From Williamsia sp. 1135 (lineage in GTDB: Bacteria > Actinomycetota > Actinomycetes > Mycobacteriales > Mycobacteriaceae), in assembly GCF_002095395.1 (NCBI RefSeq), contig NZ_MJEI01000106.1:1-64000 (forward strand): a stretch of DNA of 64,000 bases. The letters run 5' to 3'. Position 1 is the stretch's first letter, and each line of letters opens with the position of its first letter. The translations under genes and the position numbers were made by a program. The notes beneath the pieces are model-generated. The model searched no databases, had not been told where the DNA came from, and saw nothing but the letters and a program-made list of their open reading frames with translations. This document shows positions 1 through 64,000 of the stretch, one piece after another.

Positions 1-40
1 GGTACGGGCCCTGCCTATCTATCCTGGTGTCATCGCGGAA

Positions 41-1153
41 CTAGACCGCGTGGTGGATGACACCTCGGATGTTCTTGCCGTCGCGAAGATCCTGGTATCC
101 CTCGTTGACTTCCTCGAGACTGTAGGTCTTCGTGATCAGCTCATCGAGCTTCAACTGCCCGGCGTCGTACATCCGGAGCAGTTTGACGATGTCGTACTGC
201 GGGTTCATCGAGCCGAAAAGGCTGCCCTTGATCGTCTTCTGATTCAACGTGAGATCGGTGCCCGAGACCTGCACGGTCAGCTTGGTCGGATCGGCGAGGC
301 CGGTGATGACGACTGTGCCGCCCTTGCCGATGACAGCGGTTGCGGCTGAGACGACTTCCTGATCGACCGTACCGACGAGGATCAGGGCAGCGTCTGCACC
401 CTGGCCCCAGGTCAGTTCGTTGACCTTCTCGGCAGCACTGGCCGCGTCGGCGAAGGCATGTGTCGCACCGAACTTGAGTGCGGTCTCCCGCTTGAGAGCC
501 ACCGGATCGACCACGACGACGTACTTGCAACCGGCACCGACAGCGCCCTGGACGGCGTTGATGCCCAGGCCACCGATGCCGTAGATGACCGCCGTGTCAC
601 CGTTGCGCAGGTTGCCCGCGTTCACCGCCGTGCCCCAGCCGGACGGTACGCCGCAGCCGACGAGTACCGCGGTCTCCAGTGGCAACCAGTCGTCGACCTT
701 GACCACGGAGTGCTGTGAGATGGTGGCGCGCTCGGCGAAGGTTCCGAGCATGCACATGGCACCGAAATCTTTACCGTCGCCATGGAATCGGAAGGAACCA
801 TCGGGCATGGAGCCCTCGAGGATTGTTGCGCCCATGTCGCAGAGGTTCTGGCGGCCGGTCGAGCAGTAACGGCAGGTGCCACAGTTCGGAATGAAGCTAC
901 AGACCACATGGTCCCCGGGCTTGACCTTGGTGACGCCGGGGCCCACTTCTTCGATGATGCCCGAGCCCTCGTGTCCGCCCACGATGGGGTAGCGAGGAGG
1001 AAGATCGCCATCGGTCAAGTGCAGGTCGGAATGACACAGACCGGCTGCGGTGTACTTGATGAGGACCTCCCCCGCGCCGGGCCCGTCGAGTTCGAGTTCC
1101 ATGATCTCGAACGGTCTGCCTGCTTCGAGGAGTACTGCTGCCTTGGTCTTCAT
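41..1153 (-). CDS. NDMA-dependent (mycofactocin-type) alcohol dehydrogenase
   Basis: A 370-residue zinc-dependent medium-chain alcohol dehydrogenase that oxidises alcohols to aldehydes in the cytosol. Visible features are the catalytic zinc site (Cys40-His41, then GHEGSG at about 60), the four-cysteine structural zinc loop (CGTCRYC...C, about 91-105) and the Rossmann motif GIGGLG near 194. The overall sequence is of the NDMA-dependent class, whose members keep NAD tightly bound and recycle it through mycofactocin; that class assignment is from family knowledge. It follows the aldehyde dehydrogenase by 27 bp on the same strand, so the pair would take an alcohol to an acid. A GAGAGGG ribosome site precedes ATG. 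A complete mycofactocin locus lies about 35 kb away. Confidence 0.88.
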   Translation of the reverse strand: MKTKAAVLLEAGRPFEIMELELDGPGAGEVLIKYTAAGLCHSDLHLTDGDLPPRYPIVGGHEGSGIIEEVGPGVTKVKPGDHVVCSFIPNCGTCRYCSTGRQNLCDMGATILEGSMPDGSFRFHGDGKDFGAMCMLGTFAERATISQHSVVKVDDWLPLETAVLVGCGVPSGWGTAVNAGNLRNGDTAVIYGIGGLGINAVQGAVGAGCKYVVVVDPVALKRETALKFGATHAFADAASAAEKVNELTWGQGADAALILVGTVDQEVVSAATAVIGKGGTVVITGLADPTKLTVQVSGTDLTLNQKTIKGSLFGSMNPQYDIVKLLRMYDAGQLKLDELITKTYSLEEVNEGYQDLRDGKNIRGVIHHAV

Positions 1154-1180
1154 TGTGATTTCCCTCTCGTGATGCGATTG

Positions 1181-2677
1181 TCAGAGTGCGATGTTGACGG
1201 ACTTGGTTTCCGTGTACAGATCGATCGCGGAGCTGCCGAGCTCGCGTCCCCAACCGGACTGCTTGTAGCCGCCGAACGGCATGGCGGTGTCGAAGCCGTT
1301 GTATTGGTTGACCCAAACCGAGCCGGCCTTGATCCTTCGGGCGGTCTTGTGCGCCTTGGACAGGTCCTTGGTCCAGATCCCTGCCGCCAGGCCGTAGATC
1401 GAGTTGTTCGCAGCAGAGACGACGTCGTCGCCGTCGAACGGCATGGCCGCCACGACCGGTCCGAAGATCTCTTCCTCGACGATCGAGAAGCTCGGTTCGA
1501 CGTCGACGAACACGGTCGGCTCGATGAAGTAACCCTCGGTGCCCCAACGTTTTCCACCGGTCAGTGCGCGGGCGCCGTCGGCGAGGCCCTGGGCCAGGTA
1601 ACCGCTCACCTTGTCGAACTGCTCCTGGGAGATCAGCGGTCCGAGCTCGGTGGTGGGATCGAGTCCCGGGCCGATCTTCGCCTTGGATGCGGCCTCGGCC
1701 ACCGCCGCGGTGAAGTCGTCGAAGATGGGCCGTTCGACGAACAGCCGGGTGCCGGCGACGCAGCACTGACCGTGGTTGAACATCCACGCGGCCACCGAGC
1801 CGGCGACGGCCTGCTCGAAGTCGGCGTCGGCGAAGACGATGTTGGGGCTCTTGCCGCCGAGTTCGAGGGAGACCTTCTTCAGGTTCCCCTGCGCCGCCGC
1901 GACGATCTTCTTGCCCACCTCGGTCGAACCCGTGAACGCGATCTTGTCGACGTCGGGATGCGCGGACAGGGCGGCGCCGGCGTCGCCGAAACCCGTGACG
2001 ATGTTGACCACGCCGGGAGGGAAGCCGGCTTCCTCGAAGACCTCACCGAGGAGTAGCGCGGTGAGCGGGGTCTGCTCGGCCGGCTTGAGGATGACGGTGT
2101 TGCCGGCGGCCAGTGCGGGGGCCAGCTTGAACGAGGCCATCAGCAAAGGGAAGTTCCACGGCACGATGAGTCCGCAGACACCCACGGGGTCGCGCAGGGT
2201 GTAGGCGTGAAACTCGCCGCCGGGGACGAACGGCATCGACACGTTGACGGTGGAACCGAAGATCTTGGTCGCGAGTCCGGCGTTGTAGCGGAAAATATCG
2301 GCCGACCACTGGGTGTCGACGGCTGCGGCGATACCCGCGGACTTGCCGTTGTCGAGGGCTTCGAGCTGGCCGAACTCCTCGGCGCGCTCAGACAGGATGT
2401 CGCCGACGCGCCACAGCAGACGCTCACGCTCATTTGGCTTCATCCGGGCCCAGTGGCCGTCGTCGAAGGCCTTGCGAGCGGCGCGGACAGCGCGGTCGAC
2501 ATCGGAGGCGTCGCCGTGCGCGACGTCGGTGATCGGTGCCGTGGTGGCGGGGTCATAGGTGGTGAAGGTCTTGCCGGACGCGGCGTCGACCCACTCGCCA
2601 CCGATCAGCATCTTGCGGTCGGTCGAAACGAAGTCCCTGACCCGGGAGGTCAATTGGGGTTCGGCAATGGCGGTCAT
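1181..2677 (-). CDS. NAD-dependent aldehyde dehydrogenase
   Basis: A 498-residue aldehyde dehydrogenase of the ALDH superfamily, oxidising aldehydes to carboxylic acids with NAD(P). It shows the nucleotide-binding FTGSTEVGK motif, the general-base Glu in LELGGKSPN and the catalytic cysteine in NHGQCC at about residue 304. Length is typical for the family. It is the first gene of an operon with the alcohol dehydrogenase downstream. The operon faces away from the Fis-type activator gene, which lies upstream on the same strand with a gap of about 180 bp holding repeated CCGGACA sites. The likely role is alcohol or acetaldehyde catabolism; the exact substrate cannot be read from the sequence. Confidence 0.92.
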   Translation of the reverse strand: MTAIAEPQLTSRVRDFVSTDRKMLIGGEWVDAASGKTFTTYDPATTAPITDVAHGDASDVDRAVRAARKAFDDGHWARMKPNERERLLWRVGDILSERAEEFGQLEALDNGKSAGIAAAVDTQWSADIFRYNAGLATKIFGSTVNVSMPFVPGGEFHAYTLRDPVGVCGLIVPWNFPLLMASFKLAPALAAGNTVILKPAEQTPLTALLLGEVFEEAGFPPGVVNIVTGFGDAGAALSAHPDVDKIAFTGSTEVGKKIVAAAQGNLKKVSLELGGKSPNIVFADADFEQAVAGSVAAWMFNHGQCCVAGTRLFVERPIFDDFTAAVAEAASKAKIGPGLDPTTELGPLISQEQFDKVSGYLAQGLADGARALTGGKRWGTEGYFIEPTVFVDVEPSFSIVEEEIFGPVVAAMPFDGDDVVSAANNSIYGLAAGIWTKDLSKAHKTARRIKAGSVWVNQYNGFDTAMPFGGYKQSGWGRELGSSAIDLYTETKSVNIAL

Positions 2678-2752
2678 TCACATCTCCTCGTTGAGCATGC
2701 ACAGTCATTTATGTGACTGGCGTCATAATGCCAACGAAGTGTGATGCGTAAC

Positions 2753-2797
2753 TGTCCGGAATTTGTACACCGCCCCGGACACTCCCGGACATCCGGA
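2753..2797. promoter_or_regulatory. Inverted/direct CCGGACA repeats upstream of the aldehyde/alcohol dehydrogenase operon
   Basis: TGTCCGG at 2753-2759 is inverted relative to CCGGACA at 2775-2781 and 2785-2791, and a further TCCGGA is at 2792-2797. The two direct copies are 10 bp apart, one helical turn. The cluster sits 76-120 bp upstream of the aldehyde dehydrogenase start. It is a plausible binding site for the adjacent Fis-type activator; binding is inferred. Confidence 0.5.
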
Positions 2798-2799
2798 AA

Positions 2800-2850
2800 T
2801 GGTGGGTTCTGGTGCGCGTGACCTGGGGAAACGGTCGCCAGAACCCACCA
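2800..2850 (-). terminator. Hairpin after the Fis-type regulator gene
   Basis: Perfect 13-bp arms TGGTGGGTTCTGG (2800-2812) and CCAGAACCCACCA (2838-2850) flank a 25-nt loop, just past the regulator stop codon. There is no clear U-run. A role as terminator, or as insulation from the downstream operon, is inferred from position. Confidence 0.5.
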
Positions 2851-2858
2851 AGACCGGA

Positions 2859-4502
2859 TCAGTGGTCGATGCCGAGGGCCCGGATTCGGGTGTACAGCGT
2901 GCTGCGGCTGATGCCGAGCATCTTCGCTGCGTGCACCTTGTTACCTGCGCAGGCACTCATTGCGTCCACGATGGCCGCGCGTTCGGCTCGGTCGCGCCCG
3001 GACAACCGGTGCGCGCGTGCCGTCGTCTGGTACTGACTCGGCAGATCGGCGACGGTGATCGTCGTGTCGCCGCGTCGGCCCGCCTCGTCGGCGGCCGTTC
3101 GCAGCACCATCGTGAGCTCGGTGAGATTGCCGGGCCAGTCACAGGCCAGCAAGGCCTCTCCGGCGGCGGCGCCGAGCCGGGCGTGCGGCGCGACCCGGCT
3201 GAGCACCTGGCCCGCGAGTGCCGGGATCTCGGTACTGCGCCTGCGGAGGGGAGCGAGGTCTATTCGTTTGGGGCACAGGGAGATCAGAGCGGCCACCGGA
3301 CTGCTCAGTTCGGCGATGGGGGGAGCGGTCAGGACGACGGTCCCGGCGCCCGCCAGAATTGCGGCCCGCAGCGCGTTGAGGCCGACCGGGTCGAGTAGAT
3401 GCACGTTCTCGACCACGACAGCGTCGTCGGCGCCCAACGCCGTCGCGAGGTCGCCGGCGCGGCCGCTGCCGAGAAGACCGGCGGCGTCGATGACCCGGGC
3501 CGATCGGTCGCCTACGAGTTCCGATGCCGCGCTGGTGCGTCCGGTACCCGGTTCCCCCGTGACGGCGGCGTGGGTCCAGCCCGTTCGCGGTGCAACGGGT
3601 ACGACCGGGTCGGAGGACGGCTGTTTGCGGGGGACCACGACCCGTGAGAACTCGCTCGGCCGGATCCGGAACAGTGCACCGCCGGCGCTGCCGGGAACCT
3701 GGTTGGCGATCAAGTCCACCGCGTTGCCCGACGACAGCGTCATCTTCGTGCTGCGTTCGCGCGCGCCGAGGTCGGCGGCGACGGCCCGGAGCGTACCGAA
3801 GTCGGCGGAAGCCAGGATGTCGGCGGCCAGCGCGTTGGTGAGCAGCAGGTCGTCGCCGATCGCCACCACGGCAACATCGCGCCTCGGAGCCACCCGCTGA
3901 AAGGCTTCGACCACCGCGAGCTGACGCGCCCGTGAATTGTCGAGCAGTCGTTGCTCGATGTCGCCGGCGATCCGGTCGACGAAGGGTGCGAACAACGGAT
4001 TGACGGTCTGCTCGAGGTTGCTCATGCAGATGATGCCCTCGAGGCGCCGCGACACCGGATGCAGAATCGGTCGGCCGTAGCAGCTGATCGCCTTGAACTG
4101 ATCGAGAAAGTGCTCGGACGCGTTGATCGTGATGCCACCGCGGATCTCCAGCGGAGTGCCGAGCGCGGTGGTGCCCATCGCGTCCTCGGCGAACCCGACT
4201 CCGCTGACGGCGCCGACGGACTCCATCACGCGCTCGACGCGGACGCCACCGAAGGTCCGGGACACGAGCCGTGCATCGGAGTCCACGAGAAGGATCGCGG
4301 TGTCGGAATCGGCGAGCTGATGTGCGACCTCATCGAGCACCGGGCTCGCCGCCCGGAGCAGCGGATGGTCGCGGGCGGAGATCGACACCGGCCGAACATC
4401 CGGCGAATCCTCCGGATGCAGTCCGCTCATCTGCGACCGTCGCCATGATTGAGCGATGACGGGACGGTCTACCGGGGAGTTGGATCCTGTGGTCATGATC
4501 AC
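2859..4502 (-). CDS. GAF and Fis-type HTH transcriptional regulator (AcoR-like)
   Basis: A 547-residue regulator with an N-terminal GAF-type sensor (about 60-200), a degenerate AAA region and a C-terminal Fis helix-turn-helix (last about 40 residues, GNKVHAAKMLGISRSTLY). The AAA part keeps a P-loop-like GEPGTGRTS near 314 and a WPGNLTEL motif but has no GAFTGA loop, the sigma-54 contact. That fits an actinobacterium without sigma-54. It is encoded just upstream of the aldehyde/alcohol dehydrogenase operon on the same strand, so it is the likely activator of that operon. The second ATG, two codons in, is an equally possible start. Confidence 0.82.
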   Translation of the reverse strand: MIMTTGSNSPVDRPVIAQSWRRSQMSGLHPEDSPDVRPVSISARDHPLLRAASPVLDEVAHQLADSDTAILLVDSDARLVSRTFGGVRVERVMESVGAVSGVGFAEDAMGTTALGTPLEIRGGITINASEHFLDQFKAISCYGRPILHPVSRRLEGIICMSNLEQTVNPLFAPFVDRIAGDIEQRLLDNSRARQLAVVEAFQRVAPRRDVAVVAIGDDLLLTNALAADILASADFGTLRAVAADLGARERSTKMTLSSGNAVDLIANQVPGSAGGALFRIRPSEFSRVVVPRKQPSSDPVVPVAPRTGWTHAAVTGEPGTGRTSAASELVGDRSARVIDAAGLLGSGRAGDLATALGADDAVVVENVHLLDPVGLNALRAAILAGAGTVVLTAPPIAELSSPVAALISLCPKRIDLAPLRRRSTEIPALAGQVLSRVAPHARLGAAAGEALLACDWPGNLTELTMVLRTAADEAGRRGDTTITVADLPSQYQTTARAHRLSGRDRAERAAIVDAMSACAGNKVHAAKMLGISRSTLYTRIRALGIDH

Positions 4503-4595
4503 GTTCGATGGTACTCCCGCCAGCGCACGTTTCCGCCGAGAGTTGACGTTCTACACCGACGCATGTCTGATCTGCCCTAGTCCGAGGAGACGCCG

Positions 4596-6311
4596 ATGAG
4601 ACCCCTAGACGTCGTGTGGACCGCCGGCTTGGCGCGACTACCGGGAATCGCCACCGCGCGGGCGTATCGGCGGGAATGGCTGCGCCCGGACATCACCGCC
4701 GGTCTCGTCCTGACCGCCCTGCTCATCCCCGCCGGGATGGGGTATGCGGAGGCGGCCGGGTTGCCCGCATACGCGGGTCTCTACGCCACCATCGTCCCGT
4801 TGCTGGCCTATGCAATCGTGGGACCGTCGAAAATCCTTGTCCTCGGACCTGATTCATCGCTGGCGCCGCTGATCGCCGCGGCCGTCCTACCCCTGGCGGT
4901 GACCGACGATCCCGAGGATGCACTGGCGTTGGCCGGCGTTCTCGGTGTGCTGGTCGGCCTCATCCTGCTACTCGGTGGGTTTCTGCGACTCGGGTTCGTC
5001 ACCGACCTCCTGTCGAAGCCCATCCGGCTCGGCTACCTCAACGCGATCGCCCTGATCGTCGTCGTGGGCCAGCTACCCAAGTTGCTCGGCTTCTCGGTCG
5101 ACGCTGACAACCTGATCGGCGAGGTCTGGGAGACGCTGAAGGCCATCGCGGGCGGCGACATCGATCCCATCGCCGCCGGCGTCGGGTTCGGCTCACTGGC
5201 CATCATCATCGCGTTCCGCATCTGGATACCGAAGGTCCCCGGCGTGCTCGTGGCGGTAATCGTGGCGATCATCGTGTCGGCCGCCTTCGGGCTGGTCGAC
5301 GACATCGGGATGGTCGGCGCGCTGCCGGAGGGAATGCCGTTGCCCTCCTTCGGCGGCGTCGACTGGGGCGACGTGGCCGAGCTCATCGGGCCCGCCGCCG
5401 GCATCGCGTTGATCGCGTTCGCCGACACCGGTGTGCTGTCCCGAACCTTCGCCGCGCGCCACGGGCAAGACGTGAACGGCAGTACCGAGATGAAGGCGAT
5501 CGGCGTCGCCAACATCGCCGGGGGGATGTTCAGCGGATTCCCCATCTCCGCGAGCGGATCGCGGACCCCGGTGGCCGAACAGAGCGGAGCCAAGACCCAA
5601 CTGGCCGGTGTGGTCGGAGCCCTCGCGGTCCTGGTGTTCATCCTGGTTGCGCCCGGCGTCACCAAGTACCTCCCCGACGCGACGCTGGGCGCCGTGGTGA
5701 TCGTGGCGGCGATGGCCCTGGTCGATGTCTCCGGGATGGTCCGCATGTGGCGGATGAGCAGGATCGAGTTCGGTCTCGCGGCCGCAGCATTCTTGGGCGT
5801 CGCCCTGGTCGGGGTCCTACAGGGCATCCTGGTGGCGATCGGCCTCTCGTTCGTCGCAGTAGTCGCTCGCGCGTGGCAGCCGTACCGCACCGAACTGGTC
5901 GAGACGACCGATCAACAGGGCTTCCACGACGTCGAACGGCACCCCGAGGGTCGGCGCATCCCGGGATTGGTGTTGGTGCGTTTTGATGCTCCGCTGTTCT
6001 TCGCGAACGGCGACATCTTCGACAACTACGTGCGCTCGGTGGTGGCGGCCGCAGAGGAGCCCGTCCAGTGGGTTGTCGTCGCCGCCGAACCGCTCACCGG
6101 ACTGGACACGACGGCGGTGGACGAAGTGGTCGACCTCGACACCTATCTCGAGAGCAAGGGCATCACGTTGGTGTTCGCGGAGATGAAGGGCCCGATCAAG
6201 GACCGGCTCGTCCGGTTCGGGGTCGGGGTCGGGGACCGGTTCGATGCCTCGCAATTCTACCCGACCATCGACGCCGCGGTCGAGGCCTTCCGGACTCGCT
6301 CGGACGACTGA
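4596..6311 (+). CDS. SulP family inorganic anion transporter with STAS domain
   Basis: A 571-residue membrane protein of the SLC26/SulP family, which carries sulfate, bicarbonate or related anions. The first about 430 residues are mostly hydrophobic helices, with the family-typical early PAGMGYAEAAGLPAYAGLYA segment and a central ADTGVLSRTFAARHG stretch. A C-terminal STAS domain follows (about 455-560). A GAGGAGA ribosome site precedes ATG. It stands alone between a divergent regulator and the ribosomal operon. Substrate is not predictable here. Confidence 0.88.
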   Translation: MRPLDVVWTAGLARLPGIATARAYRREWLRPDITAGLVLTALLIPAGMGYAEAAGLPAYAGLYATIVPLLAYAIVGPSKILVLGPDSSLAPLIAAAVLPLAVTDDPEDALALAGVLGVLVGLILLLGGFLRLGFVTDLLSKPIRLGYLNAIALIVVVGQLPKLLGFSVDADNLIGEVWETLKAIAGGDIDPIAAGVGFGSLAIIIAFRIWIPKVPGVLVAVIVAIIVSAAFGLVDDIGMVGALPEGMPLPSFGGVDWGDVAELIGPAAGIALIAFADTGVLSRTFAARHGQDVNGSTEMKAIGVANIAGGMFSGFPISASGSRTPVAEQSGAKTQLAGVVGALAVLVFILVAPGVTKYLPDATLGAVVIVAAMALVDVSGMVRMWRMSRIEFGLAAAAFLGVALVGVLQGILVAIGLSFVAVVARAWQPYRTELVETTDQQGFHDVERHPEGRRIPGLVLVRFDAPLFFANGDIFDNYVRSVVAAAEEPVQWVVVAAEPLTGLDTTAVDEVVDLDTYLESKGITLVFAEMKGPIKDRLVRFGVGVGDRFDASQFYPTIDAAVEAFRTRSDD

Positions 6312-6727
6312 GCGCCGACGGAATGGAACTGCGCTCGCAGTGGTTGTAAACGCCGTATCAGGCCTCTGCCTGCACGTTGGTCGCAGACCGCCACCGAAAG
6401 CCTCGCGACACCATCGCCGAACAGCGGGATTCGCGCGGTCAGCTGTGGTATCGAGCGATTTTGACCTGGGCATCGCTGGTCGGTACAGTTGACCGCTGGT
6501 GCTCGGCCTCCGCTTTCGTCTAGATACGGCCGGGTCCCATCTGCGTGCCTTCAACTACCGCGCTGGGCAATTTCGACACGCCCGACTGTGGGGTAGGGAA
6601 GGCCACATCTGACCAGGGCTTTTGTTCTGGTGGGGCGTACTGCGGAGGTTCCGATCTGATCGGGAACTTGCCCGGAGCAGAAACCGCAGCAGAGTACGAA
6701 GAACGCCAACCAAAGGAAGAACTCTCA
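6312..6727 (+). other. Leader and intergenic region upstream of rpsL
   Basis: About 416 bp without a gene. It holds the str-operon promoter (listed separately) and a transcribed leader of about 230 nt. Near the rpsL end there is a small inverted repeat (GTTCCGATC/GATCGGGAAC around 6648-6667) and an AAAGGAAG ribosome site at 6712-6719. I saw no small ORF with convincing support. Confidence 0.5.
6461..6489 (+). promoter_or_regulatory. Putative str operon promoter
   Basis: TTGACC at 6461-6466 and TACAGT at 6484-6489 are separated by 17 bp, a good match to a vegetative sigma promoter. It lies about 240 bp upstream of rpsL and no other comparable pair is seen in the gap. Not experimentally shown. 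Confidence 0.55.
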
Positions 6728-7102
6728 GTGCCAACTATCAACCAGCTGGTCCGCAAGGGCCGTCACGACAAGCCTGCCAAGCAGAAGACGGCAGCGCTGA
6801 AGGGCAGCCCGCAGCGACGCGGCGTCTGCACTCGCGTCTACACCACCACTCCGAAGAAGCCGAACTCCGCGCTCCGGAAGGTGGCACGTGTTCGTCTCAC
6901 CAGCTCGGTCGAGGTGACCGCTTACATCCCCGGTGAAGGCCACAACCTGCAGGAGCACTCGATGGTGCTCGTTCGCGGTGGTCGTGTGAAGGACCTCCCG
7001 GGTGTGCGTTACAAGGTCATCCGCGGCTCGCTCGACACCCAGGGTGTCAAGGCCCGCAAGCAAGGCCGCAGCAAGTACGGCGCGAAGAAGGAGAAGGGCT
7101 GA
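6728..7102 (+). CDS. rpsL: 30S ribosomal protein S12
   Basis: A 124-residue S12, part of the decoding centre of the small ribosomal subunit. The start is the GTG that gives the conserved N-terminus [11 protein letters not shown], preceded by AAAGGAAG; the open frame continues upstream but that part is not conserved. The two lysines commonly changed in streptomycin resistance are in their usual form (TPKKPNSA and VKDLPGV). It is the first gene of the str operon, and its stop overlaps the rpsG start (TGATG). Confidence 0.98.
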
Positions 7103-7572
7103 TGCCACGTAAAGGACCCGCGCCGAAGCGCCCACTGATCAACGACCCCGTCTACGGCAGCCCGCTGGTCACCCAGCTGGTGAACAAGATCCTGCTGGAC
7201 GGCAAGAAGTCGACCGCCGAGCGCATCGTCTACAAGGCGCTCGAGCAGGCTCGCGAGAAGACCGGCACCGATCCGGTCGTCACCCTCAAGCGTGCGCTGG
7301 ACAACGTCCGCCCCGCACTCGAGGTCAAGAGCCGCCGCGTCGGTGGTGCCACCTACCAGGTGCCCATCGAGGTCAAGCCGGGCCGCGCCAACACGTTGGC
7401 ACTGCGTTGGCTGGTCACCTTCTCCCGGCAGCGTCGTGAGAAGACCATGGTCGAGCGTCTCGCCAACGAGCTCCTCGACGCCAGCAATGGTTTGGGCGCA
7501 GCAGTCAAGCGTCGCGAGGACACCCACAAGATGGCCGAGGCCAACCGGGCATTCGCGCACTACCGCTGGTGA
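7102..7572 (+). CDS. rpsG: 30S ribosomal protein S7
   Basis: A 156-residue S7, the primary 16S rRNA-binding protein that organises the 3' head domain of the small subunit. It starts [11 protein letters not shown] and ends in the conserved [15 protein letters not shown] region. It shares one base with the rpsL stop, so the two are translationally coupled. A short hairpin (CCGAAGC/GCTTCGG, about 7577-7592) follows in the 86-bp gap before fusA. Confidence 0.98.
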
Positions 7573-7658
7573 CCTTCCGAAGCTTGCTTCGGTGGGCGCA
7601 GTAGTCGCGCTCGCAGTCAAGACAGTGTTCAGTCAGAAAACTTCCCGAAGGGAATCAA

Positions 7659-9764
7659 GTGGCACAGGAAGTGCTCAGCGACCTCAACAAGGTTCGCAAC
7701 ATCGGCATCATGGCCCACATCGATGCCGGCAAGACCACCACCACCGAGCGAATCCTCTTCTACACCGGCGTCAACTACAAGATCGGTGAGACGCACGACG
7801 GCGCGTCGACCACCGACTGGATGGAGCAGGAGAAGGAGCGGGGTATCACCATCACCTCCGCTGCGGTGACCTGTTTCTGGAACAAGAACCAGATCAACAT
7901 CATCGACACCCCCGGGCACGTCGACTTCACCGTCGAGGTGGAGCGAAGCCTGCGTGTGCTCGACGGTGCTGTCGCGGTGTTCGACGGTAAAGAGGGCGTG
8001 GAGCCGCAGTCCGAGCAGGTCTGGCGGCAGGCCGAGAAGTACGAAGTTCCCCGTATCTGCTTCGTCAACAAGATGGACAAGCTGGGCGCCGACTTCTACT
8101 TCACGGTGCGCACCATCGAAGAGCGTCTCGGTGCCAAGCCGCTGGTTCTCCAGCTGCCGATCGGTGCCGAGGACGACTTCGACGGTGTCGTCGATCTCAT
8201 CGAGATGAAGGCCATCACCTGGCGCGGCGTCGTGCCGACCGGTGCCGAGCCGACCATCGAGGAGATCCCGGCCGATCTGCTGGAGAAGGCCAAGGAGTAC
8301 CGCGAGAAGATGATGGAGACGGTCGTAGAGACCGACGAAGCTCTTCTCGAAAAGTACTTCGGCGGCGAAGAAGTCACCATCCCCGAGGTCAAGGCGGCGA
8401 TCCGCAAGTTGACGGTCACCCGTCAGCTGTACCCGGTGCTGTGTGGTTCGGCGTTCAAGAACAAGGGCGTCCAGCCCATGCTCGACGCGGTCATCGACTA
8501 CCTGCCGTCCCCGCTCGACGTTCCCTCTGTGGAAGGTCACGCGGTCGGCAACGAAGAAGAGATCCTGTCGCGCAAGCCCTCGTCCGAGGAGCCGTTCGCG
8601 GCGCTGGCGTTCAAGATCGCCTCGCATCCGTTCTTCGGCAAGCTGACATTCGTGCGTGTCTACTCCGGACACATCACGGCAGGCACCGGCGTGCTCAATG
8701 CCACCAAGGGCAAGAAAGAGCGCATCGGCAAGCTGTTCCAGATGCACGCCAACAAGGAAATGCCGGTCGAGGATGCCACGGCGGGCCACATCTACGCGAT
8801 GATCGGCCTCAAGGACACCACCACCGGTGACACCTTGTGCGACTCGAATGCGCCGATCGTCCTGGAATCGATGAGCTTCCCGGACCCGGTCATCAACGTC
8901 TCGATCGAGCCGAAGACCAAGTCGGACCAGGAAAAGCTGGGTGTCGCCATCCAGAAACTGGCCGAAGAGGACCCCACGTTCTCTGTCAAGCTGGACGACG
9001 AGACCGGCCAGACCGTCATCGGCGGTATGGGCGAGCTCCACCTCGACATCCTGGTCGACCGCATGAAGCGGGAGTTCAAGGTCGAGGCCAATGTCGGTAA
9101 GCCGCAGGTTGCCTACCGAGAGACCATCCGCAAGACGGTTGAGAAGCACGACTACGTCCACAAGAAGCAAACGGGCGGAAGCGGGCAGTTCGCCAAGGTC
9201 ATCGTCAAGCTCGAACCGCTGGTCGACGCCGAAGACGGCGCCACCTACGAGTTCGTGAACGCCGTGACCGGTGGCCGCGTTCCTCGCGAGTACATCCCAT
9301 CCGTGGATGCCGGCGCGCAGGACGCAATGCAGTACGGCGTGCTCGCCGGGTACCCGCTCGTCAACTTGAAGTTCACTCTGCTGGACGGCGCCTACCATGA
9401 CGTCGACTCCTCTGAGATGGCGTTCAAGATCGCCGGATCGGCCGCCATGAAAGAGGCGGCCCGGATGGCGGGCCCAGTGATCCTGGAACCGTTGATGGCC
9501 GTCGAGGTCACCACGCCAGAGGATTACATGGGCGACGTGATCGGCGACCTGAACTCACGCCGTGGTCAAATCCAGGCCATGGAAGAGCGCAGTGGCGCAC
9601 GTGTCGTCAAGGCACTGGTTCCTCTGTCGGAGATGTTCGGCTACATCGGTGACCTGCGGTCACGGACCCAGGGCCGAGCGAACTACTCCATGGTGTTCGA
9701 CTCGTACGCCGAAGTTCCGGCGAACGTGTCGAAGGAGATCATTGCCAAAGCAACGGGTGAGTGA
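7659..9764 (+). CDS. fusA: Elongation factor G
   Basis: A 701-residue translational GTPase that drives ribosomal translocation. Motifs include the P-loop [12 protein letters not shown] near residue 17, [12 protein letters not shown] and the C-terminal EF-G domains ([24 protein letters not shown]). Translation begins at GTG after a GAAGGGAA ribosome site. It is the third gene of the str operon. Length and motif content are those of a full-length EF-G. Confidence 0.98.
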
Positions 9765-9918
9765 ATACTCTTCCCCTCGCCTCGGCGATAGCGCCGCCAC
9801 CGGCGCAAAGCAGATAAGAAACACCTGCTGCGACACGAACTGAATATTCAAGCAGTGGGATTACACCCAGTGACCAGGAAAACCCCGGTCACTACAACAA
9901 GTCCAGGAGGACAATCAA

Positions 9919-11109
9919 GTGGCGAAGGCGAAGTTCGAGCGGACCAAGCCGCACGTGAACATCGGCACCATCGGTCACGTCGACCACGGCAAGACCACGC
10001 TGACGGCGGCCATCACCAAGGTGTTGCACGACAAGTTCCCGGATCTCAACGCGAGCTTTGCGTTCGATCAAATCGACAAGGCTCCGGAAGAGAAGGCTCG
10101 TGGTATCACGATCAACATCTCGCATGTTGAGTACCAGACGGAGAAGCGTCACTACGCCCACGTCGATGCTCCTGGTCACGCGGACTACATCAAGAACATG
10201 ATCACCGGTGCAGCCCAGATGGACGGCGCGATCCTCGTGGTTGCCGCCACCGACGGCCCGATGCCCCAGACGCGTGAGCACGTGCTGCTCGCTCGCCAGG
10301 TCGGCGTGCCGTACATCCTGGTCGCGCTGAACAAGGCCGACATGGTCGACGATGACGAGATCATCGAGCTGGTCGAGATGGAGGTGCGCGAGCTTCTCGC
10401 TGCACAGGAGTTCGACGAGGATGCCCCCGTCATCAAGGTCTCCGCTCTGAAGGCCCTCGAGGGTGACCCCGAGTGGGTCAAGACCGTCGAAGAGCTCATG
10501 GACGCTGTCGACGAGAGCATCCCGGAGCCGGTTCGTGAGACCGAGAAGCCGTTCCTGATGCCCGTGGAGGACGTGTTCACGATCACCGGTCGTGGCACCG
10601 TTGTCACCGGTCGTGTGGAGCGTGGCGAGGTCAAGGTGAACGAGGAAGTCGACATCGTCGGCATCCGCGAGAAGAGCACCAAGACCACCGTCACCGGTAT
10701 CGAGATGTTCCACAAGCTTCTCGACTCGGCACAGGCAGGCGACAACGCCGGTCTGCTGCTGCGTGGTCTGAAGCGCGAAGATGTCGAGCGTGGACAGGTT
10801 GTCATCAAGCCGGGCACCACCACCCCGCACACCGAGTTCGAAGGACAGGCCTACATCCTGTCCAAGGACGAAGGCGGACGGCACACCCCGTTCTTCAACA
10901 ACTACCGTCCCCAGTTCTACTTCCGTACGACTGACGTGACGGGCGTTGTGACCCTGCCCGAGGGCACCGAAATGGTCATGCCCGGTGACAACACCGAGAT
11001 GTCCGTCAAGCTGATCCAGCCGGTCGCCATGGACGAGGGCCTGCGCTTCGCGATCCGTGAAGGTGGCCGCACCGTCGGTGCCGGTCGCGTCACGAAGATC
11101 AACAAGTAG
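9919..11109 (+). CDS. tuf: Elongation factor Tu
   Basis: A 396-residue EF-Tu, delivering aminoacyl-tRNA to the ribosome. It shows [32 protein letters not shown] (shown by its start DAPGHADY) and [10 protein letters not shown]. Translation starts at GTG, with a strong AGGAGG at 9905-9910, 8 bp upstream. The 154-bp gap from fusA contains a short GTGACC/GGTCAC stem and may hold an extra promoter, common for tuf but not demonstrated here. A strong terminator follows. Confidence 0.98.
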
Positions 11110-11124
11110 TAGCAGCTACACCCG

Positions 11125-11159
11125 AAAACGCCCGATCCCGCAAGGGGTCGGGCGTTTTT
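11125..11159 (+). terminator. Rho-independent terminator of the str operon
   Basis: An 11-bp stem, CGCCCGATCCC / GGGGTCGGGCG with one G-U pair, closes a GCAA loop. It is flanked by AAAA on the left and TTTTT on the right. It lies 16 bp after the tuf stop codon. Confidence 0.93.
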
Positions 11160-11269
11160 GCTGTGTCCGGGAGCGGATTCACCCTGAGATCGTCCACCTC
11201 ACGGGGGGCGAAGGGCATATAACCCTTGGTGACCCCTCAGACGGACGATCTCAGGGACCTTCGGACTCG

Positions 11270-12217
11270 TTACGTGTAATAAAGGAGGCTGTCGACCTGC
11301 CCGGTGCCGCCCGGCAGGGCCTTGACCTCGCTGTTGATGAGGTAGAAGCCCCCTTGGGGTGCCGGAACGATCGCCAACATCTGTTCTCCCATGTTCTTTG
11401 GCGCCACATTGTCGAGCATCAGCCGGAAAGGATTGTCGTTGAGGTTCTGCCTGTGCAAGACGCGGTAGGTTCTGCCGAGAATGGTCACGTGCGGCGCCGC
11501 GCCCCAGTCCGCCTGCTTGAGTTTGATCTCGTTTTTCTTCAACGCGCTCTCCAGGTTCTTCATCACGCCTGCCTGCGCGCGGCTCAGGTGGATGTGGAGT
11601 TGGTCTTGCTGCCGGGCGGCCTTTGAATTGATCCCTATGGCCGGCACGGTTCCTACCGGGCGTGGCGCAGCATTGGCCTCATCGAAGGCGATCTTGCAGA
11701 AATTGAGCGTGGTGCCCTGCCAGATGTGGGAACACTCGATCCCCGACAGTCGCTGGGTGGGTACCAGAAGCCGATTGTTGGGTCCCGATCCACCCGGGGT
11801 GCCACCCTGCCGGATGGCGTAAGCCTGCTTGGTTGAACCTGACAGCGGGGTCGGGGGTGGAATGACCTTCGGCACCGGCTGTGGTTGTTGAGGGATCATC
11901 GAGACGCTGGTTCGCACCACCTTGGTATTGGTGCCGGGGAAGGCGGGAGTCACGTTCTTCACCCGCTCCCACAAAAAGAGCCGGTCGGTGACGCCAGGTG
12001 GGGTGACGTCGTTGAAGCCTCCGCAGTCGGCGCCGGATCCGAGTGGCCCGCACAGTTCCGGCCCGACCGACCCGGTCCCGGGTAGATCGCACAGACTCGG
12101 CGCTGCGTGGGCGGGCCCTGATGACGCGAGCGCCCCGGCAGCGAGTCCGGCAACAGTGGTCGCCGTGATCGACAGCATCCGCCGACGATTGATCCTGGGT
12201 GGGTTGATGTCGGTCAT
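11270..12217 (-). CDS. Secreted CDP-diacylglycerol pyrophosphatase-like protein
   Basis: A 315-residue protein resembling the Cdh family, which hydrolyses CDP-diacylglycerol to phosphatidate and CMP. The family signature is seen as QDQLHIHLSR, with its HxH pair, plus the conserved NFCKIAFDEAN and HVTILGR stretches. The N-terminus has RINRRRMLSI followed by a hydrophobic segment and an AHA cleavage-like site, suggesting Tat or Sec export. I chose the ATG at 12217 because it has GTGGAGG upstream and begins the signal peptide; the open frame extends 74 codons further. It is divergent from the SHOCT gene. Substrate is by family resemblance only. Confidence 0.72.
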   Translation of the reverse strand: MTDINPPRINRRRMLSITATTVAGLAAGALASSGPAHAAPSLCDLPGTGSVGPELCGPLGSGADCGGFNDVTPPGVTDRLFLWERVKNVTPAFPGTNTKVVRTSVSMIPQQPQPVPKVIPPPTPLSGSTKQAYAIRQGGTPGGSGPNNRLLVPTQRLSGIECSHIWQGTTLNFCKIAFDEANAAPRPVGTVPAIGINSKAARQQDQLHIHLSRAQAGVMKNLESALKKNEIKLKQADWGAAPHVTILGRTYRVLHRQNLNDNPFRLMLDNVAPKNMGEQMLAIVPAPQGGFYLINSEVKALPGGTGQVDSLLYYT

Positions 12218-12392
12218 TGCGGTTGCCTCCACAAGTGGTCTCGCGTTGTGATCGAGTATGCGCCGAGTCGACTTGTCGGGTGAGTCGTTGGAGGGAAATC
12301 CTGCCGGTCGAATGACTTCGCACCCAACATGCTCGACCGGGTACACCGCGGTGCGCGATACTGTCTGCACACGTGGAGAACAGGGGCGGGTG

Positions 12393-13253
12393 ATGGGCCT
12401 TTTCGGGCACGGCAGCAGCGACACGGAGCCGACTTTCATGCGGACGTTCGTGCCGATTCTCGCGTTCTCGCTGCTGTGCGGGATCGTCGGACCGATCTTC
12501 CTCGTCGCGTATTTCGTGATCGGCGATCCGATGGTGGGCTGGATGTTCTACACCGGGCTCGCGATCACCATCCTTGATGTCGTCATCGCGTTCTTCATCG
12601 CACAGTTCACCTACCGGGGTAAGCGCCGGCGGTTCGAACTCGAGCAGACCGGGCGGCTCGGGGTCGCCGACGTGCTGTCGGTGGAGCAGACCAACGTGCA
12701 GGTCAACAACCAGCCGATGATGAAGCTGAAGCTCCGCATCCACGGCGACGGCATCGCACCGTTCGAGGCCGACAAACGGCTTGTCGTCCCCTTGATGCAT
12801 CTGGCAGCACTCAACGCGCGACGGCTGGCGGTGCTCGTCGACCCGTACTCGGGCCAGTTCGAGATCGATTGGCAACGAACATCTTTGCTGGCGGGGTCGG
12901 CCCCGGCGCGGTTCACCGACACCGATACCGGCAGGGAGTTCGACTTGTCCGGGCAATCGGATGCCCTCATGGAGATCATGAGCGTGTTCAAGAACAACAA
13001 CATCCCCTTCGGTGGCACCGTCGATCTTCGCTCCAATCCGGTGGCGCGCCAGCAGGTCATGGACATCGTGCGCCGCGTCGGAGGTCAACCCGCGGGTCGT
13101 CCGGACCTGCGGAAGGTCGACTACGCCGCACCTCCTGCGCCGCCACGAAGCCCGAGCCAGCGGCTGGCCGAACTCGAGGCGATGCGCGGCGCCGGAAACA
13201 TCAGCGACGCCGAGTACCAGGCGGTGCGAACCCGGATTCTCGGCGAGCTCTGA
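12393..13253 (+). CDS. Two-helix membrane protein with C-terminal SHOCT domain
   Basis: A 286-residue protein of unknown function. Two hydrophobic helices lie near the N-terminus (FVPILAFSLLCGIVGPIF and a second ending FFIAQF). A soluble region follows, and the last about 30 residues form a SHOCT domain (QRLAELEAMRGAGNISDAEY). SHOCT domains are short helical modules often linked to oligomerisation. The ATG at 12393 follows AGGGGCGGG; a GTG one codon earlier is also possible. It is divergent from the Cdh-like gene. Confidence 0.7.
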   Translation: MGLFGHGSSDTEPTFMRTFVPILAFSLLCGIVGPIFLVAYFVIGDPMVGWMFYTGLAITILDVVIAFFIAQFTYRGKRRRFELEQTGRLGVADVLSVEQTNVQVNNQPMMKLKLRIHGDGIAPFEADKRLVVPLMHLAALNARRLAVLVDPYSGQFEIDWQRTSLLAGSAPARFTDTDTGREFDLSGQSDALMEIMSVFKNNNIPFGGTVDLRSNPVARQQVMDIVRRVGGQPAGRPDLRKVDYAAPPAPPRSPSQRLAELEAMRGAGNISDAEYQAVRTRILGEL

Positions 13254-13258
13254 ACCCG

Positions 13259-13328
13259 GAATTCGCGCCAGATACGTGCGTACGCGCCGGTTGCAACCGG
13301 CGCGTACGCAGGCAAGTGGCGCGAATTC
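13259..13328. repeat. 70-bp nested palindrome between the SHOCT gene and the clpP operon
   Basis: A perfect 32-bp palindrome, GCGTACGCGCCGGTTG and its reverse complement (13278-13309), is nested inside perfect 12-bp outer arms GAATTCGCGCCA (13259-13270) and TGGCGCGAATTC (13317-13328). Each side has a 7-nt spacer. It starts 5 bp past the SHOCT stop codon and is followed by GTTTTG. It may terminate transcription of the SHOCT gene or be a mobile palindromic unit. Confidence 0.85.
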
Positions 13329-13332
13329 GTTT

Positions 13333-13364
13333 TGCTGCTGAGGGCAGAACTGCTCACGGCAGCA
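13333..13364 (+). promoter_or_regulatory. Two overlapping PopR-like boxes upstream of the clpP operon
   Basis: TGCTGCT-GAG-GGCAGAA (13333-13349) and AACTGCT-CAC-GGCAGCA (13348-13364) share two bases and the same 7-3-7 palindromic layout. They lie 40-72 bp before the first clpP start. A third site of the same layout lies before the nearby regulator gene. The layout resembles what I recall of the Streptomyces PopR box (TTCTGCC-N3-GGCAGAA); that comparison is from memory. Confidence 0.6.
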
Positions 13365-13404
13365 ACGGCTTTCGTGATCACCATCCGCCACGCAGGATAG
13401 GTGC

Positions 13405-14019
13405 ATGACGGATGACAAAACGCCCAGCCCCATCGACGACGAACTGGTCATCAGACTTTTTCATCAACGCGTGATCGTGCTCGGCGACCAGCTGGATCAG
13501 CAACTCGGCAACCGACTCTGTAGCCAACTACTGCTGCTCTCGGCCGAAGACTCCCACAAAGACATCAGCTTCTGGATCAATTCGCCCGGCGGGTCGGTTC
13601 CGGCGATGCTGGCCATCATGGACGTCATGCGTGCCATCCCCAACGACGTGAGCACGCTTGCCCTCGGTATCGCCGCGAGTGCCGGGCAGTTCCTGCTATC
13701 GGCGGGTACTCCCGGTAAGCGGTACGCCTTGACCCACTCGCGAATCCTCATGCACCAGGGCTCATCCGGCATCGGCGGCACCGCTGTCGACGTCGAGTTG
13801 CAGGCAGACGATCTGCGGCACACCCGCGACACCGTGCTCGCTCTGATCGTGGCGAACACGGGTCGTCCGGCCGAGCAGATCTGGACGGACTCACTCCGGG
13901 ACCGTTGGTACACCGCAGAACAAGCCGCGGACTACGGGTTCATAGACAGGGTCATTGATGGCGTCGAGGACATCTATCCGGCGTATTCACGCCCCGCGGC
14001 GTTGGGAGGCCGGCGATGA
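13405..14019 (+). CDS. ClpP-type protease subunit, ClpP1-like, catalytic triad intact
   Basis: A 204-residue ClpP serine protease subunit, which would assemble into a chambered Clp protease with an AAA+ unfoldase. The triad is present: Ser in GIAASAGQFLL, His in RILMHQ and Asp in WTDSLRDRW. The sequence is of the ClpP1 type. It overlaps the next clpP gene by 4 bp (ATGA). The pair is probably an accessory set like the Streptomyces clpP3-clpP4 operon, since a ClgR/PopR-type regulator is adjacent and no clpX is present. The essential clpP1P2 pair would be elsewhere. Confidence 0.86.
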   Translation: MTDDKTPSPIDDELVIRLFHQRVIVLGDQLDQQLGNRLCSQLLLLSAEDSHKDISFWINSPGGSVPAMLAIMDVMRAIPNDVSTLALGIAASAGQFLLSAGTPGKRYALTHSRILMHQGSSGIGGTAVDVELQADDLRHTRDTVLALIVANTGRPAEQIWTDSLRDRWYTAEQAADYGFIDRVIDGVEDIYPAYSRPAALGGRR

Positions 14020-14612
14020 GCGGCTACACGATTCCGTACGTGGTCGAGAAGACCGCGGGCGGTGAACGGTCGATGGATGTGTACAGCCGGCTGCTGTCCG
14101 AGCGGATCGTGTACCTGGGTACCGAGATCGACGACGGGGTGGCCAACGTCCTGATCGCCCAGATGCTGCATCTGGAGTCGGACAGTGCGGATCTGCCGAT
14201 CAACCTCTACATCAATTCTGCGGGTGGATCACCCGAGGCGATGCTGGCCGTGTACGACACCATGCAGTACATCCGCTCCGAGGTCGCCACGACCTGCGTC
14301 GGGCAGGCCGGTGGACCCGCAGCAGTGCTGCTCGCAGGAGGCGCCCCCGGACAACGCGGGATCTTGGGTCACGGGCGGGTGGTGCTGCACCAGCCGTCCA
14401 TCCAGGGACAGGGCTCCATTCCCGACCTCATCATCCACGCGGACGAGGTGGTGCGGGTGCGTTCGGAATTGGAGGAACTGCTGGCCAGGCACACCGGGAA
14501 GGATCTGCACACGCTGCGCCACGACACCGATCGCGACCTGATCCTGCCCGCCGCGGCAGTGGTCGAGTACGGGCTGGCCGACGAGGTGCTCTTGACCAGG
14601 CCTCGGCGGTGA
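14016..14612 (+). CDS. ClpP-type subunit, ClpP2-like, nucleophile serine missing
   Basis: A 198-residue ClpP2-type subunit. The usual GQAASAAAVLL active-site segment reads GQAGGPAAVLL, so the nucleophilic serine is replaced by glycine. The histidine (VVLHQPS) and aspartate (RHDTDRD) are kept, and the fold-defining INSAGGSP and ARHTGKD motifs are normal. It is probably a non-catalytic partner of the upstream subunit in a mixed ring, comparable in principle to ClpR. GGGAGG precedes the ATG inside the upstream gene. It converges with the regulator gene, with 3 bp between stops. Confidence 0.85.
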   Translation: MSGYTIPYVVEKTAGGERSMDVYSRLLSERIVYLGTEIDDGVANVLIAQMLHLESDSADLPINLYINSAGGSPEAMLAVYDTMQYIRSEVATTCVGQAGGPAAVLLAGGAPGQRGILGHGRVVLHQPSIQGQGSIPDLIIHADEVVRVRSELEELLARHTGKDLHTLRHDTDRDLILPAAAVVEYGLADEVLLTRPRR

Positions 14613-14615
14613 CGG

Positions 14616-15011
14616 TCAGGACACCATCCGAAGGTTCGCGCGCCCGGTCACCGGACTCGTGGCGGTCGGGCGGGCTCCGCGGCGGATGCCGCCGACAGCG
14701 ACGACGGGCCGCGACTGCGCGTGTTCGAGCAACATCGCGACGCCCCTGGTCACGTCGAGCAACGTGAGGCCGAGAGCGCCGGTGACCGCGGACAAGATCT
14801 CGGACGAGGGCTCTTTGCGCCCGCGTTCGATCTCAGAGAGGTACTGCGGCGACACCCCGGCCTCCGCTGCGATGTCGGTGAGGATTCGTCCCTGGGCGGT
14901 GCGCTCGGCGCGTAAGTACGACCCGAGCACGCTGCGCCACAGCTCGTCTTGCCGGAAGGGAGTGAACGTGCGGTCCCCGCGGCCGGGGAGAGTCCTCGAG
15001 GTGTCGCCCAT
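14616..15011 (-). CDS. ClgR/PopR-like XRE-family regulator
   Basis: A 131-residue DNA-binding protein with one XRE helix-turn-helix (about 30-85: LGSYLRAERTAQGR, then AGVSPQYLSEIERGRKEPSS). This is typical of ClgR and PopR, the activators of clp genes in actinobacteria. The ATG at 15011 is chosen because the open frame upstream lacks similarity and would run through the promoter region. It is convergent with the clpP pair. A 7-3-7 palindrome 41-57 bp upstream matches those before the clpP operon, which suggests control of both the operon and itself. Confidence 0.8.
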   Translation of the reverse strand: MGDTSRTLPGRGDRTFTPFRQDELWRSVLGSYLRAERTAQGRILTDIAAEAGVSPQYLSEIERGRKEPSSEILSAVTGALGLTLLDVTRGVAMLLEHAQSRPVVAVGGIRRGARPTATSPVTGRANLRMVS

Positions 15012-15051
15012 GATCCGAACGTAGTTCGAAAACCCGCCCGGTGGTGCGGGT

Positions 15052-15068
15052 ATCTGCTCTGGGCAGAA
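15052..15068 (-). promoter_or_regulatory. PopR-like box upstream of the regulator gene
   Basis: ATCTGCT-CTG-GGCAGAA has the same layout as the two boxes before the clpP operon, and the right half GGCAGAA is identical to the first of them. It sits between the regulator start (15011) and the divergent amidohydrolase start (15134). Confidence 0.58.
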
Positions 15069-15133
15069 TTCCGAGAATCTTTGCGAGCGGTCACTCTCTA
15101 TGTTACCTTCGCCGTGAGTGATGGAGGTCACAT

Positions 15134-16981
15134 ATGAGTCTGCAGCTGGAGACAACGGGATCGGTGGGCGACGACGGCAGTCGATTCGACATGGTCGTCC
15201 GTGGGGGAACCTGGTTCGACGGGACGGGGGCACCCGGCCTGCGCCGCGACCTAGGGATCCGCGGTGGCAGGGTCATCGAGGTCTCCAACGCACCGCTGCC
15301 GGTCGGACCCGACACCAAGGTCATCGAGGCCGGCGGTCAGTGGGTCATGCCCGGGTTCATCGATGTCCATACCCACTACGACGCCGAGGTGCTCGTCGCC
15401 CCCGGACTCGGCGAGTCGATCCGGCACGGCGTCACCACCGCGATCATCGGGAACTGCTCGCTGTCGACGGTCTATACGACTCCGGTCGATGCTGCCGACC
15501 TGTTCAGTCGGGTCGAGGCGCTGCCGCGTGACCACGTGATCAAGGCCCTCGAGCAGGGCAAGGACTGGACGGACCCCGCGTCGTACATCGAGTCGCTCGA
15601 GTCGCTGGCGCTGGGACCGAACATCGCGGCCTTCCTCGGTCATTCGGACATCCGCGCATCGGTGATGGGGCTGGGACTAGCCACGGATCGTGCGCACAAG
15701 CCGAGCCGCTCGGAGATGGCCGCGATCAGCACGGCGGTCGAGGACGCGCTCGACGCCGGGTTCCTCGGGGTCTCGTCGATGACCAATCCCTGGGACAAGC
15801 TCGACGGCGACCGCTACCGGTCCCGGTGCCTACCGTCGGTGTATGCGCACTGGAGTGAACGCCGCAAGATCAACCGGATTCTGCGGCGACGCGATCGGGT
15901 CTTGCAGACGATCCCGAACCTGAACACCAAGTACGACATCCTCTTCTTCCTCGCGGGCAGTACGGGGCTCGGCCGCAAACCGCTGCGCACCTCGGTGCTC
16001 GCGGCCGCCGACGCCAAATCGGATCGTTGGGTGCGCCGGATCTTCGGTCCGATCGCGACTCTCGCGAACGACATCGGTCGCGGTGCGCTGCGATGGCAGC
16101 ATCTGCCGGTCCCGTTCGAGGTCTACAGCGATGGCATCGATCTCGTGGTGTTCGAGGAATTCGGTTCCGGCCGTGCCGCTCTGCACCTGCGGGAGGAGAT
16201 GGGGCGCAACGATCTGCTGTCCGATCCGGAGTATCGCCGCTGGTTCCGCGAAGACTTCGAGAAGAAGTTAAGTTCGCGCATCTGGCATCGCGACTTCGAC
16301 GACGCCGAGATCAGCGACTGCCCCGACGCCTCGATGATCGGCAAGACGATCGAGCAGGTGGCTCGCGAGCGCGGGATCCACAGCACGGACATGTTCCTCG
16401 ACCTCGTGGTCGAATACGGCACTGCCTTCCGCTGGCACACGGTCATCACCAATGACCGACCCGAGATCGCCGATTGGCTGATCAAACAGAAGGGCGTCAC
16501 GATCGGTTTCTCCGATGCCGGTGCGCACCTGCGCAACATGGCTTTCTACAACTACGGGATCAAGCTGCTGCAGCGGGTGAAAGAGGCCGAACACGGGGCT
16601 CGGACGCCGTTCCTCACGATCGAAGAAGCAATTCACAAACTCACCGGCGAACTCGGTGAGTTCTACGGCCTGGACGCTGGATTCTTGCGGATCGGTGATC
16701 GTGCGGACTTCGTCGTCGTCGACCCGGCCGGCCTCACCGACCAGACGAAGGAATACGCTGAAGAATCGATGCCCGAATTCGGAGGAATCAAGCGGATGGT
16801 GAATCGCAACGACGATGCGGTGACCGCCACAGTCGTCGCCGGCGAATACCTTTATGGCCGCGGCGATTTCGCTCCCGGATTCGGAACCACACTGCGCAGC
16901 GGTCAGTTCCTGCGCGCGGGCCAGCCGCGCGGCACGGTGAAGAATCAGCCCGAACAGCTCAGGCACACGGTGGTTGGATGA
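15134..16981 (+). CDS. Amidohydrolase, N-acyl-D-amino-acid deacylase-like
   Basis: A 615-residue metal-dependent hydrolase of the amidohydrolase superfamily. The metal-binding HTHYDAE motif is near residue 80, after a typical N-terminal beta segment (VVRGGTWFDGTGAPG). A second conserved block DAGAHLRNM precedes the C-terminal composite domain (RIGDRADFVVVDP). The family includes D-aminoacylases; the true substrate is unknown. ATG follows GGAGG at 15123-15127. The TetR gene overlaps its end by 4 bp, suggesting one transcript. Confidence 0.8.
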   Translation: MSLQLETTGSVGDDGSRFDMVVRGGTWFDGTGAPGLRRDLGIRGGRVIEVSNAPLPVGPDTKVIEAGGQWVMPGFIDVHTHYDAEVLVAPGLGESIRHGVTTAIIGNCSLSTVYTTPVDAADLFSRVEALPRDHVIKALEQGKDWTDPASYIESLESLALGPNIAAFLGHSDIRASVMGLGLATDRAHKPSRSEMAAISTAVEDALDAGFLGVSSMTNPWDKLDGDRYRSRCLPSVYAHWSERRKINRILRRRDRVLQTIPNLNTKYDILFFLAGSTGLGRKPLRTSVLAAADAKSDRWVRRIFGPIATLANDIGRGALRWQHLPVPFEVYSDGIDLVVFEEFGSGRAALHLREEMGRNDLLSDPEYRRWFREDFEKKLSSRIWHRDFDDAEISDCPDASMIGKTIEQVARERGIHSTDMFLDLVVEYGTAFRWHTVITNDRPEIADWLIKQKGVTIGFSDAGAHLRNMAFYNYGIKLLQRVKEAEHGARTPFLTIEEAIHKLTGELGEFYGLDAGFLRIGDRADFVVVDPAGLTDQTKEYAEESMPEFGGIKRMVNRNDDAVTATVVAGEYLYGRGDFAPGFGTTLRSGQFLRAGQPRGTVKNQPEQLRHTVVG

Positions 16982-17592
16982 CCCCTGCCACGGACACCAC
17001 CGGGGATGGCCGACGGACCCAGCAGCAGCGCCGGGACGCGACCAAGGCCCGGCTGGTCGATGCCTGCGTGAGCTCGCTGTGCGAGATCGGCTACCAGCGC
17101 AGCACGATCAGTGAGATCTGTGGTCGAAGTGGGGTCTCGCAAGGCGGGCTGTTCAGGCATTTCCCGACTCGACTGGACCTGGTGATCGCGGCCGCCGACG
17201 AAGTGCGGCGCAGGCAATTCGAGGCGTTCTCCCAAAGCCTCGCCATGCTGGGGACCGATACCCTGTCCGACTGTCTGTTGCTGGTCCGGGCCGCCTGCCG
17301 GGCCCCGGTGAACGGCGCCTGGTACGAGCTGCTGGTGGCGGCCCGTACCGACGCAGGCCTGCGCGAACGCCTTGCTCCCATGCTGGCCGAATATCACACG
17401 CAGATCGCCGACTTCGCCAGGACGATACCTGCGGTACAGGGACTGCCCCCGGGTCAGATCGAGGTGGTTGCTCTGACGGTGGTTCACCTTTTCGACGGTG
17501 AATCCGTTGCCGCAGCGGTCAATCCGCAGCCCGCACTCGACGATGCGCGCCTCGAACTCGTCCTCGGCTGGCTCGCCGGGCTCTCGGGATAG
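16978..17592 (+). CDS. TetR family transcriptional regulator
   Basis: A 204-residue repressor-like protein. The N-terminal helix-turn-helix (about 20-70) contains ISEICGRSGVSQGGLFRHFPTRLDLV. The C-terminal domain would bind an unknown ligand. It overlaps the amidohydrolase stop by 4 bp (ATGA) and is followed 10 bp later by menC. It probably controls the amidohydrolase, which is inferred from position. Confidence 0.88.
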   Translation: MTPATDTTGDGRRTQQQRRDATKARLVDACVSSLCEIGYQRSTISEICGRSGVSQGGLFRHFPTRLDLVIAAADEVRRRQFEAFSQSLAMLGTDTLSDCLLLVRAACRAPVNGAWYELLVAARTDAGLRERLAPMLAEYHTQIADFARTIPAVQGLPPGQIEVVALTVVHLFDGESVAAAVNPQPALDDARLELVLGWLAGLSG

Positions 17593-17602
17593 GTCGACGC
17601 CG

Positions 17603-18556
17603 ATGCCCGCAGGGCCGTCGTACTCCGATCTCGCGTCCTCGGCTGCTGTCGTCGCGTTGCCGATGCGAATGCGTTTTCGGGGGATCACGGTTCGCGAGGT
17701 GATGATCTTCCGCGGTCCCGCGGGCTGGGGTGAGTTCGGGGCGTTCCAGGAATATGACGACGTCGAGGCGTCGGCGTGGCTGGCAGCAGGTATCGAAGCG
17801 GCCTACGAGGGTCCGCCGCCGGCCGTGCGCGCGGCGGTCCCCGTCAACGCCACGATCCCCCCGATTCCCGCAGATCAGGTCGCGGACGTGGTTGCCCGAT
17901 TCCCTGGTGCGCATACCGCAAAGGTCAAGGTGGCGCAGGAGGGCCAGACCCTCGCCGACGATGTGGCCAGGGTCGAGGCCGTACGCGAGCACATCACCAA
18001 CGTCCGCGTGGACGCCAACGGAAAATGGACTGTGCAGCAAGCGATCACAGCTCTGCGTGCACTCGGTGAGCTGGAATACGCGGAGCAACCCTGCGCGACG
18101 ATCGAGGAACTTGCCCAGGTGCGCAGGGCCACGACGACACCGATAGCCGCAGATGAGAGCATCCGCCGGGTAGCGGATCCGCTACGGGTGATCGCTGCGG
18201 GTGCCGCTGATGTCGCCGTCCTCAAGGTCGCCCCGCTCGGGGGGATGCGGCGCGTTCTCCAGCTCGCATCGGACATCCCGATACCCGTCGTCATCTCCAG
18301 CGCCCTCGACTCGGCGGTCGGGATCTCCGCGGGGGTGGCCGCGGCGGCGGCGCTGCCGGATCTCGAGTTGGCGTGTGGGCTCGGCACCGGAGGGTTGTTC
18401 ACCACCGACGTTGCCGAGCCGTTTGTCCCGGACGGCGGATTGCTGACGCCCCGAACGGTCGACGTCGACGTGGCGGCCCTCCCGCGGGCTGATGCAGCAC
18501 GAACCCGCTGGTGGTTGGACCGTTTACGACGCTGCCACGCACTTCTGAACGGATAG
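17603..18556 (+). CDS. menC: o-Succinylbenzoate synthase
   Basis: A 317-residue enolase-superfamily enzyme making o-succinylbenzoate for menaquinone, the respiratory quinone of these bacteria. Active-site landmarks are AKVKVAQ (Lys pair), VDANGKW and EYAEQP (metal ligands), AADES and the distal Lys in AVLKVAPLGG. The length fits actinobacterial MenC. The ATG at 17603 gives the expected N-terminus; the frame is open about 35 codons upstream into the TetR gene. No other men genes are in the window. Confidence 0.88.
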   Translation: MPAGPSYSDLASSAAVVALPMRMRFRGITVREVMIFRGPAGWGEFGAFQEYDDVEASAWLAAGIEAAYEGPPPAVRAAVPVNATIPPIPADQVADVVARFPGAHTAKVKVAQEGQTLADDVARVEAVREHITNVRVDANGKWTVQQAITALRALGELEYAEQPCATIEELAQVRRATTTPIAADESIRRVADPLRVIAAGAADVAVLKVAPLGGMRRVLQLASDIPIPVVISSALDSAVGISAGVAAAAALPDLELACGLGTGGLFTTDVAEPFVPDGGLLTPRTVDVDVAALPRADAARTRWWLDRLRRCHALLNG

Positions 18557-18652
18557 CCGGACAACCGGTAGTGGCCTTCGTCACCGACAGAAGATACAAT
18601 TTTCGCAAAACGTTCCAACAGGGGACGTTCAGCCACAGCGGAGGTTTGGTAT

Positions 18653-19990
18653 ATGTCGGTCATCCTGGCGCAGGCACCATCTGACAGCGGTCTGAAATCG
18701 GTCCACGGGTCGAAGACCAACGGCGCGATCCAGATCCTGAGGATGCGCCGCGATCCGTTCGCCTTCGCCGACGCTCAGCAGTCCGAGTTCGGGCGGGTCT
18801 CGTTCATCAATGCGTTCGGGCAGAAGTTGGTGACCTGCCGTGGTCCGCAGGCGGCCGATCAGATCCTGATGAACAAGGACAAGGCGTTCGCGAACGGCCC
18901 TGCCTGGAGTTTCTTCATCGGCCCGTTTTTCAACCGTGGCGTGATGCTCCTCGACTTCGAAGAGCACCGGCACCATCGCCTGATCCTGCAGCAGGCATTC
19001 ACCCAGCCCGTCCTCAAGGGTTACATGCAGGAGATGCAGCCCATGATCACCGAGCGCGTCAAGCAGTTCCCGGTGGGTGAGGTGAAGCTCTTCAGTCAGT
19101 TCAAGGCCCTCACGCTCGACGTCGCCCTCGAGGTCTTCATGGGTCTGGAGTTGCCGCAGGCCGAGGCCGATCGGATCAACAAGGCCTTCATCGACACCGT
19201 GCGGGCGGGGGTCGCGCTGGTGCGGCGTCCGGTGCCGGGTGGTCGGTGGCGGAAGGGTCTGCGCTCGCGCAAGGTACTCGAAGAGTTCTTCATGAGTCAC
19301 ATTGCCGAGAAGCGGGCGGGGGAGTCGCCTGACCTGTTCTCGGTGCTGTGCCACGCCGAGAGCGAAGAAGGTCACCGGTTCACCGACGAAGACGTGGTCA
19401 ATCACATGATCTTCGTGCTGATGGCTGCGCACGACACCTCCACGATGACGCTGACACAGATGGCTTATCGCATGGCCAAGTCGCCCGAGTGGCAGGAGCG
19501 CGCCCGCGCCCAGTCACTGGAACTCGGTCCCGAACTCGCGTACGAAGATCTGGCCAAGATGACCGACCTCGACATCATCATGAAGGAGTCGCTGCGCATG
19601 TGCGCGCCGGTGCCGGGGCAGCCGCGCATGGCGATCAAGGACACCGAGGTCCTCGGGCACTATGTGCCCAAGGGCTCGATCGTCACGGTGCCGAGCCTGA
19701 CCAATCACTACGACGCCGAGTACTGGTCGAATCCCTACGTATTCGACCCCGAGCGTTTCACTGCCGAGCGTCGCGAGGACAAGTCGCACCGGATGGCGTG
19801 GTCGCCGTTCGGTGGTGGGGTGCACAAGTGCATCGGGCTGTATTTTGGCCAGATGGAGATTCGGACGATCATGCATCAGCTGCTACGTGGATTCGAGTGG
19901 TCGGTTCCGGCGGACTACACGATGCCGATGGATTTCAGTGCGCTGCCGGTGCCCAAGGACAACCTCCCAGTGACGGTGCGGCGCGTCTGA
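18653..19990 (+). CDS. Cytochrome P450
   Basis: A 445-residue P450 monooxygenase. The haem-binding loop FGGGVHKCIG is near residue 387 with the cysteine thiolate ligand. The I-helix reads AAHDTSTMT near 260, and the ExxR motif is KESLR. There is no signal anchor, so it is probably cytosolic and depends on a ferredoxin and reductase encoded elsewhere. It overlaps the next gene, a TetR regulator (TGATG), and a broken acyl-CoA ligase follows. It has some flavour of the CYP136 group, but I cannot assign a family or substrate. Confidence 0.92.
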   Translation: MSVILAQAPSDSGLKSVHGSKTNGAIQILRMRRDPFAFADAQQSEFGRVSFINAFGQKLVTCRGPQAADQILMNKDKAFANGPAWSFFIGPFFNRGVMLLDFEEHRHHRLILQQAFTQPVLKGYMQEMQPMITERVKQFPVGEVKLFSQFKALTLDVALEVFMGLELPQAEADRINKAFIDTVRAGVALVRRPVPGGRWRKGLRSRKVLEEFFMSHIAEKRAGESPDLFSVLCHAESEEGHRFTDEDVVNHMIFVLMAAHDTSTMTLTQMAYRMAKSPEWQERARAQSLELGPELAYEDLAKMTDLDIIMKESLRMCAPVPGQPRMAIKDTEVLGHYVPKGSIVTVPSLTNHYDAEYWSNPYVFDPERFTAERREDKSHRMAWSPFGGGVHKCIGLYFGQMEIRTIMHQLLRGFEWSVPADYTMPMDFSALPVPKDNLPVTVRRV

Positions 19991-20598
19991 TGCCGCAGTC
20001 ACCGACTCGCCCCGCACGCAAGGTCCGCAACACCGCCTCACCGCGTGAGCAAGAAGGCGCGATCCTGCAGGCGGCGCGAAAAGAGTTCGAGGAGAACGGC
20101 ATCCGGCGTACCGGGGTCGACGACGTCGCCAAGCGGGCGGGCGTGAGCAGGAGCACCCTGTACCGGCGGTTCCCGAACAAGGAAGCACTCCTGCTCGGCG
20201 TGGCCGAGCGGATCTACCTCGACGGCATGGTCGTCCTCGAGGAGGCCACCGTCGGGCACGGGCCGCAGGAGGCCGTGGTCGAGGCCTTCCTCGCAGGCGC
20301 AGAACTGGTCAACGAAGACCCGCTCATCCGCAGGATGATGGTCGACGAACGGGACGCGCTCAAGGGCATCACGAACTCGGTCACCGGTCTGTTCATCGAG
20401 ATCGTCACCGGGCGGATCATGCAGACCCTGCGCGGCGCAGGGGCCCAGATGCCAGATGAAGACCTGCATGCGGTGACCGAAATCCTTGTTCGGCTGGTCA
20501 TCTCGTACCTGGACACCCCGTCGATCGACGAGGCGCGGTCCGAGCCGGAGTCGGTACGCGACTTCGCTCAGCGCTACCTTGCGCCGATGGTGTGGTGA
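19990..20598 (+). CDS. TetR family transcriptional regulator
   Basis: A 202-residue regulator. Its helix-turn-helix is at about 25-70 (VDDVAKRAGVSRSTLYRRFPNKEALL). The ATG at 19990 shares one base with the P450 stop. The open frame extends far upstream in the P450 shadow frame and was not used. It probably controls the P450 and ligase operon, which is inferred from overlap. Confidence 0.9.
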   Translation: MPQSPTRPARKVRNTASPREQEGAILQAARKEFEENGIRRTGVDDVAKRAGVSRSTLYRRFPNKEALLLGVAERIYLDGMVVLEEATVGHGPQEAVVEAFLAGAELVNEDPLIRRMMVDERDALKGITNSVTGLFIEIVTGRIMQTLRGAGAQMPDEDLHAVTEILVRLVISYLDTPSIDEARSEPESVRDFAQRYLAPMVW

Positions 20599-22222
20599 GA
20601 GGACCGGTGGCGAAGGTCCACCATCTGAAGGCGGAACTGCTGGCGGTTCGAGAGCTGGGGCGGGCGGGCGCATTACCCGGCGTCAAGCTGCTGCCCCAGG
20701 TTGCGAGGTTGCGCCGCCGGGCCGGTGAGGCCTCCGGGCCCGCCGTGTACGCCGCGATGTATGGCGAGCGGGTCGCGATCGTCGACCCCCACGGTGAGGT
20801 CACCTACAACGGTCTCGCGGAGCAGTGCCACGGGGTCATCAACGGACTACGCGAGGTATTGGCGCCCGAGGGTCAGCCGACGGTCGGGGTGATGTGCCGC
20901 AACAGCCGGTATGCCGTGATCGGCCTGCTGTCCGCAATCGGTCTCGGCGCCCGAGTGGTGCTATTGAACACCGACCTCGGGGCCAAGCAGATGGCTGAGG
21001 TGGTATCCCGCGAACGGGTGGATGTGATCCTGCACGACGCGGAGTTCGCCGTAGTCCTCGAACTCGTCGATGCGGGCGTGCGCCGGTATGTGGCGTGGAC
21101 GGATGAAGCGACCGAGTCCGCGACGGTGGATGGGCTGGTGGCGGGCAATTCCACAGCACTGCCGCAGGCCCCGACGTCGAGGTCCTCGCTGGTGATCCTC
21201 ACCAGCGGCAGCACGGGAGCGCCGAAGGGCGCGCCCCGCGACGGCGGCCCGGCGATGTCGCTGCCTGCGGGGTTCGTGTCGAAGATCCCGATCCGTGGGT
21301 CGGACACCGTGCTCATGTGTGCGCCCGCTTTCCACGGCTGGGGGCTGCTGGCCACCATGGTGTGTCTGCTGACGGGCGCCACCGTCGTCATGGACCGACG
21401 ATTCAAGGCGGAGGCCTCACTCGATCTGTTGGTCGAGAATCGCTGCACCGCGGTGATGATGGTGCCCACGATGCTGCGGCGTCTGATGGATCTAAACGAT
21501 CATGATCTCGACCGGGTCGATCGGAAGCGACTGCGCATGATCGCCTCCGGTGGGGCGAAGCTCGACGAGTCAGTGGTGCGCTCGGTACAAGCCCGATTCG
21601 GCGCGGTACTCCACAACCTCTACGGCGCCACCGAGGCGTCCTACATCACTATCGCGACCCCGGAGGATCTGGCCGCGGCACCGACCACCGCCGGTCGTCC
21701 ACCGCTGGGAGTCACCGTGGCGATCATCGGCGACGGCGTTCCGGTGCCCAACGGACAGACCGGTCAGATCTTCGTCCGGTCGGGTAGCCAGATCAGCACG
21801 TACACCAATGGCACCAGTAAAGAGACGCTCGGCGGCATGCTCTCGACCGGGGACACCGGTCACTTCGATTCGCCGGACGGCTGTTCGTGGAGGGTCGCAG
21901 CGACGGCATGATCGTCTCCGGCGCGGAGAACGTCTTCCCTGAAGAGGTCGAGCTGGCGCTCGGGCGGCACGCCGACCTCGTCGACGCCGCAGTCATCGCG
22001 GTCGCCGATCCCGATTTCGGACAACGCCTGCGCGCCTTCGTCGTGACCCGTGACGGCGCCGCGGTCACCGAGACGGAAATCAAGCACTACGTCGGCACCG
22101 AGCTGTCCCGCTCGCGCGTCCCGCGCGAGGTGATCGTGGTCCCCGAGCTACCGCGCGGAGCCCAGGGGAAGGTCACGAAGTCGACCCTCGACGCTCTGGC
22201 CGCCGAACACATGTCGCGCTGA
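20592..22222 (+). pseudogene. AMP-dependent acyl-CoA synthetase/ligase, broken by a frameshift
   Basis: Two overlapping reading frames together make a full ligase of about 540 residues. The first (GTG at 20592 to a stop at 21911) carries the AMP-binding P-loop TSGSTGAPKG and ends within STGDTGHFDS. The second, read through about 21875 to 22222, continues with GRLFVEGRSDGMIVSGAENVFPEEVE and the C-terminal PRGAQGKVTKS lysine. One base appears to be missing near 21872-21875. Without correction the protein loses its C-terminal lid. It may be a genuine pseudogene or a sequencing error. Alternative GTG starts lie at 20595 and 20607. Confidence 0.85.
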
Positions 22223-22226
22223 GCGC

Positions 22227-22541
22227 TCACCAGTCTTCGAGCCGCGTGTACCCGTCCTGGACGGCCCTGGCGAACAAACTCGATTTGGTTTTGGCGGGCC
22301 TGCCACAGGCGGCATATTTGGCGCGTATTCGCGTCACGTGCGTGCTCACCGTTGCGGCTGAGATATAAAGTCGTGCGGCGGCTGCATCTTTTGAATCGGC
22401 GTCGAACCACGCCAGTAACACTTCGATTTCGCGAGATGACAACTGCGGCTTTTCATTCGTTTCGCGAACGAGTCTAAGTGGTGCGGGCCGCGATGCCTTT
22501 TCATCTGAATAGACGATTGAATCGCTTGCCTCTGTATGCAT
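22227..22541 (-). CDS. Short LuxR-type HTH regulator
   Basis: A 104-residue protein. Residues about 33-95 form a LuxR-type helix-turn-helix (LSSREIEVLLAWF, then ISAATVSTHVTRIRAKY). No receiver or sensor domain is present, so it is a stand-alone DNA-binding protein. GGGGAG precedes ATG by 7 bp. It is convergent with the broken ligase (4-bp gap) and divergent from the STAND gene, whose transcription it might influence. Confidence 0.82.
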   Translation of the reverse strand: MHTEASDSIVYSDEKASRPAPLRLVRETNEKPQLSSREIEVLLAWFDADSKDAAAARLYISAATVSTHVTRIRAKYAACGRPAKTKSSLFARAVQDGYTRLEDW

Positions 22542-22722
22542 CTAGATGCTCCCCTTCGCCCATCGACCCAGGCGTGTAGTAGTCCGAAGCGGACCTGGCT
22601 ATCATTTCGAACATCAGGAAACGATCGCCACCTGAAGTGGCGTCTCGGGGCAAGTCGATACGGAATCCGTACAGCGATGTGGCTGTTCGTCGAGGAAGGT
22701 CGCCAGACGGGGTTGGTATCGC

Positions 22723-25700
22723 ATGTATCCGGAAACTGTGCAGACACGTGAGGATTTGGGCAAGGCACTCACCGAACTCCGTGAGAATGCCGGTCTCACC
22801 GTAAGGGAATTGGTCGAACAATCCGACGCACTGCTCGGAACGGTGAGCGGATGGCTGGCCGGTAATCACGCGCCGACCGCCGCCAGTAAAGAAATGTTTT
22901 TCGCAGTGCTCAAGGCATGCGGTGTTTCCGGTTCCGACACCGATATCTGGTGGGCCGCAGTGCGACGGGCACGGCGAAAAGTATCGACCCGGTCGCAGAT
23001 CGCCCCGACGCCTTATCGCGGATTCGAGTCATTTCAGACCGATGACAAAGAGTGGTTTTTCGGCCGAAAAGATGTGACCGATCGACTCGTCGACGCGGTC
23101 GTGTCGGCGTCGTCGAGCGAGGACCCACGCCGGCGCATGGTGATGGTGGTGGGACCGTCGGGCGCAGGCAAGTCGTCGGTGGTTCGTGCGGGTCTGCTCC
23201 CCATGGTGGGGAGCGCGTCGCTGGCGGGTTGGCGGTCGACCCTGATGGTCCCCGGGACAGATCCTGTCGCGGCTCTCGCCTCCGCCGTTGCAGACGGGAC
23301 CGGCGATGGAGACGGGCCGCTGCTCATCGTCGTCGATCAACTCGAAGAACTCTGGACGTTGGCCCCCGCGGTGGCCCGGGAGAACTTTCTGGAGGCCGTC
23401 ACGGAGTTGGTCGCCGACGCTGGTGGTCCCGGGGCAGTGGTCGTCGGGGTGCTGCGCGCCGACTACTACGCGCGGGTCTCGGCTGTGCCGTTCCTGGTCG
23501 ATGTACTGCAGCATTCGCAGGTGGTGGTCGCGGCGATGGGCGTCGACCAGCTCCGTGAGGTGATCACCGGGCCGGCCCGCCGGGCAGGTCTGGACATCGA
23601 CGACGATCTGGTCGAGTTGTTGCTCGCCGACGTCGCCCCTGCAGCCGGATACTCCGGTGCCACCGCCCTGCCGATGCTCTCGCACGCATTGCTGGCGACC
23701 TGGTCGCACTCGGACCGCCGGCAACTCACGGTCGCCGACTACCTGGCGACAGGCCGGATCAGCGGAGCCGTCGAGCGAACGGCCGAAGCGGTCTACTCCG
23801 ATCTCGACGATGCCGAGCGGGACCTTGCCAGGCGGCAGTTGCTCGCCATGGTCAACGTCGACGACGACTGGGTCAGTCGACGGAAGGCGCCGCTGGAAGC
23901 ACTCGGTATCACGATCGCCGACCCGGCGTCGGGCGGAGAGTCGCCGGCGGGGTTGAGTCCGCAGACCGCCCGGGCCGTCGAGGTGCTCGAACGGTTCGCG
24001 GCGGCGCGGCTGGTCAGTGTCGACGCCGACTACGCAGAGGTGACCCACGAGGCCCTGCTGACCGCCTGGCCCAGACTCCAGCAATGGATCGATGGTGATC
24101 GTGCCCGGTTGTTGATGCACAAACGCTTCCGGCAGGCGTGGACCCTGTGGGAATCGGGTGACCGTGCCGACGAACTTCTGATCCGCGGCGCGTGGCTCGG
24201 CATGGTCAACGACTTCATCCCGGGCGAGCGCGGTGAACCGCAACTGACGACCGCGGAGTCCGCATTCCTGCGCGCGAGCAATGAACAGCAGGACAGGCTC
24301 GAGGCGGGTGAGCGTCGCCGGGTGCGGCAACTGCGGCGGATCGCGTTCGGTGTCGCTGTGGTGACTCTGGTGGCTGCGCTCGCGGCGACGTTCGCGGTGA
24401 TCGCACGCGGGGACGCGGTCGACGAGCGGAATCGGGCTGAACAACTCCAGAGACAGGCCCTGAGCCGGCAACTCGCGGTGCAATCGGGCGAGCTCACCGA
24501 GCGCGATCCGGCTCTCGCAAGGCAGTTGGCGATGATCGCCTATCGCACGTCACCGACCTTGGAGGCGCGGTCCAACCTGATCGACAACAGCGCGATCGCC
24601 ACCCCCGCCAGGTTCCTGGGCCCGGTGGGTCCGGTCAAGGTCGCTTACAGTCCGGGGCGTCGGTTGCTGGCCATGGCAGATGCCGGCAATCGCGTCACCC
24701 TGTACACCACCGCGCCCGGGGCGACCGGCCCCGAAGTGCTGGGCGGACTTGCGCACCGGCTCGGCGATTTCGGCGGTCACGACTCGAACGAGGCACTACG
24801 TGCTCTGTCGTTCAGCGCTGATTCGAACACACTCGTGCTCGGGGGGCGGGCCGCGGTGGAGGTATGGGACATCCGCGAACCGTTGACACCGATCCGGGCA
24901 GCGGTGCTGCCGACCGGGCAGCCGGTGAACGGGGTGGCGCTCAGTCCCGACGGCACCACACTGGTCGCCGCCGTGGAGCAGGTCGGGGTGCTGGTGTGGC
25001 AGCGCGAACAGGAGCGATGGACGGCGAGGGCGCTGCCACCGAATGTTGCAGGTACCGGTCAGGCTGTCGCCTTCTCGCGTGACGGTTCGGTACTCGCCAC
25101 GAGTAGCGTGGCACGACGCGTCGATCTGTGGACGGTCTCGGGATCGGGCCTGGTTCCCCTGCCACCCATCGAGCTGACCCAATGGGCAGACAATCAGCAA
25201 GCCCCGAGTCTGGTGTTCGCGCCGAACGGGCAACTCGCGATGGGGCTGAAAAGTCACCAGGTGCAGTTCTATGCGCTGACCGCCGACGGCGGCTCGTCCC
25301 TGGTACGGACCATCGAGGGATTCGGGAACTACGTCAACGGCATCAGCATCAGCGACGACGGCAGCCGACTCGCAGCAGCGGGGTCTGACAACACCGTGCG
25401 CGAGTTCGATCTGAGCGCATCGGATCTCGACGGGGCTCGCATCTGGCATGGGCCGTCGACGTTCACGTCCGTCGTCTACGTCGGCGGTGAGGTCGTCGCC
25501 ACGGCCGACGACGGGGTGGTCACCGCGTGGCGCACGACGTATCCCGTGATCCGGTTGGGTCCGGAGACCATCTTCCAGATCCCGGCGGGCTCCCGGAGCC
25601 CCGACATCCTCGCCGGCAGTGGGCCGTCGGGGGAGGTCACGCGGTTGCGCGTCTCGGATGGTCCGAACCTGGTCAGGGTCGGGCCCGACCTTGCGCCGCC

Positions 25701-26589
25701 GCCTGACACGTCGTTCTCCGGGGCCATCGGTGTCTCGGCGACAGGTCGGCTGGCCGCCCTGGGATCTGCTGACGGCACGATCTACTTCGGGGACTACTCC
25801 GATCCCGGCGAACCGAAACTCCTCGGCCCGGGAGTGCGTGCCCTGCAGACGTTGAACGAGACCGTCGACATCAACGAGGACACCGCAATCGCGGTGACCG
25901 GCGGGCTCGAGTCGAACCGGTTGCCGGTGATCGACACGTCCGACCTGTCGGCCCCGAGGGTTGTCTCGAACATCGAGGTGGGCGAGGGCGTGACCTGGGC
26001 GTCGCTCGGCCCGGACGGGAAATCGGTCGCCTTCGCGACCCCGGGCGGATCGGTATCGCTCTACGACCTCACGGACCCGACGCGGCCGCGGCAGCTGATG
26101 ACGATCAAGGCCTTCGACACCGCCGCCCTCTCGGTCCGCTTCCGGCCCGACGGCGACGCGCTGTTGGTGACCTCGTCGACCAAGGAACTCGCCACCATCG
26201 ACATCACCCGCCGCGGCAGTCCCGAGATCACCGCCCGACTGTCGGGTCCGGTCGGCCAGATCTACAGCGGCGCCTACTCATCCGATGGAAAGACCATCGT
26301 GGTCGGGGGCGGCGCCGGTGAGATCTGGACGTGGGATGTCTCCGATGAACGCCGTCCCGACCTACTGGTGGTGCTCAGGGCGTTCGGCGGGAAGGTGTTC
26401 GACGTTCGGTTCGCCGACGACGACCACACTGTCTTGGCCGCCGGGGACGGCGGTGCGGTGATGTCGTGGACAGTGGACACCGAGCTGATGCTGTCCAGGG
26501 CCTGCGGGGATGCCGGGGCGCAGATCACCGAAGCCGAATGGCGGCAGTACCTTCCGGCGAGCCCCTACGAACCGCCCTGTGCCGGCTGA
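22723..26589 (+). CDS. HTH-STAND NTPase with transmembrane helix and WD40-type beta-propeller
   Basis: A 1288-residue multidomain protein. In order: an XRE-like helix-turn-helix (about 5-60), an nSTAND-type NTPase with Walker A GPSGAGKSS near 143 and Walker B LLIVVDQLEELW near 200, a winged helical region, one hydrophobic helix near 540-560 (VAVVTLVAALAATFAVIA), then a long repeat region (about 620-1280) with WD-like units such as NGVALSPDGTTLVAA and SGAYSSDGKTIVVGG. STAND proteins act as ligand-triggered switches in signalling and some antiphage systems. The role here is unknown. A GTG five codons in is an alternative start. Confidence 0.85.
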   Translation: MYPETVQTREDLGKALTELRENAGLTVRELVEQSDALLGTVSGWLAGNHAPTAASKEMFFAVLKACGVSGSDTDIWWAAVRRARRKVSTRSQIAPTPYRGFESFQTDDKEWFFGRKDVTDRLVDAVVSASSSEDPRRRMVMVVGPSGAGKSSVVRAGLLPMVGSASLAGWRSTLMVPGTDPVAALASAVADGTGDGDGPLLIVVDQLEELWTLAPAVARENFLEAVTELVADAGGPGAVVVGVLRADYYARVSAVPFLVDVLQHSQVVVAAMGVDQLREVITGPARRAGLDIDDDLVELLLADVAPAAGYSGATALPMLSHALLATWSHSDRRQLTVADYLATGRISGAVERTAEAVYSDLDDAERDLARRQLLAMVNVDDDWVSRRKAPLEALGITIADPASGGESPAGLSPQTARAVEVLERFAAARLVSVDADYAEVTHEALLTAWPRLQQWIDGDRARLLMHKRFRQAWTLWESGDRADELLIRGAWLGMVNDFIPGERGEPQLTTAESAFLRASNEQQDRLEAGERRRVRQLRRIAFGVAVVTLVAALAATFAVIARGDAVDERNRAEQLQRQALSRQLAVQSGELTERDPALARQLAMIAYRTSPTLEARSNLIDNSAIATPARFLGPVGPVKVAYSPGRRLLAMADAGNRVTLYTTAPGATGPEVLGGLAHRLGDFGGHDSNEALRALSFSADSNTLVLGGRAAVEVWDIREPLTPIRAAVLPTGQPVNGVALSPDGTTLVAAVEQVGVLVWQREQERWTARALPPNVAGTGQAVAFSRDGSVLATSSVARRVDLWTVSGSGLVPLPPIELTQWADNQQAPSLVFAPNGQLAMGLKSHQVQFYALTADGGSSLVRTIEGFGNYVNGISISDDGSRLAAAGSDNTVREFDLSASDLDGARIWHGPSTFTSVVYVGGEVVATADDGVVTAWRTTYPVIRLGPETIFQIPAGSRSPDILAGSGPSGEVTRLRVSDGPNLVRVGPDLAPPPDTSFSGAIGVSATGRLAALGSADGTIYFGDYSDPGEPKLLGPGVRALQTLNETVDINEDTAIAVTGGLESNRLPVIDTSDLSAPRVVSNIEVGEGVTWASLGPDGKSVAFATPGGSVSLYDLTDPTRPRQLMTIKAFDTAALSVRFRPDGDALLVTSSTKELATIDITRRGSPEITARLSGPVGQIYSGAYSSDGKTIVVGGGAGEIWTWDVSDERRPDLLVVLRAFGGKVFDVRFADDDHTVLAAGDGGAVMSWTVDTELMLSRACGDAGAQITEAEWRQYLPASPYEPPCAG

Positions 26590-26591
26590 TC

Positions 26592-28109
26592 CTACGGGGA
26601 TTGATCGGGGGGTGACTGACCCGGCGGCGCGCCGTGGCCCGGGATGGTCGCGGCGCCGCCGAGAGGGTCGGATGTGACGTTCAGCAGCGAGTGCTTACGT
26701 CCGTAGACCAGGTAGTACACGAGTACCACCGACACCCACAGCAAGAAGAACACGTAGGTGTACCAGTGCAATCCGTACAGGATGTAGATACATGCCGCGA
26801 TCGCGAGGACGGGGGTGACCGGGTAGAACGGCACCTTGAACGGCCGGTACAGGTCGGGTTCGCGGCGACGCAGGAGGATGACACCAAGGCTGACGACGCT
26901 GAACGCTGTCAGGGTGCCGATGGACACCATGTCGATCAGGTAGTCCAGCGGAACGAATCCCGCGAGCAAGGCAACGATGACCGCGACCACGACGGTGTTG
27001 TTCACCGGCGTCAGGGTGCGGGGATTGACCCGGGTGAAGAACTTAGGGAGCATGCCGTCGCGGCCCATCGCGAACAGGATGCGCGTCTGTCCGTAAAGGG
27101 TCACCAGGGTGACCGAGAAGATCGAGATGACCGCGCCCAGCGAGAGCACCAGGGATGGCCAGGTCTGGCCGGTCACCTCTTCGAGGATCGCGGCGAGTCC
27201 CGCTTCCTGACCCTTGAAATCTGCGGCGGTCTGGGCTCCCACGGCCGCCAGCGCCACCAGGACATAGACGAGGACGACAGTGACCAGGGCCGCGATCAGC
27301 GCGCGGGGCATCGTCCGCTGGGGATCCTTGACCTCCTCGCCGGCTGTCGACACCGCATCGAGGCCGATGAACGAGAAGAAGATGACTCCGGCGGCCACGG
27401 TCACACCGTCCGCCCCGTGGAGGAAGAATGGGCTGAGGTTGTCGGCGTTGAAACCCGCGAACGCGATTCCGATGAACATGGCGAGGACGGCGAGCTTGAT
27501 CGCGACCATCACGAAGTTGGCCTTCGCTGATTCGCTGGCGCCGCGGATCAGCAGTAGCGCGCACAGTCCGACCAGGATGATGGCGGGCAGATTCACCCAC
27601 CCGGAGTTGTCATCCCAGGGTGCTGCGCTCAGGGCCTGCGGAATCTGCGGTGCGTGCAGATAGCCGAGCAGTGCGTTGAGATACTCGCTCCAGCCGACCG
27701 CGACGGCCGCCGTCGACACCCCGTATTCCAGGAGCAGACAGCCGGCGACCGCCATCGCGACGATCTCACCGAGGGTGGCGTATGCGTAGGAATACGTCGA
27801 GCCCGAGACCGGTACCGACGACGCCATCTCGGCGTAGCAGATCGCTGCCAGTCCGGCGGCGATGCCCGCGACGATGAACGCCACGACCACCGACGGGCCC
27901 GCGTCCGGTACGGCCACGCTCATCACGAAGAAGATGCCCGTGCCGATGGTGGCGCCGATACCGAAGCAGGCCAGCTGTGTGGTGGTGATCGTGCGCTCGA
28001 GGCCGGTGTCGGCCTCGGCTTCGTCGCCGGTGGGGATCGGCTTTCGCCGAAACAGGGTTCTCGTGTTCAGTGCGCCGGGCTGCTGCGCCGGGTCTTTGCT
28101 CAAATCCAT
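26592..28109 (-). CDS. APC family amino acid permease
   Basis: A 505-residue polytopic membrane protein of the amino acid-polyamine-organocation superfamily, closest in look to cationic amino acid transporters. The early GIGATIGTGIFFVMS motif and the FFSFIGLDAVSTAGEE segment are characteristic. About 12-14 hydrophobic helices are visible. GAGGTG precedes ATG. It lies 9 bp downstream of the universal stress protein gene, so the two are probably one operon. It is convergent with the STAND gene, stops 2 bp apart. Confidence 0.9.
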   Translation of the reverse strand: MDLSKDPAQQPGALNTRTLFRRKPIPTGDEAEADTGLERTITTTQLACFGIGATIGTGIFFVMSVAVPDAGPSVVVAFIVAGIAAGLAAICYAEMASSVPVSGSTYSYAYATLGEIVAMAVAGCLLLEYGVSTAAVAVGWSEYLNALLGYLHAPQIPQALSAAPWDDNSGWVNLPAIILVGLCALLLIRGASESAKANFVMVAIKLAVLAMFIGIAFAGFNADNLSPFFLHGADGVTVAAGVIFFSFIGLDAVSTAGEEVKDPQRTMPRALIAALVTVVLVYVLVALAAVGAQTAADFKGQEAGLAAILEEVTGQTWPSLVLSLGAVISIFSVTLVTLYGQTRILFAMGRDGMLPKFFTRVNPRTLTPVNNTVVVAVIVALLAGFVPLDYLIDMVSIGTLTAFSVVSLGVILLRRREPDLYRPFKVPFYPVTPVLAIAACIYILYGLHWYTYVFFLLWVSVVLVYYLVYGRKHSLLNVTSDPLGGAATIPGHGAPPGQSPPDQSP

Positions 28110-28118
28110 GTGGACACC

Positions 28119-28991
28119 TCAGCCTGGGAAGATTATTGCCGGAACAGTTGCGGAGGCAACGATTTTCGCTGCCCTGGAGCCCAAGAACACCCTCTTGATC
28201 GCGTCTCGTGGGGTGGTGCCGATCGCCAGCACCTCGCCGTCGGACCACTCGATGGCGTCGAATGCTGCGTCCCAGTCGTTGCCGGTGCTGATCTTCGTCG
28301 GAACGCTGTCATCGATGATTTTGTCCGACACCAACTTCTGCATCGATGCGGTCATCTGTTCCTTCCACGCCTCCAGCACGCTGCGTTCGACATCGAAACC
28401 GACCTCGGGTGGGAACATGTCCGCGGGTGTGACGCCGAATGTGGCCACCCGCAACGGCACACTCATTCGGGCGGCGAGCGCCTGGGCGGACGTGACCACG
28501 TCTTCGCTGTGGTCGTCGCCGGAATACGCGCAGGTGACACCGGTGATCCGGGCGCACCTGTACCTCTTGGGTGCCAGCGCCAGCGGGATGGAACTCGAGT
28601 GCATCAGCCGACTGGTCGTCACGCCCAAGGACATCCGGCCGTCATCGGACCCGTGGGTGGTACCCAGGACGAGGATCTCCCCGTCGTGCTCGGTGAGTAC
28701 CTTCTGGATCGACTTGGACACCGAGCGTTCGCTGACCCGGAGGTAGGTCACCTCGGTGTGCGGAGCACGCAGGGCCAGATGTGCACGGGCCGCGGCTTCG
28801 GCGTCGTCGCCATAACGCCGGGCATAGGCACTGAACTCGGCGTCCACCCGCGCCAGAGAAGGCGTCGTCCACGGTTTCGGTGTCGCGATGACCATGACCA
28901 GATTGGTGGACAGTGCGATCGCCAGACTTGCCCCGAGTTCGACCGCTTCATCACCACCGCGGCCGGGTTGATACCCGACGATGACGCTCAT
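28119..28991 (-). CDS. Tandem-domain universal stress protein
   Basis: A 290-residue cytosolic protein with two UspA folds. The first begins SVIVGYQPG and carries a nucleotide-loop-like GTTHGSDDGRMSLGVT. The second ends GTTPRDAIKRVFLGSRA and VPAIIFPG. USPs bind ATP and modulate stress tolerance. I chose the ATG at 28991 since it opens the domain. An ATG at 29099 has a GGCGGTGG site and would add 36 residues. It lies upstream of and is probably co-transcribed with the permease, perhaps regulating it. Confidence 0.8.
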   Translation of the reverse strand: MSVIVGYQPGRGGDEAVELGASLAIALSTNLVMVIATPKPWTTPSLARVDAEFSAYARRYGDDAEAAARAHLALRAPHTEVTYLRVSERSVSKSIQKVLTEHDGEILVLGTTHGSDDGRMSLGVTTSRLMHSSSIPLALAPKRYRCARITGVTCAYSGDDHSEDVVTSAQALAARMSVPLRVATFGVTPADMFPPEVGFDVERSVLEAWKEQMTASMQKLVSDKIIDDSVPTKISTGNDWDAAFDAIEWSDGEVLAIGTTPRDAIKRVFLGSRAAKIVASATVPAIIFPG

Positions 28992-29278
28992 GGTCGCGCG
29001 GTATCTGCCGGGCGCGACACCGGATTCGCAGGCCGGGAAGCGGCCGGCGTCGTGTGAGTGGCCATCGACGACCTCCGAATCAGTGTGGTGGAAAACCATG
29101 TAACCACCGCCGGAGCGATCCGGCGCGGTTAGCGGCAAATCGTTTCTTTACACACCGATTTCTCACCCGTGGCAGCTACGAACAGAACGGGGACTGCCTA
29201 CGGGCGGGGAAGGCGGGCCGAACCGGACGGTATGGGCGGGTCCGTTGTTTCGGGAACGTGTTCTACTAGGCTGTACCG
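28992..29278. other. Divergent intergenic region, universal stress protein / Mce-associated operon
   Basis: About 287 bp. The left part may be N-terminal coding if the longer USP start is used. The right end holds a KstR-like box (listed separately) directly before the Mce-associated operon. No other feature is convincing. Confidence 0.4.
29252..29265 (+). promoter_or_regulatory. KstR-like operator upstream of the Mce-associated operon
   Basis: GGGAACGTGTTCTA fits the KstR pattern TnnAACnnGTTnnA except at the first base. It ends 14 bp before the first gene of the operon. KstR is the TetR repressor of cholesterol catabolism in mycobacteria and rhodococci. Binding is inferred. Confidence 0.6.
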
Positions 29279-29911
29279 GTGCTGAACGTCCGCGCACTGC
29301 GCCCCGCCGGATCGGCGGAGGAACGCGCCCTGATCGCCGCGGACAAGGCTGCCCGTGCCCACCTGCGGGCCGCCGAGCGCGACTTGGCCGGACTGGAAAC
29401 CGAACTCGGTGAACGCGAACCGGACACCCGCCCGCGGTGGCTCGCGATGTTGGTGGTGGCAGTCCTGATCGCAGCAGTCGTCGCGGTGATCGGCGGTTTC
29501 CGATACTCGCAGGCCGACGCCGGATTCACCGATGCGCAGTACATGCGGGCCGCCGCAGAACGGGTCGAGGTCTTGCTGACGCCCGACGCCGGCGACGGCG
29601 GCAAGCGCGCCAGGCAGATCCGCGCGGGCGCCACCGGCAGGTTCGGTGACGAGTTCGCCCAATCCACCGATGCGTTCACGGCATTCGTCCAGAAGATCGG
29701 CACGGTCTCGACAGGGACCGTCGACGGGGTCGGGATCTCGTCGAGGTCAGGTGAGCGCGCGACGCTGCTCGTCACCGCGGCGATCGAGGTGAGGACCGGT
29801 CTCGATGCGGACCGGACGCAGGCTCCCGCGGTGCAGCGCTTTCGGATACAGGTCGACATGGTGCCCGACGAGGGCGCCCTGAAGATCGCGGCGCTGGAGT
29901 TCTATCCGTGA
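29279..29911 (+). CDS. Mce-associated-like membrane protein 1
   Basis: A 210-residue single-pass protein. A charged, helical N-terminus (about 15-50, rich in Ala, Glu and Arg) is followed by one hydrophobic helix (WLAMLVVAVLIAAVVAVIGG, about 54-73) and an extracytoplasmic domain of about 135 residues. This matches Mce-associated proteins, which stabilise Mce lipid importers. The GTG start sits 14 bp after the KstR-like box. It is the first of four overlapping genes of the same plan, and no mce or yrbE gene is nearby. Confidence 0.7.
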   Translation: MLNVRALRPAGSAEERALIAADKAARAHLRAAERDLAGLETELGEREPDTRPRWLAMLVVAVLIAAVVAVIGGFRYSQADAGFTDAQYMRAAAERVEVLLTPDAGDGGKRARQIRAGATGRFGDEFAQSTDAFTAFVQKIGTVSTGTVDGVGISSRSGERATLLVTAAIEVRTGLDADRTQAPAVQRFRIQVDMVPDEGALKIAALEFYP

Positions 29912-30387
29912 CCGCGCGAAGGATGTGGTCCTGGTACGCGGTGAACCTGGTGGTGGTCGTCGCCTGCATCATCGCTCTGGTGACGGCCTGGCAACTACAT
30001 CGAGGCGACGAGAAACTGGCGACCAATCGATCCGAGGTACTCGAACTGGCGGGACCTGCTGTGGCCCAGCTGTTCTCGGTCGAGTCTGGCGAGGCCGAAC
30101 AGCAGCGGCAGCGGGTATTGGCTGTGGTGACCGACGAGTTCGCCCGCGAATACGGGCAGATCCTCGACGCGACGACCGCGCCGACGCAACCGCTCACCGT
30201 GACCTGGAGACCGGTACACACGGGGATCTCCGCGGTCGCGGCGGACCATGTCGACGCGGTGGTCTCGGCAGCGGTGACGGAGGAGCGTCCGGGGGCCGAA
30301 CCTGTTGACTACACCAAGGTTCTGGACGTCCGATTCGAACGGTCCGGCGGCGACTGGAAGATCGCCAGGGCGGATGAGGTGCTGTGA
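29908..30387 (+). CDS. Mce-associated-like membrane protein 2
   Basis: A 159-residue protein with an N-terminal hydrophobic helix (AVNLVVVVACIIALVTAW, about 9-26) and an extracytoplasmic domain. The domain contains the family-like VTWRPVHTGISAVAADHVDAV segment, here only named by its ends, and finishes GGDWKIARADEVL, close to the ending of its neighbours. Its GTG start overlaps the previous stop by 4 bp. It is shorter than protein 1, lacking the charged cytoplasmic helix. Confidence 0.68.
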   Translation: MTARRMWSWYAVNLVVVVACIIALVTAWQLHRGDEKLATNRSEVLELAGPAVAQLFSVESGEAEQQRQRVLAVVTDEFAREYGQILDATTAPTQPLTVTWRPVHTGISAVAADHVDAVVSAAVTEERPGAEPVDYTKVLDVRFERSGGDWKIARADEVL

Positions 30388-31010
30388 GCGCGCCCGAGAA
30401 TGATCCGACTGGAGCGTCGTCGCGGCGGCTGCTGGTCGCGCGAGAACGGGTCGCGGACGCACGCGCCGAGGCCGAGCGCGCGAGCGCGGCGGCCGAACAG
30501 GCCTGGGCGGCCCGCGCCGCCGGGCGGCGGCGTGCGGTGAAGGTGATGACAAGCGGTTGTGCGGTGGTGTGCGTGGCCGCCCTCGTCGCCGCGCTCGTCC
30601 TCATCGTGGTCCATCGCGGCGCTGTGTCGGACCGCGCCCGCGATGCGGATGTGCTGGCGGACACGCGTTCCGCGGTGACAACCCTGCTCACCATCGATCC
30701 GGAGCGAGCCGAGGAGTTCGTGGACGGCGCGTTGGAGGTCACCACCGGCCCGCAACGCGAACGCCTCGAGAACGCCCGAAGCGAGTTGGTGGATGTCATC
30801 AGCGGGCTGCGGGTGCCGAGCACCGGGCAGGTGCTGTCCGCAGGCATCGTCGGCGATGCCACCGACGATTCGGCCGACGTCCTCGTGGTCGCCGAGGGCA
30901 CCAATCCGACCGTGCTGGGGGCCGACCCGGCGCAGAGCCGGGTCGCGTTGCTGGTCACGATGAAGGAGATCGACGGCCGCTGGAAGATGGATCGGACGCA
31001 GCTGCAATGA
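30384..31010 (+). CDS. Mce-associated-like membrane protein 3
   Basis: A 208-residue protein. A cytoplasmic Ala/Arg/Glu-rich predicted coiled segment (about 12-50) precedes one hydrophobic helix (CAVVCVAALVAALVLIVV, about 54-71) and an outer domain ending DGRWKMDRTQLQ. The GTG start overlaps the previous stop by 4 bp. It shares its layout with protein 1, so the operon alternates long and short forms. Confidence 0.7.
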   Translation: MSAPENDPTGASSRRLLVARERVADARAEAERASAAAEQAWAARAAGRRRAVKVMTSGCAVVCVAALVAALVLIVVHRGAVSDRARDADVLADTRSAVTTLLTIDPERAEEFVDGALEVTTGPQRERLENARSELVDVISGLRVPSTGQVLSAGIVGDATDDSADVLVVAEGTNPTVLGADPAQSRVALLVTMKEIDGRWKMDRTQLQ

Positions 31011-31525
31011 GCGCCACAAGGCAGAACCTGACCAGACCCGCTGTGGCAGGACCGATCCTGACGGTCGTGTTGGTGGTCCTGATCGCCATCGCGGTGGTGG
31101 GTTTCGTGGGGCCGGCCACCCCCGGCCAGGCGGATGAGGATGCGCGCCGGCAGGTGCAGCTGGCCACCGCTGACGCGGTCGGCTCCCTGATGACCTTCGG
31201 CCCGGATTCACTGACCGCGCAGCAGCGGACGGTCGGGACCAAACTCACCGGGCGGCTTCTTCTCGAGTTCCGCAGCCAGGGGCCTGGGGTGGTGTTGCCG
31301 ACCGCGGTGGAATCGAAGGTCGTGATGACGGGTCGGGTGCTGGCCACGGCGGTGAACCGGATGAACGAGGATGCCGCGCGGGTGCTGGTTTTCGTGAACC
31401 AGAGCATTGTGTTACCTGCTGCACGTGCGGAGCCGGAGGTGGTGGCTGTCACGCGTTGGGCGGACATGCGTAAGGTCAACGGAAATTGGCTGCTTGCCGG
31501 GTTGCAACAGGTCGGGCCCGGATAG
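31007..31525 (+). CDS. Mce-associated-like membrane protein 4
   Basis: A 172-residue protein with one N-terminal hydrophobic helix (PILTVVLVVLIAIAVVGFVG, about 16-35) and an outer domain ending VNGNWLLAGLQQVGPG. The ATG start overlaps the previous stop by 4 bp (ATGA); a longer frame starting inside the previous gene was discarded. It is the last of the four. All four would place a small domain outside the membrane, consistent with a complex that supports a lipid or steroid importer. Confidence 0.7.
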   Translation: MSATRQNLTRPAVAGPILTVVLVVLIAIAVVGFVGPATPGQADEDARRQVQLATADAVGSLMTFGPDSLTAQQRTVGTKLTGRLLLEFRSQGPGVVLPTAVESKVVMTGRVLATAVNRMNEDAARVLVFVNQSIVLPAARAEPEVVAVTRWADMRKVNGNWLLAGLQQVGPG

Positions 31526-31555
31526 CACGAGGATCCGTGGAGATGTGAGGTGGCG

Positions 31556-32758
31556 ATGAGTGCCGCAATAGTGATTGTCGGGGCCGGTCTCGGTGGCGCG
31601 CGACTGGTGGCCGATCTCCGGAACGAAGGCTATGAGGGCGAGCTGATCCTCATCGGCAAGGAGACCCGGATCCCTTACGACCGACCGCCACTGTCCAAGG
31701 CGGTGTTGACCGGGGACAAAGACGACGTCGACCTGCAACCGCAAGAGTTCTACACCGAGAAGAATGTCGATCTGCGGACCGGAACGCGCGTCACCGCAAT
31801 CGATCCGGATGCACACACCGTGACCGTCGAGCCGGTCGAGGGTGGGACAGCGGAGACCGTCTCGTACAGCACCCTGATTCTCGCGACGGGTCTCGATCCC
31901 CGCAGCCTCCCGTTCGCGGCGGGCAAATCCGGCGTGCACACCCTGCGCACCTACGACGATGCGATGGCGCTGCGGTCGGAGATCGAGGGCGCGACCACCG
32001 CGGTGGTCATCGGAGCCGGGTTCATCGGCTGCGAGGTCGCTGCAAGCCTGAGCACGAAAGGCCTCAAGGTCACCGTCGTCGAGCCGGCACTCGCGCCGCT
32101 GGCGATCGCACTCGGTGAACAGGTCGGCACCATGGTCGGTCGGATCCATGCGGATCGCGGTGTCGAGATCCGCACCGGCGTCGGCGTCACCGGCATCACC
32201 GGCGATGACACCGTGTCAGGCGTGACGCTCGCGGACGGGACGGAGTTGCCCGCCGACATCGTGGTACTCGGAATCGGTTCGACCCCGGTGGTCGACTACC
32301 TGGAGGGGTCTGGCATCGCGCTGGCCGATCGTGAGTTCGGCGGCGGCATCGCCTGCGACGAGGTGGGCCGCACCAGTGCGCCGGATGTCTACGCCATCGG
32401 AGACGTCGCCAACTGGCGCGACGAGCACGGCGTGCCGTCGCGGGTCGAGCATTGGAACAATGTCATCGAGCAGGCCGCAAAGGTCGCCTACGCGATCCTC
32501 GGGGTCGACGAATCGAATGCCCGCCCGTTCGTGCCGTACTTCTGGAGCGACCAGTTCGAGGTCAAGGTTCAGGCCCTGGGGCATCCCTCGGCCGGCGACG
32601 ACGTACACGTGATCTCCGACGACGGAACCAAGTTCGTGGTCTATTACAGTCGCGGCGGCGTCTTCACCGCCGTGGTGGGCGCAGGTAAGGCCGGCGCCGT
32701 CATGAAGATGCGGGCCAAACTGCTCGAGAAGACCCCGATCTCGGAACTGATCGGCTGA
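31556..32758 (+). CDS. FAD-dependent ferredoxin/rubredoxin reductase-like oxidoreductase
   Basis: An approximately 400-residue pyridine-nucleotide disulfide-fold flavoprotein. Two dinucleotide motifs are clear: GAGLGG near the N-terminus for FAD and GAGFIG near residue 148 for NAD(P)H. The RIPYDRPPLSK and YAIGDVANW blocks are typical of ferredoxin reductases that feed P450s or dioxygenases. ATG at 31556 has GAGG 5 bp upstream; GTG at 31550 is an alternative. Its stop shares a base with the AlkD start. It could serve the P450 in this window, but that is only a possibility. Confidence 0.85.
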   Translation: MSAAIVIVGAGLGGARLVADLRNEGYEGELILIGKETRIPYDRPPLSKAVLTGDKDDVDLQPQEFYTEKNVDLRTGTRVTAIDPDAHTVTVEPVEGGTAETVSYSTLILATGLDPRSLPFAAGKSGVHTLRTYDDAMALRSEIEGATTAVVIGAGFIGCEVAASLSTKGLKVTVVEPALAPLAIALGEQVGTMVGRIHADRGVEIRTGVGVTGITGDDTVSGVTLADGTELPADIVVLGIGSTPVVDYLEGSGIALADREFGGGIACDEVGRTSAPDVYAIGDVANWRDEHGVPSRVEHWNNVIEQAAKVAYAILGVDESNARPFVPYFWSDQFEVKVQALGHPSAGDDVHVISDDGTKFVVYYSRGGVFTAVVGAGKAGAVMKMRAKLLEKTPISELIG

Positions 32759-33492
32759 TGCCCGCCGCCGGGCCGGCGCCGACCGCGGCGGCGGTCAAGG
32801 CGGCCCTGGCAGGTCTTGCCGATCCTGCCCGTGCGGAGAGCTCGGCCCGGTTCTTCAAGACCGGGCCCGGCGAGTACGGCGACGGAGACCGGTTCATCGG
32901 TGTGAGAGTTCCGGCGCAACGCCAGGTGGCCAGAGCTTTCCGCGGTCTCGACGAGGCAGGTGTCCGCGACCTGCTCTCCAGTGAGATCCATGAGCACCGG
33001 CTGACCGGCCTGCTGCTGCTCCGATCGGGTTTCGAACGGGCGCATTCGGAGTCGGACCGGCGAGAATGGGTGCGATGCTATCTCGACGCGGTCTTCGAAG
33101 GTCGCGTCGACAATTGGGATCTGGTGGACTCGTCGGCGCCCTACATCCTCGGTGAATCGCTTGTGGGAGCCGATCATTCGTTCTTGTTCGAGTTGGTCGC
33201 AGAGGTCGATCTGTGGCGGCGCCGGGTCGCGATTCTCGCGACGCACGCCTTCATCAAACGCGGCGACGGCACGACCCTGCTCGAGTTGGCGCCTCTGGTC
33301 CTCGATGATCGTCGTGATCTGATCCAGAAGGCGGTGGGCTGGATGCTGCGCGAAACCGGTAAGCGGGTGGACCGTGCTGTCCTACTGCACTTCCTGGAGC
33401 AGTACGCAGCCGAGATGGGACGGACCGCGTTGAGCTATGCCACGGAACACCTCGGCGGAGAGCAACGCGCGCACTTTCGTGAGATGCGCTGA
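32758..33492 (+). CDS. AlkD-like DNA alkylation repair glycosylase
   Basis: A 244-residue all-helical HEAT-like protein of the AlkD family, which excises alkylated bases such as 3- and 7-methylpurines. Characteristic segments are FFKTGPGEYGDGDRFIGVRVP, given here by its core GEYGDGDRFIGV, then NWDLVDSSAPYILG and RDLIQKAVGWMLRE. It overlaps the reductase stop by one base (TGATG) and converges with the KshB-like gene. The link to the reductase is probably only operonic. Confidence 0.87.
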   Translation: MPAAGPAPTAAAVKAALAGLADPARAESSARFFKTGPGEYGDGDRFIGVRVPAQRQVARAFRGLDEAGVRDLLSSEIHEHRLTGLLLLRSGFERAHSESDRREWVRCYLDAVFEGRVDNWDLVDSSAPYILGESLVGADHSFLFELVAEVDLWRRRVAILATHAFIKRGDGTTLLELAPLVLDDRRDLIQKAVGWMLRETGKRVDRAVLLHFLEQYAAEMGRTALSYATEHLGGEQRAHFREMR

Positions 33493-33498
33493 CGCGGT

Positions 33499-34548
33499 TC
33501 AGAACTCGATCTTCAGCGTGTTCGACGTCGGCCGGGCCTGGCACCCGAGGATGTAGCCATCGGCGATGTCGTCCTCGTCGAGCGCGCCGACGTTCTCCAT
33601 TTCCACCGTGCCCTCGGTGACGGTGCACGCGCACGATCCGCACTCACCTTCACGGCACGAATACGGGACGTCGAGTCCGGCTGACAACATGATGTCGACC
33701 AGGGTTTGGCTTCGGGGCCAAGACATCTCGTGGACCTCCCCGTCGAGCTCGACCTCCACCGTCGCGGCGTCTGCGATCTCGTCCTCGGTGAGCTCGGCAG
33801 GTGCGGTGTCCTCGAAAGGGTCGCCGGACAGCGAGCTGAAGACCTCGGCGTGCACCTGATGATGTGACATCTCGATGGCGGCAAGAGCTTTGTGCACCGC
33901 GTCCATGAACGGTCCCGGACCGCACATGTAGGCGTTGTATGCCTTGAACGGGCGCAGCAGGGTGGCGAGCGATTCCACCGACGGCATGCCCTGCACGGAC
34001 TGTAGCCAGTGCACCACGGTCAGACGTTCGTGGAACCGCTGCTGCAGATCGCGCAGTTCGGCTGCAAAGATCACGTCGTTCTCGCTGCGATTGGCGTAGA
34101 CCAGCAGCACCCGGCCGCTGCCCTGAGACAGTGCAGACTTGAGGATCGACATCACGGGGGTGATGCCACTGCCTGCGCCGAGCAGCAGGATCGGCGCGTT
34201 CAGGTCCGCGGGGGTGAACACACCCGACGGTGGCAGGACCTCGATCTGGTCACCGACTTTGATGTTGTCGCAGATCCAGTTGGAGCCGTACCCGTCGATT
34301 GTCCGCTTGACGGTCACCTTGGGCTTCTCGTCACCGAAGGGGGACGAGGCGAGCGAGTAGCAGCGGGCCACGGACCCGGTCTGGTCGCTGGGGACCCGCA
34401 GGGTCAGGAATTGACCGGGTTTGTAGCGGAAACGCTCGGCGTTGTCCTCCGGCACATCGAAGACCAGCGATTTCGCGTCGCCGGTCTCGTCGATCACGTC
34501 GGCCACGGTCAACACAACGCTCCGGGTGCTGTGCGGGGACACGGTCAC
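33499..34548 (-). CDS. kshB: KshB-like ferredoxin reductase (3-ketosteroid 9-alpha-hydroxylase reductase)
   Basis: A 349-residue electron-transfer protein with an FAD domain (RCYSLASSP near 63), an NAD domain (GAGSGITPVMSIL) and a C-terminal plant-type [2Fe-2S] ferredoxin (SCREGECGSCAC, distal C in LGCQA). This order and length match KshB, the reductase for the Rieske oxygenase that opens the steroid nucleus; PaaE/Hmp-like reductases share the fold, so the substrate link is inferred. AGGAGG precedes its GTG start by 7 bp. A KstR-like box lies 40-53 bp upstream, supporting the steroid assignment. Confidence 0.78.
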   Translation of the reverse strand: MTVSPHSTRSVVLTVADVIDETGDAKSLVFDVPEDNAERFRYKPGQFLTLRVPSDQTGSVARCYSLASSPFGDEKPKVTVKRTIDGYGSNWICDNIKVGDQIEVLPPSGVFTPADLNAPILLLGAGSGITPVMSILKSALSQGSGRVLLVYANRSENDVIFAAELRDLQQRFHERLTVVHWLQSVQGMPSVESLATLLRPFKAYNAYMCGPGPFMDAVHKALAAIEMSHHQVHAEVFSSLSGDPFEDTAPAELTEDEIADAATVEVELDGEVHEMSWPRSQTLVDIMLSAGLDVPYSCREGECGSCACTVTEGTVEMENVGALDEDDIADGYILGCQARPTSNTLKIEF

Positions 34549-34587
34549 CGGCGTACCTCCTAGTCGTGGAGAACTATGCGCGAAAAC

Positions 34588-34601
34588 AGGAACACGTTCT
34601 A
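34588..34601 (-). promoter_or_regulatory. KstR-like operator upstream of kshB
   Basis: On the minus strand TAGAACGTGTTCCT, on the plus strand AGGAACACGTTCTA: an AAC-N2-GTT palindrome within 54 bp of the kshB start. It overlaps the last codon of mftR. Binding by KstR is inferred from the motif and from kshB belonging to the KstR regulon in mycobacteria. Confidence 0.62.
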
Positions 34602-35321
34602 GTTTAGATTACCAGTGCCTCCACCCGGCCCCGACCTTCCGTTGGTGGCAGGTGTGAGAACGTCTTCCAGCCCGAGGGTCAGTATCCGGCTGCCCCGGGT
34701 CAGGAGTTCGTCGAGGTCCGCGTCCGGATCGTCGAGCCACTGTTCGTAGGCGGCCAGGGCGGTGGCCAGCAGTGTCCACGCCACGGTCTGGGGGATGAGG
34801 CCGGACGGGTCGCTGCCGGTTCGCGTCGCGACGAACTCGGCGACCACGTTGCGCCACCCGGTGTACATGAGCATCGAATGTGCTTGCAGTGCCGGAACAC
34901 CGAGCAGCAGGCGCATCCGTCGTCGATGGTGTTCGCGATGCTCGGCGGGCACCTCGTTGAAGGCGAGCAGTGCGGTTTGCAGGGCGTCGGCCACCGGCAT
35001 GTCCGGCGGCAGTTCGGTGAGCAGGCGACGCATGTCCTGGAGGTGTTCGTCGAAGTCACCCCAGGCGATCGCGTTCTTCGACGGGTAGTAGCGGAACAAC
35101 GTCCGGCGGGCGATTCCGGCGGCGGCCGCGACATCGTCCACGCTCGTCTCGTCGAAACCGGACTCGGTGAAGAGATCGATCGCGGCTTCGGTGATCTTCG
35201 ACTTGGTCGTGCTGGGTCGCCTGCCGATCTGGGCGGTCATGGCACCCGCAATCTGCTGGTCAACGGACGGTCCCTCCATGCCCCGGGCATCGGCTTGAGT
35301 CGCGGGTGCAACAGAGGCCAT
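34599..35321 (-). CDS. mftR: Mycofactocin system TetR regulator
   Basis: A 240-residue TetR-type repressor matching MftR. The helix-turn-helix with VDDVAAAAGIARRTLFRYYPSKN and the following WGDFDEHL, which distinguishes this subfamily, are clear. It lies 9 bp after the hydrolase gene, both divergent from mftA. A GGTGAG site supports the start at 35321; starts at 35240 or 35279 would trim a non-conserved N-terminus. Its operator is probably in the hydrolase-mftA gap. Confidence 0.85.
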   Translation of the reverse strand: MASVAPATQADARGMEGPSVDQQIAGAMTAQIGRRPSTTKSKITEAAIDLFTESGFDETSVDDVAAAAGIARRTLFRYYPSKNAIAWGDFDEHLQDMRRLLTELPPDMPVADALQTALLAFNEVPAEHREHHRRRMRLLLGVPALQAHSMLMYTGWRNVVAEFVATRTGSDPSGLIPQTVAWTLLATALAAYEQWLDDPDADLDELLTRGSRILTLGLEDVLTPATNGRSGPGGGTGNLN

Positions 35322-35330
35322 GGTAGTTGC

Positions 35331-36218
35331 TCACCGATCCACGAAGTCGAGTACTGCGGTAGTGAATGCGTCGTTGTCGTCACCTGCGGCCGTGTGGCCC
35401 GCGCCGGCGAGTTCGACGACTTCGACCGTCGGGACGAGTTCGACGAAGTCGCGGACGGCTTGTTCGCTGACAACGTCCGAGAGTCGGCCCCTGATCAGCT
35501 GGATCGGAATGGTCAGGGACTGTGCCTGCCGTTCCAAGAGGTCGGTGCGAATCGTGGACTCGTCGATCGGAGGCGTGAGGAACGCAGGATCCCAATGCCA
35601 GTACCAGCGCCCGTCGTCGCGCCTGCGGAGGTTCCTTTTGAGCCCTTCCGAGGACCCCGTGGCCCGGCGGTGCGGTAAGTACTCGGCGATCGCGGCGGCG
35701 GCCTGGTCGAGGTCGTCGAACCCGTCGACATTGCCGGCCATGAAGTCCCGAATTCGCTGACTGCCGGACTTTTCGAAGCGTGGGACCACATCGACCAACA
35801 CCAGTTTGTCGACCGAGCCGGTGGGAGCCAGTGCGGAGATGCCGATCCCCGCCATACCGCCCATGCTGGCGCCGACGATCGTCACCGGATCATGTCGTCC
35901 GGTCAGCTCGGGGATCTGCTCGAGCACCCCCAGCCCATCCCTGTTCTGGGCCTGCAGGCTGTAGTCGGCATCCGCGTCCCAGTCGCTGTCACCATGGCCT
36001 CGGCTGTCGAGTGCGATCACATCCGAACCGCGCTGCGCGAGCACCTGGCCGGTGTTCTTCCAGGAATGGCGGGTCTGGCCGCCGCCGTGCAAGAGGAGAA
36101 TCGTTGATCCGGGGGAGTCGTCGCCGCGGACGGGCTTCCAGTGATCGGCCGCCAGCGACAGGCCTCCGGAGCCGCGCAGTCGCACCTCTGTCGGTTGTGG
36201 TGCCTCAGCTGAATCCAC
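35331..36218 (-). CDS. Alpha/beta hydrolase
   Basis: A 295-residue alpha/beta-fold hydrolase. It has the oxyanion HGGGQTRHSW, the nucleophile elbow GASMGG and the late catalytic histidine in GAGHTAAG. The start is GTG at 36218, fixed by AAAGGAG 6 bp upstream; the ATG-initiated frame further out runs into the mftA promoter region. It shares that divergent gap with mftA and is followed by mftR. It may act on an ester linked to mycofactocin-dependent metabolism, but no substrate is evident. Confidence 0.82.
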   Translation of the reverse strand: MDSAEAPQPTEVRLRGSGGLSLAADHWKPVRGDDSPGSTILLLHGGGQTRHSWKNTGQVLAQRGSDVIALDSRGHGDSDWDADADYSLQAQNRDGLGVLEQIPELTGRHDPVTIVGASMGGMAGIGISALAPTGSVDKLVLVDVVPRFEKSGSQRIRDFMAGNVDGFDDLDQAAAAIAEYLPHRRATGSSEGLKRNLRRRDDGRWYWHWDPAFLTPPIDESTIRTDLLERQAQSLTIPIQLIRGRLSDVVSEQAVRDFVELVPTVEVVELAGAGHTAAGDDNDAFTTAVLDFVDR

Positions 36219-36377
36219 GTCGCGCTCCTTTCGATGTTCCTCTGTCGACCATCTCACTGCCGTCGGCGGGCACGTCTTCCAGGTTCTGTGGTTGCGGGGT
36301 CGGGGCGTCGCGCCGGGTGGCCGTACCTGTCCATTTGGGTGGTTTTCGACGATTTCCAATAAATTTCTGTCCAGCGC

Positions 36378-36400
36378 TGGCATTTGTGCACTGAGTGCCA
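36378..36400. promoter_or_regulatory. Inverted repeat in the mftA / hydrolase-mftR divergent region
   Basis: TGGCA (36378-36382) and TGCCA (36396-36400) flank 13 bp in the 226-bp divergent gap, 45-67 bp before mftA. A second pair, GTGA/TCAC, follows near 36406. This is a candidate MftR operator; the arms are short, so it is weak evidence. Confidence 0.35.
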
Positions 36401-36444
36401 TTATGGTGAGGGTCACAGTCACGAATACATCTGGAGGCAATCAC

Positions 36445-36561
36445 ATGACCGCTCAGAATCCGGCTTCGCAGTCCGACAGCATCACCTCGACCGAGTCCGA
36501 ACTGGTCTCGGAATCGTTGGTCGAAGAGGTGTCGATCGACGGCATGTGCGGCGTCTACTGA
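36445..36561 (+). CDS. mftA: Mycofactocin precursor peptide
   Basis: A 38-residue ribosomal peptide, the substrate for mycofactocin. Its C-terminus IDGMCGVY is the conserved core; the last two residues, Val37-Tyr38, are decarboxylated, cross-linked by MftC and later released. An acidic leader (SLVEEVSIDG region) would bind MftB. ATG follows CTGGAGG by 7 bp; the longer open frame upstream is not coding. The next gene starts 2 bp after its stop. Confidence 0.97.
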   Translation: MTAQNPASQSDSITSTESELVSESLVEEVSIDGMCGVY

Positions 36562-36562
36562 C

Positions 36563-36853
36563 ATGAGTGTTGCCACGACTGATCTCGTGTTCGACGCTGA
36601 TCGGGCGTGGGTGCTGAACTCTTCGGTCGCGTTGCGGCCGGAACCGTTCGGTGCGCTGCTGTACCACTTCGGCACTCGTAAGCTGTCGTTTCTCAAGAAC
36701 CTGACAGTGGTCGAAGTGGTGCAGTCGCTGCCCGAGCACGCCAGTGCCACCGACGCCTTGGCCGCTGCCGGTATCGCCGACAACGACCGCCCGCTCTACC
36801 TGAATGCGCTTGCCGCACTGGCTGCTTCGGGCATGATCGTCCAACCCTCTTGA
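36563..36853 (+). CDS. mftB: Mycofactocin peptide chaperone (RiPP recognition element)
   Basis: A 96-residue PqqD-like protein that binds the MftA leader and presents it to MftC. The family look is in RPEPFGALLYHFGTRKLSFL and in the C-terminal helical region ending LAASGMIVQPS. It is separated from mftA by a single intergenic base, so it is surely co-transcribed. mftC begins 43 bp later. Confidence 0.96.
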   Translation: MSVATTDLVFDADRAWVLNSSVALRPEPFGALLYHFGTRKLSFLKNLTVVEVVQSLPEHASATDALAAAGIADNDRPLYLNALAALAASGMIVQPS

Positions 36854-36896
36854 GTTTGCGCACCCTCGCGAACTCCACCCCCTTGAGGACTCTGCC

Positions 36897-38123
36897 ATGA
36901 CTTCAATTCTCGAGCGCCCCGCTGCGCCCCGCCAGCCCGTCGGCCGTTTGGTCGACCAATTCGAAAAGGGTCTCGACGCCCCGATCTGTCTGACCTGGGA
37001 GCTCACGTACGCCTGCAACCTCTCGTGCGTGCACTGCCTGTCGTCGTCGGGTAAGCGCGATCCCCGTGAACTCGACACCGCCCAGTGCAAGGCCATCATC
37101 GATGAGCTGCAGCGCATGCAGGTCTTCTACGTCAACATCGGTGGCGGCGAGCCGACCGTCCGCCCGGACTTCTGGGAACTGGTCGACTACGCCACTGATC
37201 ACCAAGTGGGCGTGAAGTTCTCGACCAACGGACTGAAGATCGACAAGAAGGTCGCCCAGCGTCTGGCCGCGTCCGACTACGTCGACGTGCAGATCTCCCT
37301 CGACGGTGCGACCGCCGAGGTCAACGACGCCGTGCGCGGGCCGGGTTCTTTCGACATGGCCATCAAGGCGCTCGAGAACCTGCACGAGGCCGGTTTCGCC
37401 GATGCCAAGATCAGCGTGGTCGTCACCCGCCAGAACGTCACTCAGCTCGACGAGTTCAAGGCGCTGGCGGACCGTTTCGGTGCGACCCTTCGTATCACCC
37501 GGCTGCGGCCGTCCGGTCGCGGCGCCGATGTGTGGGACGACCTGCATCCGTTGCCCGAGCAGCAGCGTGGCCTCTACAACTGGCTCGTCGAACACGGCGA
37601 AGGGGTGCTGACCGGCGACTCGTTCTTTCACCTGTCGGCATTCGCCGAACCTGGTCAGGGTGCTCTGCCCGGTCTGAACCTCTGTGGTGCCGGGCGCGTG
37701 GTCTGCCTGATCGATCCGATCGGCGACGTCTACGCCTGCCCGTTCGCGATCCACGAGAACTTCCTGGCCGGAAACATCCTGGAAGACGGTGGATTCAAGA
37801 CGATCTGGCAAGAATCGGATCTGTTCCTGGAACTGCGTGAGCCGCAGAACGCGGGCGCGTGCACCAAGTGTGCGCACTTCGACGCCTGCCGCGGTGGTTG
37901 CATGGCTGCGAAGTTCTTCACCGGACTTCCGCTCGCCGGCCCCGACCCGGAGTGCGTCCAGGGTTACGGAGAAACCCTGCTCGAGCAGGACCGCAGCGTT
38001 CCCTCGGCGAACAAGGATCACTCCCGTGGTGTGCCGCTGACCCTGATGACCCGGCCACCGTCGCGTGACTGCGACGAGAACCCCCTCGCCGGTTTCGCAC
38101 CGGAACTGACCCCCTCCAAGTAA
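36897..38123 (+). CDS. mftC: Mycofactocin radical SAM maturase
   Basis: A 408-residue radical SAM/SPASM enzyme that decarboxylates and cyclises the Val-Tyr end of MftA. The SAM-cluster cysteines are Cys40, Cys44 and Cys47 (CNLSCVHC), followed by the GGGEPT motif. The SPASM domain carries CGAGRVVC, YACPF and CTKCAHFDACRGGC for two auxiliary iron-sulfur clusters. The length is normal and all key cysteines are intact. ATG follows GAGGAC-type spacing in the 43-bp gap after mftB. Confidence 0.97.
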   Translation: MTSILERPAAPRQPVGRLVDQFEKGLDAPICLTWELTYACNLSCVHCLSSSGKRDPRELDTAQCKAIIDELQRMQVFYVNIGGGEPTVRPDFWELVDYATDHQVGVKFSTNGLKIDKKVAQRLAASDYVDVQISLDGATAEVNDAVRGPGSFDMAIKALENLHEAGFADAKISVVVTRQNVTQLDEFKALADRFGATLRITRLRPSGRGADVWDDLHPLPEQQRGLYNWLVEHGEGVLTGDSFFHLSAFAEPGQGALPGLNLCGAGRVVCLIDPIGDVYACPFAIHENFLAGNILEDGGFKTIWQESDLFLELREPQNAGACTKCAHFDACRGGCMAAKFFTGLPLAGPDPECVQGYGETLLEQDRSVPSANKDHSRGVPLTLMTRPPSRDCDENPLAGFAPELTPSK

Positions 38124-38168
38124 CGAAGAACCCCGGCAGAGTTGCCGGGTGAGCAAAGGAATATCGCG

Positions 38169-39356
38169 ATGGCGAACCCCTGGTTCGAGACAGTTCTAGA
38201 AGCCCAGCGACGGGCGAAAAAACGCCTTCCCAGATCGGTGTACTCGTCGCTGATCGCAGGTAGCGAGAAGGGCATCACGACGGCTGACAACGTCGAGGCC
38301 TTCTCCGAACTGGGGTTCGCCCCGCATGTCGTCGGCGCCAGCGCCGAGCGGGAACTCTCGACATCAATCATGGGACAAGAGATCTCGCTTCCGGTGATGA
38401 TCTCGCCGACCGGCGTCCAGGCCGTCGACAAAGAGGGCGAAGTCGCTGTGGCCCGCGCCGCTGCGGCCCGCGGCACCGCAATGGGACTGTCGAGTTTCGC
38501 CAGCAAGCCCATCGAAGAGGTCACCGCGGTCAACGACAAGATCTTCTTCCAGGCCTACTGGCTCAACTCGCGCGAGGACATCCTCAAGCGCGCCGAGCGG
38601 GCTCGCGAAGCCGGCGCCAAAGGTCTCATCGTCACGACCGACTGGTCGTTCTCGATGGGCCGCGACTGGGGCAGCCCCGAGATCCCCGAGAAGGTCGACT
38701 TCAAGGCGCTGCTCAAGCTCGCCCCCGAAATCGCCGTCAAACCGCGCTACGCCTGGGACTGGTTCAACAAGGGCAAGCCGATCATCCCGGACCTGACCGC
38801 CCCCAACGTCGTCGACAAGGGCCAGACCGGCCCCACGTTTTTCGGTGCGTACGGACAGTGGATGCAGACCGCACCCCCGTCCTGGGAAGACCTCGCCTGG
38901 CTGCGTGAGCAGTGGGGCGGACCGTTCATGGTCAAGGGCATCACCCGGCTTGACGACGCCAAGCGGGCAGTTGACATCGGCGCCACCGCCATCTCGGTCT
39001 CCAACCACGGCGGCAACAATCTCGACGGCACCCCGGCCACCATCCGCATGCTCGGCCCCATCGCCGACGCTGTCGGCGGCGACATCCAGGTGCTGCTCGA
39101 CGGTGGCATCCGCCGCGGCAGCGACGTCGTCAAAGCCCTCGCGCTCGGCGCCGACGCAGTCATGATCGGTCGCGCCTACCTCTGGGGCCTGGCCGCCAAC
39201 GGCCAGACCGGCGTCGAGAACGTCCTCGACATCCTTCGCGGCGGCATCGACTCCGCTCTGATGGGCCTGGGCCGCAAGAGCATCCACGAACTCACCCGCG
39301 ACGACATCATCGTCCCGGAGGGGTTCGAGAAGCGGTTCGGCGAGACCACCGCGTAG
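38169..39356 (+). CDS. mftD: Mycofactocin FMN-dependent oxidase/dehydrogenase
   Basis: A 395-residue FMN enzyme of the lactate dehydrogenase/glycolate oxidase family. In the mycofactocin pathway MftD oxidatively deaminates the released cyclic dipeptide to give the redox-active keto-amide. Signature regions are ISPTGVQAVD, VSNHGGNNLDGTPAT (catalytic His) and LLDGGIRRGSDVVKALALGA. ATG at 38169 has AAAGGAA upstream; nine codons of open frame before it lack a ribosome site. It ends the mftABCD unit. Confidence 0.95.
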   Translation: MANPWFETVLEAQRRAKKRLPRSVYSSLIAGSEKGITTADNVEAFSELGFAPHVVGASAERELSTSIMGQEISLPVMISPTGVQAVDKEGEVAVARAAAARGTAMGLSSFASKPIEEVTAVNDKIFFQAYWLNSREDILKRAERAREAGAKGLIVTTDWSFSMGRDWGSPEIPEKVDFKALLKLAPEIAVKPRYAWDWFNKGKPIIPDLTAPNVVDKGQTGPTFFGAYGQWMQTAPPSWEDLAWLREQWGGPFMVKGITRLDDAKRAVDIGATAISVSNHGGNNLDGTPATIRMLGPIADAVGGDIQVLLDGGIRRGSDVVKALALGADAVMIGRAYLWGLAANGQTGVENVLDILRGGIDSALMGLGRKSIHELTRDDIIVPEGFEKRFGETTA

Positions 39357-39366
39357 ATCACCACCG

Positions 39367-39435
39367 CAAACCCAACCGTTTCGGTCAAACCCACCGGTTC
39401 AGAACCCCTGGGTTTGACCGGAGCGGGTGGGTTTG
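39367..39435. terminator. Nested inverted repeat after mftD
   Basis: Three concentric arm pairs: CAAACCCA/TGGGTTTG (39367-39374, 39428-39435), CGGTCAAACCCA/TGGGTTTGACCG (39382-39393, 39409-39420, perfect 12 bp) and GGTTC/GAACC (39396-39400, 39402-39406). It starts 11 bp past the mftD stop and probably ends the mftABCD transcript. Confidence 0.65.
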
Positions 39436-39466
39436 TTTCTCGGGACCAAACCTGGCCAGACGCCAC

Positions 39467-39480
39467 TAGAACACGTTACA
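39467..39480 (+). promoter_or_regulatory. KstR-like operator upstream of the mycofactocin-type SDR
   Basis: TAGAACACGTTACA matches TnnAACnnGTTnnA at every fixed position. It lies 9-22 bp before the SDR start, a spacing suited to repression. The adjacent ACT and GT extend the match to the longer mycobacterial KstR motif. Confidence 0.65.
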
Positions 39481-39488
39481 GTTCTGTC

Positions 39489-40292
39489 ATGGGAGATTTT
39501 GACGGCAAGGTCGTCTACATCACGGGTATCGCCCGCGGGCAGGGTCGCAGCCACGCGATCCGGTTTGCCGAAGAGGGCGCCTCGGTCATCGGGCTCGACG
39601 TGTGCAAAGAGGTCACGGCCATCGGGTACCCGGCGGCCACCGCCGAGGATTTCGAGGAAACGGTCCGGCTCGTGAAAGAGGCCGGTGGCAATATTCTTGC
39701 GCGCCAGATCGATACCCGCGACCTCGCCGCCCAGCAGCAACTGGTTGCCGACGGTGTCGCGCAGTTCGGGCGCCTCGACTACGTGATCGCGAACGCCGGT
39801 GTACTCACGTGGGGCGCTGTTCACGAGCTGTCGGAAAGCCAGTTCATGGACGTCATCGACGTCAACGTGAACGGCAGCTGGAAGACCCTGAAGGCCACCA
39901 TCCCGGCGATGATCGAGGCCGGAAACGGCGGCTCGATCGTCATCATCTCCTCGGTGGCCGGGATCAAGTCGATGCCCATGCAGGCCGCGTACTCGGCATC
40001 GAAGCATGCACTGGTGGGGCTGTCGCACACCGCCGCAAAAGAATTGGGCCAGCACCGGATTCGTGTCAACACGATTCATCCTTACGGCGTGGACACCCCG
40101 ATGTGCATCGAAGACACCGACGCGTTCGCGGTTTTCGAGATGCCGGAGTACCAGCCACACTTCCTGCCGATCCTGCCCGGAATGGCGAAGTCGCGGGACA
40201 TCAGTGATGCCGTGATGTACCTGTGCTCGAAGAGTGCGCGTTTCATCACCGCGTCGTCCATCGAGGTCGACATGGGCGCCACCAAAATCTGA
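39489..40292 (+). CDS. Mycofactocin-coupled SDR family oxidoreductase
   Basis: A 267-residue short-chain dehydrogenase. The N-terminal motif TGIARGQGRSHAIRFAEEGA, especially GQGRSHA, is typical of the mycofactocin-coupled subset that holds NAD(H) non-exchangeably. The catalytic Ser, Tyr and Lys appear as IISSVAG and YSASKHA. It stands between mftD and mftEFG with a KstR-like box just upstream, suggesting a steroid or lipid alcohol substrate. That substrate is inferred. Confidence 0.9.
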   Translation: MGDFDGKVVYITGIARGQGRSHAIRFAEEGASVIGLDVCKEVTAIGYPAATAEDFEETVRLVKEAGGNILARQIDTRDLAAQQQLVADGVAQFGRLDYVIANAGVLTWGAVHELSESQFMDVIDVNVNGSWKTLKATIPAMIEAGNGGSIVIISSVAGIKSMPMQAAYSASKHALVGLSHTAAKELGQHRIRVNTIHPYGVDTPMCIEDTDAFAVFEMPEYQPHFLPILPGMAKSRDISDAVMYLCSKSARFITASSIEVDMGATKI

Positions 40293-40301
40293 CGGACGCA
40301 A

Positions 40302-40363
40302 ATGCACACGTTCCAGTCATAAGCACACGTTGCAACGTGTGCTCATGACTGAACGGTGTGCAT
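40302..40363. terminator. Nested palindrome between the convergent SDR and CaiB genes
   Basis: A perfect 22-bp palindrome centred on TTGCAA (AGCACACGTTG and complement, 40322-40343) lies inside 19-bp outer arms (40302-40320 and 40345-40363) that pair except around the central bases. It sits between two convergent stops and could terminate both genes. Confidence 0.7.
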
Positions 40364-40371
40364 CTGTGGGA

Positions 40372-41463
40372 TCAGTCGAGCCAGAGCGTGGCGGGATCGG
40401 CGGCCGCCCGCGCGGGTGCCGCCGGGACGTCGGGTACCGATCGCGAAAAGCGTGGTGCCACAGCCGGTTGCGTGACCCCGTCGACCTCGATGAGTGTCTG
40501 TCGCGCCACGAGGTGCTTGTTCTGTGTCGCCTCGTCCCAGTCGAGCACGGGTGAGGCGCAGGCGTCGGTGCCGTCGAAGATCGCGGCCCATTCGTCGCGG
40601 GTCTTGGACTTGAAGACCTCGGCGAACCGCACCTTCATGGCCGGCCACTGCGGCATGTCGAGCTGATGCGGCAAAGTCTCGTCGTCGGTCAGACCCATGC
40701 CTTCCAGCAGGAGTGTGTAGAACTGCGGTTCGATGGCGCCCACGGCGAAGTACTTGCCATCAGAGGTCTCGTACACCTCGTAGAACGGTGCGCCCGTGTC
40801 GAGCAGGTTGGCGCCGCGGGTGTCGCCCCAGAAGCCCGTTCCGCGCCAGGCCCACATCATCTGGCCGAGGACCGAGACGCCGTCGACCATCGCGGCGTCC
40901 ACGGTCTGACCCTTGCCCGACTTCTCCCGCTCCAGAAGAGCGGCGAGGATTCCCTGCACGAGGAACATCGATCCGCCGCCGAAGTCACCGAACAGGTTCA
41001 GCGGCGGTGTCGGCCGTTCCTCGGCGCGCCCCACCGCGTGCAGCAGACCGGTCAGCGAGATGTAGTTGATGTCGTGGCCGGCGACCTGCGAGAGCGGGCC
41101 GTCCTGGCCCCAGCCGGTCATCCGGCCGTAGACGATCCGCGGGTTGACCGCAGCGACATCGTCCGGACCGAACCCCAGGCGCTCGGTGACACCGGGCCGA
41201 AAACCCTCGATGACGACATCGGCCTTGGCGATCAAGTTCATGATCGCTTCTTTGTCCACCGGGTCTTTCAGGTTGGCCTCGACCACCGTCCGGTTGCGCA
41301 ACAGTTGGTCTGCCACCTGGCCTTCCTGCGGGAGCTTGCCGGGTCGCTCGATGCGCACCACCTCGGCTCCCAGGTCGCCCAGCATCATCGCTGCGTGCGG
41401 CCCGGGTCCGATGCCTGCGAACTCGATCACTCGCGTTCCGCTCAGCGGTCCGTTCTTTGCCAT
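40372..41463 (-). CDS. CaiB/BaiF CoA-transferase family, alpha-methylacyl-CoA racemase-like
   Basis: A 363-residue family III CoA-transferase fold protein. The N-terminus [20 protein letters not shown] and [12 protein letters not shown] are hallmarks of alpha-methylacyl-CoA racemase, which epimerises the 2-methyl branch of steroid side chains and branched fatty acids so that beta-oxidation can proceed. ATG at 41463 follows GAGGGG by 6 bp. It is oriented opposite to mft genes and splits mftABCD-SDR from mftEFG. Its presence beside a KstR-like site fits sterol or branched-lipid use. Confidence 0.87.
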
Positions 41464-41683
41464 GTATCGCCCCTCATCGTCGAGTGGTTGACCGCACACG
41501 CAATGGACGGGCGCGGTGACTTCACAACCAATACGGTCGGTTCACAAGTAAACCAGGGACCGAGCGCTTGTTCGGGTCGAGCTCCGCCTTCGGCGTCGTC
41601 TCGGTGTTCGGGTCGGGCTCCGGATCCGGGTTGGGAAGGCAAACCCCTTCTGGCCACGGGGCATACGGACTACCATTGACCGA

Positions 41684-42418
41684 ATGACGTCGTCGGGCAG
41701 GCTCGGTGTGCAGAGCTGGACCGAGTTGGACGGGCGTTCGACTACTGTCGTCGTTCCATTGGGTTCCATTGAGCAACATGGTCCCCATCTGCCACTCGAT
41801 ACCGACGTCCGTATCGCCACCGCTGTCGCGGAGGGCGCGGCCGGCCTCGAGGCAGGTGAGAGTACGGGAGAAGGTCAGGTCCGCGACCTGTTCGTCGCCC
41901 CCGCCTTGAACTATGGCGCCGCCGGCGAACACGAGGGCTTTCCCGGCACAATTTCCATCGGTCGCGAGGTGCTACAGGCGGTGCTGGTGGAGTACGGTCG
42001 CAGTGCGTGCCGATGGGCACATCGGCTGGTGTTTGTGAACGGGCACGGCGGCAACGGATCGGTGTTGGCGGCCGCAGTCAAGCAGTTGCGCGGCGAAGGA
42101 CGAGACGTCGCCTGGTATGGATGCAATTCGCCGGGTGGCGACGCCCATGCGGGTTTCACCGAAACGTCGCTGTTGCTTCACATCTCACCGGCGGTGGTCA
42201 AGACGGCGGAGTTGGTGCGCGGCAACGTGGCTCCGGTGTCGGAGCTGATGGCGTCGATGCGTGCAGGGGGAGTGGCAGCAGTGAGTGACAATGGCGTTCT
42301 CGGTGATCCGACGCAGGCGTCGGAAGCCGATGGAAGGCGGATGTTGAGCGAGATGGTGGCGGGTCTGTCGGAGGCGTTGGATGCCTGGCAGCCCGATGCG
42401 ATGGGAATGCTGCGGTGA
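41684..42418 (+). CDS. mftE: Mycofactocin peptidase (creatininase family)
   Basis: A 244-residue metal-dependent peptidase that releases the modified C-terminal Val-Tyr dipeptide from MftA. Creatininase-family ligands are visible in GSIEQHGPHLPLDTD, NYGAAGEHEGFPGT, NGHGGNGS and GDAHAGFTETS. The ATG at 41684 follows a 220-bp gap after the divergent racemase gene, which presumably carries its promoter. It overlaps mftF by 4 bp. Confidence 0.95.
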   Translation: MTSSGRLGVQSWTELDGRSTTVVVPLGSIEQHGPHLPLDTDVRIATAVAEGAAGLEAGESTGEGQVRDLFVAPALNYGAAGEHEGFPGTISIGREVLQAVLVEYGRSACRWAHRLVFVNGHGGNGSVLAAAVKQLRGEGRDVAWYGCNSPGGDAHAGFTETSLLLHISPAVVKTAELVRGNVAPVSELMASMRAGGVAAVSDNGVLGDPTQASEADGRRMLSEMVAGLSEALDAWQPDAMGMLR

Positions 42419-43914
42419 TCTCTGATCAGGACAGCCGCCAGGACGAGACGACGGCGGCGGAGTCGCCGGAGGTCGTCGATCCGAAGGCCTCATTTCCTCC
42501 CCACGGATTCCAGGTTCAGATCGACTCGCACTGCACCGTCTCCGACGACCGACGTCACATCGTCGGCGGATCACCGCTTCGACTGCTGAATCTCTCGCAG
42601 ATCGCCGGGGGCCTGCTCGACGCCGACGGCAGACTGGCCGTACACAACCGGCTCACGTCACAGTTGGCTCGTAAATTGCTCGACGCCGGTGTCGGGCATC
42701 CGCGCCCCATGTTCGGGCCCGCCGAATCCGACGTCACGGTGGTTGTTCCGGTGCGCGACAACCAGTCCGGGATCGACCGTCTGATCGCCGGTCTGGGCGG
42801 CCACAAAGTGGTGATCGTCGACGACGGCTCCGTGATCCCCGTGCGGGCACCCGGCGCCACCGTGTTGCGCACCGAGCGGAGCAAAGGACCGGCCGCCGCG
42901 CGGAACCGGGGAGCGGCCGGGGTCACGACGGAGTTCTTGGCCTTCCTGGATTCAGATGTCGTGCCCGAACACGACTGGCTGACCAAACTCCTCGGACACT
43001 TCTCCGACCCCAAGGTCGCGCTCGTCGCCCCGCGGATCGTCGCGTTGGACGCCGGCGGGGGTGCGACGTCCCGGTATGAAGCATTGTGTTCCTCGCTGGA
43101 CATGGGACGCCGCGAGGGTCCCATCGCGCCGCGTTCGCGGATCCCGTACGTCCCCAGCGCGGCCATGGTCATGCGGCGCAACTGCTTCGAGGGTTTCGAC
43201 GAGACGATGGAAGTCGCCGAGGACGTCGACCTCTGCTGGCGCCTGCACGAGCTCGGGTGGTCGCTGCGGTACGACCCGATCGCCACGGTCGCCCACGATC
43301 ATCGAAGCCAGCTCTCGAAAAGTCTCGATCGCAAGCGGTACTACGGCACGGGCGCCGCACTCCTGTCCGGTCGGCATCCGGGACTGGGCGCTCCTCTCGC
43401 GTTGACGGTCCCCATGGCAGCCGCCATGGCCGCGTTGATCACCGGAACCGCCTGGGGTGTGCTGGCCGCGTTGGTCGTCTTCGGGGTCATCGGTGGCAAA
43501 TTGCACAAACGGGTGTCGCCGATGCCGGACGCGGCGCGGATGGCCGCCAAGCTGACGGCGCAGTCGGTCGGGTTCGGGTTGCTGCAATCGGCGTCGGCCC
43601 TGTGCCGGCACTATTGGCCACTGTCCTTCTTACTTGCGCTGGTGTCCAAGCGATTTCGTACCCTGCTGGTGGCGGTCGCCGTCGGCGAGGCCGCGTACGA
43701 GTGGGTCCGGCTGGAGTTGGTGAATCCGGAACCCGGTGCCCGCGTAGGGTGGTGGCGTTTCATGGTGCTGAAGCGACTTGATGACCTCGCCTACGGCACC
43801 GGCCTTTGGCAGGGGGCGCTGGCAGGGCGCAGCGCTGACGCGCTCTACCCCCGGATCAGCAATACGGTGACCACTGAGTCGCGGCCACCGGCCACGCATA
43901 CCGGCGTCGGATGA
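42415..43914 (+). CDS. mftF: Mycofactocin glycosyltransferase
   Basis: A 499-residue family 2 glycosyltransferase that attaches a beta-1,4-glucan chain to mycofactocin. Residues about 100-330 hold the catalytic domain with VVPVRDN, VIVDDGS, the DSD metal motif (FLDSDVVPEHD) and the acceptor-site EDVDLCWRLHE. Hydrophobic helices follow at about 345-370 and 400-440. It starts at GTG inside the mftE stop region (4-bp overlap) and overlaps mftG by 4 bp, so mftEFG are translationally coupled. Confidence 0.94.
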   Translation: MISDQDSRQDETTAAESPEVVDPKASFPPHGFQVQIDSHCTVSDDRRHIVGGSPLRLLNLSQIAGGLLDADGRLAVHNRLTSQLARKLLDAGVGHPRPMFGPAESDVTVVVPVRDNQSGIDRLIAGLGGHKVVIVDDGSVIPVRAPGATVLRTERSKGPAAARNRGAAGVTTEFLAFLDSDVVPEHDWLTKLLGHFSDPKVALVAPRIVALDAGGGATSRYEALCSSLDMGRREGPIAPRSRIPYVPSAAMVMRRNCFEGFDETMEVAEDVDLCWRLHELGWSLRYDPIATVAHDHRSQLSKSLDRKRYYGTGAALLSGRHPGLGAPLALTVPMAAAMAALITGTAWGVLAALVVFGVIGGKLHKRVSPMPDAARMAAKLTAQSVGFGLLQSASALCRHYWPLSFLLALVSKRFRTLLVAVAVGEAAYEWVRLELVNPEPGARVGWWRFMVLKRLDDLAYGTGLWQGALAGRSADALYPRISNTVTTESRPPATHTGVG

Positions 43915-45224
43915 TCGCCTCCGGCGCGGATGTCATCATCGTCGGTGCCGGTAGCAGTGGATGTGTTGTTGCCGAGCGTCTCTCGCGCGATCCCAGGCGT
44001 TCGGTCCTGGTGTTGGAAGCCGGTGGAGGACCACCGGATCGGCAGTCACTGCGGCTGAGCCATCTGCCCATCGGCGCCGGTTCCGGCCGCGCGGTCCACT
44101 ACCCGAGCGCGCAGGGTTTCGACCTTCCGCGGGGCCGGGGAGTCGGCGGATCCTCGGCAGTCAACGGTGGATATTTCGTGCGCTGGCACCAACGGGACTT
44201 CGACGGTTGGTCCACCGAACACTGGTCGGCGTCCGACATCGCCGCGACCTACGATCGCCTAGACGGTGGCGAAGCGGGTGGCGGAATCATGAATGCCTCG
44301 GCATTCGCCGATGACGAACTCGAACCCACTGCTGTTGCCTTCGAAAAGCATTGGAATGATGAAGGTTTCGGACGGAGTCCAACGCCGTGGCCGGCCGAGG
44401 GCGTTGTCAGGGTCCGGTCGAATCGTGATGGCTGGTATCGCCGATCGGCGGCCGACATACTCCAGCCGATTCTCATCCAGCGCCCGAACCTCCAGGTGAT
44501 GACGGGTTCCGAGGCCGTCGGTGTCCGCACGCGTGGCGGGCGGGCCGTCGGCGTGGCTGTAGGGGAGCGGGTGTTGACCGCGGATGAGGTCATCCTCTGC
44601 GCGGGGACGCTCGGCACAGCTGAACTGCTCGCCCGGTCCGACTTGTTGGACCTCGACCAAAGTCGCATCTGGGAGCATCGAGAGCGACTGGTGCGATTTG
44701 CGCCGGCCGCCGTGCGCCACGAGCCGGCGCGCGCCCTGCTGCAGACGGTTCTGCAGACCGCCGACGGTATTGAATTACGTTGCTACAACGATGACTTTGC
44801 CAGTTTCATCGATGGGCTCACTCCATCCTCCCAGGCCTTCGGTGTTGCGTTGATGCATCCCGAGCGATCGGGTTCCCTGCTATGGGACCCGATCTCTCGG
44901 CTGCGGGTAGACCTCGGCGAAATTTCGCCGAGCGACGCCGACAAACTCGGGGCGTGGGCGGCGCGGATGGTCGCGATGCTGCAAGGCCCACGGTTCGAGC
45001 AGCTGGTCGAGCCCGGCACAGTGGCGGTGGAATCGGTTGTACGAACGTCCCAGCACGCCTGGGGAACGATGCCGATGGGTGCGGCGACAGACTGGCTTGG
45101 AGCGGCCCGCGCAGTACCGGGCTTACGCATCGTCGATGCGTCGATTCTGCCGTCAGCGGGGTCGAGTGGTCCGCATGCGACCGTCATGATGGTGGCGTCA
45201 CGTATTGCGGATCGGATTGCGTGA
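43911..45224 (+). CDS. mftG: Mycofactocin-associated GMC oxidoreductase
   Basis: A 437-residue FAD-dependent glucose-methanol-choline family protein. FAD binding is shown by VIIVGAGSSGCVVAERL at the N-terminus and by the C-terminal LPSAGSSGPHATVMM block; GRGVGGSSAVNGG is the second family signature. MftG is thought to re-oxidise mycofactocinol and pass electrons to the respiratory chain. It is shorter than typical GMC enzymes, as usual for MftG. It overlaps mftF by 4 bp. Confidence 0.93.
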   Translation: MIASGADVIIVGAGSSGCVVAERLSRDPRRSVLVLEAGGGPPDRQSLRLSHLPIGAGSGRAVHYPSAQGFDLPRGRGVGGSSAVNGGYFVRWHQRDFDGWSTEHWSASDIAATYDRLDGGEAGGGIMNASAFADDELEPTAVAFEKHWNDEGFGRSPTPWPAEGVVRVRSNRDGWYRRSAADILQPILIQRPNLQVMTGSEAVGVRTRGGRAVGVAVGERVLTADEVILCAGTLGTAELLARSDLLDLDQSRIWEHRERLVRFAPAAVRHEPARALLQTVLQTADGIELRCYNDDFASFIDGLTPSSQAFGVALMHPERSGSLLWDPISRLRVDLGEISPSDADKLGAWAARMVAMLQGPRFEQLVEPGTVAVESVVRTSQHAWGTMPMGAATDWLGAARAVPGLRIVDASILPSAGSSGPHATVMMVASRIADRIA

Positions 45225-45260
45225 CGGTCCGACCATTGGTCGCGCGGGTAGTTTGGTGCC

Positions 45261-45686
45261 ATGACTTCTGTTGCTGATCCCGCTGTCCGTCGGTTCCTGG
45301 AAGAGGGGACCCGTACCGGTCATCTCGGCTACACGGCGTCAGACGGCCGGCCGCTCGTGGCCCCGGTCTGGTTTGTGGTCGACGGTGACCGGGTCGCCTT
45401 CAACACCGGAGCCGACACTGCGAAAGGGAAGGCCATTGCCCGCGATGGTCGTGTGGTTCTGTGCGTCGACTTGCAAGAGCCACCATTTGCCTTCGTCCAG
45501 ATCCAGGGTGTGGCGGAGGTGAGCGAAGACCTGGCCGAAGTTCATCGGATTGCGACGGCGTGTGGTGGCCGGTACATGGGTGCTGATCGCGCGAAGGAGT
45601 TCGGTGACCGCAATGGCGTCGAAGGCGAACTGGTGATCTGGATCAATGCGACGAAAGTGATTGCGTCGTTGGATGCGACGGCGTGA
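45261..45686 (+). CDS. PPOX-class, F420-type split beta-barrel oxidoreductase
   Basis: A 141-residue flavin/deazaflavin-binding protein. The segment GHLGYTASDGRPLVAPVWFVVDGD (named by its ends GHLGY and FVVDGD) and AFNTGADTAKGKAIARDGRV are typical of the PPOX class F420-dependent family. Such enzymes reduce small molecules with F420H2 or act as flavin or haem binders. It lies 36 bp after mftG on the same strand and may share its transcript. Partner molecule not determinable. Confidence 0.8.
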   Translation: MTSVADPAVRRFLEEGTRTGHLGYTASDGRPLVAPVWFVVDGDRVAFNTGADTAKGKAIARDGRVVLCVDLQEPPFAFVQIQGVAEVSEDLAEVHRIATACGGRYMGADRAKEFGDRNGVEGELVIWINATKVIASLDATA

Positions 45687-45792
45687 GCGGTCAGCTCACA
45701 GGCACCAGGGCGTAGCGTGACACTTCCCATGGACCTACACCGGTCGAGGTGCGGAGTTCGGAAGTAACGTCCTTATTAGCTGAGGTAATGTC

Positions 45793-46671
45793 TTGGCGAT
45801 GGTCGCACCGCGAATATCGGTCATTGTCCCAGCGTTCAACGAGAACGAAACGATTCGCGATTGTCTGCAAAGTTTGCTCGATCAAATCGATGATCTCAAA
45901 GAAGTGATCGCAGTTGATAACAACTCGACTGACGGAACGGACGAGATTATCGAGGAGTTCGTTTCCCGCAGCCCGAAATTCACGCTCCTCCGAGTTACTC
46001 GCCAGGGTCTTGTCCCGGCCCGTAATGCCGGATTTGCCGCGGCGCGCGGCGATATTCTTGCCCGCATCGATGCAGACACCCGGGTATGCGCCGGTTGGGC
46101 GGATGCGGTCGCCGACTTCTTTGACAAGCATGGCGCCGCCATCGCCGGGGCAACGGGACTGTGCTCCCTCTACGACGCGCCTTTTCAAGAAGGCTATCGG
46201 CGAAAGCACCGCGAAGTCACCGCGACTCTCCGCGACAATGCCGGAGGGCCGACTGATTACGGCCGGTTGTTCGGTTCGAACATGGCTGTGACGGCGACCG
46301 CCTGGGACAAAATCCGTGATCGGACGTCGGACAGGGACGATGTCTTCGAAGATCTCGACATAGCTCTTTGCCTGCGGGAGGCCGGCTTTCGCACGGCTCT
46401 GATGCCTGGCGCGGACGCGCAGATCTCCGGACGGAGATACCTGGTGGGTCCGGTTGCACACCTCCGGTATCTGATCTGTGATCAGCGCACTTATCAGGTG
46501 CACGGCATGCAGAAGGAACGCCTGTCAGCGATCTTGAAAATGTTTGTCGTCGACATTCCTTTTTACGCTTCGATGTTCTTGCCTTTCCGGCTCTACGACC
46601 TGGAGCAGGGAAAGTTTTCTCTGTCAGCGTTTAACAGGGTCAGGCGATTGAAGGTGCGGGCACACAGCTGA
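45793..46671 (+). CDS. Family 2 glycosyltransferase
   Basis: A 292-residue GT-A glycosyltransferase using a nucleotide sugar. It shows ISVIVPAFNENETI, AVDNNSTDGT, the metal motif RIDADTRV and the catalytic EDLDIALCLRE. A C-terminal hydrophobic stretch (FVVDIPFYASMFLPF) may anchor it to the membrane. Start: TTG at 45793 has GAGGT 6 bp upstream; ATG two codons later is possible. It precedes the pyruvyl transferase gene by 30 bp and lies within the secondary-metabolite region. Confidence 0.87.
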   Translation: MAMVAPRISVIVPAFNENETIRDCLQSLLDQIDDLKEVIAVDNNSTDGTDEIIEEFVSRSPKFTLLRVTRQGLVPARNAGFAAARGDILARIDADTRVCAGWADAVADFFDKHGAAIAGATGLCSLYDAPFQEGYRRKHREVTATLRDNAGGPTDYGRLFGSNMAVTATAWDKIRDRTSDRDDVFEDLDIALCLREAGFRTALMPGADAQISGRRYLVGPVAHLRYLICDQRTYQVHGMQKERLSAILKMFVVDIPFYASMFLPFRLYDLEQGKFSLSAFNRVRRLKVRAHS

Positions 46672-46701
46672 AACCGTAGGGACACGCGTACGCTCGCCGT
46701 T

Positions 46702-47706
46702 GTGCAATCGAAGGCCGAAATCGGCAAGTTCACTCTCGATGTTCTCAGTCGGCTGATAGCCCCGGGGGCGCATGTGGCGTTGGTCGACTATCCACATTAT
46801 TTCAATGCCGGTGACGCCTTGATCTATCGCGGAACGCTGAGCTATCTACGAGAACTGCGCGCGCATGTCGATTATGTCTGTTCGCCGTACAACTACGACT
46901 CGGCGTTGCTGCGGCGGCAGGTGCCGGAGGGGCCGATCCTCTTGCAGGGTGGGGGTAACTTCGGCGACCGATGGCCGCTGCATCAGCTGTTTCGGGAGCA
47001 GGTTCTGACCGACTTCCCGGACCGGATGGTGGTCCAGATGCCGCAGAGTATCGACTTCTCCGATCCGGTTTCGCTGGAGAGGGCCCGGTCGAGCTACGAG
47101 AAGCACGGCAACGTGACGTTGCTCGCCAGGGACCGAGGGGGTTTCGATCGGATGGAGCGCGATTTTCCCGCGTGTCGGATCGAGTTCTGTCCCGACGTCG
47201 CGTTCGGTGTCGTCGATCTGTTACCGGTCGGCAAAGCCACCCTCGACATCGCCATGGTCGTGCGCCAAGACGTCGAGGCGGCGTCCGACCCGGCCGACTT
47301 CGACGCGGCTGATCTGGCGATCGAACGGGCAGACTGGCATCTCGGAGTCGCTGGAAATCTCGGTTGGTGGTCGCGGTCGATCGCCGAGGCCGCGTTGTTC
47401 CGAGGGTCGGCGGTCAAGGACCGCATTTATCCCTCGGTTCGGCGATCGATGGATGCCCGGGCAGAGCTGAACATCTCGGCGGCCGTTCGGCGTTTGTCTC
47501 GCGGCCGGGTGGTCGTGACCGATCGACTGCATGCGGCTGTTCTGTCGGTGTTGCTGGACAAGCCGGTGGTGATGGTCGACAACGTCACCGGAAAGGTGTC
47601 GGCGATTCATCGCGACTACCTGGGTGCGCTGCCGGACGTCCACATCGCAGCTGGTTTCGCTGAGGCGGGACCGATTGCCCTGGAACTGGCTTCGAAGAGT
47701 CACTGA
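46702..47706 (+). CDS. Polysaccharide pyruvyl transferase family protein
   Basis: A 334-residue protein of the CsaB/PssK-type family, which adds ketal-linked pyruvate to sugars of surface glycans or glycolipids. Family marks are HYFNAGDALIYRG near the N-terminus, LLQGGGNFGDRWP and the C-terminal VVTDRLHAAVLSVLL. It starts at GTG. It follows the glycosyltransferase on the same strand with a short gap, suggesting a two-gene glycan modification unit. It is convergent with the exporter operon. Confidence 0.85.
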   Translation: MQSKAEIGKFTLDVLSRLIAPGAHVALVDYPHYFNAGDALIYRGTLSYLRELRAHVDYVCSPYNYDSALLRRQVPEGPILLQGGGNFGDRWPLHQLFREQVLTDFPDRMVVQMPQSIDFSDPVSLERARSSYEKHGNVTLLARDRGGFDRMERDFPACRIEFCPDVAFGVVDLLPVGKATLDIAMVVRQDVEAASDPADFDAADLAIERADWHLGVAGNLGWWSRSIAEAALFRGSAVKDRIYPSVRRSMDARAELNISAAVRRLSRGRVVVTDRLHAAVLSVLLDKPVVMVDNVTGKVSAIHRDYLGALPDVHIAAGFAEAGPIALELASKSH

Positions 47707-47738
47707 CGACCGGCCCCACTTGTCACCGACGCATGCGT

Positions 47739-49088
47739 CTAGTTCCGCGAAGCAGCTGCCCGTCGGTAGCCCCGCAAAGCGGGGTAGGCGAACACGAGAA
47801 TGATGCCCACCGCCCAGATGACGGTCTTGGTCAGGCTCTCGGCCACCGGCCCGCCGGTAGCCAAGGCCCGCATCGTTTCGATGGCGCAGGTCATGGGCTG
47901 ATTGCGAACCAGGGGCTGGATGATCTCTGGATAGGCACTGATCGGTGAGAACCCCGAGTTGAAGAACATGAGCAAGCTCGTGAACAGCGACATGATCGGC
48001 ACGAGAGGAAGATTCGAGCCCGACACCGCGAGAGTCAAGACGATCGTCGAGTACGCAGCGCCGTAGAGCAGCGCGACGGCGAACACCCCTATGGCGGGAA
48101 GGAGCCCCTGATTGAATCTCCAGCCGATCAACATGCCGACGGTCGTCAGCACGAGTGTGCTCACCAGGATGCGAATCAATTCGACGTTGACCCGAGACGA
48201 AATGTCTGCCGCGCGGTGAACCGGCATCACATAGAGTCGCGTGAGCAGTCCGGTACGGCGTTCACTGATGAGGCGGGTTCCGACGGCCAGCGAACCGAAC
48301 ATGGCGCCGACCAGCACCACAAGAGGAACTGTTCCGTACGCACTGTTCTGTCCTGTCGCCTGTCCGACGGCGTCACCGAGCACCACCTTGAACATGAGCA
48401 TGCTCAGCAGCGGGAACAACAGACTCTGGGCAAGCGTCAGTCGATCTCGGACCACGACACGGAATTGTCGACCGGTCAGCAATCCGGTGTGCGCCAGATA
48501 AGCACGGAACCCGAGTTCGCGGGGCGAGGCCGACGCGGAGAAGGTTGTCGCGACGGCGGCACGGTCTCCTGTGAGCTCAACCGGATCGGGTAGAGGCGCT
48601 GCCTGCACGGTTTCGGTATTACGCAGCTGCACTTCTCGAACGTCGATCTTGACGGTCGGCGCCTGCTGGAGCTCGATCGGAAAGTCCCCGCCCGCGCGAA
48701 CGCGGCGGGAGGTGATCTGTGTCAGTCGGCCGGTCCGGGACTGCTCGCCCGAGTCATCCGGGTCGTCCGACTCGGCCTTCGGCGAATCGAGCGCGATCTG
48801 CTCTGTTGCCCAATCGGCGGCCAGCGCGCCGGGTGACAGCATCGCCCAAGGGCCGACTACCGCGCGCATCGACCCGGACTCGGAGTAAGCCGCCGGTCTG
48901 CGTATTGGTCGCGTAGCCAGATCGGATGCATCGTCGACGTCGTCCCGACGGGCACGTCTGGGACCGGGTGAGACCGCCTCGGTGCGCCACCAGTGATCCT
49001 GTCGTGCACCGCCATCTCCCCGATGCCGAGGAGCTCTCGTTTCGTTCGGCGAATCGTCGGAAGCCGTGTTCCTGTTGCTCGAGGTCAT
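47739..49088 (-). CDS. DrrC-type ABC-2 permease with long N-terminal extension
   Basis: A 449-residue protein. The last about 250 residues form a six-helix ABC-2 permease (SLLFPLLSMLMFKVVLG, then GTRLISERRTGLLTRLYVMP, and NSGFSPISAYPEIIQP) like DrrC. The first about 190 residues are charged, Pro/Arg/Asp-rich and probably disordered, which is not usual for the family. It overlaps the previous permease by 4 bp and is the last gene of the three-gene exporter operon. The likely cargo is the product of the neighbouring NRPS, or a lipid, by context. Confidence 0.83.
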   Translation of the reverse strand: MTSSNRNTASDDSPNETRAPRHRGDGGARQDHWWRTEAVSPGPRRARRDDVDDASDLATRPIRRPAAYSESGSMRAVVGPWAMLSPGALAADWATEQIALDSPKAESDDPDDSGEQSRTGRLTQITSRRVRAGGDFPIELQQAPTVKIDVREVQLRNTETVQAAPLPDPVELTGDRAAVATTFSASASPRELGFRAYLAHTGLLTGRQFRVVVRDRLTLAQSLLFPLLSMLMFKVVLGDAVGQATGQNSAYGTVPLVVLVGAMFGSLAVGTRLISERRTGLLTRLYVMPVHRAADISSRVNVELIRILVSTLVLTTVGMLIGWRFNQGLLPAIGVFAVALLYGAAYSTIVLTLAVSGSNLPLVPIMSLFTSLLMFFNSGFSPISAYPEIIQPLVRNQPMTCAIETMRALATGGPVAESLTKTVIWAVGIILVFAYPALRGYRRAAASRN

Positions 49089-49900
49089 CGGCGGCTACTC
49101 CGGATCGTCACAAACAGGCCACCGAGGACCGCGACCAGGGCAACACCTCCGGCCCAACAGAGCGGTGGGATGAGCAGACCCCACGTCACCGTGCCTCCGT
49201 CGAAGCCGCGCATCAGATCTGTGAATTGTGAAATCGGTTGGTTTCGCGCGAATGGCTGAATCCATTCGGGAAACCTCTCCTCGGGTATGAACCCTGTCGA
49301 GAGCATCCCGAGGATCAATTGTGGAAGTGCCAGTGCCTGACTCGTGGCCTCTGGATTTCGCGAAATCGTCCCGATGATGTCAGCACCGAAAGCCAAGATC
49401 ATGCCGACGACGAAAGCGACGGTGAAGAACCCGATCAGGTTCAGGACGCCCGAGTCAGGTCGCCAACCGATGACAAGTCCCGAAATCACGGCCCAAACCA
49501 ACGATATGACGAGCAGCACCATGTTCGCGCCGAGTCGTGCCATCAAGGGCACCATCGCGTTCACAGGCATGCTGCGCAGCCGATTGGTCAATCCCAGGCT
49601 CCCGTCGTTCGCCGCGCGCATCGCGGCGGACGTGGCGACGAATCCAACCGACTGGAGGCAGATGACCGGCATGAGGAATTGCGCGTAGTCCATGCCCGGG
49701 TAGTTGTTCATGATCGCCCGGAGCGGAATGTAGAAACAGATCGTCAGGAACACCGGGGCGGTGATCGACAAGAAGAACTCGCCCTGCCGGCCCATCCCTC
49801 TGAGTGATCGGTTCGTCAGGGCCAGCCATTGCTGTACCGGGTGGACCGAAGGACGATCGGCGTCGGACGCGACGACCCTGGCGGGGTTCGCAGTCGTCAT
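49085..49900 (-). CDS. DrrB-type ABC-2 permease
   Basis: A 271-residue membrane protein with six hydrophobic helices of the ABC-2/daunorubicin exporter type (FFLSITAPVFLTICFYIPL, LTNRLRSMPVNAMVPL, GMLSTGFIPEERFPEW). With its neighbours it forms a DrrA-DrrB-DrrC exporter. It overlaps the ATPase gene upstream and the second permease downstream by 4 bp each, so the complex would be made in fixed ratio. Confidence 0.86.
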   Translation of the reverse strand: MTTANPARVVASDADRPSVHPVQQWLALTNRSLRGMGRQGEFFLSITAPVFLTICFYIPLRAIMNNYPGMDYAQFLMPVICLQSVGFVATSAAMRAANDGSLGLTNRLRSMPVNAMVPLMARLGANMVLLVISLVWAVISGLVIGWRPDSGVLNLIGFFTVAFVVGMILAFGADIIGTISRNPEATSQALALPQLILGMLSTGFIPEERFPEWIQPFARNQPISQFTDLMRGFDGGTVTWGLLIPPLCWAGGVALVAVLGGLFVTIRSSRR

Positions 49901-51039
49901 GAGCCACCAGGAGCAGTGGTGGCGCTGTCGGTCAGTTTGAGGAACACGTCGTCGAGCGAGGGACGTCGTAGACCGACATCAGTGAGTTCGATGCCTGCCG
50001 CGTCTGTCCTCTTGACGATCTCGACCAGGGTCTGTGTGGCGTTGACCGCGGGCAAGGTCAGAGATGTCCGAGACATGTCGATCCGGATCGCGCCCTCTGG
50101 GACGAGGTCGGCAAGCAGTGTCTTGATCTTCGCGAGGTCGTCGGGGTAGCTGGGGATGACTTCGCAGAAGTTGCCGCTGACCTTTTCTTTCAGCTCGTTG
50201 GCGGTTCCCTCGGCGATGACCCGACCTTTGTCGATGACAACGATCCGATCGCTGAGCAGATCTGCTTCTTCCAGGTATTGGGTCGTGAGGAGGGTGGTTA
50301 TGCCCTGATCGCGAAGTGACGTGACGATGTTCCACACGTCTTGTCGGCTGCGCGGATCGAGTCCGGTGGTCGGCTCGTCCAAGAAGACGACCTCTGGGCG
50401 AACGACCAGGCCGCATGCAATGTCGATTCGTCGACGCATGCCACCCGAGAACTTGCCGACCCGTCGGGACGCGGCATCCACCAGGTTGAATGCCTCGAGC
50501 AATTCGTCGGCACGATGCGTGGCGTCGTTCTTTCGCAGGCCCATCAGGCGACCGAAGAGGACGAGATTCTCGCGGCCCGTCAACGACTCGTCCAAGGCGG
50601 CGAACTGACCGGTGAGCATGATCGATTTACGTACTGCTGCACGATCTTTGACGACGTCATAGCCGGCGATCTCGGCGCTGCCGCCGTCCGGGGTGAGCAG
50701 TGTGGCCAGCATGTTGACGGTGGTGGTTTTGCCCGCGCCGTTCGGCCCCAGCAGTCCCAGCACGGTACCGGTGGGTACCTCGAAACTGACTCCGTCGACT
50801 GCCGTGAACTCGCCGAAGCGCTTGACCAGGTTGTCTGCGACAACACTGTTCCTTCGCTCGACCGCGGGCACATCAGCGTCCCCGACCCGGAACTCGGTGA
50901 TGGGATAGGAATGGGCCGCCGTCCGCTGGTCAGAGTGGTCGTGACTGTTGCTCGATCGCGTAACTCGGCCCCGCCTCGCTTGCATGTCCGTCCCGTCATC
51001 GTCATGGTCGCATGGCGGCGCGCGCCCCTGATCGACCAT
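49897..51039 (-). CDS. DrrA-type ABC transporter ATPase
   Basis: An approximately 380-residue ATP-binding subunit of the daunorubicin-resistance exporter family. Walker A GPNGAGKTTTV, signature FSGGMRRRIDIA, Walker B VVFLDEPTTGLD and the family-typical TTQYLEEAD in place of a histidine H-loop are all present. A DrrA-like C-terminal domain follows. The start is uncertain: ATG at 51039 is used here, ATG at 50985 is equally possible, and an open frame reaches 51120. It heads the three-gene operon and diverges from the NRPS genes. Confidence 0.88.
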   Translation of the reverse strand: MVDQGRAPPCDHDDDGTDMQARRGRVTRSSNSHDHSDQRTAAHSYPITEFRVGDADVPAVERRNSVVADNLVKRFGEFTAVDGVSFEVPTGTVLGLLGPNGAGKTTTVNMLATLLTPDGGSAEIAGYDVVKDRAAVRKSIMLTGQFAALDESLTGRENLVLFGRLMGLRKNDATHRADELLEAFNLVDAASRRVGKFSGGMRRRIDIACGLVVRPEVVFLDEPTTGLDPRSRQDVWNIVTSLRDQGITTLLTTQYLEEADLLSDRIVVIDKGRVIAEGTANELKEKVSGNFCEVIPSYPDDLAKIKTLLADLVPEGAIRIDMSRTSLTLPAVNATQTLVEIVKRTDAAGIELTDVGLRRPSLDDVFLKLTDSATTAPGGS

Positions 51040-51243
51040 AACGAACCTAGCGCAGAAATCCGGGCGTAACACTACGGCGTTCCGCGTCGATATCGTCTGT
51101 GTGAATGAAATGTCGGCCAATTGGTATTCAAAGGTCTAGCAATGGCTATAATTCGGTGACCTGGACGGGGCTATTGCAGGTAACCGAACGAATACGTGTT
51201 TCGTAGGTCGCATTCGGCGCACGTGGCGAGATGGGAGGGCGTT

Positions 51244-51606
51244 GTGGTTCTGCAGCTCCGACGTAATGGTAGGGGGCCATCGGCTCCGACTGGTGGCCGT
51301 AACACGCGTGACCGCGGCGGTCGCACACTGACGCAGATGGTGATGACTGCAGCTGAGGCTGCGCGTGATCGGCCGGCGGTCGTCGGTCCGGACTACGCAG
51401 TGAGCTTCGGCGAGCTCAAAGCGCGGGCGCAAGGCGCCGCCGTAGCGATGTCGAGTGAATCGGGTGTGGATGACTCCGCTCTCACGGTCGCCCTCATGAC
51501 CGCTGTTCCCGGCCTAGCGGTTGCGGGCCCCAAGGGTCTGGCGGATACGCTGAGCGGGATACGGATTCAAGCAATGATGGTTCTCGCCGAGTTCGAACTG
51601 GTCTGA
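51244..51606 (+). CDS. Small adenylation-like protein X1 (truncated A-domain homologue)
   Basis: A 120-residue protein of unknown function. After a basic N-terminus of about 30 residues it reads like the first strand region of an NRPS adenylation domain ([18 protein letters not shown]) and then departs from it ([20 protein letters not shown], shown by its first part). All core A-domain motifs are missing. The same two-part layout occurs in X2 at 52216-52644 and inside the NRPS near 62344-62690. GTG at 51244 follows GGGAGGG; an upstream GTG at 51196 is possible. It lies 89 bp before mbtH. Confidence 0.6.
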
Positions 51607-51695
51607 ATCGGGCCCCGTGCTTCGTGCCGCTGCTGCGGTGCGCCGGGTTGCCTCGACCAGGGGGTTCGCGGTGGGACATTTATGGAGGGACCACC

Positions 51696-51917
51696 ATGAG
51701 CAACCCATTTGACGACGAAGACGGCCGGTTCTTTGTGCTGGTCAACGATGAGAATCAGCACTCGCTGTGGCCGACGTTCGCCGACATCCCGTCAGGTTGG
51801 AACAAGGTCTTCGGTGAAGCTTCCCGAAGTGAATGCCTCGATTACGTCAACGAACACTGGACCGACCTGCGTCCGCAGAGCTTGATCGACGCAATGGAAG
51901 CCGACTCGGCTCAGTAG
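51696..51917 (+). CDS. MbtH-like protein
   Basis: A 73-residue MbtH-like protein, a small partner that binds NRPS adenylation domains and often is needed for their folding or activity. The conserved [15 protein letters not shown] and the paired tryptophans of [10 protein letters not shown] are present. ATG follows GGAGGGA by 5 bp. It precedes the NRPS on the same strand, so it presumably serves it. Confidence 0.95.
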
Positions 51918-52215
51918 GCGGCAAACTCGCGGCGCGACTTCCTTCGCAATACTCGCTCGATCAGCTATCCTGATCGTGACAGTCGCGAGTGTCCGTGATG
52001 GTCACGTGGGTGTCTTTGTCGAATCGGGTGCGAAGACTCCATCGATCTCGAGGTCTCCGCAGGTGAGGGACCAGTCACCGCTAGCTGTGGTACACATCAC
52101 ACCCCGATCGTGTAACAGCTTGGAAAACCGCTCTTCCCTTATCCTTCGCGTACTGTGACTATTACTACGCGAAGCTAGATACAAGTCGTGGTAGACGCAC
52201 AGGGTTGGTGAGCAT
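51918..52215 (+). other. Intergenic region between mbtH and X2
   Basis: About 298 bp. The right half is relatively AT-rich and may hold a promoter for X2. A possible 60-residue frame at 51976-52158 has no ribosome site or recognisable domain. Nothing else supported. Confidence 0.35.
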
Positions 52216-52644
52216 ATGGCTATTTCAACGATTCGTCCTCAGTCGAGGGTCGATGAGTCTGTTGCGCAGGTTGTCGGACTGCCTGAGGCGGTCTTGCAGA
52301 TCACTCGTGTGACACCTGACCGCGTGGTTGTCAGGTACCGCTCGCGGGTCCTCAACTACCGCGACCTCACCGCCGCCATCAATTTGATGATGCCTGTGAC
52401 GCGTAGTCAGCAGATGGACGATCGGGCCGCTGTGGTCGCAGCCATTTTCGCCGGCATCCCCGCTCTGGGTTCCGAGCCAAACGCTGCGGCTGTAACCGGC
52501 GTCGTGGACGGCGCGTTGGCGCAGATTGCCACGGACCTCGCCGATCTGAATTCGGCTACAGCGCCGCCGCGCGAGCGCGTCACGGCAAACCGCACGAGCG
52601 AAATGGATCTGCGCGTCATCGCCAGCCGCCTCACCGGCAAGTAG
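52216..52644 (+). CDS. Small adenylation-like protein X2 (truncated A-domain homologue)
   Basis: A 142-residue protein of unknown function. Residues about 30-55 (TPDRVVVRYRSRVLNYRDL) resemble the start of an adenylation domain; then MDDRAAVVAAIFAGIPALGS matches the second part of X1 and of the NRPS insert. No AMP-binding motif is present. The C-terminus (about 100-142) is unique and polar. ATG follows GGTGAG closely. It lies between mbtH and the NRPS, on the same strand. Confidence 0.6.
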   Translation: MAISTIRPQSRVDESVAQVVGLPEAVLQITRVTPDRVVVRYRSRVLNYRDLTAAINLMMPVTRSQQMDDRAAVVAAIFAGIPALGSEPNAAAVTGVVDGALAQIATDLADLNSATAPPRERVTANRTSEMDLRVIASRLTGK

Positions 52645-53171
52645 AGCGGTTCGGAGGTAGTCGGCCCCGGCAAGTGCGGGTGCATCACGTCGGTGACTGA
52701 TCCCGACCGGTGTGGCACCGCTAGGCGAGATCGCGGCGCTGGAAATGCCAGGTCGACATCCGCTTGACGTTCTGGGTTTCCCTAGCCATCTGCACGTGCA
52801 TTTGCTGTTCTCTGAATGCCGACGTAACGTTGGATCTTCGTTCAGTAGACACAATTTGTGATCTTTAAACCAATGAATCCGGCCTTTGATGCTGTCCGGT
52901 TCGATTTCGGCTGAGGTCTAGAATTAGGCTTCAGATATGCAGCGGCCCGTTATCTATCCATGTAACGCGTGTGACAGCCTTGTCGATATGTCACAGAACG
53001 ACATGCCTTATCGCGTGTCTGAACTCTGATGTTCGAACGCGTGGTTACTGTTGGAGGACGCCCGGGTAGGGCGTTGACGACGCTGAGGACCGGGTGTCAC
53101 GAAGATCGGTTGCGTAGCCACGGTCGTTCGAAGCCGAGGCGAGCATTCGTTCGAGATTGGAGCGAGAGATT
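52645..53171 (+). other. Intergenic region upstream of the NRPS
   Basis: About 527 bp with markedly lower GC around 52800-53040 than its surroundings, suggesting promoter and regulatory DNA for the NRPS. A 26-codon frame on the minus strand (52721-52801) is not convincing. An in-frame stop at 53115-53117 limits how far upstream the NRPS can begin. Confidence 0.45.
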
Positions 53172-56100
53172 TTGAGTGCTGGCCGTTCAGACGTACCAGC
53201 AGGTGTAACCGACGATGCGTTCGAGTTGTCGGCAGCGCAACGCGGCATATGGTTCGCGCAGCAAAGCTTGGGCCAAGTGGCCATCAACATCGCTCAGTAC
53301 GTAGAACTCAACGGTCAGATCGATCTGGAGACGCTGACCGAGGCATCGCGGTTGGCAGGTCAGGAACTCGGCTCCGGATATTTGCGTCTCGTCGAGACGG
53401 ACGCCCTTCCGTTTCAGTACGTAGACCCCGGGATCGACGACACAATCGAACTGCTGGACGTGTCGGGCGAGACCGATCCAGTTGCCGCGGCAAATGCCTG
53501 GATGCGTGAGGAATACCGCAGGCCTGTTGATCTCTTGAACGATCGGTTGTCCGTGAGCGCCTTGCTCCGGATCGGTGAAGACCATTATTTCTGGTATCTG
53601 CGGACCCACCACATAGCTTTCGATGGCTTCGGAGCGATGGCGCTGGTCACGAGGATCGCGGAAGTCTACTCGGCCATGATCGCCGGGGAGTCGATCCCGC
53701 CTGCTCGAGGCGCCTTGTTGCCCGAAGTGGTCTCAGAGGAGCGAAAGTATCGTTCGTCGGACCGGTTCGGAAAGGACCGCGAGTACTGGGCCGAGCGCAC
53801 GGCGGATCTGCCGGCGCCGCTGTCCCTCGCTCATCATCGAGCGGCGCCCGGTGAGTTTTCGAGGGTCGCCTCGGCCACGCTGGCCGACGAGACGGCCGCG
53901 CTTCTCGACGAAGCTTCGAAAGCCGCTTCCGGTAGCTCCGCGCCGGCAGTGATAGCCGCATTCGCGGCGTACCTGGCGCGAATCAGCGATGTCGAAGAAG
54001 TGGTGCTGAGCCTCCCGGTCTCCGCTCGCAACACGTCCAAATTGCGGCGAGCGGGTGGCATGGTGTCCAACGTCGTGCCCTTGCGTTTGACGGTGTCGTC
54101 TGAGACGACCGTCGAGGACCTGGTGCGGGATGTTCAGACCGAGCTGACCGGCGCGCTACGCAGGCAGCTGTACCGGCACGAGGACATGCGGCGCGACGTC
54201 GGTCAAGGGACCGCGCAGAGGGGTTTGTTCGGGCCCTCTGTGAACCTCATGATGTTTCAACCGCTTGTGGACCTCGGCGACGTCGTCGGCCATCTGCACG
54301 TTCTCACGACCGGGCCGGTCGAGGACCTCTCGATCAATCTTTATCCTGGTGTGCGCGGTTCCAACCTGAGAATCGACTTCGAGGCCAACCCGAGCACGTA
54401 CACCGATGACGAACTCCTGAGTCATCACAACCGGTTCACCGATTACCTGGGCCAGATATTGCGTGCAGAACCGGGGACCCGCGTGGGTGCCCTCAGTCTC
54501 GGTACCCCGGCCGAGATCGGCGCGACCATGGTCCACTGGAATGCCACCGACAGCCTGGTGAACGACGAGTCCGTCCTCGACATGTGGTCGGCGCGGGTTC
54601 GAGAAACCCCCCAGGCGGTCGCTTTCGTCGACGGACAGACGACCTTGACGTTCGCGGAGTTCGATGACCTCACGGATCGGTGCGCTGGACTCCTTCAGGC
54701 AAATGGTGTACTCCCCGGCGACCGGGTCGCCGTGGCGATGTCGAGGTCGCTGGACATGTGCACGTGGATCTTCGGGATCCTCAAGTGCGGCAGTGCGTAC
54801 GTGCCCCTCGACCCCGAGCATCCTACTTCGCGGGTCATCGATGTCCTCGAGACCGCGGCGGCCTCGACCGTCATCGCACCACTGCGGGACTGGGAAAGGC
54901 TCGGCGAGGGCCACAACGACGTCCGATACATCGATCCCGAGACCGCAGACCTGACCAGTGGCCCCGGATCTTCCAAGCCGGCGAATGTGACGATTCGTGC
55001 GAGCTCTCTCGCGTATGTTTTGTTCACCTCGGGGTCGACGGGGACTCCGAAGGGTGTGGCGATCAGTCATCGGTCCCTGGTGAACCAGATCTCTTGGCTG
55101 ATCTCCGAGTTCGGTTTGACGACAACCGATTCGGTTCTCCTGAAGACTCCTGTCACATTCGATGCCTCGGTCTGGGAACTGTTTGCACCCGGCGCGGCGG
55201 GTGCGCGCCTCGTTGTTTCTGGTCCGGACGCGCACAGGGACCCTGAGCTGTTGGCCCAACTCATCGATCGCCACTCCGTGACCATTGCCCAGTTCGTGCC
55301 GTCGGTGCTGAGTCTGGTCACCGAGGTGGCCTCCCGAGACGCGATGAAGACGCTGCGGACAGTGTTTGTCGGTGGAGAGGCGCTGTCCGGTGCGCTGGTT
55401 CAGCAATTCCGGATGATTTCTGAGGCCGACGTCGTAAACCTGTACGGGCCCACCGAAGCAACGATCAATGCGACGTCTCACGTGGTAGAGAGGGGTCGCG
55501 ATCAGGTCGCGGAATTGGTGCCCATCGGGCAGCCGGTGTGGAACACGCGCGCATGGGTCCTCGACAGGCAATTGCGGCCCGCGGTCGTAGGTGCGACAGG
55601 CGAGCTGTATCTGTCGGGTAGCCAACTTGCGCAAGGATATGCGCGAGCCGCGGAACTCACCGCCTCACGCTACGTGGCGTGTCCGTTCGGTGGCGAGGGT
55701 GACCGAATGTACCGCACCGGGGATCTGGTGCGGTGGAATGCGACCGGACGCCTGGAATATGTTGGACGCGCGGACTTTCAGGTCAAGATCCGTGGTCTGA
55801 GAATCGAACTCGGGGACATCGAAGCAGCCATTCTCGCCGATGACTGCGTTCGTCAGGCCGTCGTCGTCGTTCACGACGGCATCCATGGCCAGCGACTGGT
55901 GGGATACGTGGTCGCCGCCGACACCGGCGAAGACACACATTTCGACACCGCGAAACTGATGGATACCGTGAGGGAACGGGTCCCCGAGTACATGATCCCG
56001 GATGCAATCGTGCCGCTCGCGCACATGCCGCTGGGACCGAACGGCAAAGTCGATCGCGGAGCTCTTCCCGAACCTGACTTCTCCGCGCAGCGGGTGGCGT

Positions 56101-59100
56101 TCCGTGCGCCCATCAGTGGCAAGGAGCGCGCGCTCGCGACCTTGGTCTCGGAATTGTTGGGTGTACCCGAGGTCGGCATGGACAATTCGTTCTTCGGGCT
56201 CGGCGGGGACAGCATCATGTCGATCCAGCTCGTGTCCCGTGCGCGCGCACTGGGTCTCCACTTCACGTCGCGAGAGGTGTTCGAGCACAGGACGATCGGC
56301 GAGCTCGCTGACGCTGCCCGCGAAGAAGAATCGGCCGTGGTCTCCGAGCTTCCGGGGGGCGGTGTGGGCGAGGTCGCGCTCACCCCCATCGTCCGATGGC
56401 TGAGCGAACACCGGGAGGCCGTGTCGGCGTTCTCGCAGTCGGTGGTCGTCCCGGCACCGGAACCATTCGATGCCGGGGTTTTGGAGCGGACCTTCGACGC
56501 GGTGGTGCGGCACCACGACATCCTGAGATCCCGTCTCATCTCCGGCGCCGATGGCGCCGTGCGCCATGTGGTGGATCCGGTCGACGAGCACGTGGCGATC
56601 GCGATCGAGGAGCTGTCGGTATCGGTCGAGCCTGGTTCCAGTGCTTTCGACGACGCCATGTCGGTCGAGGCGCAGCGGATCACGGAATCCCTCGACCCGG
56701 CGACCGGTCGGATCCTGGCGGTGGCGATTGTCGGTGGTCCGTGGCAGGACGAGTTCGGCCGTCGTTTGCTGATCGTCCTCCATCATCTGGTCGTCGACGG
56801 TGTTTCGTGGCGAATTCTGTTGCCGGATCTGGCGATCGCCTGGGGGCAGGTTGCTGCGGGTGAGGCAGTTGAGCTGGCGCCGGTCGGCACCTCGATGCGG
56901 CGATGGGCGCACGGACTGACCGAATTGGCAAAGGACCCTGCGCTGGCCGGGGAACTGGACCACTGGCGATCGGTGGCGGATCTCGTCGACAACCCGACGC
57001 TGCGGGTCGACCCCGAGCGCGACCGGGTCGAGTCACTCCGGCATCGCGAGGTGACCTTGTCTTCCAAGCTCACCGAGACCCTTCTGACGCGGGTGCCAGA
57101 AGCGTTCCACGGTGGTGTCAACGACGGTTTGATGGCGGCGCTGGCCCTCGCGACCACGCATTGGCTGCGAGGCCGCGGCGAGGCCGCGGAGTCCGTGGTG
57201 GTGGCGCTGGAAGGCCATGGCCGCGAAGAGGAACTACTTCCGGGCGCAGATCTCTCCCGCACGGTCGGCTGGTTCACCGCGCTCTATCCGGTCGCACTCA
57301 ATACCGCCGGGATCGACGTCGACGAGGCGCTCGCAGGCGGTCGAGCGGCCGGCGACCTGGTCAAAGCGGTCAAGGAACAACTCGCTGCGATTCCTCGTCG
57401 TGGGGTCGGCTACGGGTTGTTGCGGTATCTCGGTGACGGAGCCGAGGACCTCTCAGGTCGGCCTGCACCCGCGATCACATTCAACTATCTGGGGCGTTTG
57501 TCGGCCACAGATTTGTCCGGCCCCTGGATTCCAGACGGAGAGGGTGCGCTCCGCGGTTCTCGAGGCCGGTCGGTCCCGGTACGGACAGCGCTCGACATCA
57601 ATGCGATGGTCACCGAATCGGCGACCGGGCCGCAACTGTCGACCACGATCGATTACCCGGCTGCACTGATCGACGACGAATCGGTTGACGCGCTGGTCGA
57701 ACTGTGGCAGCGCGCACTGGAATCGATTGCGCTGCATTCGGCATCGCCTGACGCCGGCGGTCTGTCGCCCAGCGACCTCGATCTCGTCGATCTGTCGCAA
57801 GAACAGATAGGCGAGTTGGAGGACCGTTTCGGCGAGGTCGTCGACGTCTGGCCTCTGACACCGCTACAGAACGGTCTGCTCTTTCATGCCGAGCTCGCCG
57901 CCGGCGGCCTCGATGTGTATGCCGCTCAGATGATTCTCGATCTGCAGGGTGTTGATCCTGACCGGATGCGCCGCAGTGCAGATGAACTCGTCCGTCGGCA
58001 CCCAAACCTTCGCAGCGCCTTCGTCGTCAATTCGGATGGCACCGCGTTGGCAGTCATCGATGGCCGCGCCTCGGCGCCCTGGATCGCCCACGACGTATCC
58101 GATCTCGATCAGCACGCGCAAGGACTGCGGATCGACGAGCTAACCCATGGCGAGCGGATCACACCGTTCGCCATGGATCGCCCGCCGTTGCTGCGTTTCA
58201 CGATGATCAAACGTGGTCCCGGTGCGTACCGCTTCGTGGTCACCAATCACCACATCCTCCTCGACGGCTGGTCGATGCCGATCTTTGTCGGCGATCTGCT
58301 CGCGATCTATCGATCAGGTGGCGGTGGGGAGGTGCTCTCTGCTCCCAGGTCCTATCGCAATTACCTGTCCTGGTTGCAATCGCAGCCCGGCGGGCGCTCG
58401 CTCGAACTGTGGTCGAAGGCCCTCGAAGGTTTCACCGAACCCACTGTGCTCTTCCCCGTCACCGGGACGAAACTCACGGGCGAAGTGCCACAAGAGGTTT
58501 CGGTTGCGGTCGACGATGATGTCTTCGAACGGCTGACCCGGTACGTCCGCGAAACCGGGATCACCCTCAACACCGTTCTACAGTCCGCCTGGGGAATCGT
58601 GCTCTCGCGCCTGACAGGTCGCGACGATGTTGTGTTCGGAACCGCGGTGTCCGGTCGACCGCCGCAGGTCGCCGGGATCGAGTCGATGCTGGGGCTGTTC
58701 ATCAACACACTTCCGGTTCGTGTCCGGATCGACCGCAGCGGCGATGTCGCCGGTTTGATGAAACGGCTTGCGCAAGAACAGGCCGAGTTGCTCGATCATC
58801 ACGCTGTCGGGCTGGCCGAGATCTTTGCCGCGGCGGACGTCGAATCACTCTTCGACACCATGATGGTCTACGAGTCCTACCCTCTGGACCGGGACGCGCT
58901 CAGCGCTGCTGCGGACATCGATGGGATGCGGGTCGACGGTGCCGATGTCTTGGACGCCACCCACTACCCGCTGACACTCATCGCCATGACCGATCCGCAC
59001 CTGCGGCTGTCGGCGAAGTATTTGGCGGGCGCCGTTGACCGCGAGCAGGCCGAGTCGATCTTGAACATGATGGTGCGGGTACTGCGGCAGCTCGCGGCAG

Positions 59101-62100
59101 GCCCGTTGGTCCGCGTCGGTGACATAGAGATCCTCACCGACGACGAGCGACTCGAACTGCTCGGACAGAGTGGGGCCGTTGCCACATCGCCGACCACACT
59201 GCCAGAGCTGCTCGCAGATGCGGCGGCGATGGGCGCCGGGCGCAACGCAGTCGAGTCGCCGTCAGGATCGATCACCTACCAGGAGCTCGACGCGCGATCG
59301 AACGCCCTTGCCCGGCTGCTCATCTCGAGAGGTATTGGTACTGAGAAGGTTGTCGCCCTCGGGATGGGGCGGTCCATTGATTTCATGGTCGGCCTATGGG
59401 CGGTTGCGAAGACCGGTGCCGGTTACCTTCCCGTGGACATGCGCTACCCGCCCGAACGTATCGAGCACATGCTCGTCGATTCGGCGGCGGTGTACGGCCT
59501 GTCGACTTCGTCGTGGCGTGAGGCACGTCCAGGAAGCATCGAGTGGCTTGAACTCGACGTCGCCGACACGGCCGACATCTTGGCCGGATACTCCACTGCG
59601 AGCGTCGCCGAAAGCGAACGTCGTTCGCCGATTCGGCTCGCCAACACCGCCTACATGATCTACACCTCCGGCACGACGGGTGTGCCGAAGGGTGTCGCGG
59701 TGACGCATGGCGGCCTGTCGAACCTCATGCACGACCAGTCCGACCGTTTCGTCCTGACGTCACGGTCGAGGACGCTGCACTTCGCCTCTCCGAGCTTCGA
59801 CGCCTCTGTGTTGGAAGTGTTGCTGGCGCTCGCGCATGGGTCGACGATGGTCATCGCACCGACGGAACTGTACGGCGGTGAGGAACTCCACGATTTCCTC
59901 GCCGAGTACGCGGTCACTCATGGATTCATCACGCCTGCGGCACTGGCCTCTGTGGATCCGGCGAATCTGGACGACTTCGAAACCGTCGTGGTCGGCGGGG
60001 AGGCGTGCCCGCCGGAACTCGTCGAGCGCTGGGCTCCGGGTCGTCGGATGTTCAACGGTTATGGGCCGACGGAGACAACTTGTTTCGCTGACATCGCTGG
60101 ACCGATGTCCGTCGGTGCAGACATCACGATCGGCTCGCCGGTTCGTGGCCTGACGTCGCTGATCCTGGACGGACGCCTCCAGCCGGTACCGGTCGGTGTG
60201 GACGGTGAGCTGTACCTGAGCGGCCCCGCGATGGCTAGGGGGTACCACGAGCGGGCGTCGCTGACTGCAGATCGGTTCGTCTCGAACCCGCACGGAGCCT
60301 CCGGTGAGCGCATGTATCGAACGGGTGACGTCGCGCGGTGGGTCCGCGGGGCCCACGGGCTTGAAGTCAAGTACCTGGGCCGCAGTGACTTCCAGGTAAA
60401 GGTCCGTGGCTTCCGTATCGAGCTGGGGGAGATCGACGCGACGCTGGCCGCGCACCCCGACATCGACTTCGCTTCGACGGCGGGCATGACGCTGCCTTCC
60501 GGTGTGACGGCGCTGGTGTCCCACGTCCTGGCGACAGCTCCACTGGACGCCAGGACGGTTCGGGACTTCGTCGGCAGTCGACTGCCTACGCACATGGTGC
60601 CCAGCGCGGTCGTCTTTCTCGATGAGATACCCCTGACCCGTTCGGGCAAGCTGGATCGGGCGGCTCTGCCGGCGCCGGACCTCACCGCGTTGCCTGTTGG
60701 TGGTGCGGAGCCATCCACGGCGACCGAAGTGGCCGTCGCCGAGGTTTTGGCGGAGATTCTCGGGCTACCTGCGGTTGGCGCGGACGTCTCGTTCTTCGAC
60801 GTGGGCGGTAACTCCCTCCTCGCGACGAAAGCGGCAGCCCGGATCAGCGCGCGAATAGGCCGCCGCGTGGCGGTCCGCGAGATCTTCGACAATCCAACCG
60901 TCGAAACCCTGTCTGCTGCAGTTGATTCAGCAGTCGCATCTGAGTCTGTGCCTGACCTAGTTGCAGGTCTTGCGGGGGATCGGCCTCCGCTGTCCCTGGC
61001 CCAGCAGACCATGTGGTTGCTCAACCGACTCGACCCGGACTCCGCCGCGTACAACATTCCACTGGTGGTGCGACTCCGGGGGCAGATCGATAGGACGGCA
61101 CTTCGCGCGGCGTTGCTCGACGTGGTCGAGCGGCATGAACCGCTCCGTACGATCTTCCCCGACACCGGGGGTGACCCCGTGCAGCATGTACTGCCCATGT
61201 CGGAGGTCGTCCTCGAACCGTCGATCGAGTCGGCGACCGAGACCGATCTCGACTCGAGAATCTCCGGTGTTGCACGACGTGGATTCGATCTGCGCTCGGA
61301 TCTCCCGTTGCGCGCGAACATCTTCGAGATCGCCGACGATGACCACGTAGTCGTGGTGGTTGTCCACCACATCAGTGCAGACGGCGCATCATTGAGCCCG
61401 TTGGCGCGGGACTTCGTGTTCGCGTACTCATCTCGGGCAGCCGGCCGGCCTCCTGAGTTCGCGCCCCTGGCTGTGAGTTATCCGGACTTCGCAGTTTGGC
61501 AGCGCCGGTATCTCGGCGACGCCGACGACGCGGATTCGGAAGCCGGACGGCAAATCGGGTACTGGAGGAACGAGCTCGGCGGCGCACCTGAACTGCTGGA
61601 ACTCCCGTCGGATCGACCACGTCCACCGCAGCGATCCACCCAGGGTGCGACAGTGCCGCTCGAGATCGACGAAGAGCTCTATGGCGATTTGGTCGTTCTC
61701 GCCCGCGAGCACGGCGTAACCGTCTTCATGCTGCTCCATGCGGCGTTGGCGGTCCTGCTGTCACGCGTCAGCGGAAATTCCGATATCGCCGTCGGCACAC
61801 CGGTTGTCGGCAGGCGGGACGAAAAGCTCGCCGATCTCGTCGGGGTCTTTGTCAACACGGTGGTGCTGCGAACCGAGATCGATCCGGCATCCGCGGTCGC
61901 GGAACTCCTCGGCGTCATACGCAGGGTTGACTCGTCCGCGTTCGACAACGCGGACGTGCCGTTCGAGCAGCTCGTGCGCGCCCTGGGTCGTCGACGGTCC
62001 AACGCGTATTCACCGATTTTCCAGGTGTTGCTCTCGATGCAGAACAACGAGCGTGTCGATATCGACGTAGCCGGAGTGCGGGCGCAGATCAACAACCTGA

Positions 62101-64000
62101 GCTCTACGCGGGCAGCGCAGTTCGATCTCTCGTTCAACCTGTTCGAGTTGTACAACCCGACCACGTTCGCCCCGGAGCGCTTGGGCGGTGAATTGAGTTA
62201 TGCAACAGATCTTTTCGATGAGCATTCCATGACCGAGCTTGCTGACAGATTTGTGGCAACGGTCCGTTCCTTGGTCTCCGCGGCCGCCGGAGTCGTCGGT
62301 GACATCGATATCCGGACCGCTTCCGAGAAAGGGCTCGGAGTTCCGTCGGTCGTCGAGCTGCTGGCCACCGACAACATCCTCGAGTTGATCTCCGCGGCAG
62401 CGTCCGTCGATCCGGATGCCATCGCCGTGCGCCATGGCGATGTCTCGGTTTCCTACCGTGACCTGCACGGGCACCTGACGTTGGTCGGAGCACCTCTTGC
62501 CGCGCGTGGGCTCAGTGATGATGCGGTGCTGTCGGTCTCGCTGGCGGGGCTCATCCCGGCGACGGCCACGCTGCCGCCGAACGGGCCGGGAGGAATCGGC
62601 TCGGTCATCGATGAATTGGTGGCGACGACGACGGGGATCGTCGCCAATGGCGGCGGTATCGAACAGTCGCTGCGCGCGGCCGTGTCACGTTCTGGCGCGG
62701 ACACGCTGGCCTCGCTCTTCACAGAACAGGCAGCGAGAACTCCGGACGCAGTCGCAATTCGGTTCGGCGACGAGAACCTCGACTATGACGAGTTCGCTCA
62801 GCGGGCCGGACGCCTCGCGCGGCATCTGATCGAGGAGGGTGTCGGACCCGAATCGCTTGTCGGACTTGCGGTGCCGCGATCGCTCGAATTGTTGATCGGT
62901 ATGTACGCGATCACCCTCGCAGGCGGCGCGTACGTTCCCATCGATCTCGAACACCCGGCCGAACGGATCGCCCACACGCTGCGCACCGCCGATCCGGTGT
63001 GTGTTCTCGTACTGGCCGATGCGGAGCCGCTGCCAGGCTTCTCAGGTGCGACCATCGAACTCGACAGGGTAGACCTATCTCGGTACCCGGGCGGCGCGGT
63101 CTCCGACACCGAGCGCTCGGCACCGCTTCGTCCGCACAACACCGCGTACGTGATTTTCACCTCGGGCTCCACCGGCAAGCCGAAAGGCGTTGCCATCAGC
63201 CATGGTTCGATCGTGAACCGTTTGCTGTGGATGCAGGGGGAGTACGGCCTGACCGCGGACGATGTCGTGTTGCAGAAGACGCCGGCGACATTCGACGTAT
63301 CTGTCTGGGAGTTCTACTGGCCGCTGCAGGTGGGCGCGCAACTCACCATCGCGGCGCCAGGTGGTCACCGGGATCCTGGCTACCTGCAGTCGCTGATCGA
63401 GCGGCACGGGGTGACCACATTGCACTTCGTCCCGTCGATGCTACTGATCTTCGTTGCGGCAGCAGACCCTTCGGCGCTGATGTCACTGCGCCTGGTCTTC
63501 GCCAGTGGTGAAGCTCTTCCGGGTGCTACGGCTGCGGCCTTCCGCCGGATATCGGCTGCGCCACTGCACAATCTGTACGGCCCCACCGAAGCAGCCGTCG
63601 ACGTCTCCTACCACGAGTGGACCGAAGCGGACGGCGCGTCGGTCCCGCTGGGGGTAGCGGTCAGCAACACCGAGTTGATCGTGCTCGACGATCGCTTGCG
63701 CCCGGTGCCCGCCGGAGTGGCCGGGGAGTTGTATCTCTCCGGCGTCCAGTTGGCGCGCGGGTATGTCAACCGCCCCGATCTGAGCAGCGACCGGTTCGTC
63801 GCGCTTCCGAACGGACTGTCGACCACTTCGGGCGCCGGCACCCGGATGTACCGCACGGGCGATCTCGTCCGTCGCAGGGCGAGCGGAGAGCTCGAATATC
63901 TGGGGCGCACAGACTTTCAGGTCAAGCTCCACGGACTCCGCATCGAACTGGGTGAGATCGAGTCGGTGTTGCTCGGCGCCGACGGCGTGACCGGCGCGGT
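53172..64000 (+). CDS. Giant non-ribosomal peptide synthetase (partial, continues beyond window)
   Basis: One uninterrupted frame of about 3,610 codons to the window edge. TTG at 53172 is the likely start (GGAGCGAGAG upstream; no in-frame ATG or GTG after the stop at 53115). Domains by residue: C1 13-450 (HHIAFDG), A1 463-957, T1 980-1047 (Ser1014 in GGDSIMS), E 1065-1515 (HHLVVDG), C2 1552-1985 (HHILLDG), A2 2005-2495, T2 2515-2585 (Ser2548 in GGNSLL), C3 2597-3040 (HHISADG), an adenylation-like insert of about 115 residues (3058-3173), then A3 3177 onwards. Pocket residues I read: A1 DAWQFGLIN (Gln-like), A2 DALFVGGCF (aliphatic-like), A3 DVWHFSLVD (Ser-like). The E domain would give a D-residue first. 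MbtH and an exporter are adjacent. Confidence 0.95.
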   Translation, partial: MSAGRSDVPAGVTDDAFELSAAQRGIWFAQQSLGQVAINIAQYVELNGQIDLETLTEASRLAGQELGSGYLRLVETDALPFQYVDPGIDDTIELLDVSGETDPVAAANAWMREEYRRPVDLLNDRLSVSALLRIGEDHYFWYLRTHHIAFDGFGAMALVTRIAEVYSAMIAGESIPPARGALLPEVVSEERKYRSSDRFGKDREYWAERTADLPAPLSLAHHRAAPGEFSRVASATLADETAALLDEASKAASGSSAPAVIAAFAAYLARISDVEEVVLSLPVSARNTSKLRRAGGMVSNVVPLRLTVSSETTVEDLVRDVQTELTGALRRQLYRHEDMRRDVGQGTAQRGLFGPSVNLMMFQPLVDLGDVVGHLHVLTTGPVEDLSINLYPGVRGSNLRIDFEANPSTYTDDELLSHHNRFTDYLGQILRAEPGTRVGALSLGTPAEIGATMVHWNATDSLVNDESVLDMWSARVRETPQAVAFVDGQTTLTFAEFDDLTDRCAGLLQANGVLPGDRVAVAMSRSLDMCTWIFGILKCGSAYVPLDPEHPTSRVIDVLETAAASTVIAPLRDWERLGEGHNDVRYIDPETADLTSGPGSSKPANVTIRASSLAYVLFTSGSTGTPKGVAISHRSLVNQISWLISEFGLTTTDSVLLKTPVTFDASVWELFAPGAAGARLVVSGPDAHRDPELLAQLIDRHSVTIAQFVPSVLSLVTEVASRDAMKTLRTVFVGGEALSGALVQQFRMISEADVVNLYGPTEATINATSHVVERGRDQVAELVPIGQPVWNTRAWVLDRQLRPAVVGATGELYLSGSQLAQGYARAAELTASRYVACPFGGEGDRMYRTGDLVRWNATGRLEYVGRADFQVKIRGLRIELGDIEAAILADDCVRQAVVVVHDGIHGQRLVGYVVAADTGEDTHFDTAKLMDTVRERVPEYMIPDAIVPLAHMPLGPNGKVDRGALPEPDFSAQRVAFRAPISGKERALATLVSELLGVPEVGMDNSFFGLGGDSIMSIQLVSRARALGLHFTSREVFEHRTIGELADAAREEESAVVSELPGGGVGEVALTPIVRWLSEHREAVSAFSQSVVVPAPEPFDAGVLERTFDAVVRHHDILRSRLISGADGAVRHVVDPVDEHVAIAIEELSVSVEPGSSAFDDAMSVEAQRITESLDPATGRILAVAIVGGPWQDEFGRRLLIVLHHLVVDGVSWRILLPDLAIAWGQVAAGEAVELAPVGTSMRRWAHGLTELAKDPALAGELDHWRSVADLVDNPTLRVDPERDRVESLRHREVTLSSKLTETLLTRVPEAFHGGVNDGLMAALALATTHWLRGRGEAAESVVVALEGHGREEELLPGADLSRTVGWFTALYPVALNTAGIDVDEALAGGRAAGDLVKAVKEQLAAIPRRGVGYGLLRYLGDGAEDLSGRPAPAITFNYLGRLSATDLSGPWIPDGEGALRGSRGRSVPVRTALDINAMVTESATGPQLSTTIDYPAALIDDESVDALVELWQRALESIALHSASPDAGGLSPSDLDLVDLSQEQIGELEDRFGEVVDVWPLTPLQNGLLFHAELAAGGLDVYAAQMILDLQGVDPDRMRRSADELVRRHPNLRSAFVVNSDGTALAVIDGRASAPWIAHDVSDLDQHAQGLRIDELTHGERITPFAMDRPPLLRFTMIKRGPGAYRFVVTNHHILLDGWSMPIFVGDLLAIYRSGGGGEVLSAPRSYRNYLSWLQSQPGGRSLELWSKALEGFTEPTVLFPVTGTKLTGEVPQEVSVAVDDDVFERLTRYVRETGITLNTVLQSAWGIVLSRLTGRDDVVFGTAVSGRPPQVAGIESMLGLFINTLPVRVRIDRSGDVAGLMKRLAQEQAELLDHHAVGLAEIFAAADVESLFDTMMVYESYPLDRDALSAAADIDGMRVDGADVLDATHYPLTLIAMTDPHLRLSAKYLAGAVDREQAESILNMMVRVLRQLAAGPLVRVGDIEILTDDERLELLGQSGAVATSPTTLPELLADAAAMGAGRNAVESPSGSITYQELDARSNALARLLISRGIGTEKVVALGMGRSIDFMVGLWAVAKTGAGYLPVDMRYPPERIEHMLVDSAAVYGLSTSSWREARPGSIEWLELDVADTADILAGYSTASVAESERRSPIRLANTAYMIYTSGTTGVPKGVAVTHGGLSNLMHDQSDRFVLTSRSRTLHFASPSFDASVLEVLLALAHGSTMVIAPTELYGGEELHDFLAEYAVTHGFITPAALASVDPANLDDFETVVVGGEACPPELVERWAPGRRMFNGYGPTETTCFADIAGPMSVGADITIGSPVRGLTSLILDGRLQPVPVGVDGELYLSGPAMARGYHERASLTADRFVSNPHGASGERMYRTGDVARWVRGAHGLEVKYLGRSDFQVKVRGFRIELGEIDATLAAHPDIDFASTAGMTLPSGVTALVSHVLATAPLDARTVRDFVGSRLPTHMVPSAVVFLDEIPLTRSGKLDRAALPAPDLTALPVGGAEPSTATEVAVAEVLAEILGLPAVGADVSFFDVGGNSLLATKAAARISARIGRRVAVREIFDNPTVETLSAAVDSAVASESVPDLVAGLAGDRPPLSLAQQTMWLLNRLDPDSAAYNIPLVVRLRGQIDRTALRAALLDVVERHEPLRTIFPDTGGDPVQHVLPMSEVVLEPSIESATETDLDSRISGVARRGFDLRSDLPLRANIFEIADDDHVVVVVVHHISADGASLSPLARDFVFAYSSRAAGRPPEFAPLAVSYPDFAVWQRRYLGDADDADSEAGRQIGYWRNELGGAPELLELPSDRPRPPQRSTQGATVPLEIDEELYGDLVVLAREHGVTVFMLLHAALAVLLSRVSGNSDIAVGTPVVGRRDEKLADLVGVFVNTVVLRTEIDPASAVAELLGVIRRVDSSAFDNADVPFEQLVRALGRRRSNAYSPIFQVLLSMQNNERVDIDVAGVRAQINNLSSTRAAQFDLSFNLFELYNPTTFAPERLGGELSYATDLFDEHSMTELADRFVATVRSLVSAAAGVVGDIDIRTASEKGLGVPSVVELLATDNILELISAAASVDPDAIAVRHGDVSVSYRDLHGHLTLVGAPLAARGLSDDAVLSVSLAGLIPATATLPPNGPGGIGSVIDELVATTTGIVANGGGIEQSLRAAVSRSGADTLASLFTEQAARTPDAVAIRFGDENLDYDEFAQRAGRLARHLIEEGVGPESLVGLAVPRSLELLIGMYAITLAGGAYVPIDLEHPAERIAHTLRTADPVCVLVLADAEPLPGFSGATIELDRVDLSRYPGGAVSDTERSAPLRPHNTAYVIFTSGSTGKPKGVAISHGSIVNRLLWMQGEYGLTADDVVLQKTPATFDVSVWEFYWPLQVGAQLTIAAPGGHRDPGYLQSLIERHGVTTLHFVPSMLLIFVAAADPSALMSLRLVFASGEALPGATAAAFRRISAAPLHNLYGPTEAAVDVSYHEWTEADGASVPLGVAVSNTELIVLDDRLRPVPAGVAGELYLSGVQLARGYVNRPDLSSDRFVALPNGLSTTSGAGTRMYRTGDLVRRRASGELEYLGRTDFQVKLHGLRIELGEIESVLLGADGVTGA
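62344..62690 (+). other. Truncated adenylation-like insert between C3 and A3 of the NRPS
   Basis: Within the NRPS frame, about 115 residues start like an adenylation domain (DPDAIAVRHGDVSVSYRDL) and then continue as LSDDAVLSVSLAGLIPATAT without any AMP-binding motif. A complete A3 begins right after (TPDAVAIRFGDENLDYDEF). The module therefore has a vestigial A-domain front end. The proteins X1 and X2 upstream share the same two-part layout. Confidence 0.65.

What the first reader, a model, noticed from the sequence alone, without database searches (positions are those of the whole stretch)
51244..62690. A small adenylation-like family: two standalone proteins and one NRPS insert
Three segments in this cluster share a layout not explained by standard NRPS domains. 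Each has about 30 residues resembling the start of an adenylation domain (e.g. NYRDL, SYRDL, SFGEL), then a D-D-x-A and I/V-P-A/G-L region, then a stop well before any AMP-binding motif. Two are free proteins (51244-51606, 52216-52644) flanking mbtH; one is embedded at 62344-62690 directly before a full A domain. They may be docking or regulatory modules, decoys that recruit MbtH, or decay products of one ancestral event. Presence as free, intact, ribosome-site-bearing genes argues against simple decay. I do not know a described family that fits.
Basis: partly seen in the sequence, partly recalled or inferred. Interest (0 to 1): 0.75.

Follow-up and report, generated by a model that had tools for sequence, protein, structure and literature searches.

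The report
NRPS docking-like domains at C/A breaks
The three odd segments belong to an unnamed family of small domains, derived from the front end of an amino-acid-activating enzyme domain, which in related bacteria form the facing tails where giant peptide-making enzymes are split in two, so they probably work like plug and socket between the halves.

Summary
X1, X2 and the NRPS insert (I1) belong to one ~100-residue domain family; the same cluster holds two more members just outside the window (insert I2, free gene X3). A profile built only from other genera finds these five full-length (i-E 6e-19 to 1e-8); the next non-NRPS ORF has E 1.4. The first ~65 residues descend from the start of an adenylation (A) domain; the rest is new and helical. 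No Pfam or NCBIfam family is dedicated to it. X1-mbtH-X2 is kept in 9 of 9 examined genomes of the genus, under purifying selection. Inside synthetases, 68 of 68 mapped copies lie in the C-A linker or at a chain end made there. In other genera the NRPS is split exactly at C/A: the upstream protein ends in X, the downstream one begins with X (50 junctions fetched), and in 7 genomes the halves are unlinked (two cases 1.4 and 1.8 Mb apart). Best reading: a new class of docking domain at an intramodular C/A break, with X1-X3 as free versions. Docking is inferred: AlphaFold gave no confident X:X interface, and what free X1/X2 do is the weakest step. Decay is rejected; an MbtH decoy is unsupported.

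The parts
51244..51606 (+). X1, free X domain (120 aa), GTG start with GGGAGGG just upstream
   Evidence: i-E 1.1e-12; conserved upstream of mbtH in 9 of 9 genus genomes
51696..51917 (+). mbtH, MbtH-like protein (73 aa)
   Evidence: Pfam MbtH E 1.6e-29
52216..52644 (+). X2, free X domain (142 aa); core residues 21-110
   Evidence: i-E 1e-8; AlphaFold2 pLDDT 95-98 over residues 21-110, pTM 0.70
53157..64000 (+). start of the 11,282-aa NRPS (TTG 53157 is only the first possible start; gene ends at contig 48:87005, outside the window)
61365..62342 (+). second part of condensation domain C3, from its HHxxxDG motif to the insert
   Evidence: motif map; Pfam Condensation tail E 0.0014, below its cut-off
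62343..62699 (+). I1, X domain inserted in the C3-A3 linker
   Evidence: i-E 6.6e-19
62700..64000 (+). adenylation domain A3 (A3 motif TSGSTGKPK at NRPS aa 3335), cut by the window's end

Best explanation
X is a ~100-residue protein-interaction (docking) domain that arose from the first ~65 residues of an NRPS adenylation domain joined to a new helical half. Its place is the boundary between a condensation (C) and an adenylation (A) domain. Where an NRPS is split there, one X (X_C) is the C-terminal tail of the protein that ends with C, another X (X_N) is the N-terminal head of the protein that begins with A; the two bind each other and rebuild a working C-A-T module from two chains. In the window's genus that NRPS is one chain and X remains as inserts I1 and I2 in the linkers of modules 3 and 5, and further X domains (X1, X2, X3) are made as free small proteins, most likely binding the other X domains or each other in trans beside MbtH. 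Shown by computation: the family, its origin, its fold, its placement, its conservation. Inferred: that X binds X, that this docks subunits, and what the free copies do.
For: Family and non-circular recovery of five members. Position: in the loci mapped, the X start lies 319-364 aa after the C-domain HHxxxDG motif in 47 of 47 inserts and X_C, and the X end 151-183 aa before an A3-type motif in 47 of 47 inserts and X_N. Split NRPSs: 30 junctions where both X_C and X_N passed the filter, plus 20 fetched (for 10 of these only the X-stop-X stretch was fetched): X_C ends within 20 aa of the upstream protein's end. The loci were chosen by X hits. X comes in pairs: exactly two hits in 34 of 34 genomes of three genera (chosen among genomes with a hit); two full-length X in 16 of 17 genomes with any hit among 32 of one genus; two inserts and no free X in 8 of 8 one-chain genomes of other genera. 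The halves keep their X when unlinked: G376 (1.36 Mb), G412 (1.82 Mb), and on different contigs G146, G274, G318, G334, G400. G093 has one NRPS1 with X_C and two tandem NRPS2 genes, each beginning with X_N, as a shared docking site would allow. X_N is a well supported clade and X_C and X_N distances run parallel (r 0.917, best of 2000 shuffles 0.466, relatedness not removed).
Against: AlphaFold2 on an X_C-X_N read-through chain folds both domains but gives pTM 0.39, i.e. no confident interface. No binding data exist. G003 has X1 and X2 but no X insert in hits at E<=1e-10, and 8 genomes have inserts but no free X, so free and inserted X do not need each other. I1 and I2 in one chain dock nothing in an obvious way. 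Orphan X_N without an adjacent X_C: G093 second copy, G034, G072, G359. The X_C group has weak tree support (0.29). X_N is very weak in G019 and G069 (24-26 bits). I did not look for C/A splits that lack X.
Confidence: 0.6

Rival explanations
1. X is a recombination scar: the C-A linker is a place where A domains are exchanged, and the front of an old A domain was left behind and passively inherited.
For: The first part is A-domain sequence (best PDB sequence match E 7e-18, profile 10-65; Pfam AMP-binding in 23 of 121 members), and it sits where A domains are exchanged. The window's module 3 looks exchanged: I1 is 27-33% identical to its four compared sister copies, which are 79-99% identical among themselves.
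Against: The second half (profile columns ~70-112) has no A-domain counterpart yet is conserved in the whole family; free genes, chain ends and unlinked halves all keep it; dN/dS is far below 1; X_N and X_C recur over many genera. A scar may be the origin, not the present role.
Confidence: 0.12
2. X is a structural spacer or cap that acts in cis: it packs on the neighbouring C or A domain (mimicking A's own front end) and stabilises or gates the C-A platform, split or not; it does not bind another X.
For: Fits single inserts I1 and I2, and the chain ends that are always on C or on A; AlphaFold2 saw no confident X:X contact.
Against: Does not explain why both halves of a split module carry X, why unlinked halves keep it, or free X genes.
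Confidence: 0.15
3. Free X1/X2/X3 are accessory factors of MbtH and A domains (folding aid or regulator), a role separate from that of terminal X.
For: mbtH lies between X1 and X2 in 14 of 15 loci and next to the free X in 4 of 4 loci of another genus.
Against: 0 of 4 free X loci of a third genus have mbtH within the 12-13 kb fetched, and mbtH is next to NRPS genes anyway.
Confidence: 0.3
4. Decay products of an ancestral event.
For: No catalytic motif is left.
Against: Intact in 9 of 9 genus genomes (X1, X2) and 8 of 9 (X3), purifying selection, high-confidence fold.
Confidence: 0.03

Closest known systems
NRPS/PKS docking domains: COM, PAX, beta-hairpin (bHD/SLiM), four-helix bundle (review PMC9113145, passages seen; PMC13324335, passages seen)
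   Same: Paired tails at facing ends of two assembly-line proteins; specificity inferred from separate X_C and X_N types.
   Different: The review names two classes found only in NRPSs (COM at E/C junctions, and PAX) and bHD shared with hybrids; PMC8362031 says docking domains typically lie between modules and are ~30 aa. X is ~100 aa, lies inside a module at C/A, is homologous at both ends, and derives from an enzyme domain.
Synthetic-zipper 'type S' NRPSs split in the C-A linker (PMC8362031, passages seen)
   Same: Split at the same place, with a heterodimer pair restoring the module in trans.
   Different: Man-made coiled coils; X would be a natural counterpart.
Adenylation domain / AMP-binding family (PF00501)
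   Same: Helix-strand-strand-helix of the first ~45-70 residues (Foldseek rmsd 1.3-1.5 over 43-46 residues of NpsA, no E-value under 0.001).
   Different: No AMP-binding motifs; the third strand region is helical and the C-terminal half is new.
MbtH-like proteins
   Same: Small proteins encoded beside NRPS genes.
   Different: Unrelated by the Pfam scan: X1 no family, X2 only a sub-threshold unrelated hit.

Membership tests
Docking domain (functional kind) | Sits at the facing termini of two proteins that act in sequence | tested here: met
   50 fetched junctions; chosen by X hits
Docking domain (functional kind) | The pair binds specifically | tested here: inconclusive
   AlphaFold2 pTM 0.39 on 21 paired rows; no binding experiment possible
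Docking domain (functional kind) | Kept when partner genes are unlinked | tested here: met
   7 genomes
COM, PAX, bHD/SLiM classes | Short helix, or beta-hairpin/short motif, at an intermodular junction | tested here: not met
   ~100-aa H-E-E-H-H-H domain at C/A; class definitions from passages of PMC9113145
Adenylation domain (PF00501) | Homology to the domain's N-terminal part | tested here: met
   Pfam E<=0.01 in 23 of 121 members
Adenylation domain (PF00501) | AMP-binding motifs and full catalytic core | tested here: not met
   ORFs X1-X3 end after ~100 residues of the family; matches stop at profile column ~69
A described protein family | Dedicated Pfam or NCBIfam model | tested here: not met
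   Only AMP-binding/ANL models and three stray Pfam hits (25 of 37 NCBIfam families shown)
MbtH partner or decoy | Carries the A-domain surface bound by MbtH | not tested
   No complex could be modelled

The most novel reading that the evidence does not exclude
A natural plug-and-socket system built from the enzyme's own front end: duplicated A-domain N-termini became a self-recognising domain family that lets a mycolic-acid actinobacterial NRPS be cut inside a module at C/A, lets one upstream half feed alternative downstream halves (G093; possibly G034 and G072), and supplies free X proteins that occupy, bridge or regulate these sites beside MbtH.
Probability: 0.35. Interest if true: 0.9.

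Novelty: new variant of a known kind. Interest (0 to 1): 0.75.

Why it matters
How NRPS subunits find each other decides which peptides are made and limits engineering. The C-A linker is where engineers cut NRPSs and add synthetic zippers (PMC8362031). X would be a natural pair for that very cut, in many variants, with a ready test (bind or not). It would also explain small conserved genes beside mbtH that carry no family name, and it predicts branched assembly lines from sequence.

Tried and rejected
Single-sequence comparison of X1, X2 and I1 is too weak to prove kinship; settled by an independent profile. A first mixed alignment for folding (A2) put lone X_C rows on X_N and was dropped; only in-frame X_C-stop-X_N rows were used (A3). 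The pair model gave no interface. Foldseek found nothing with E<=0.001. In one search the X1 comparisons with G004 are wrong (my rule put an X2 in the X1 slot) and are left out; most dS values exceed 1. 'Free X pairs with the inserts' was considered and weakened: G003 has free X without inserts, eight genomes the reverse. Net charge showed no opposite signs (X_C mean -5.6, X_N mean -11.7). Paper searches: in an open-access library only; none of the listings or passages I saw describes X, which does not prove it undescribed. Of PMC5550956 I saw one passage; of PMC9113145, PMC8362031 and PMC13324335 passages; of the rest only listings.

Full report
What is there. X1 and X2 are intact small genes around mbtH, and I1 is an in-frame insert of the NRPS at 62343-62699. 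The NRPS runs out of the window to contig 48:87005, 11,282 aa from the first possible start; by motifs it has nine modules, C-A-T-E, C-A-T, C-I1-A-T, C-A-T, C-I2-A-T, C-A-T, C-A-T, C-A-T-E, C-A-T-E, without a visible thioesterase (the T motif of module 5 escaped my pattern). A second insert, I2, precedes A5, and a third free gene, X3, lies 2.5 kb past the NRPS.

Is it more than chance? By single sequences barely. A profile made only from 60 terminal X domains of other genera picks I1, I2, X3, X1 and X2 from 925 ORFs of 100 kb, with i-E from 6.5e-19 to 1e-8 over nearly all 110 columns. Ordinary A domains of the two NRPSs match only in part (best i-E 2.8e-6), the best non-NRPS ORF has E 1.4, and shuffled ORFs reach 8.2 bits.

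What it is made of. Against PDB sequences the family profile matches only the front of A domains and related ligases, up to about column 69 of 112 (best 7e-18, linear gramicidin synthetase LgrA; 60 of 106 hits shown). Pfam AMP-binding matches 23 of 121 members at E<=0.01, X2 none; NCBIfam gives ANL enzymes only among the families shown. AlphaFold2 with 121 family rows folds X2 as helix-strand-strand-helix-helix-helix, pLDDT 95-98 over residues 21-110, pTM 0.70. Foldseek finds A-domain fronts (43-46 residues, rmsd 1.3-1.5), none with E<=0.001. So the front half is a retained A-domain piece and the back half is new.

Conservation in the genus. X1-mbtH-X2 stands in 9 of 9 genomes (window genome and eight others), X3 in 8 of 9, both inserts in 8 of 9; G003 has X1 and X2 but no insert was found. 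Nei-Gojobori dN/dS is 0.06-0.13 for X1, 0.03-0.11 for X2, 0.10-0.30 for X3, 0-0.06 for mbtH; most dS exceed 1, one X2 comparison is saturated, and the unsaturated X1 (3) and X2 (1) comparisons give 0.06-0.09 and 0.03 (G004 rows of X1 excluded as misassigned).

Spread. At E<=1e-11 the profile hits 240 of 401 genomes of the family, 21 of 31 genera; the weakest of these may be A domains. In the class sample 7 of 394 genomes (4 of 138 genera) hit at 1e-15, all of this family. A scan of named genomes for the C-terminal type gave 52 loci in Rhodococcus, Prescottella, Rhodococcoides, Antrihabitans and Nocardia; I did not check each of these for its partner.

The telling architecture. In other genera the NRPS is cut between C and A. 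The upstream protein ends C-X, the downstream protein starts X-A. Thirty junctions passed the filter for both X domains; G017 and G028, eight and ten (X-stop-X stretch only) make 50, in 49 genomes. Since loci were chosen by X hits, this does not say that every C/A split has X. Over 68 embedded copies the place is fixed: 319-364 aa after the C-domain motif (47 of 47), 151-183 aa before an A motif (47 of 47).

Pairs. In one search, 34 of 34 genomes of genera g6, g22 and g23 have exactly two hits, 17 of 32 g22 genomes have hits, 16 of them two full-length X, one (G359) a lone X_N. One-chain NRPSs of eight genomes in other genera carry two inserts and no free X at the listed thresholds. In seven genomes the X_C half and the X_N half are unlinked (G376 1.36 Mb and G412 1.82 Mb apart on one contig; G146, G274, G318, G334, G400 on different contigs), with C-X and X-A ends intact. 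G093 has one NRPS1 (3210 aa, ending C-X) followed by two NRPS2 genes (8812 and 8820 aa, both X-A... to a thioesterase-like motif): one socket, two plugs. G034 and G072 also show one X_C and two X_N.

Tree. Of 121 domains, X_N of the common split type forms a clade (0.99), I2 another (1.00), X1 groups with C-terminal X of G019, G069 and G087 (0.95), X2 with X3 (0.99); the X_C group is weak (0.29). X_C and X_N of one junction are 28-44% identical. The distance matrices agree (r 0.917; shuffles at most 0.466), but shared ancestry alone could give that.

How it most likely works. X_C binds X_N and so rebuilds a C-A-T module from two chains (inferred). Free X1, X2 and X3 bind X partners in trans beside MbtH (a guess: mbtH is next to free X in 14 of 15 X1/X2 loci and 4 of 4 loci of genus g9, but in 0 of 4 of g27). 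Against: the pair model has both domains well folded but pTM 0.39; inserts and free X occur without each other; single inserts need another role, perhaps I1 with I2.

Compared with what is known. Passages of a 2021 review list COM, PAX and beta-hairpin docking for NRPSs; X differs in size, place and origin. Engineers split NRPSs at the same linker with synthetic zippers. Seven searches of an open-access library showed no account of X, which is no proof that none exists.

Noticed in passing
window 62343-64000: Module 3 of this genome looks exchanged: I1 is 27-33% identical to the four compared sister copies, while I2 is 82-90% identical to its sister copies.
   Followed up: partly
L181:7985-11098 (G376), L183:8124-10685 (G146): Right after the X_C half of two unlinked systems lies a gene with two A-like domains that lack the usual TSGSTG motif and no X_N; it looks like a degenerate copy of the start of a downstream NRPS (by eye).
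   Followed up: partly
L174:6206-8365, L175:6350-8497: In genus g27 a free X gene sits beside a ~512-aa protein that reads like a type-B carboxylesterase (recalled from its N-terminus, no family search), far from the NRPS in G097 (1.8 Mb) and G159 (2.1 Mb).
   Followed up: no
L267-L271 (G093 contig 5): One NRPS1 followed by two tandem NRPS2 genes of the same domain order, each beginning with X_N: a possible branched assembly line.
   Followed up: partly
contig 48:87110-88036 (outside the window): The NRPS lacks a visible thioesterase and ends in an E-type domain; the next gene, on the other strand, reads like a secreted lipase (by eye) and might release the product.
   Followed up: no
window 47739-51120, - strand: Two ABC permease-like genes and an ABC ATPase-like gene lie divergently upstream of X1 (by eye), a likely exporter.
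   Followed up: no
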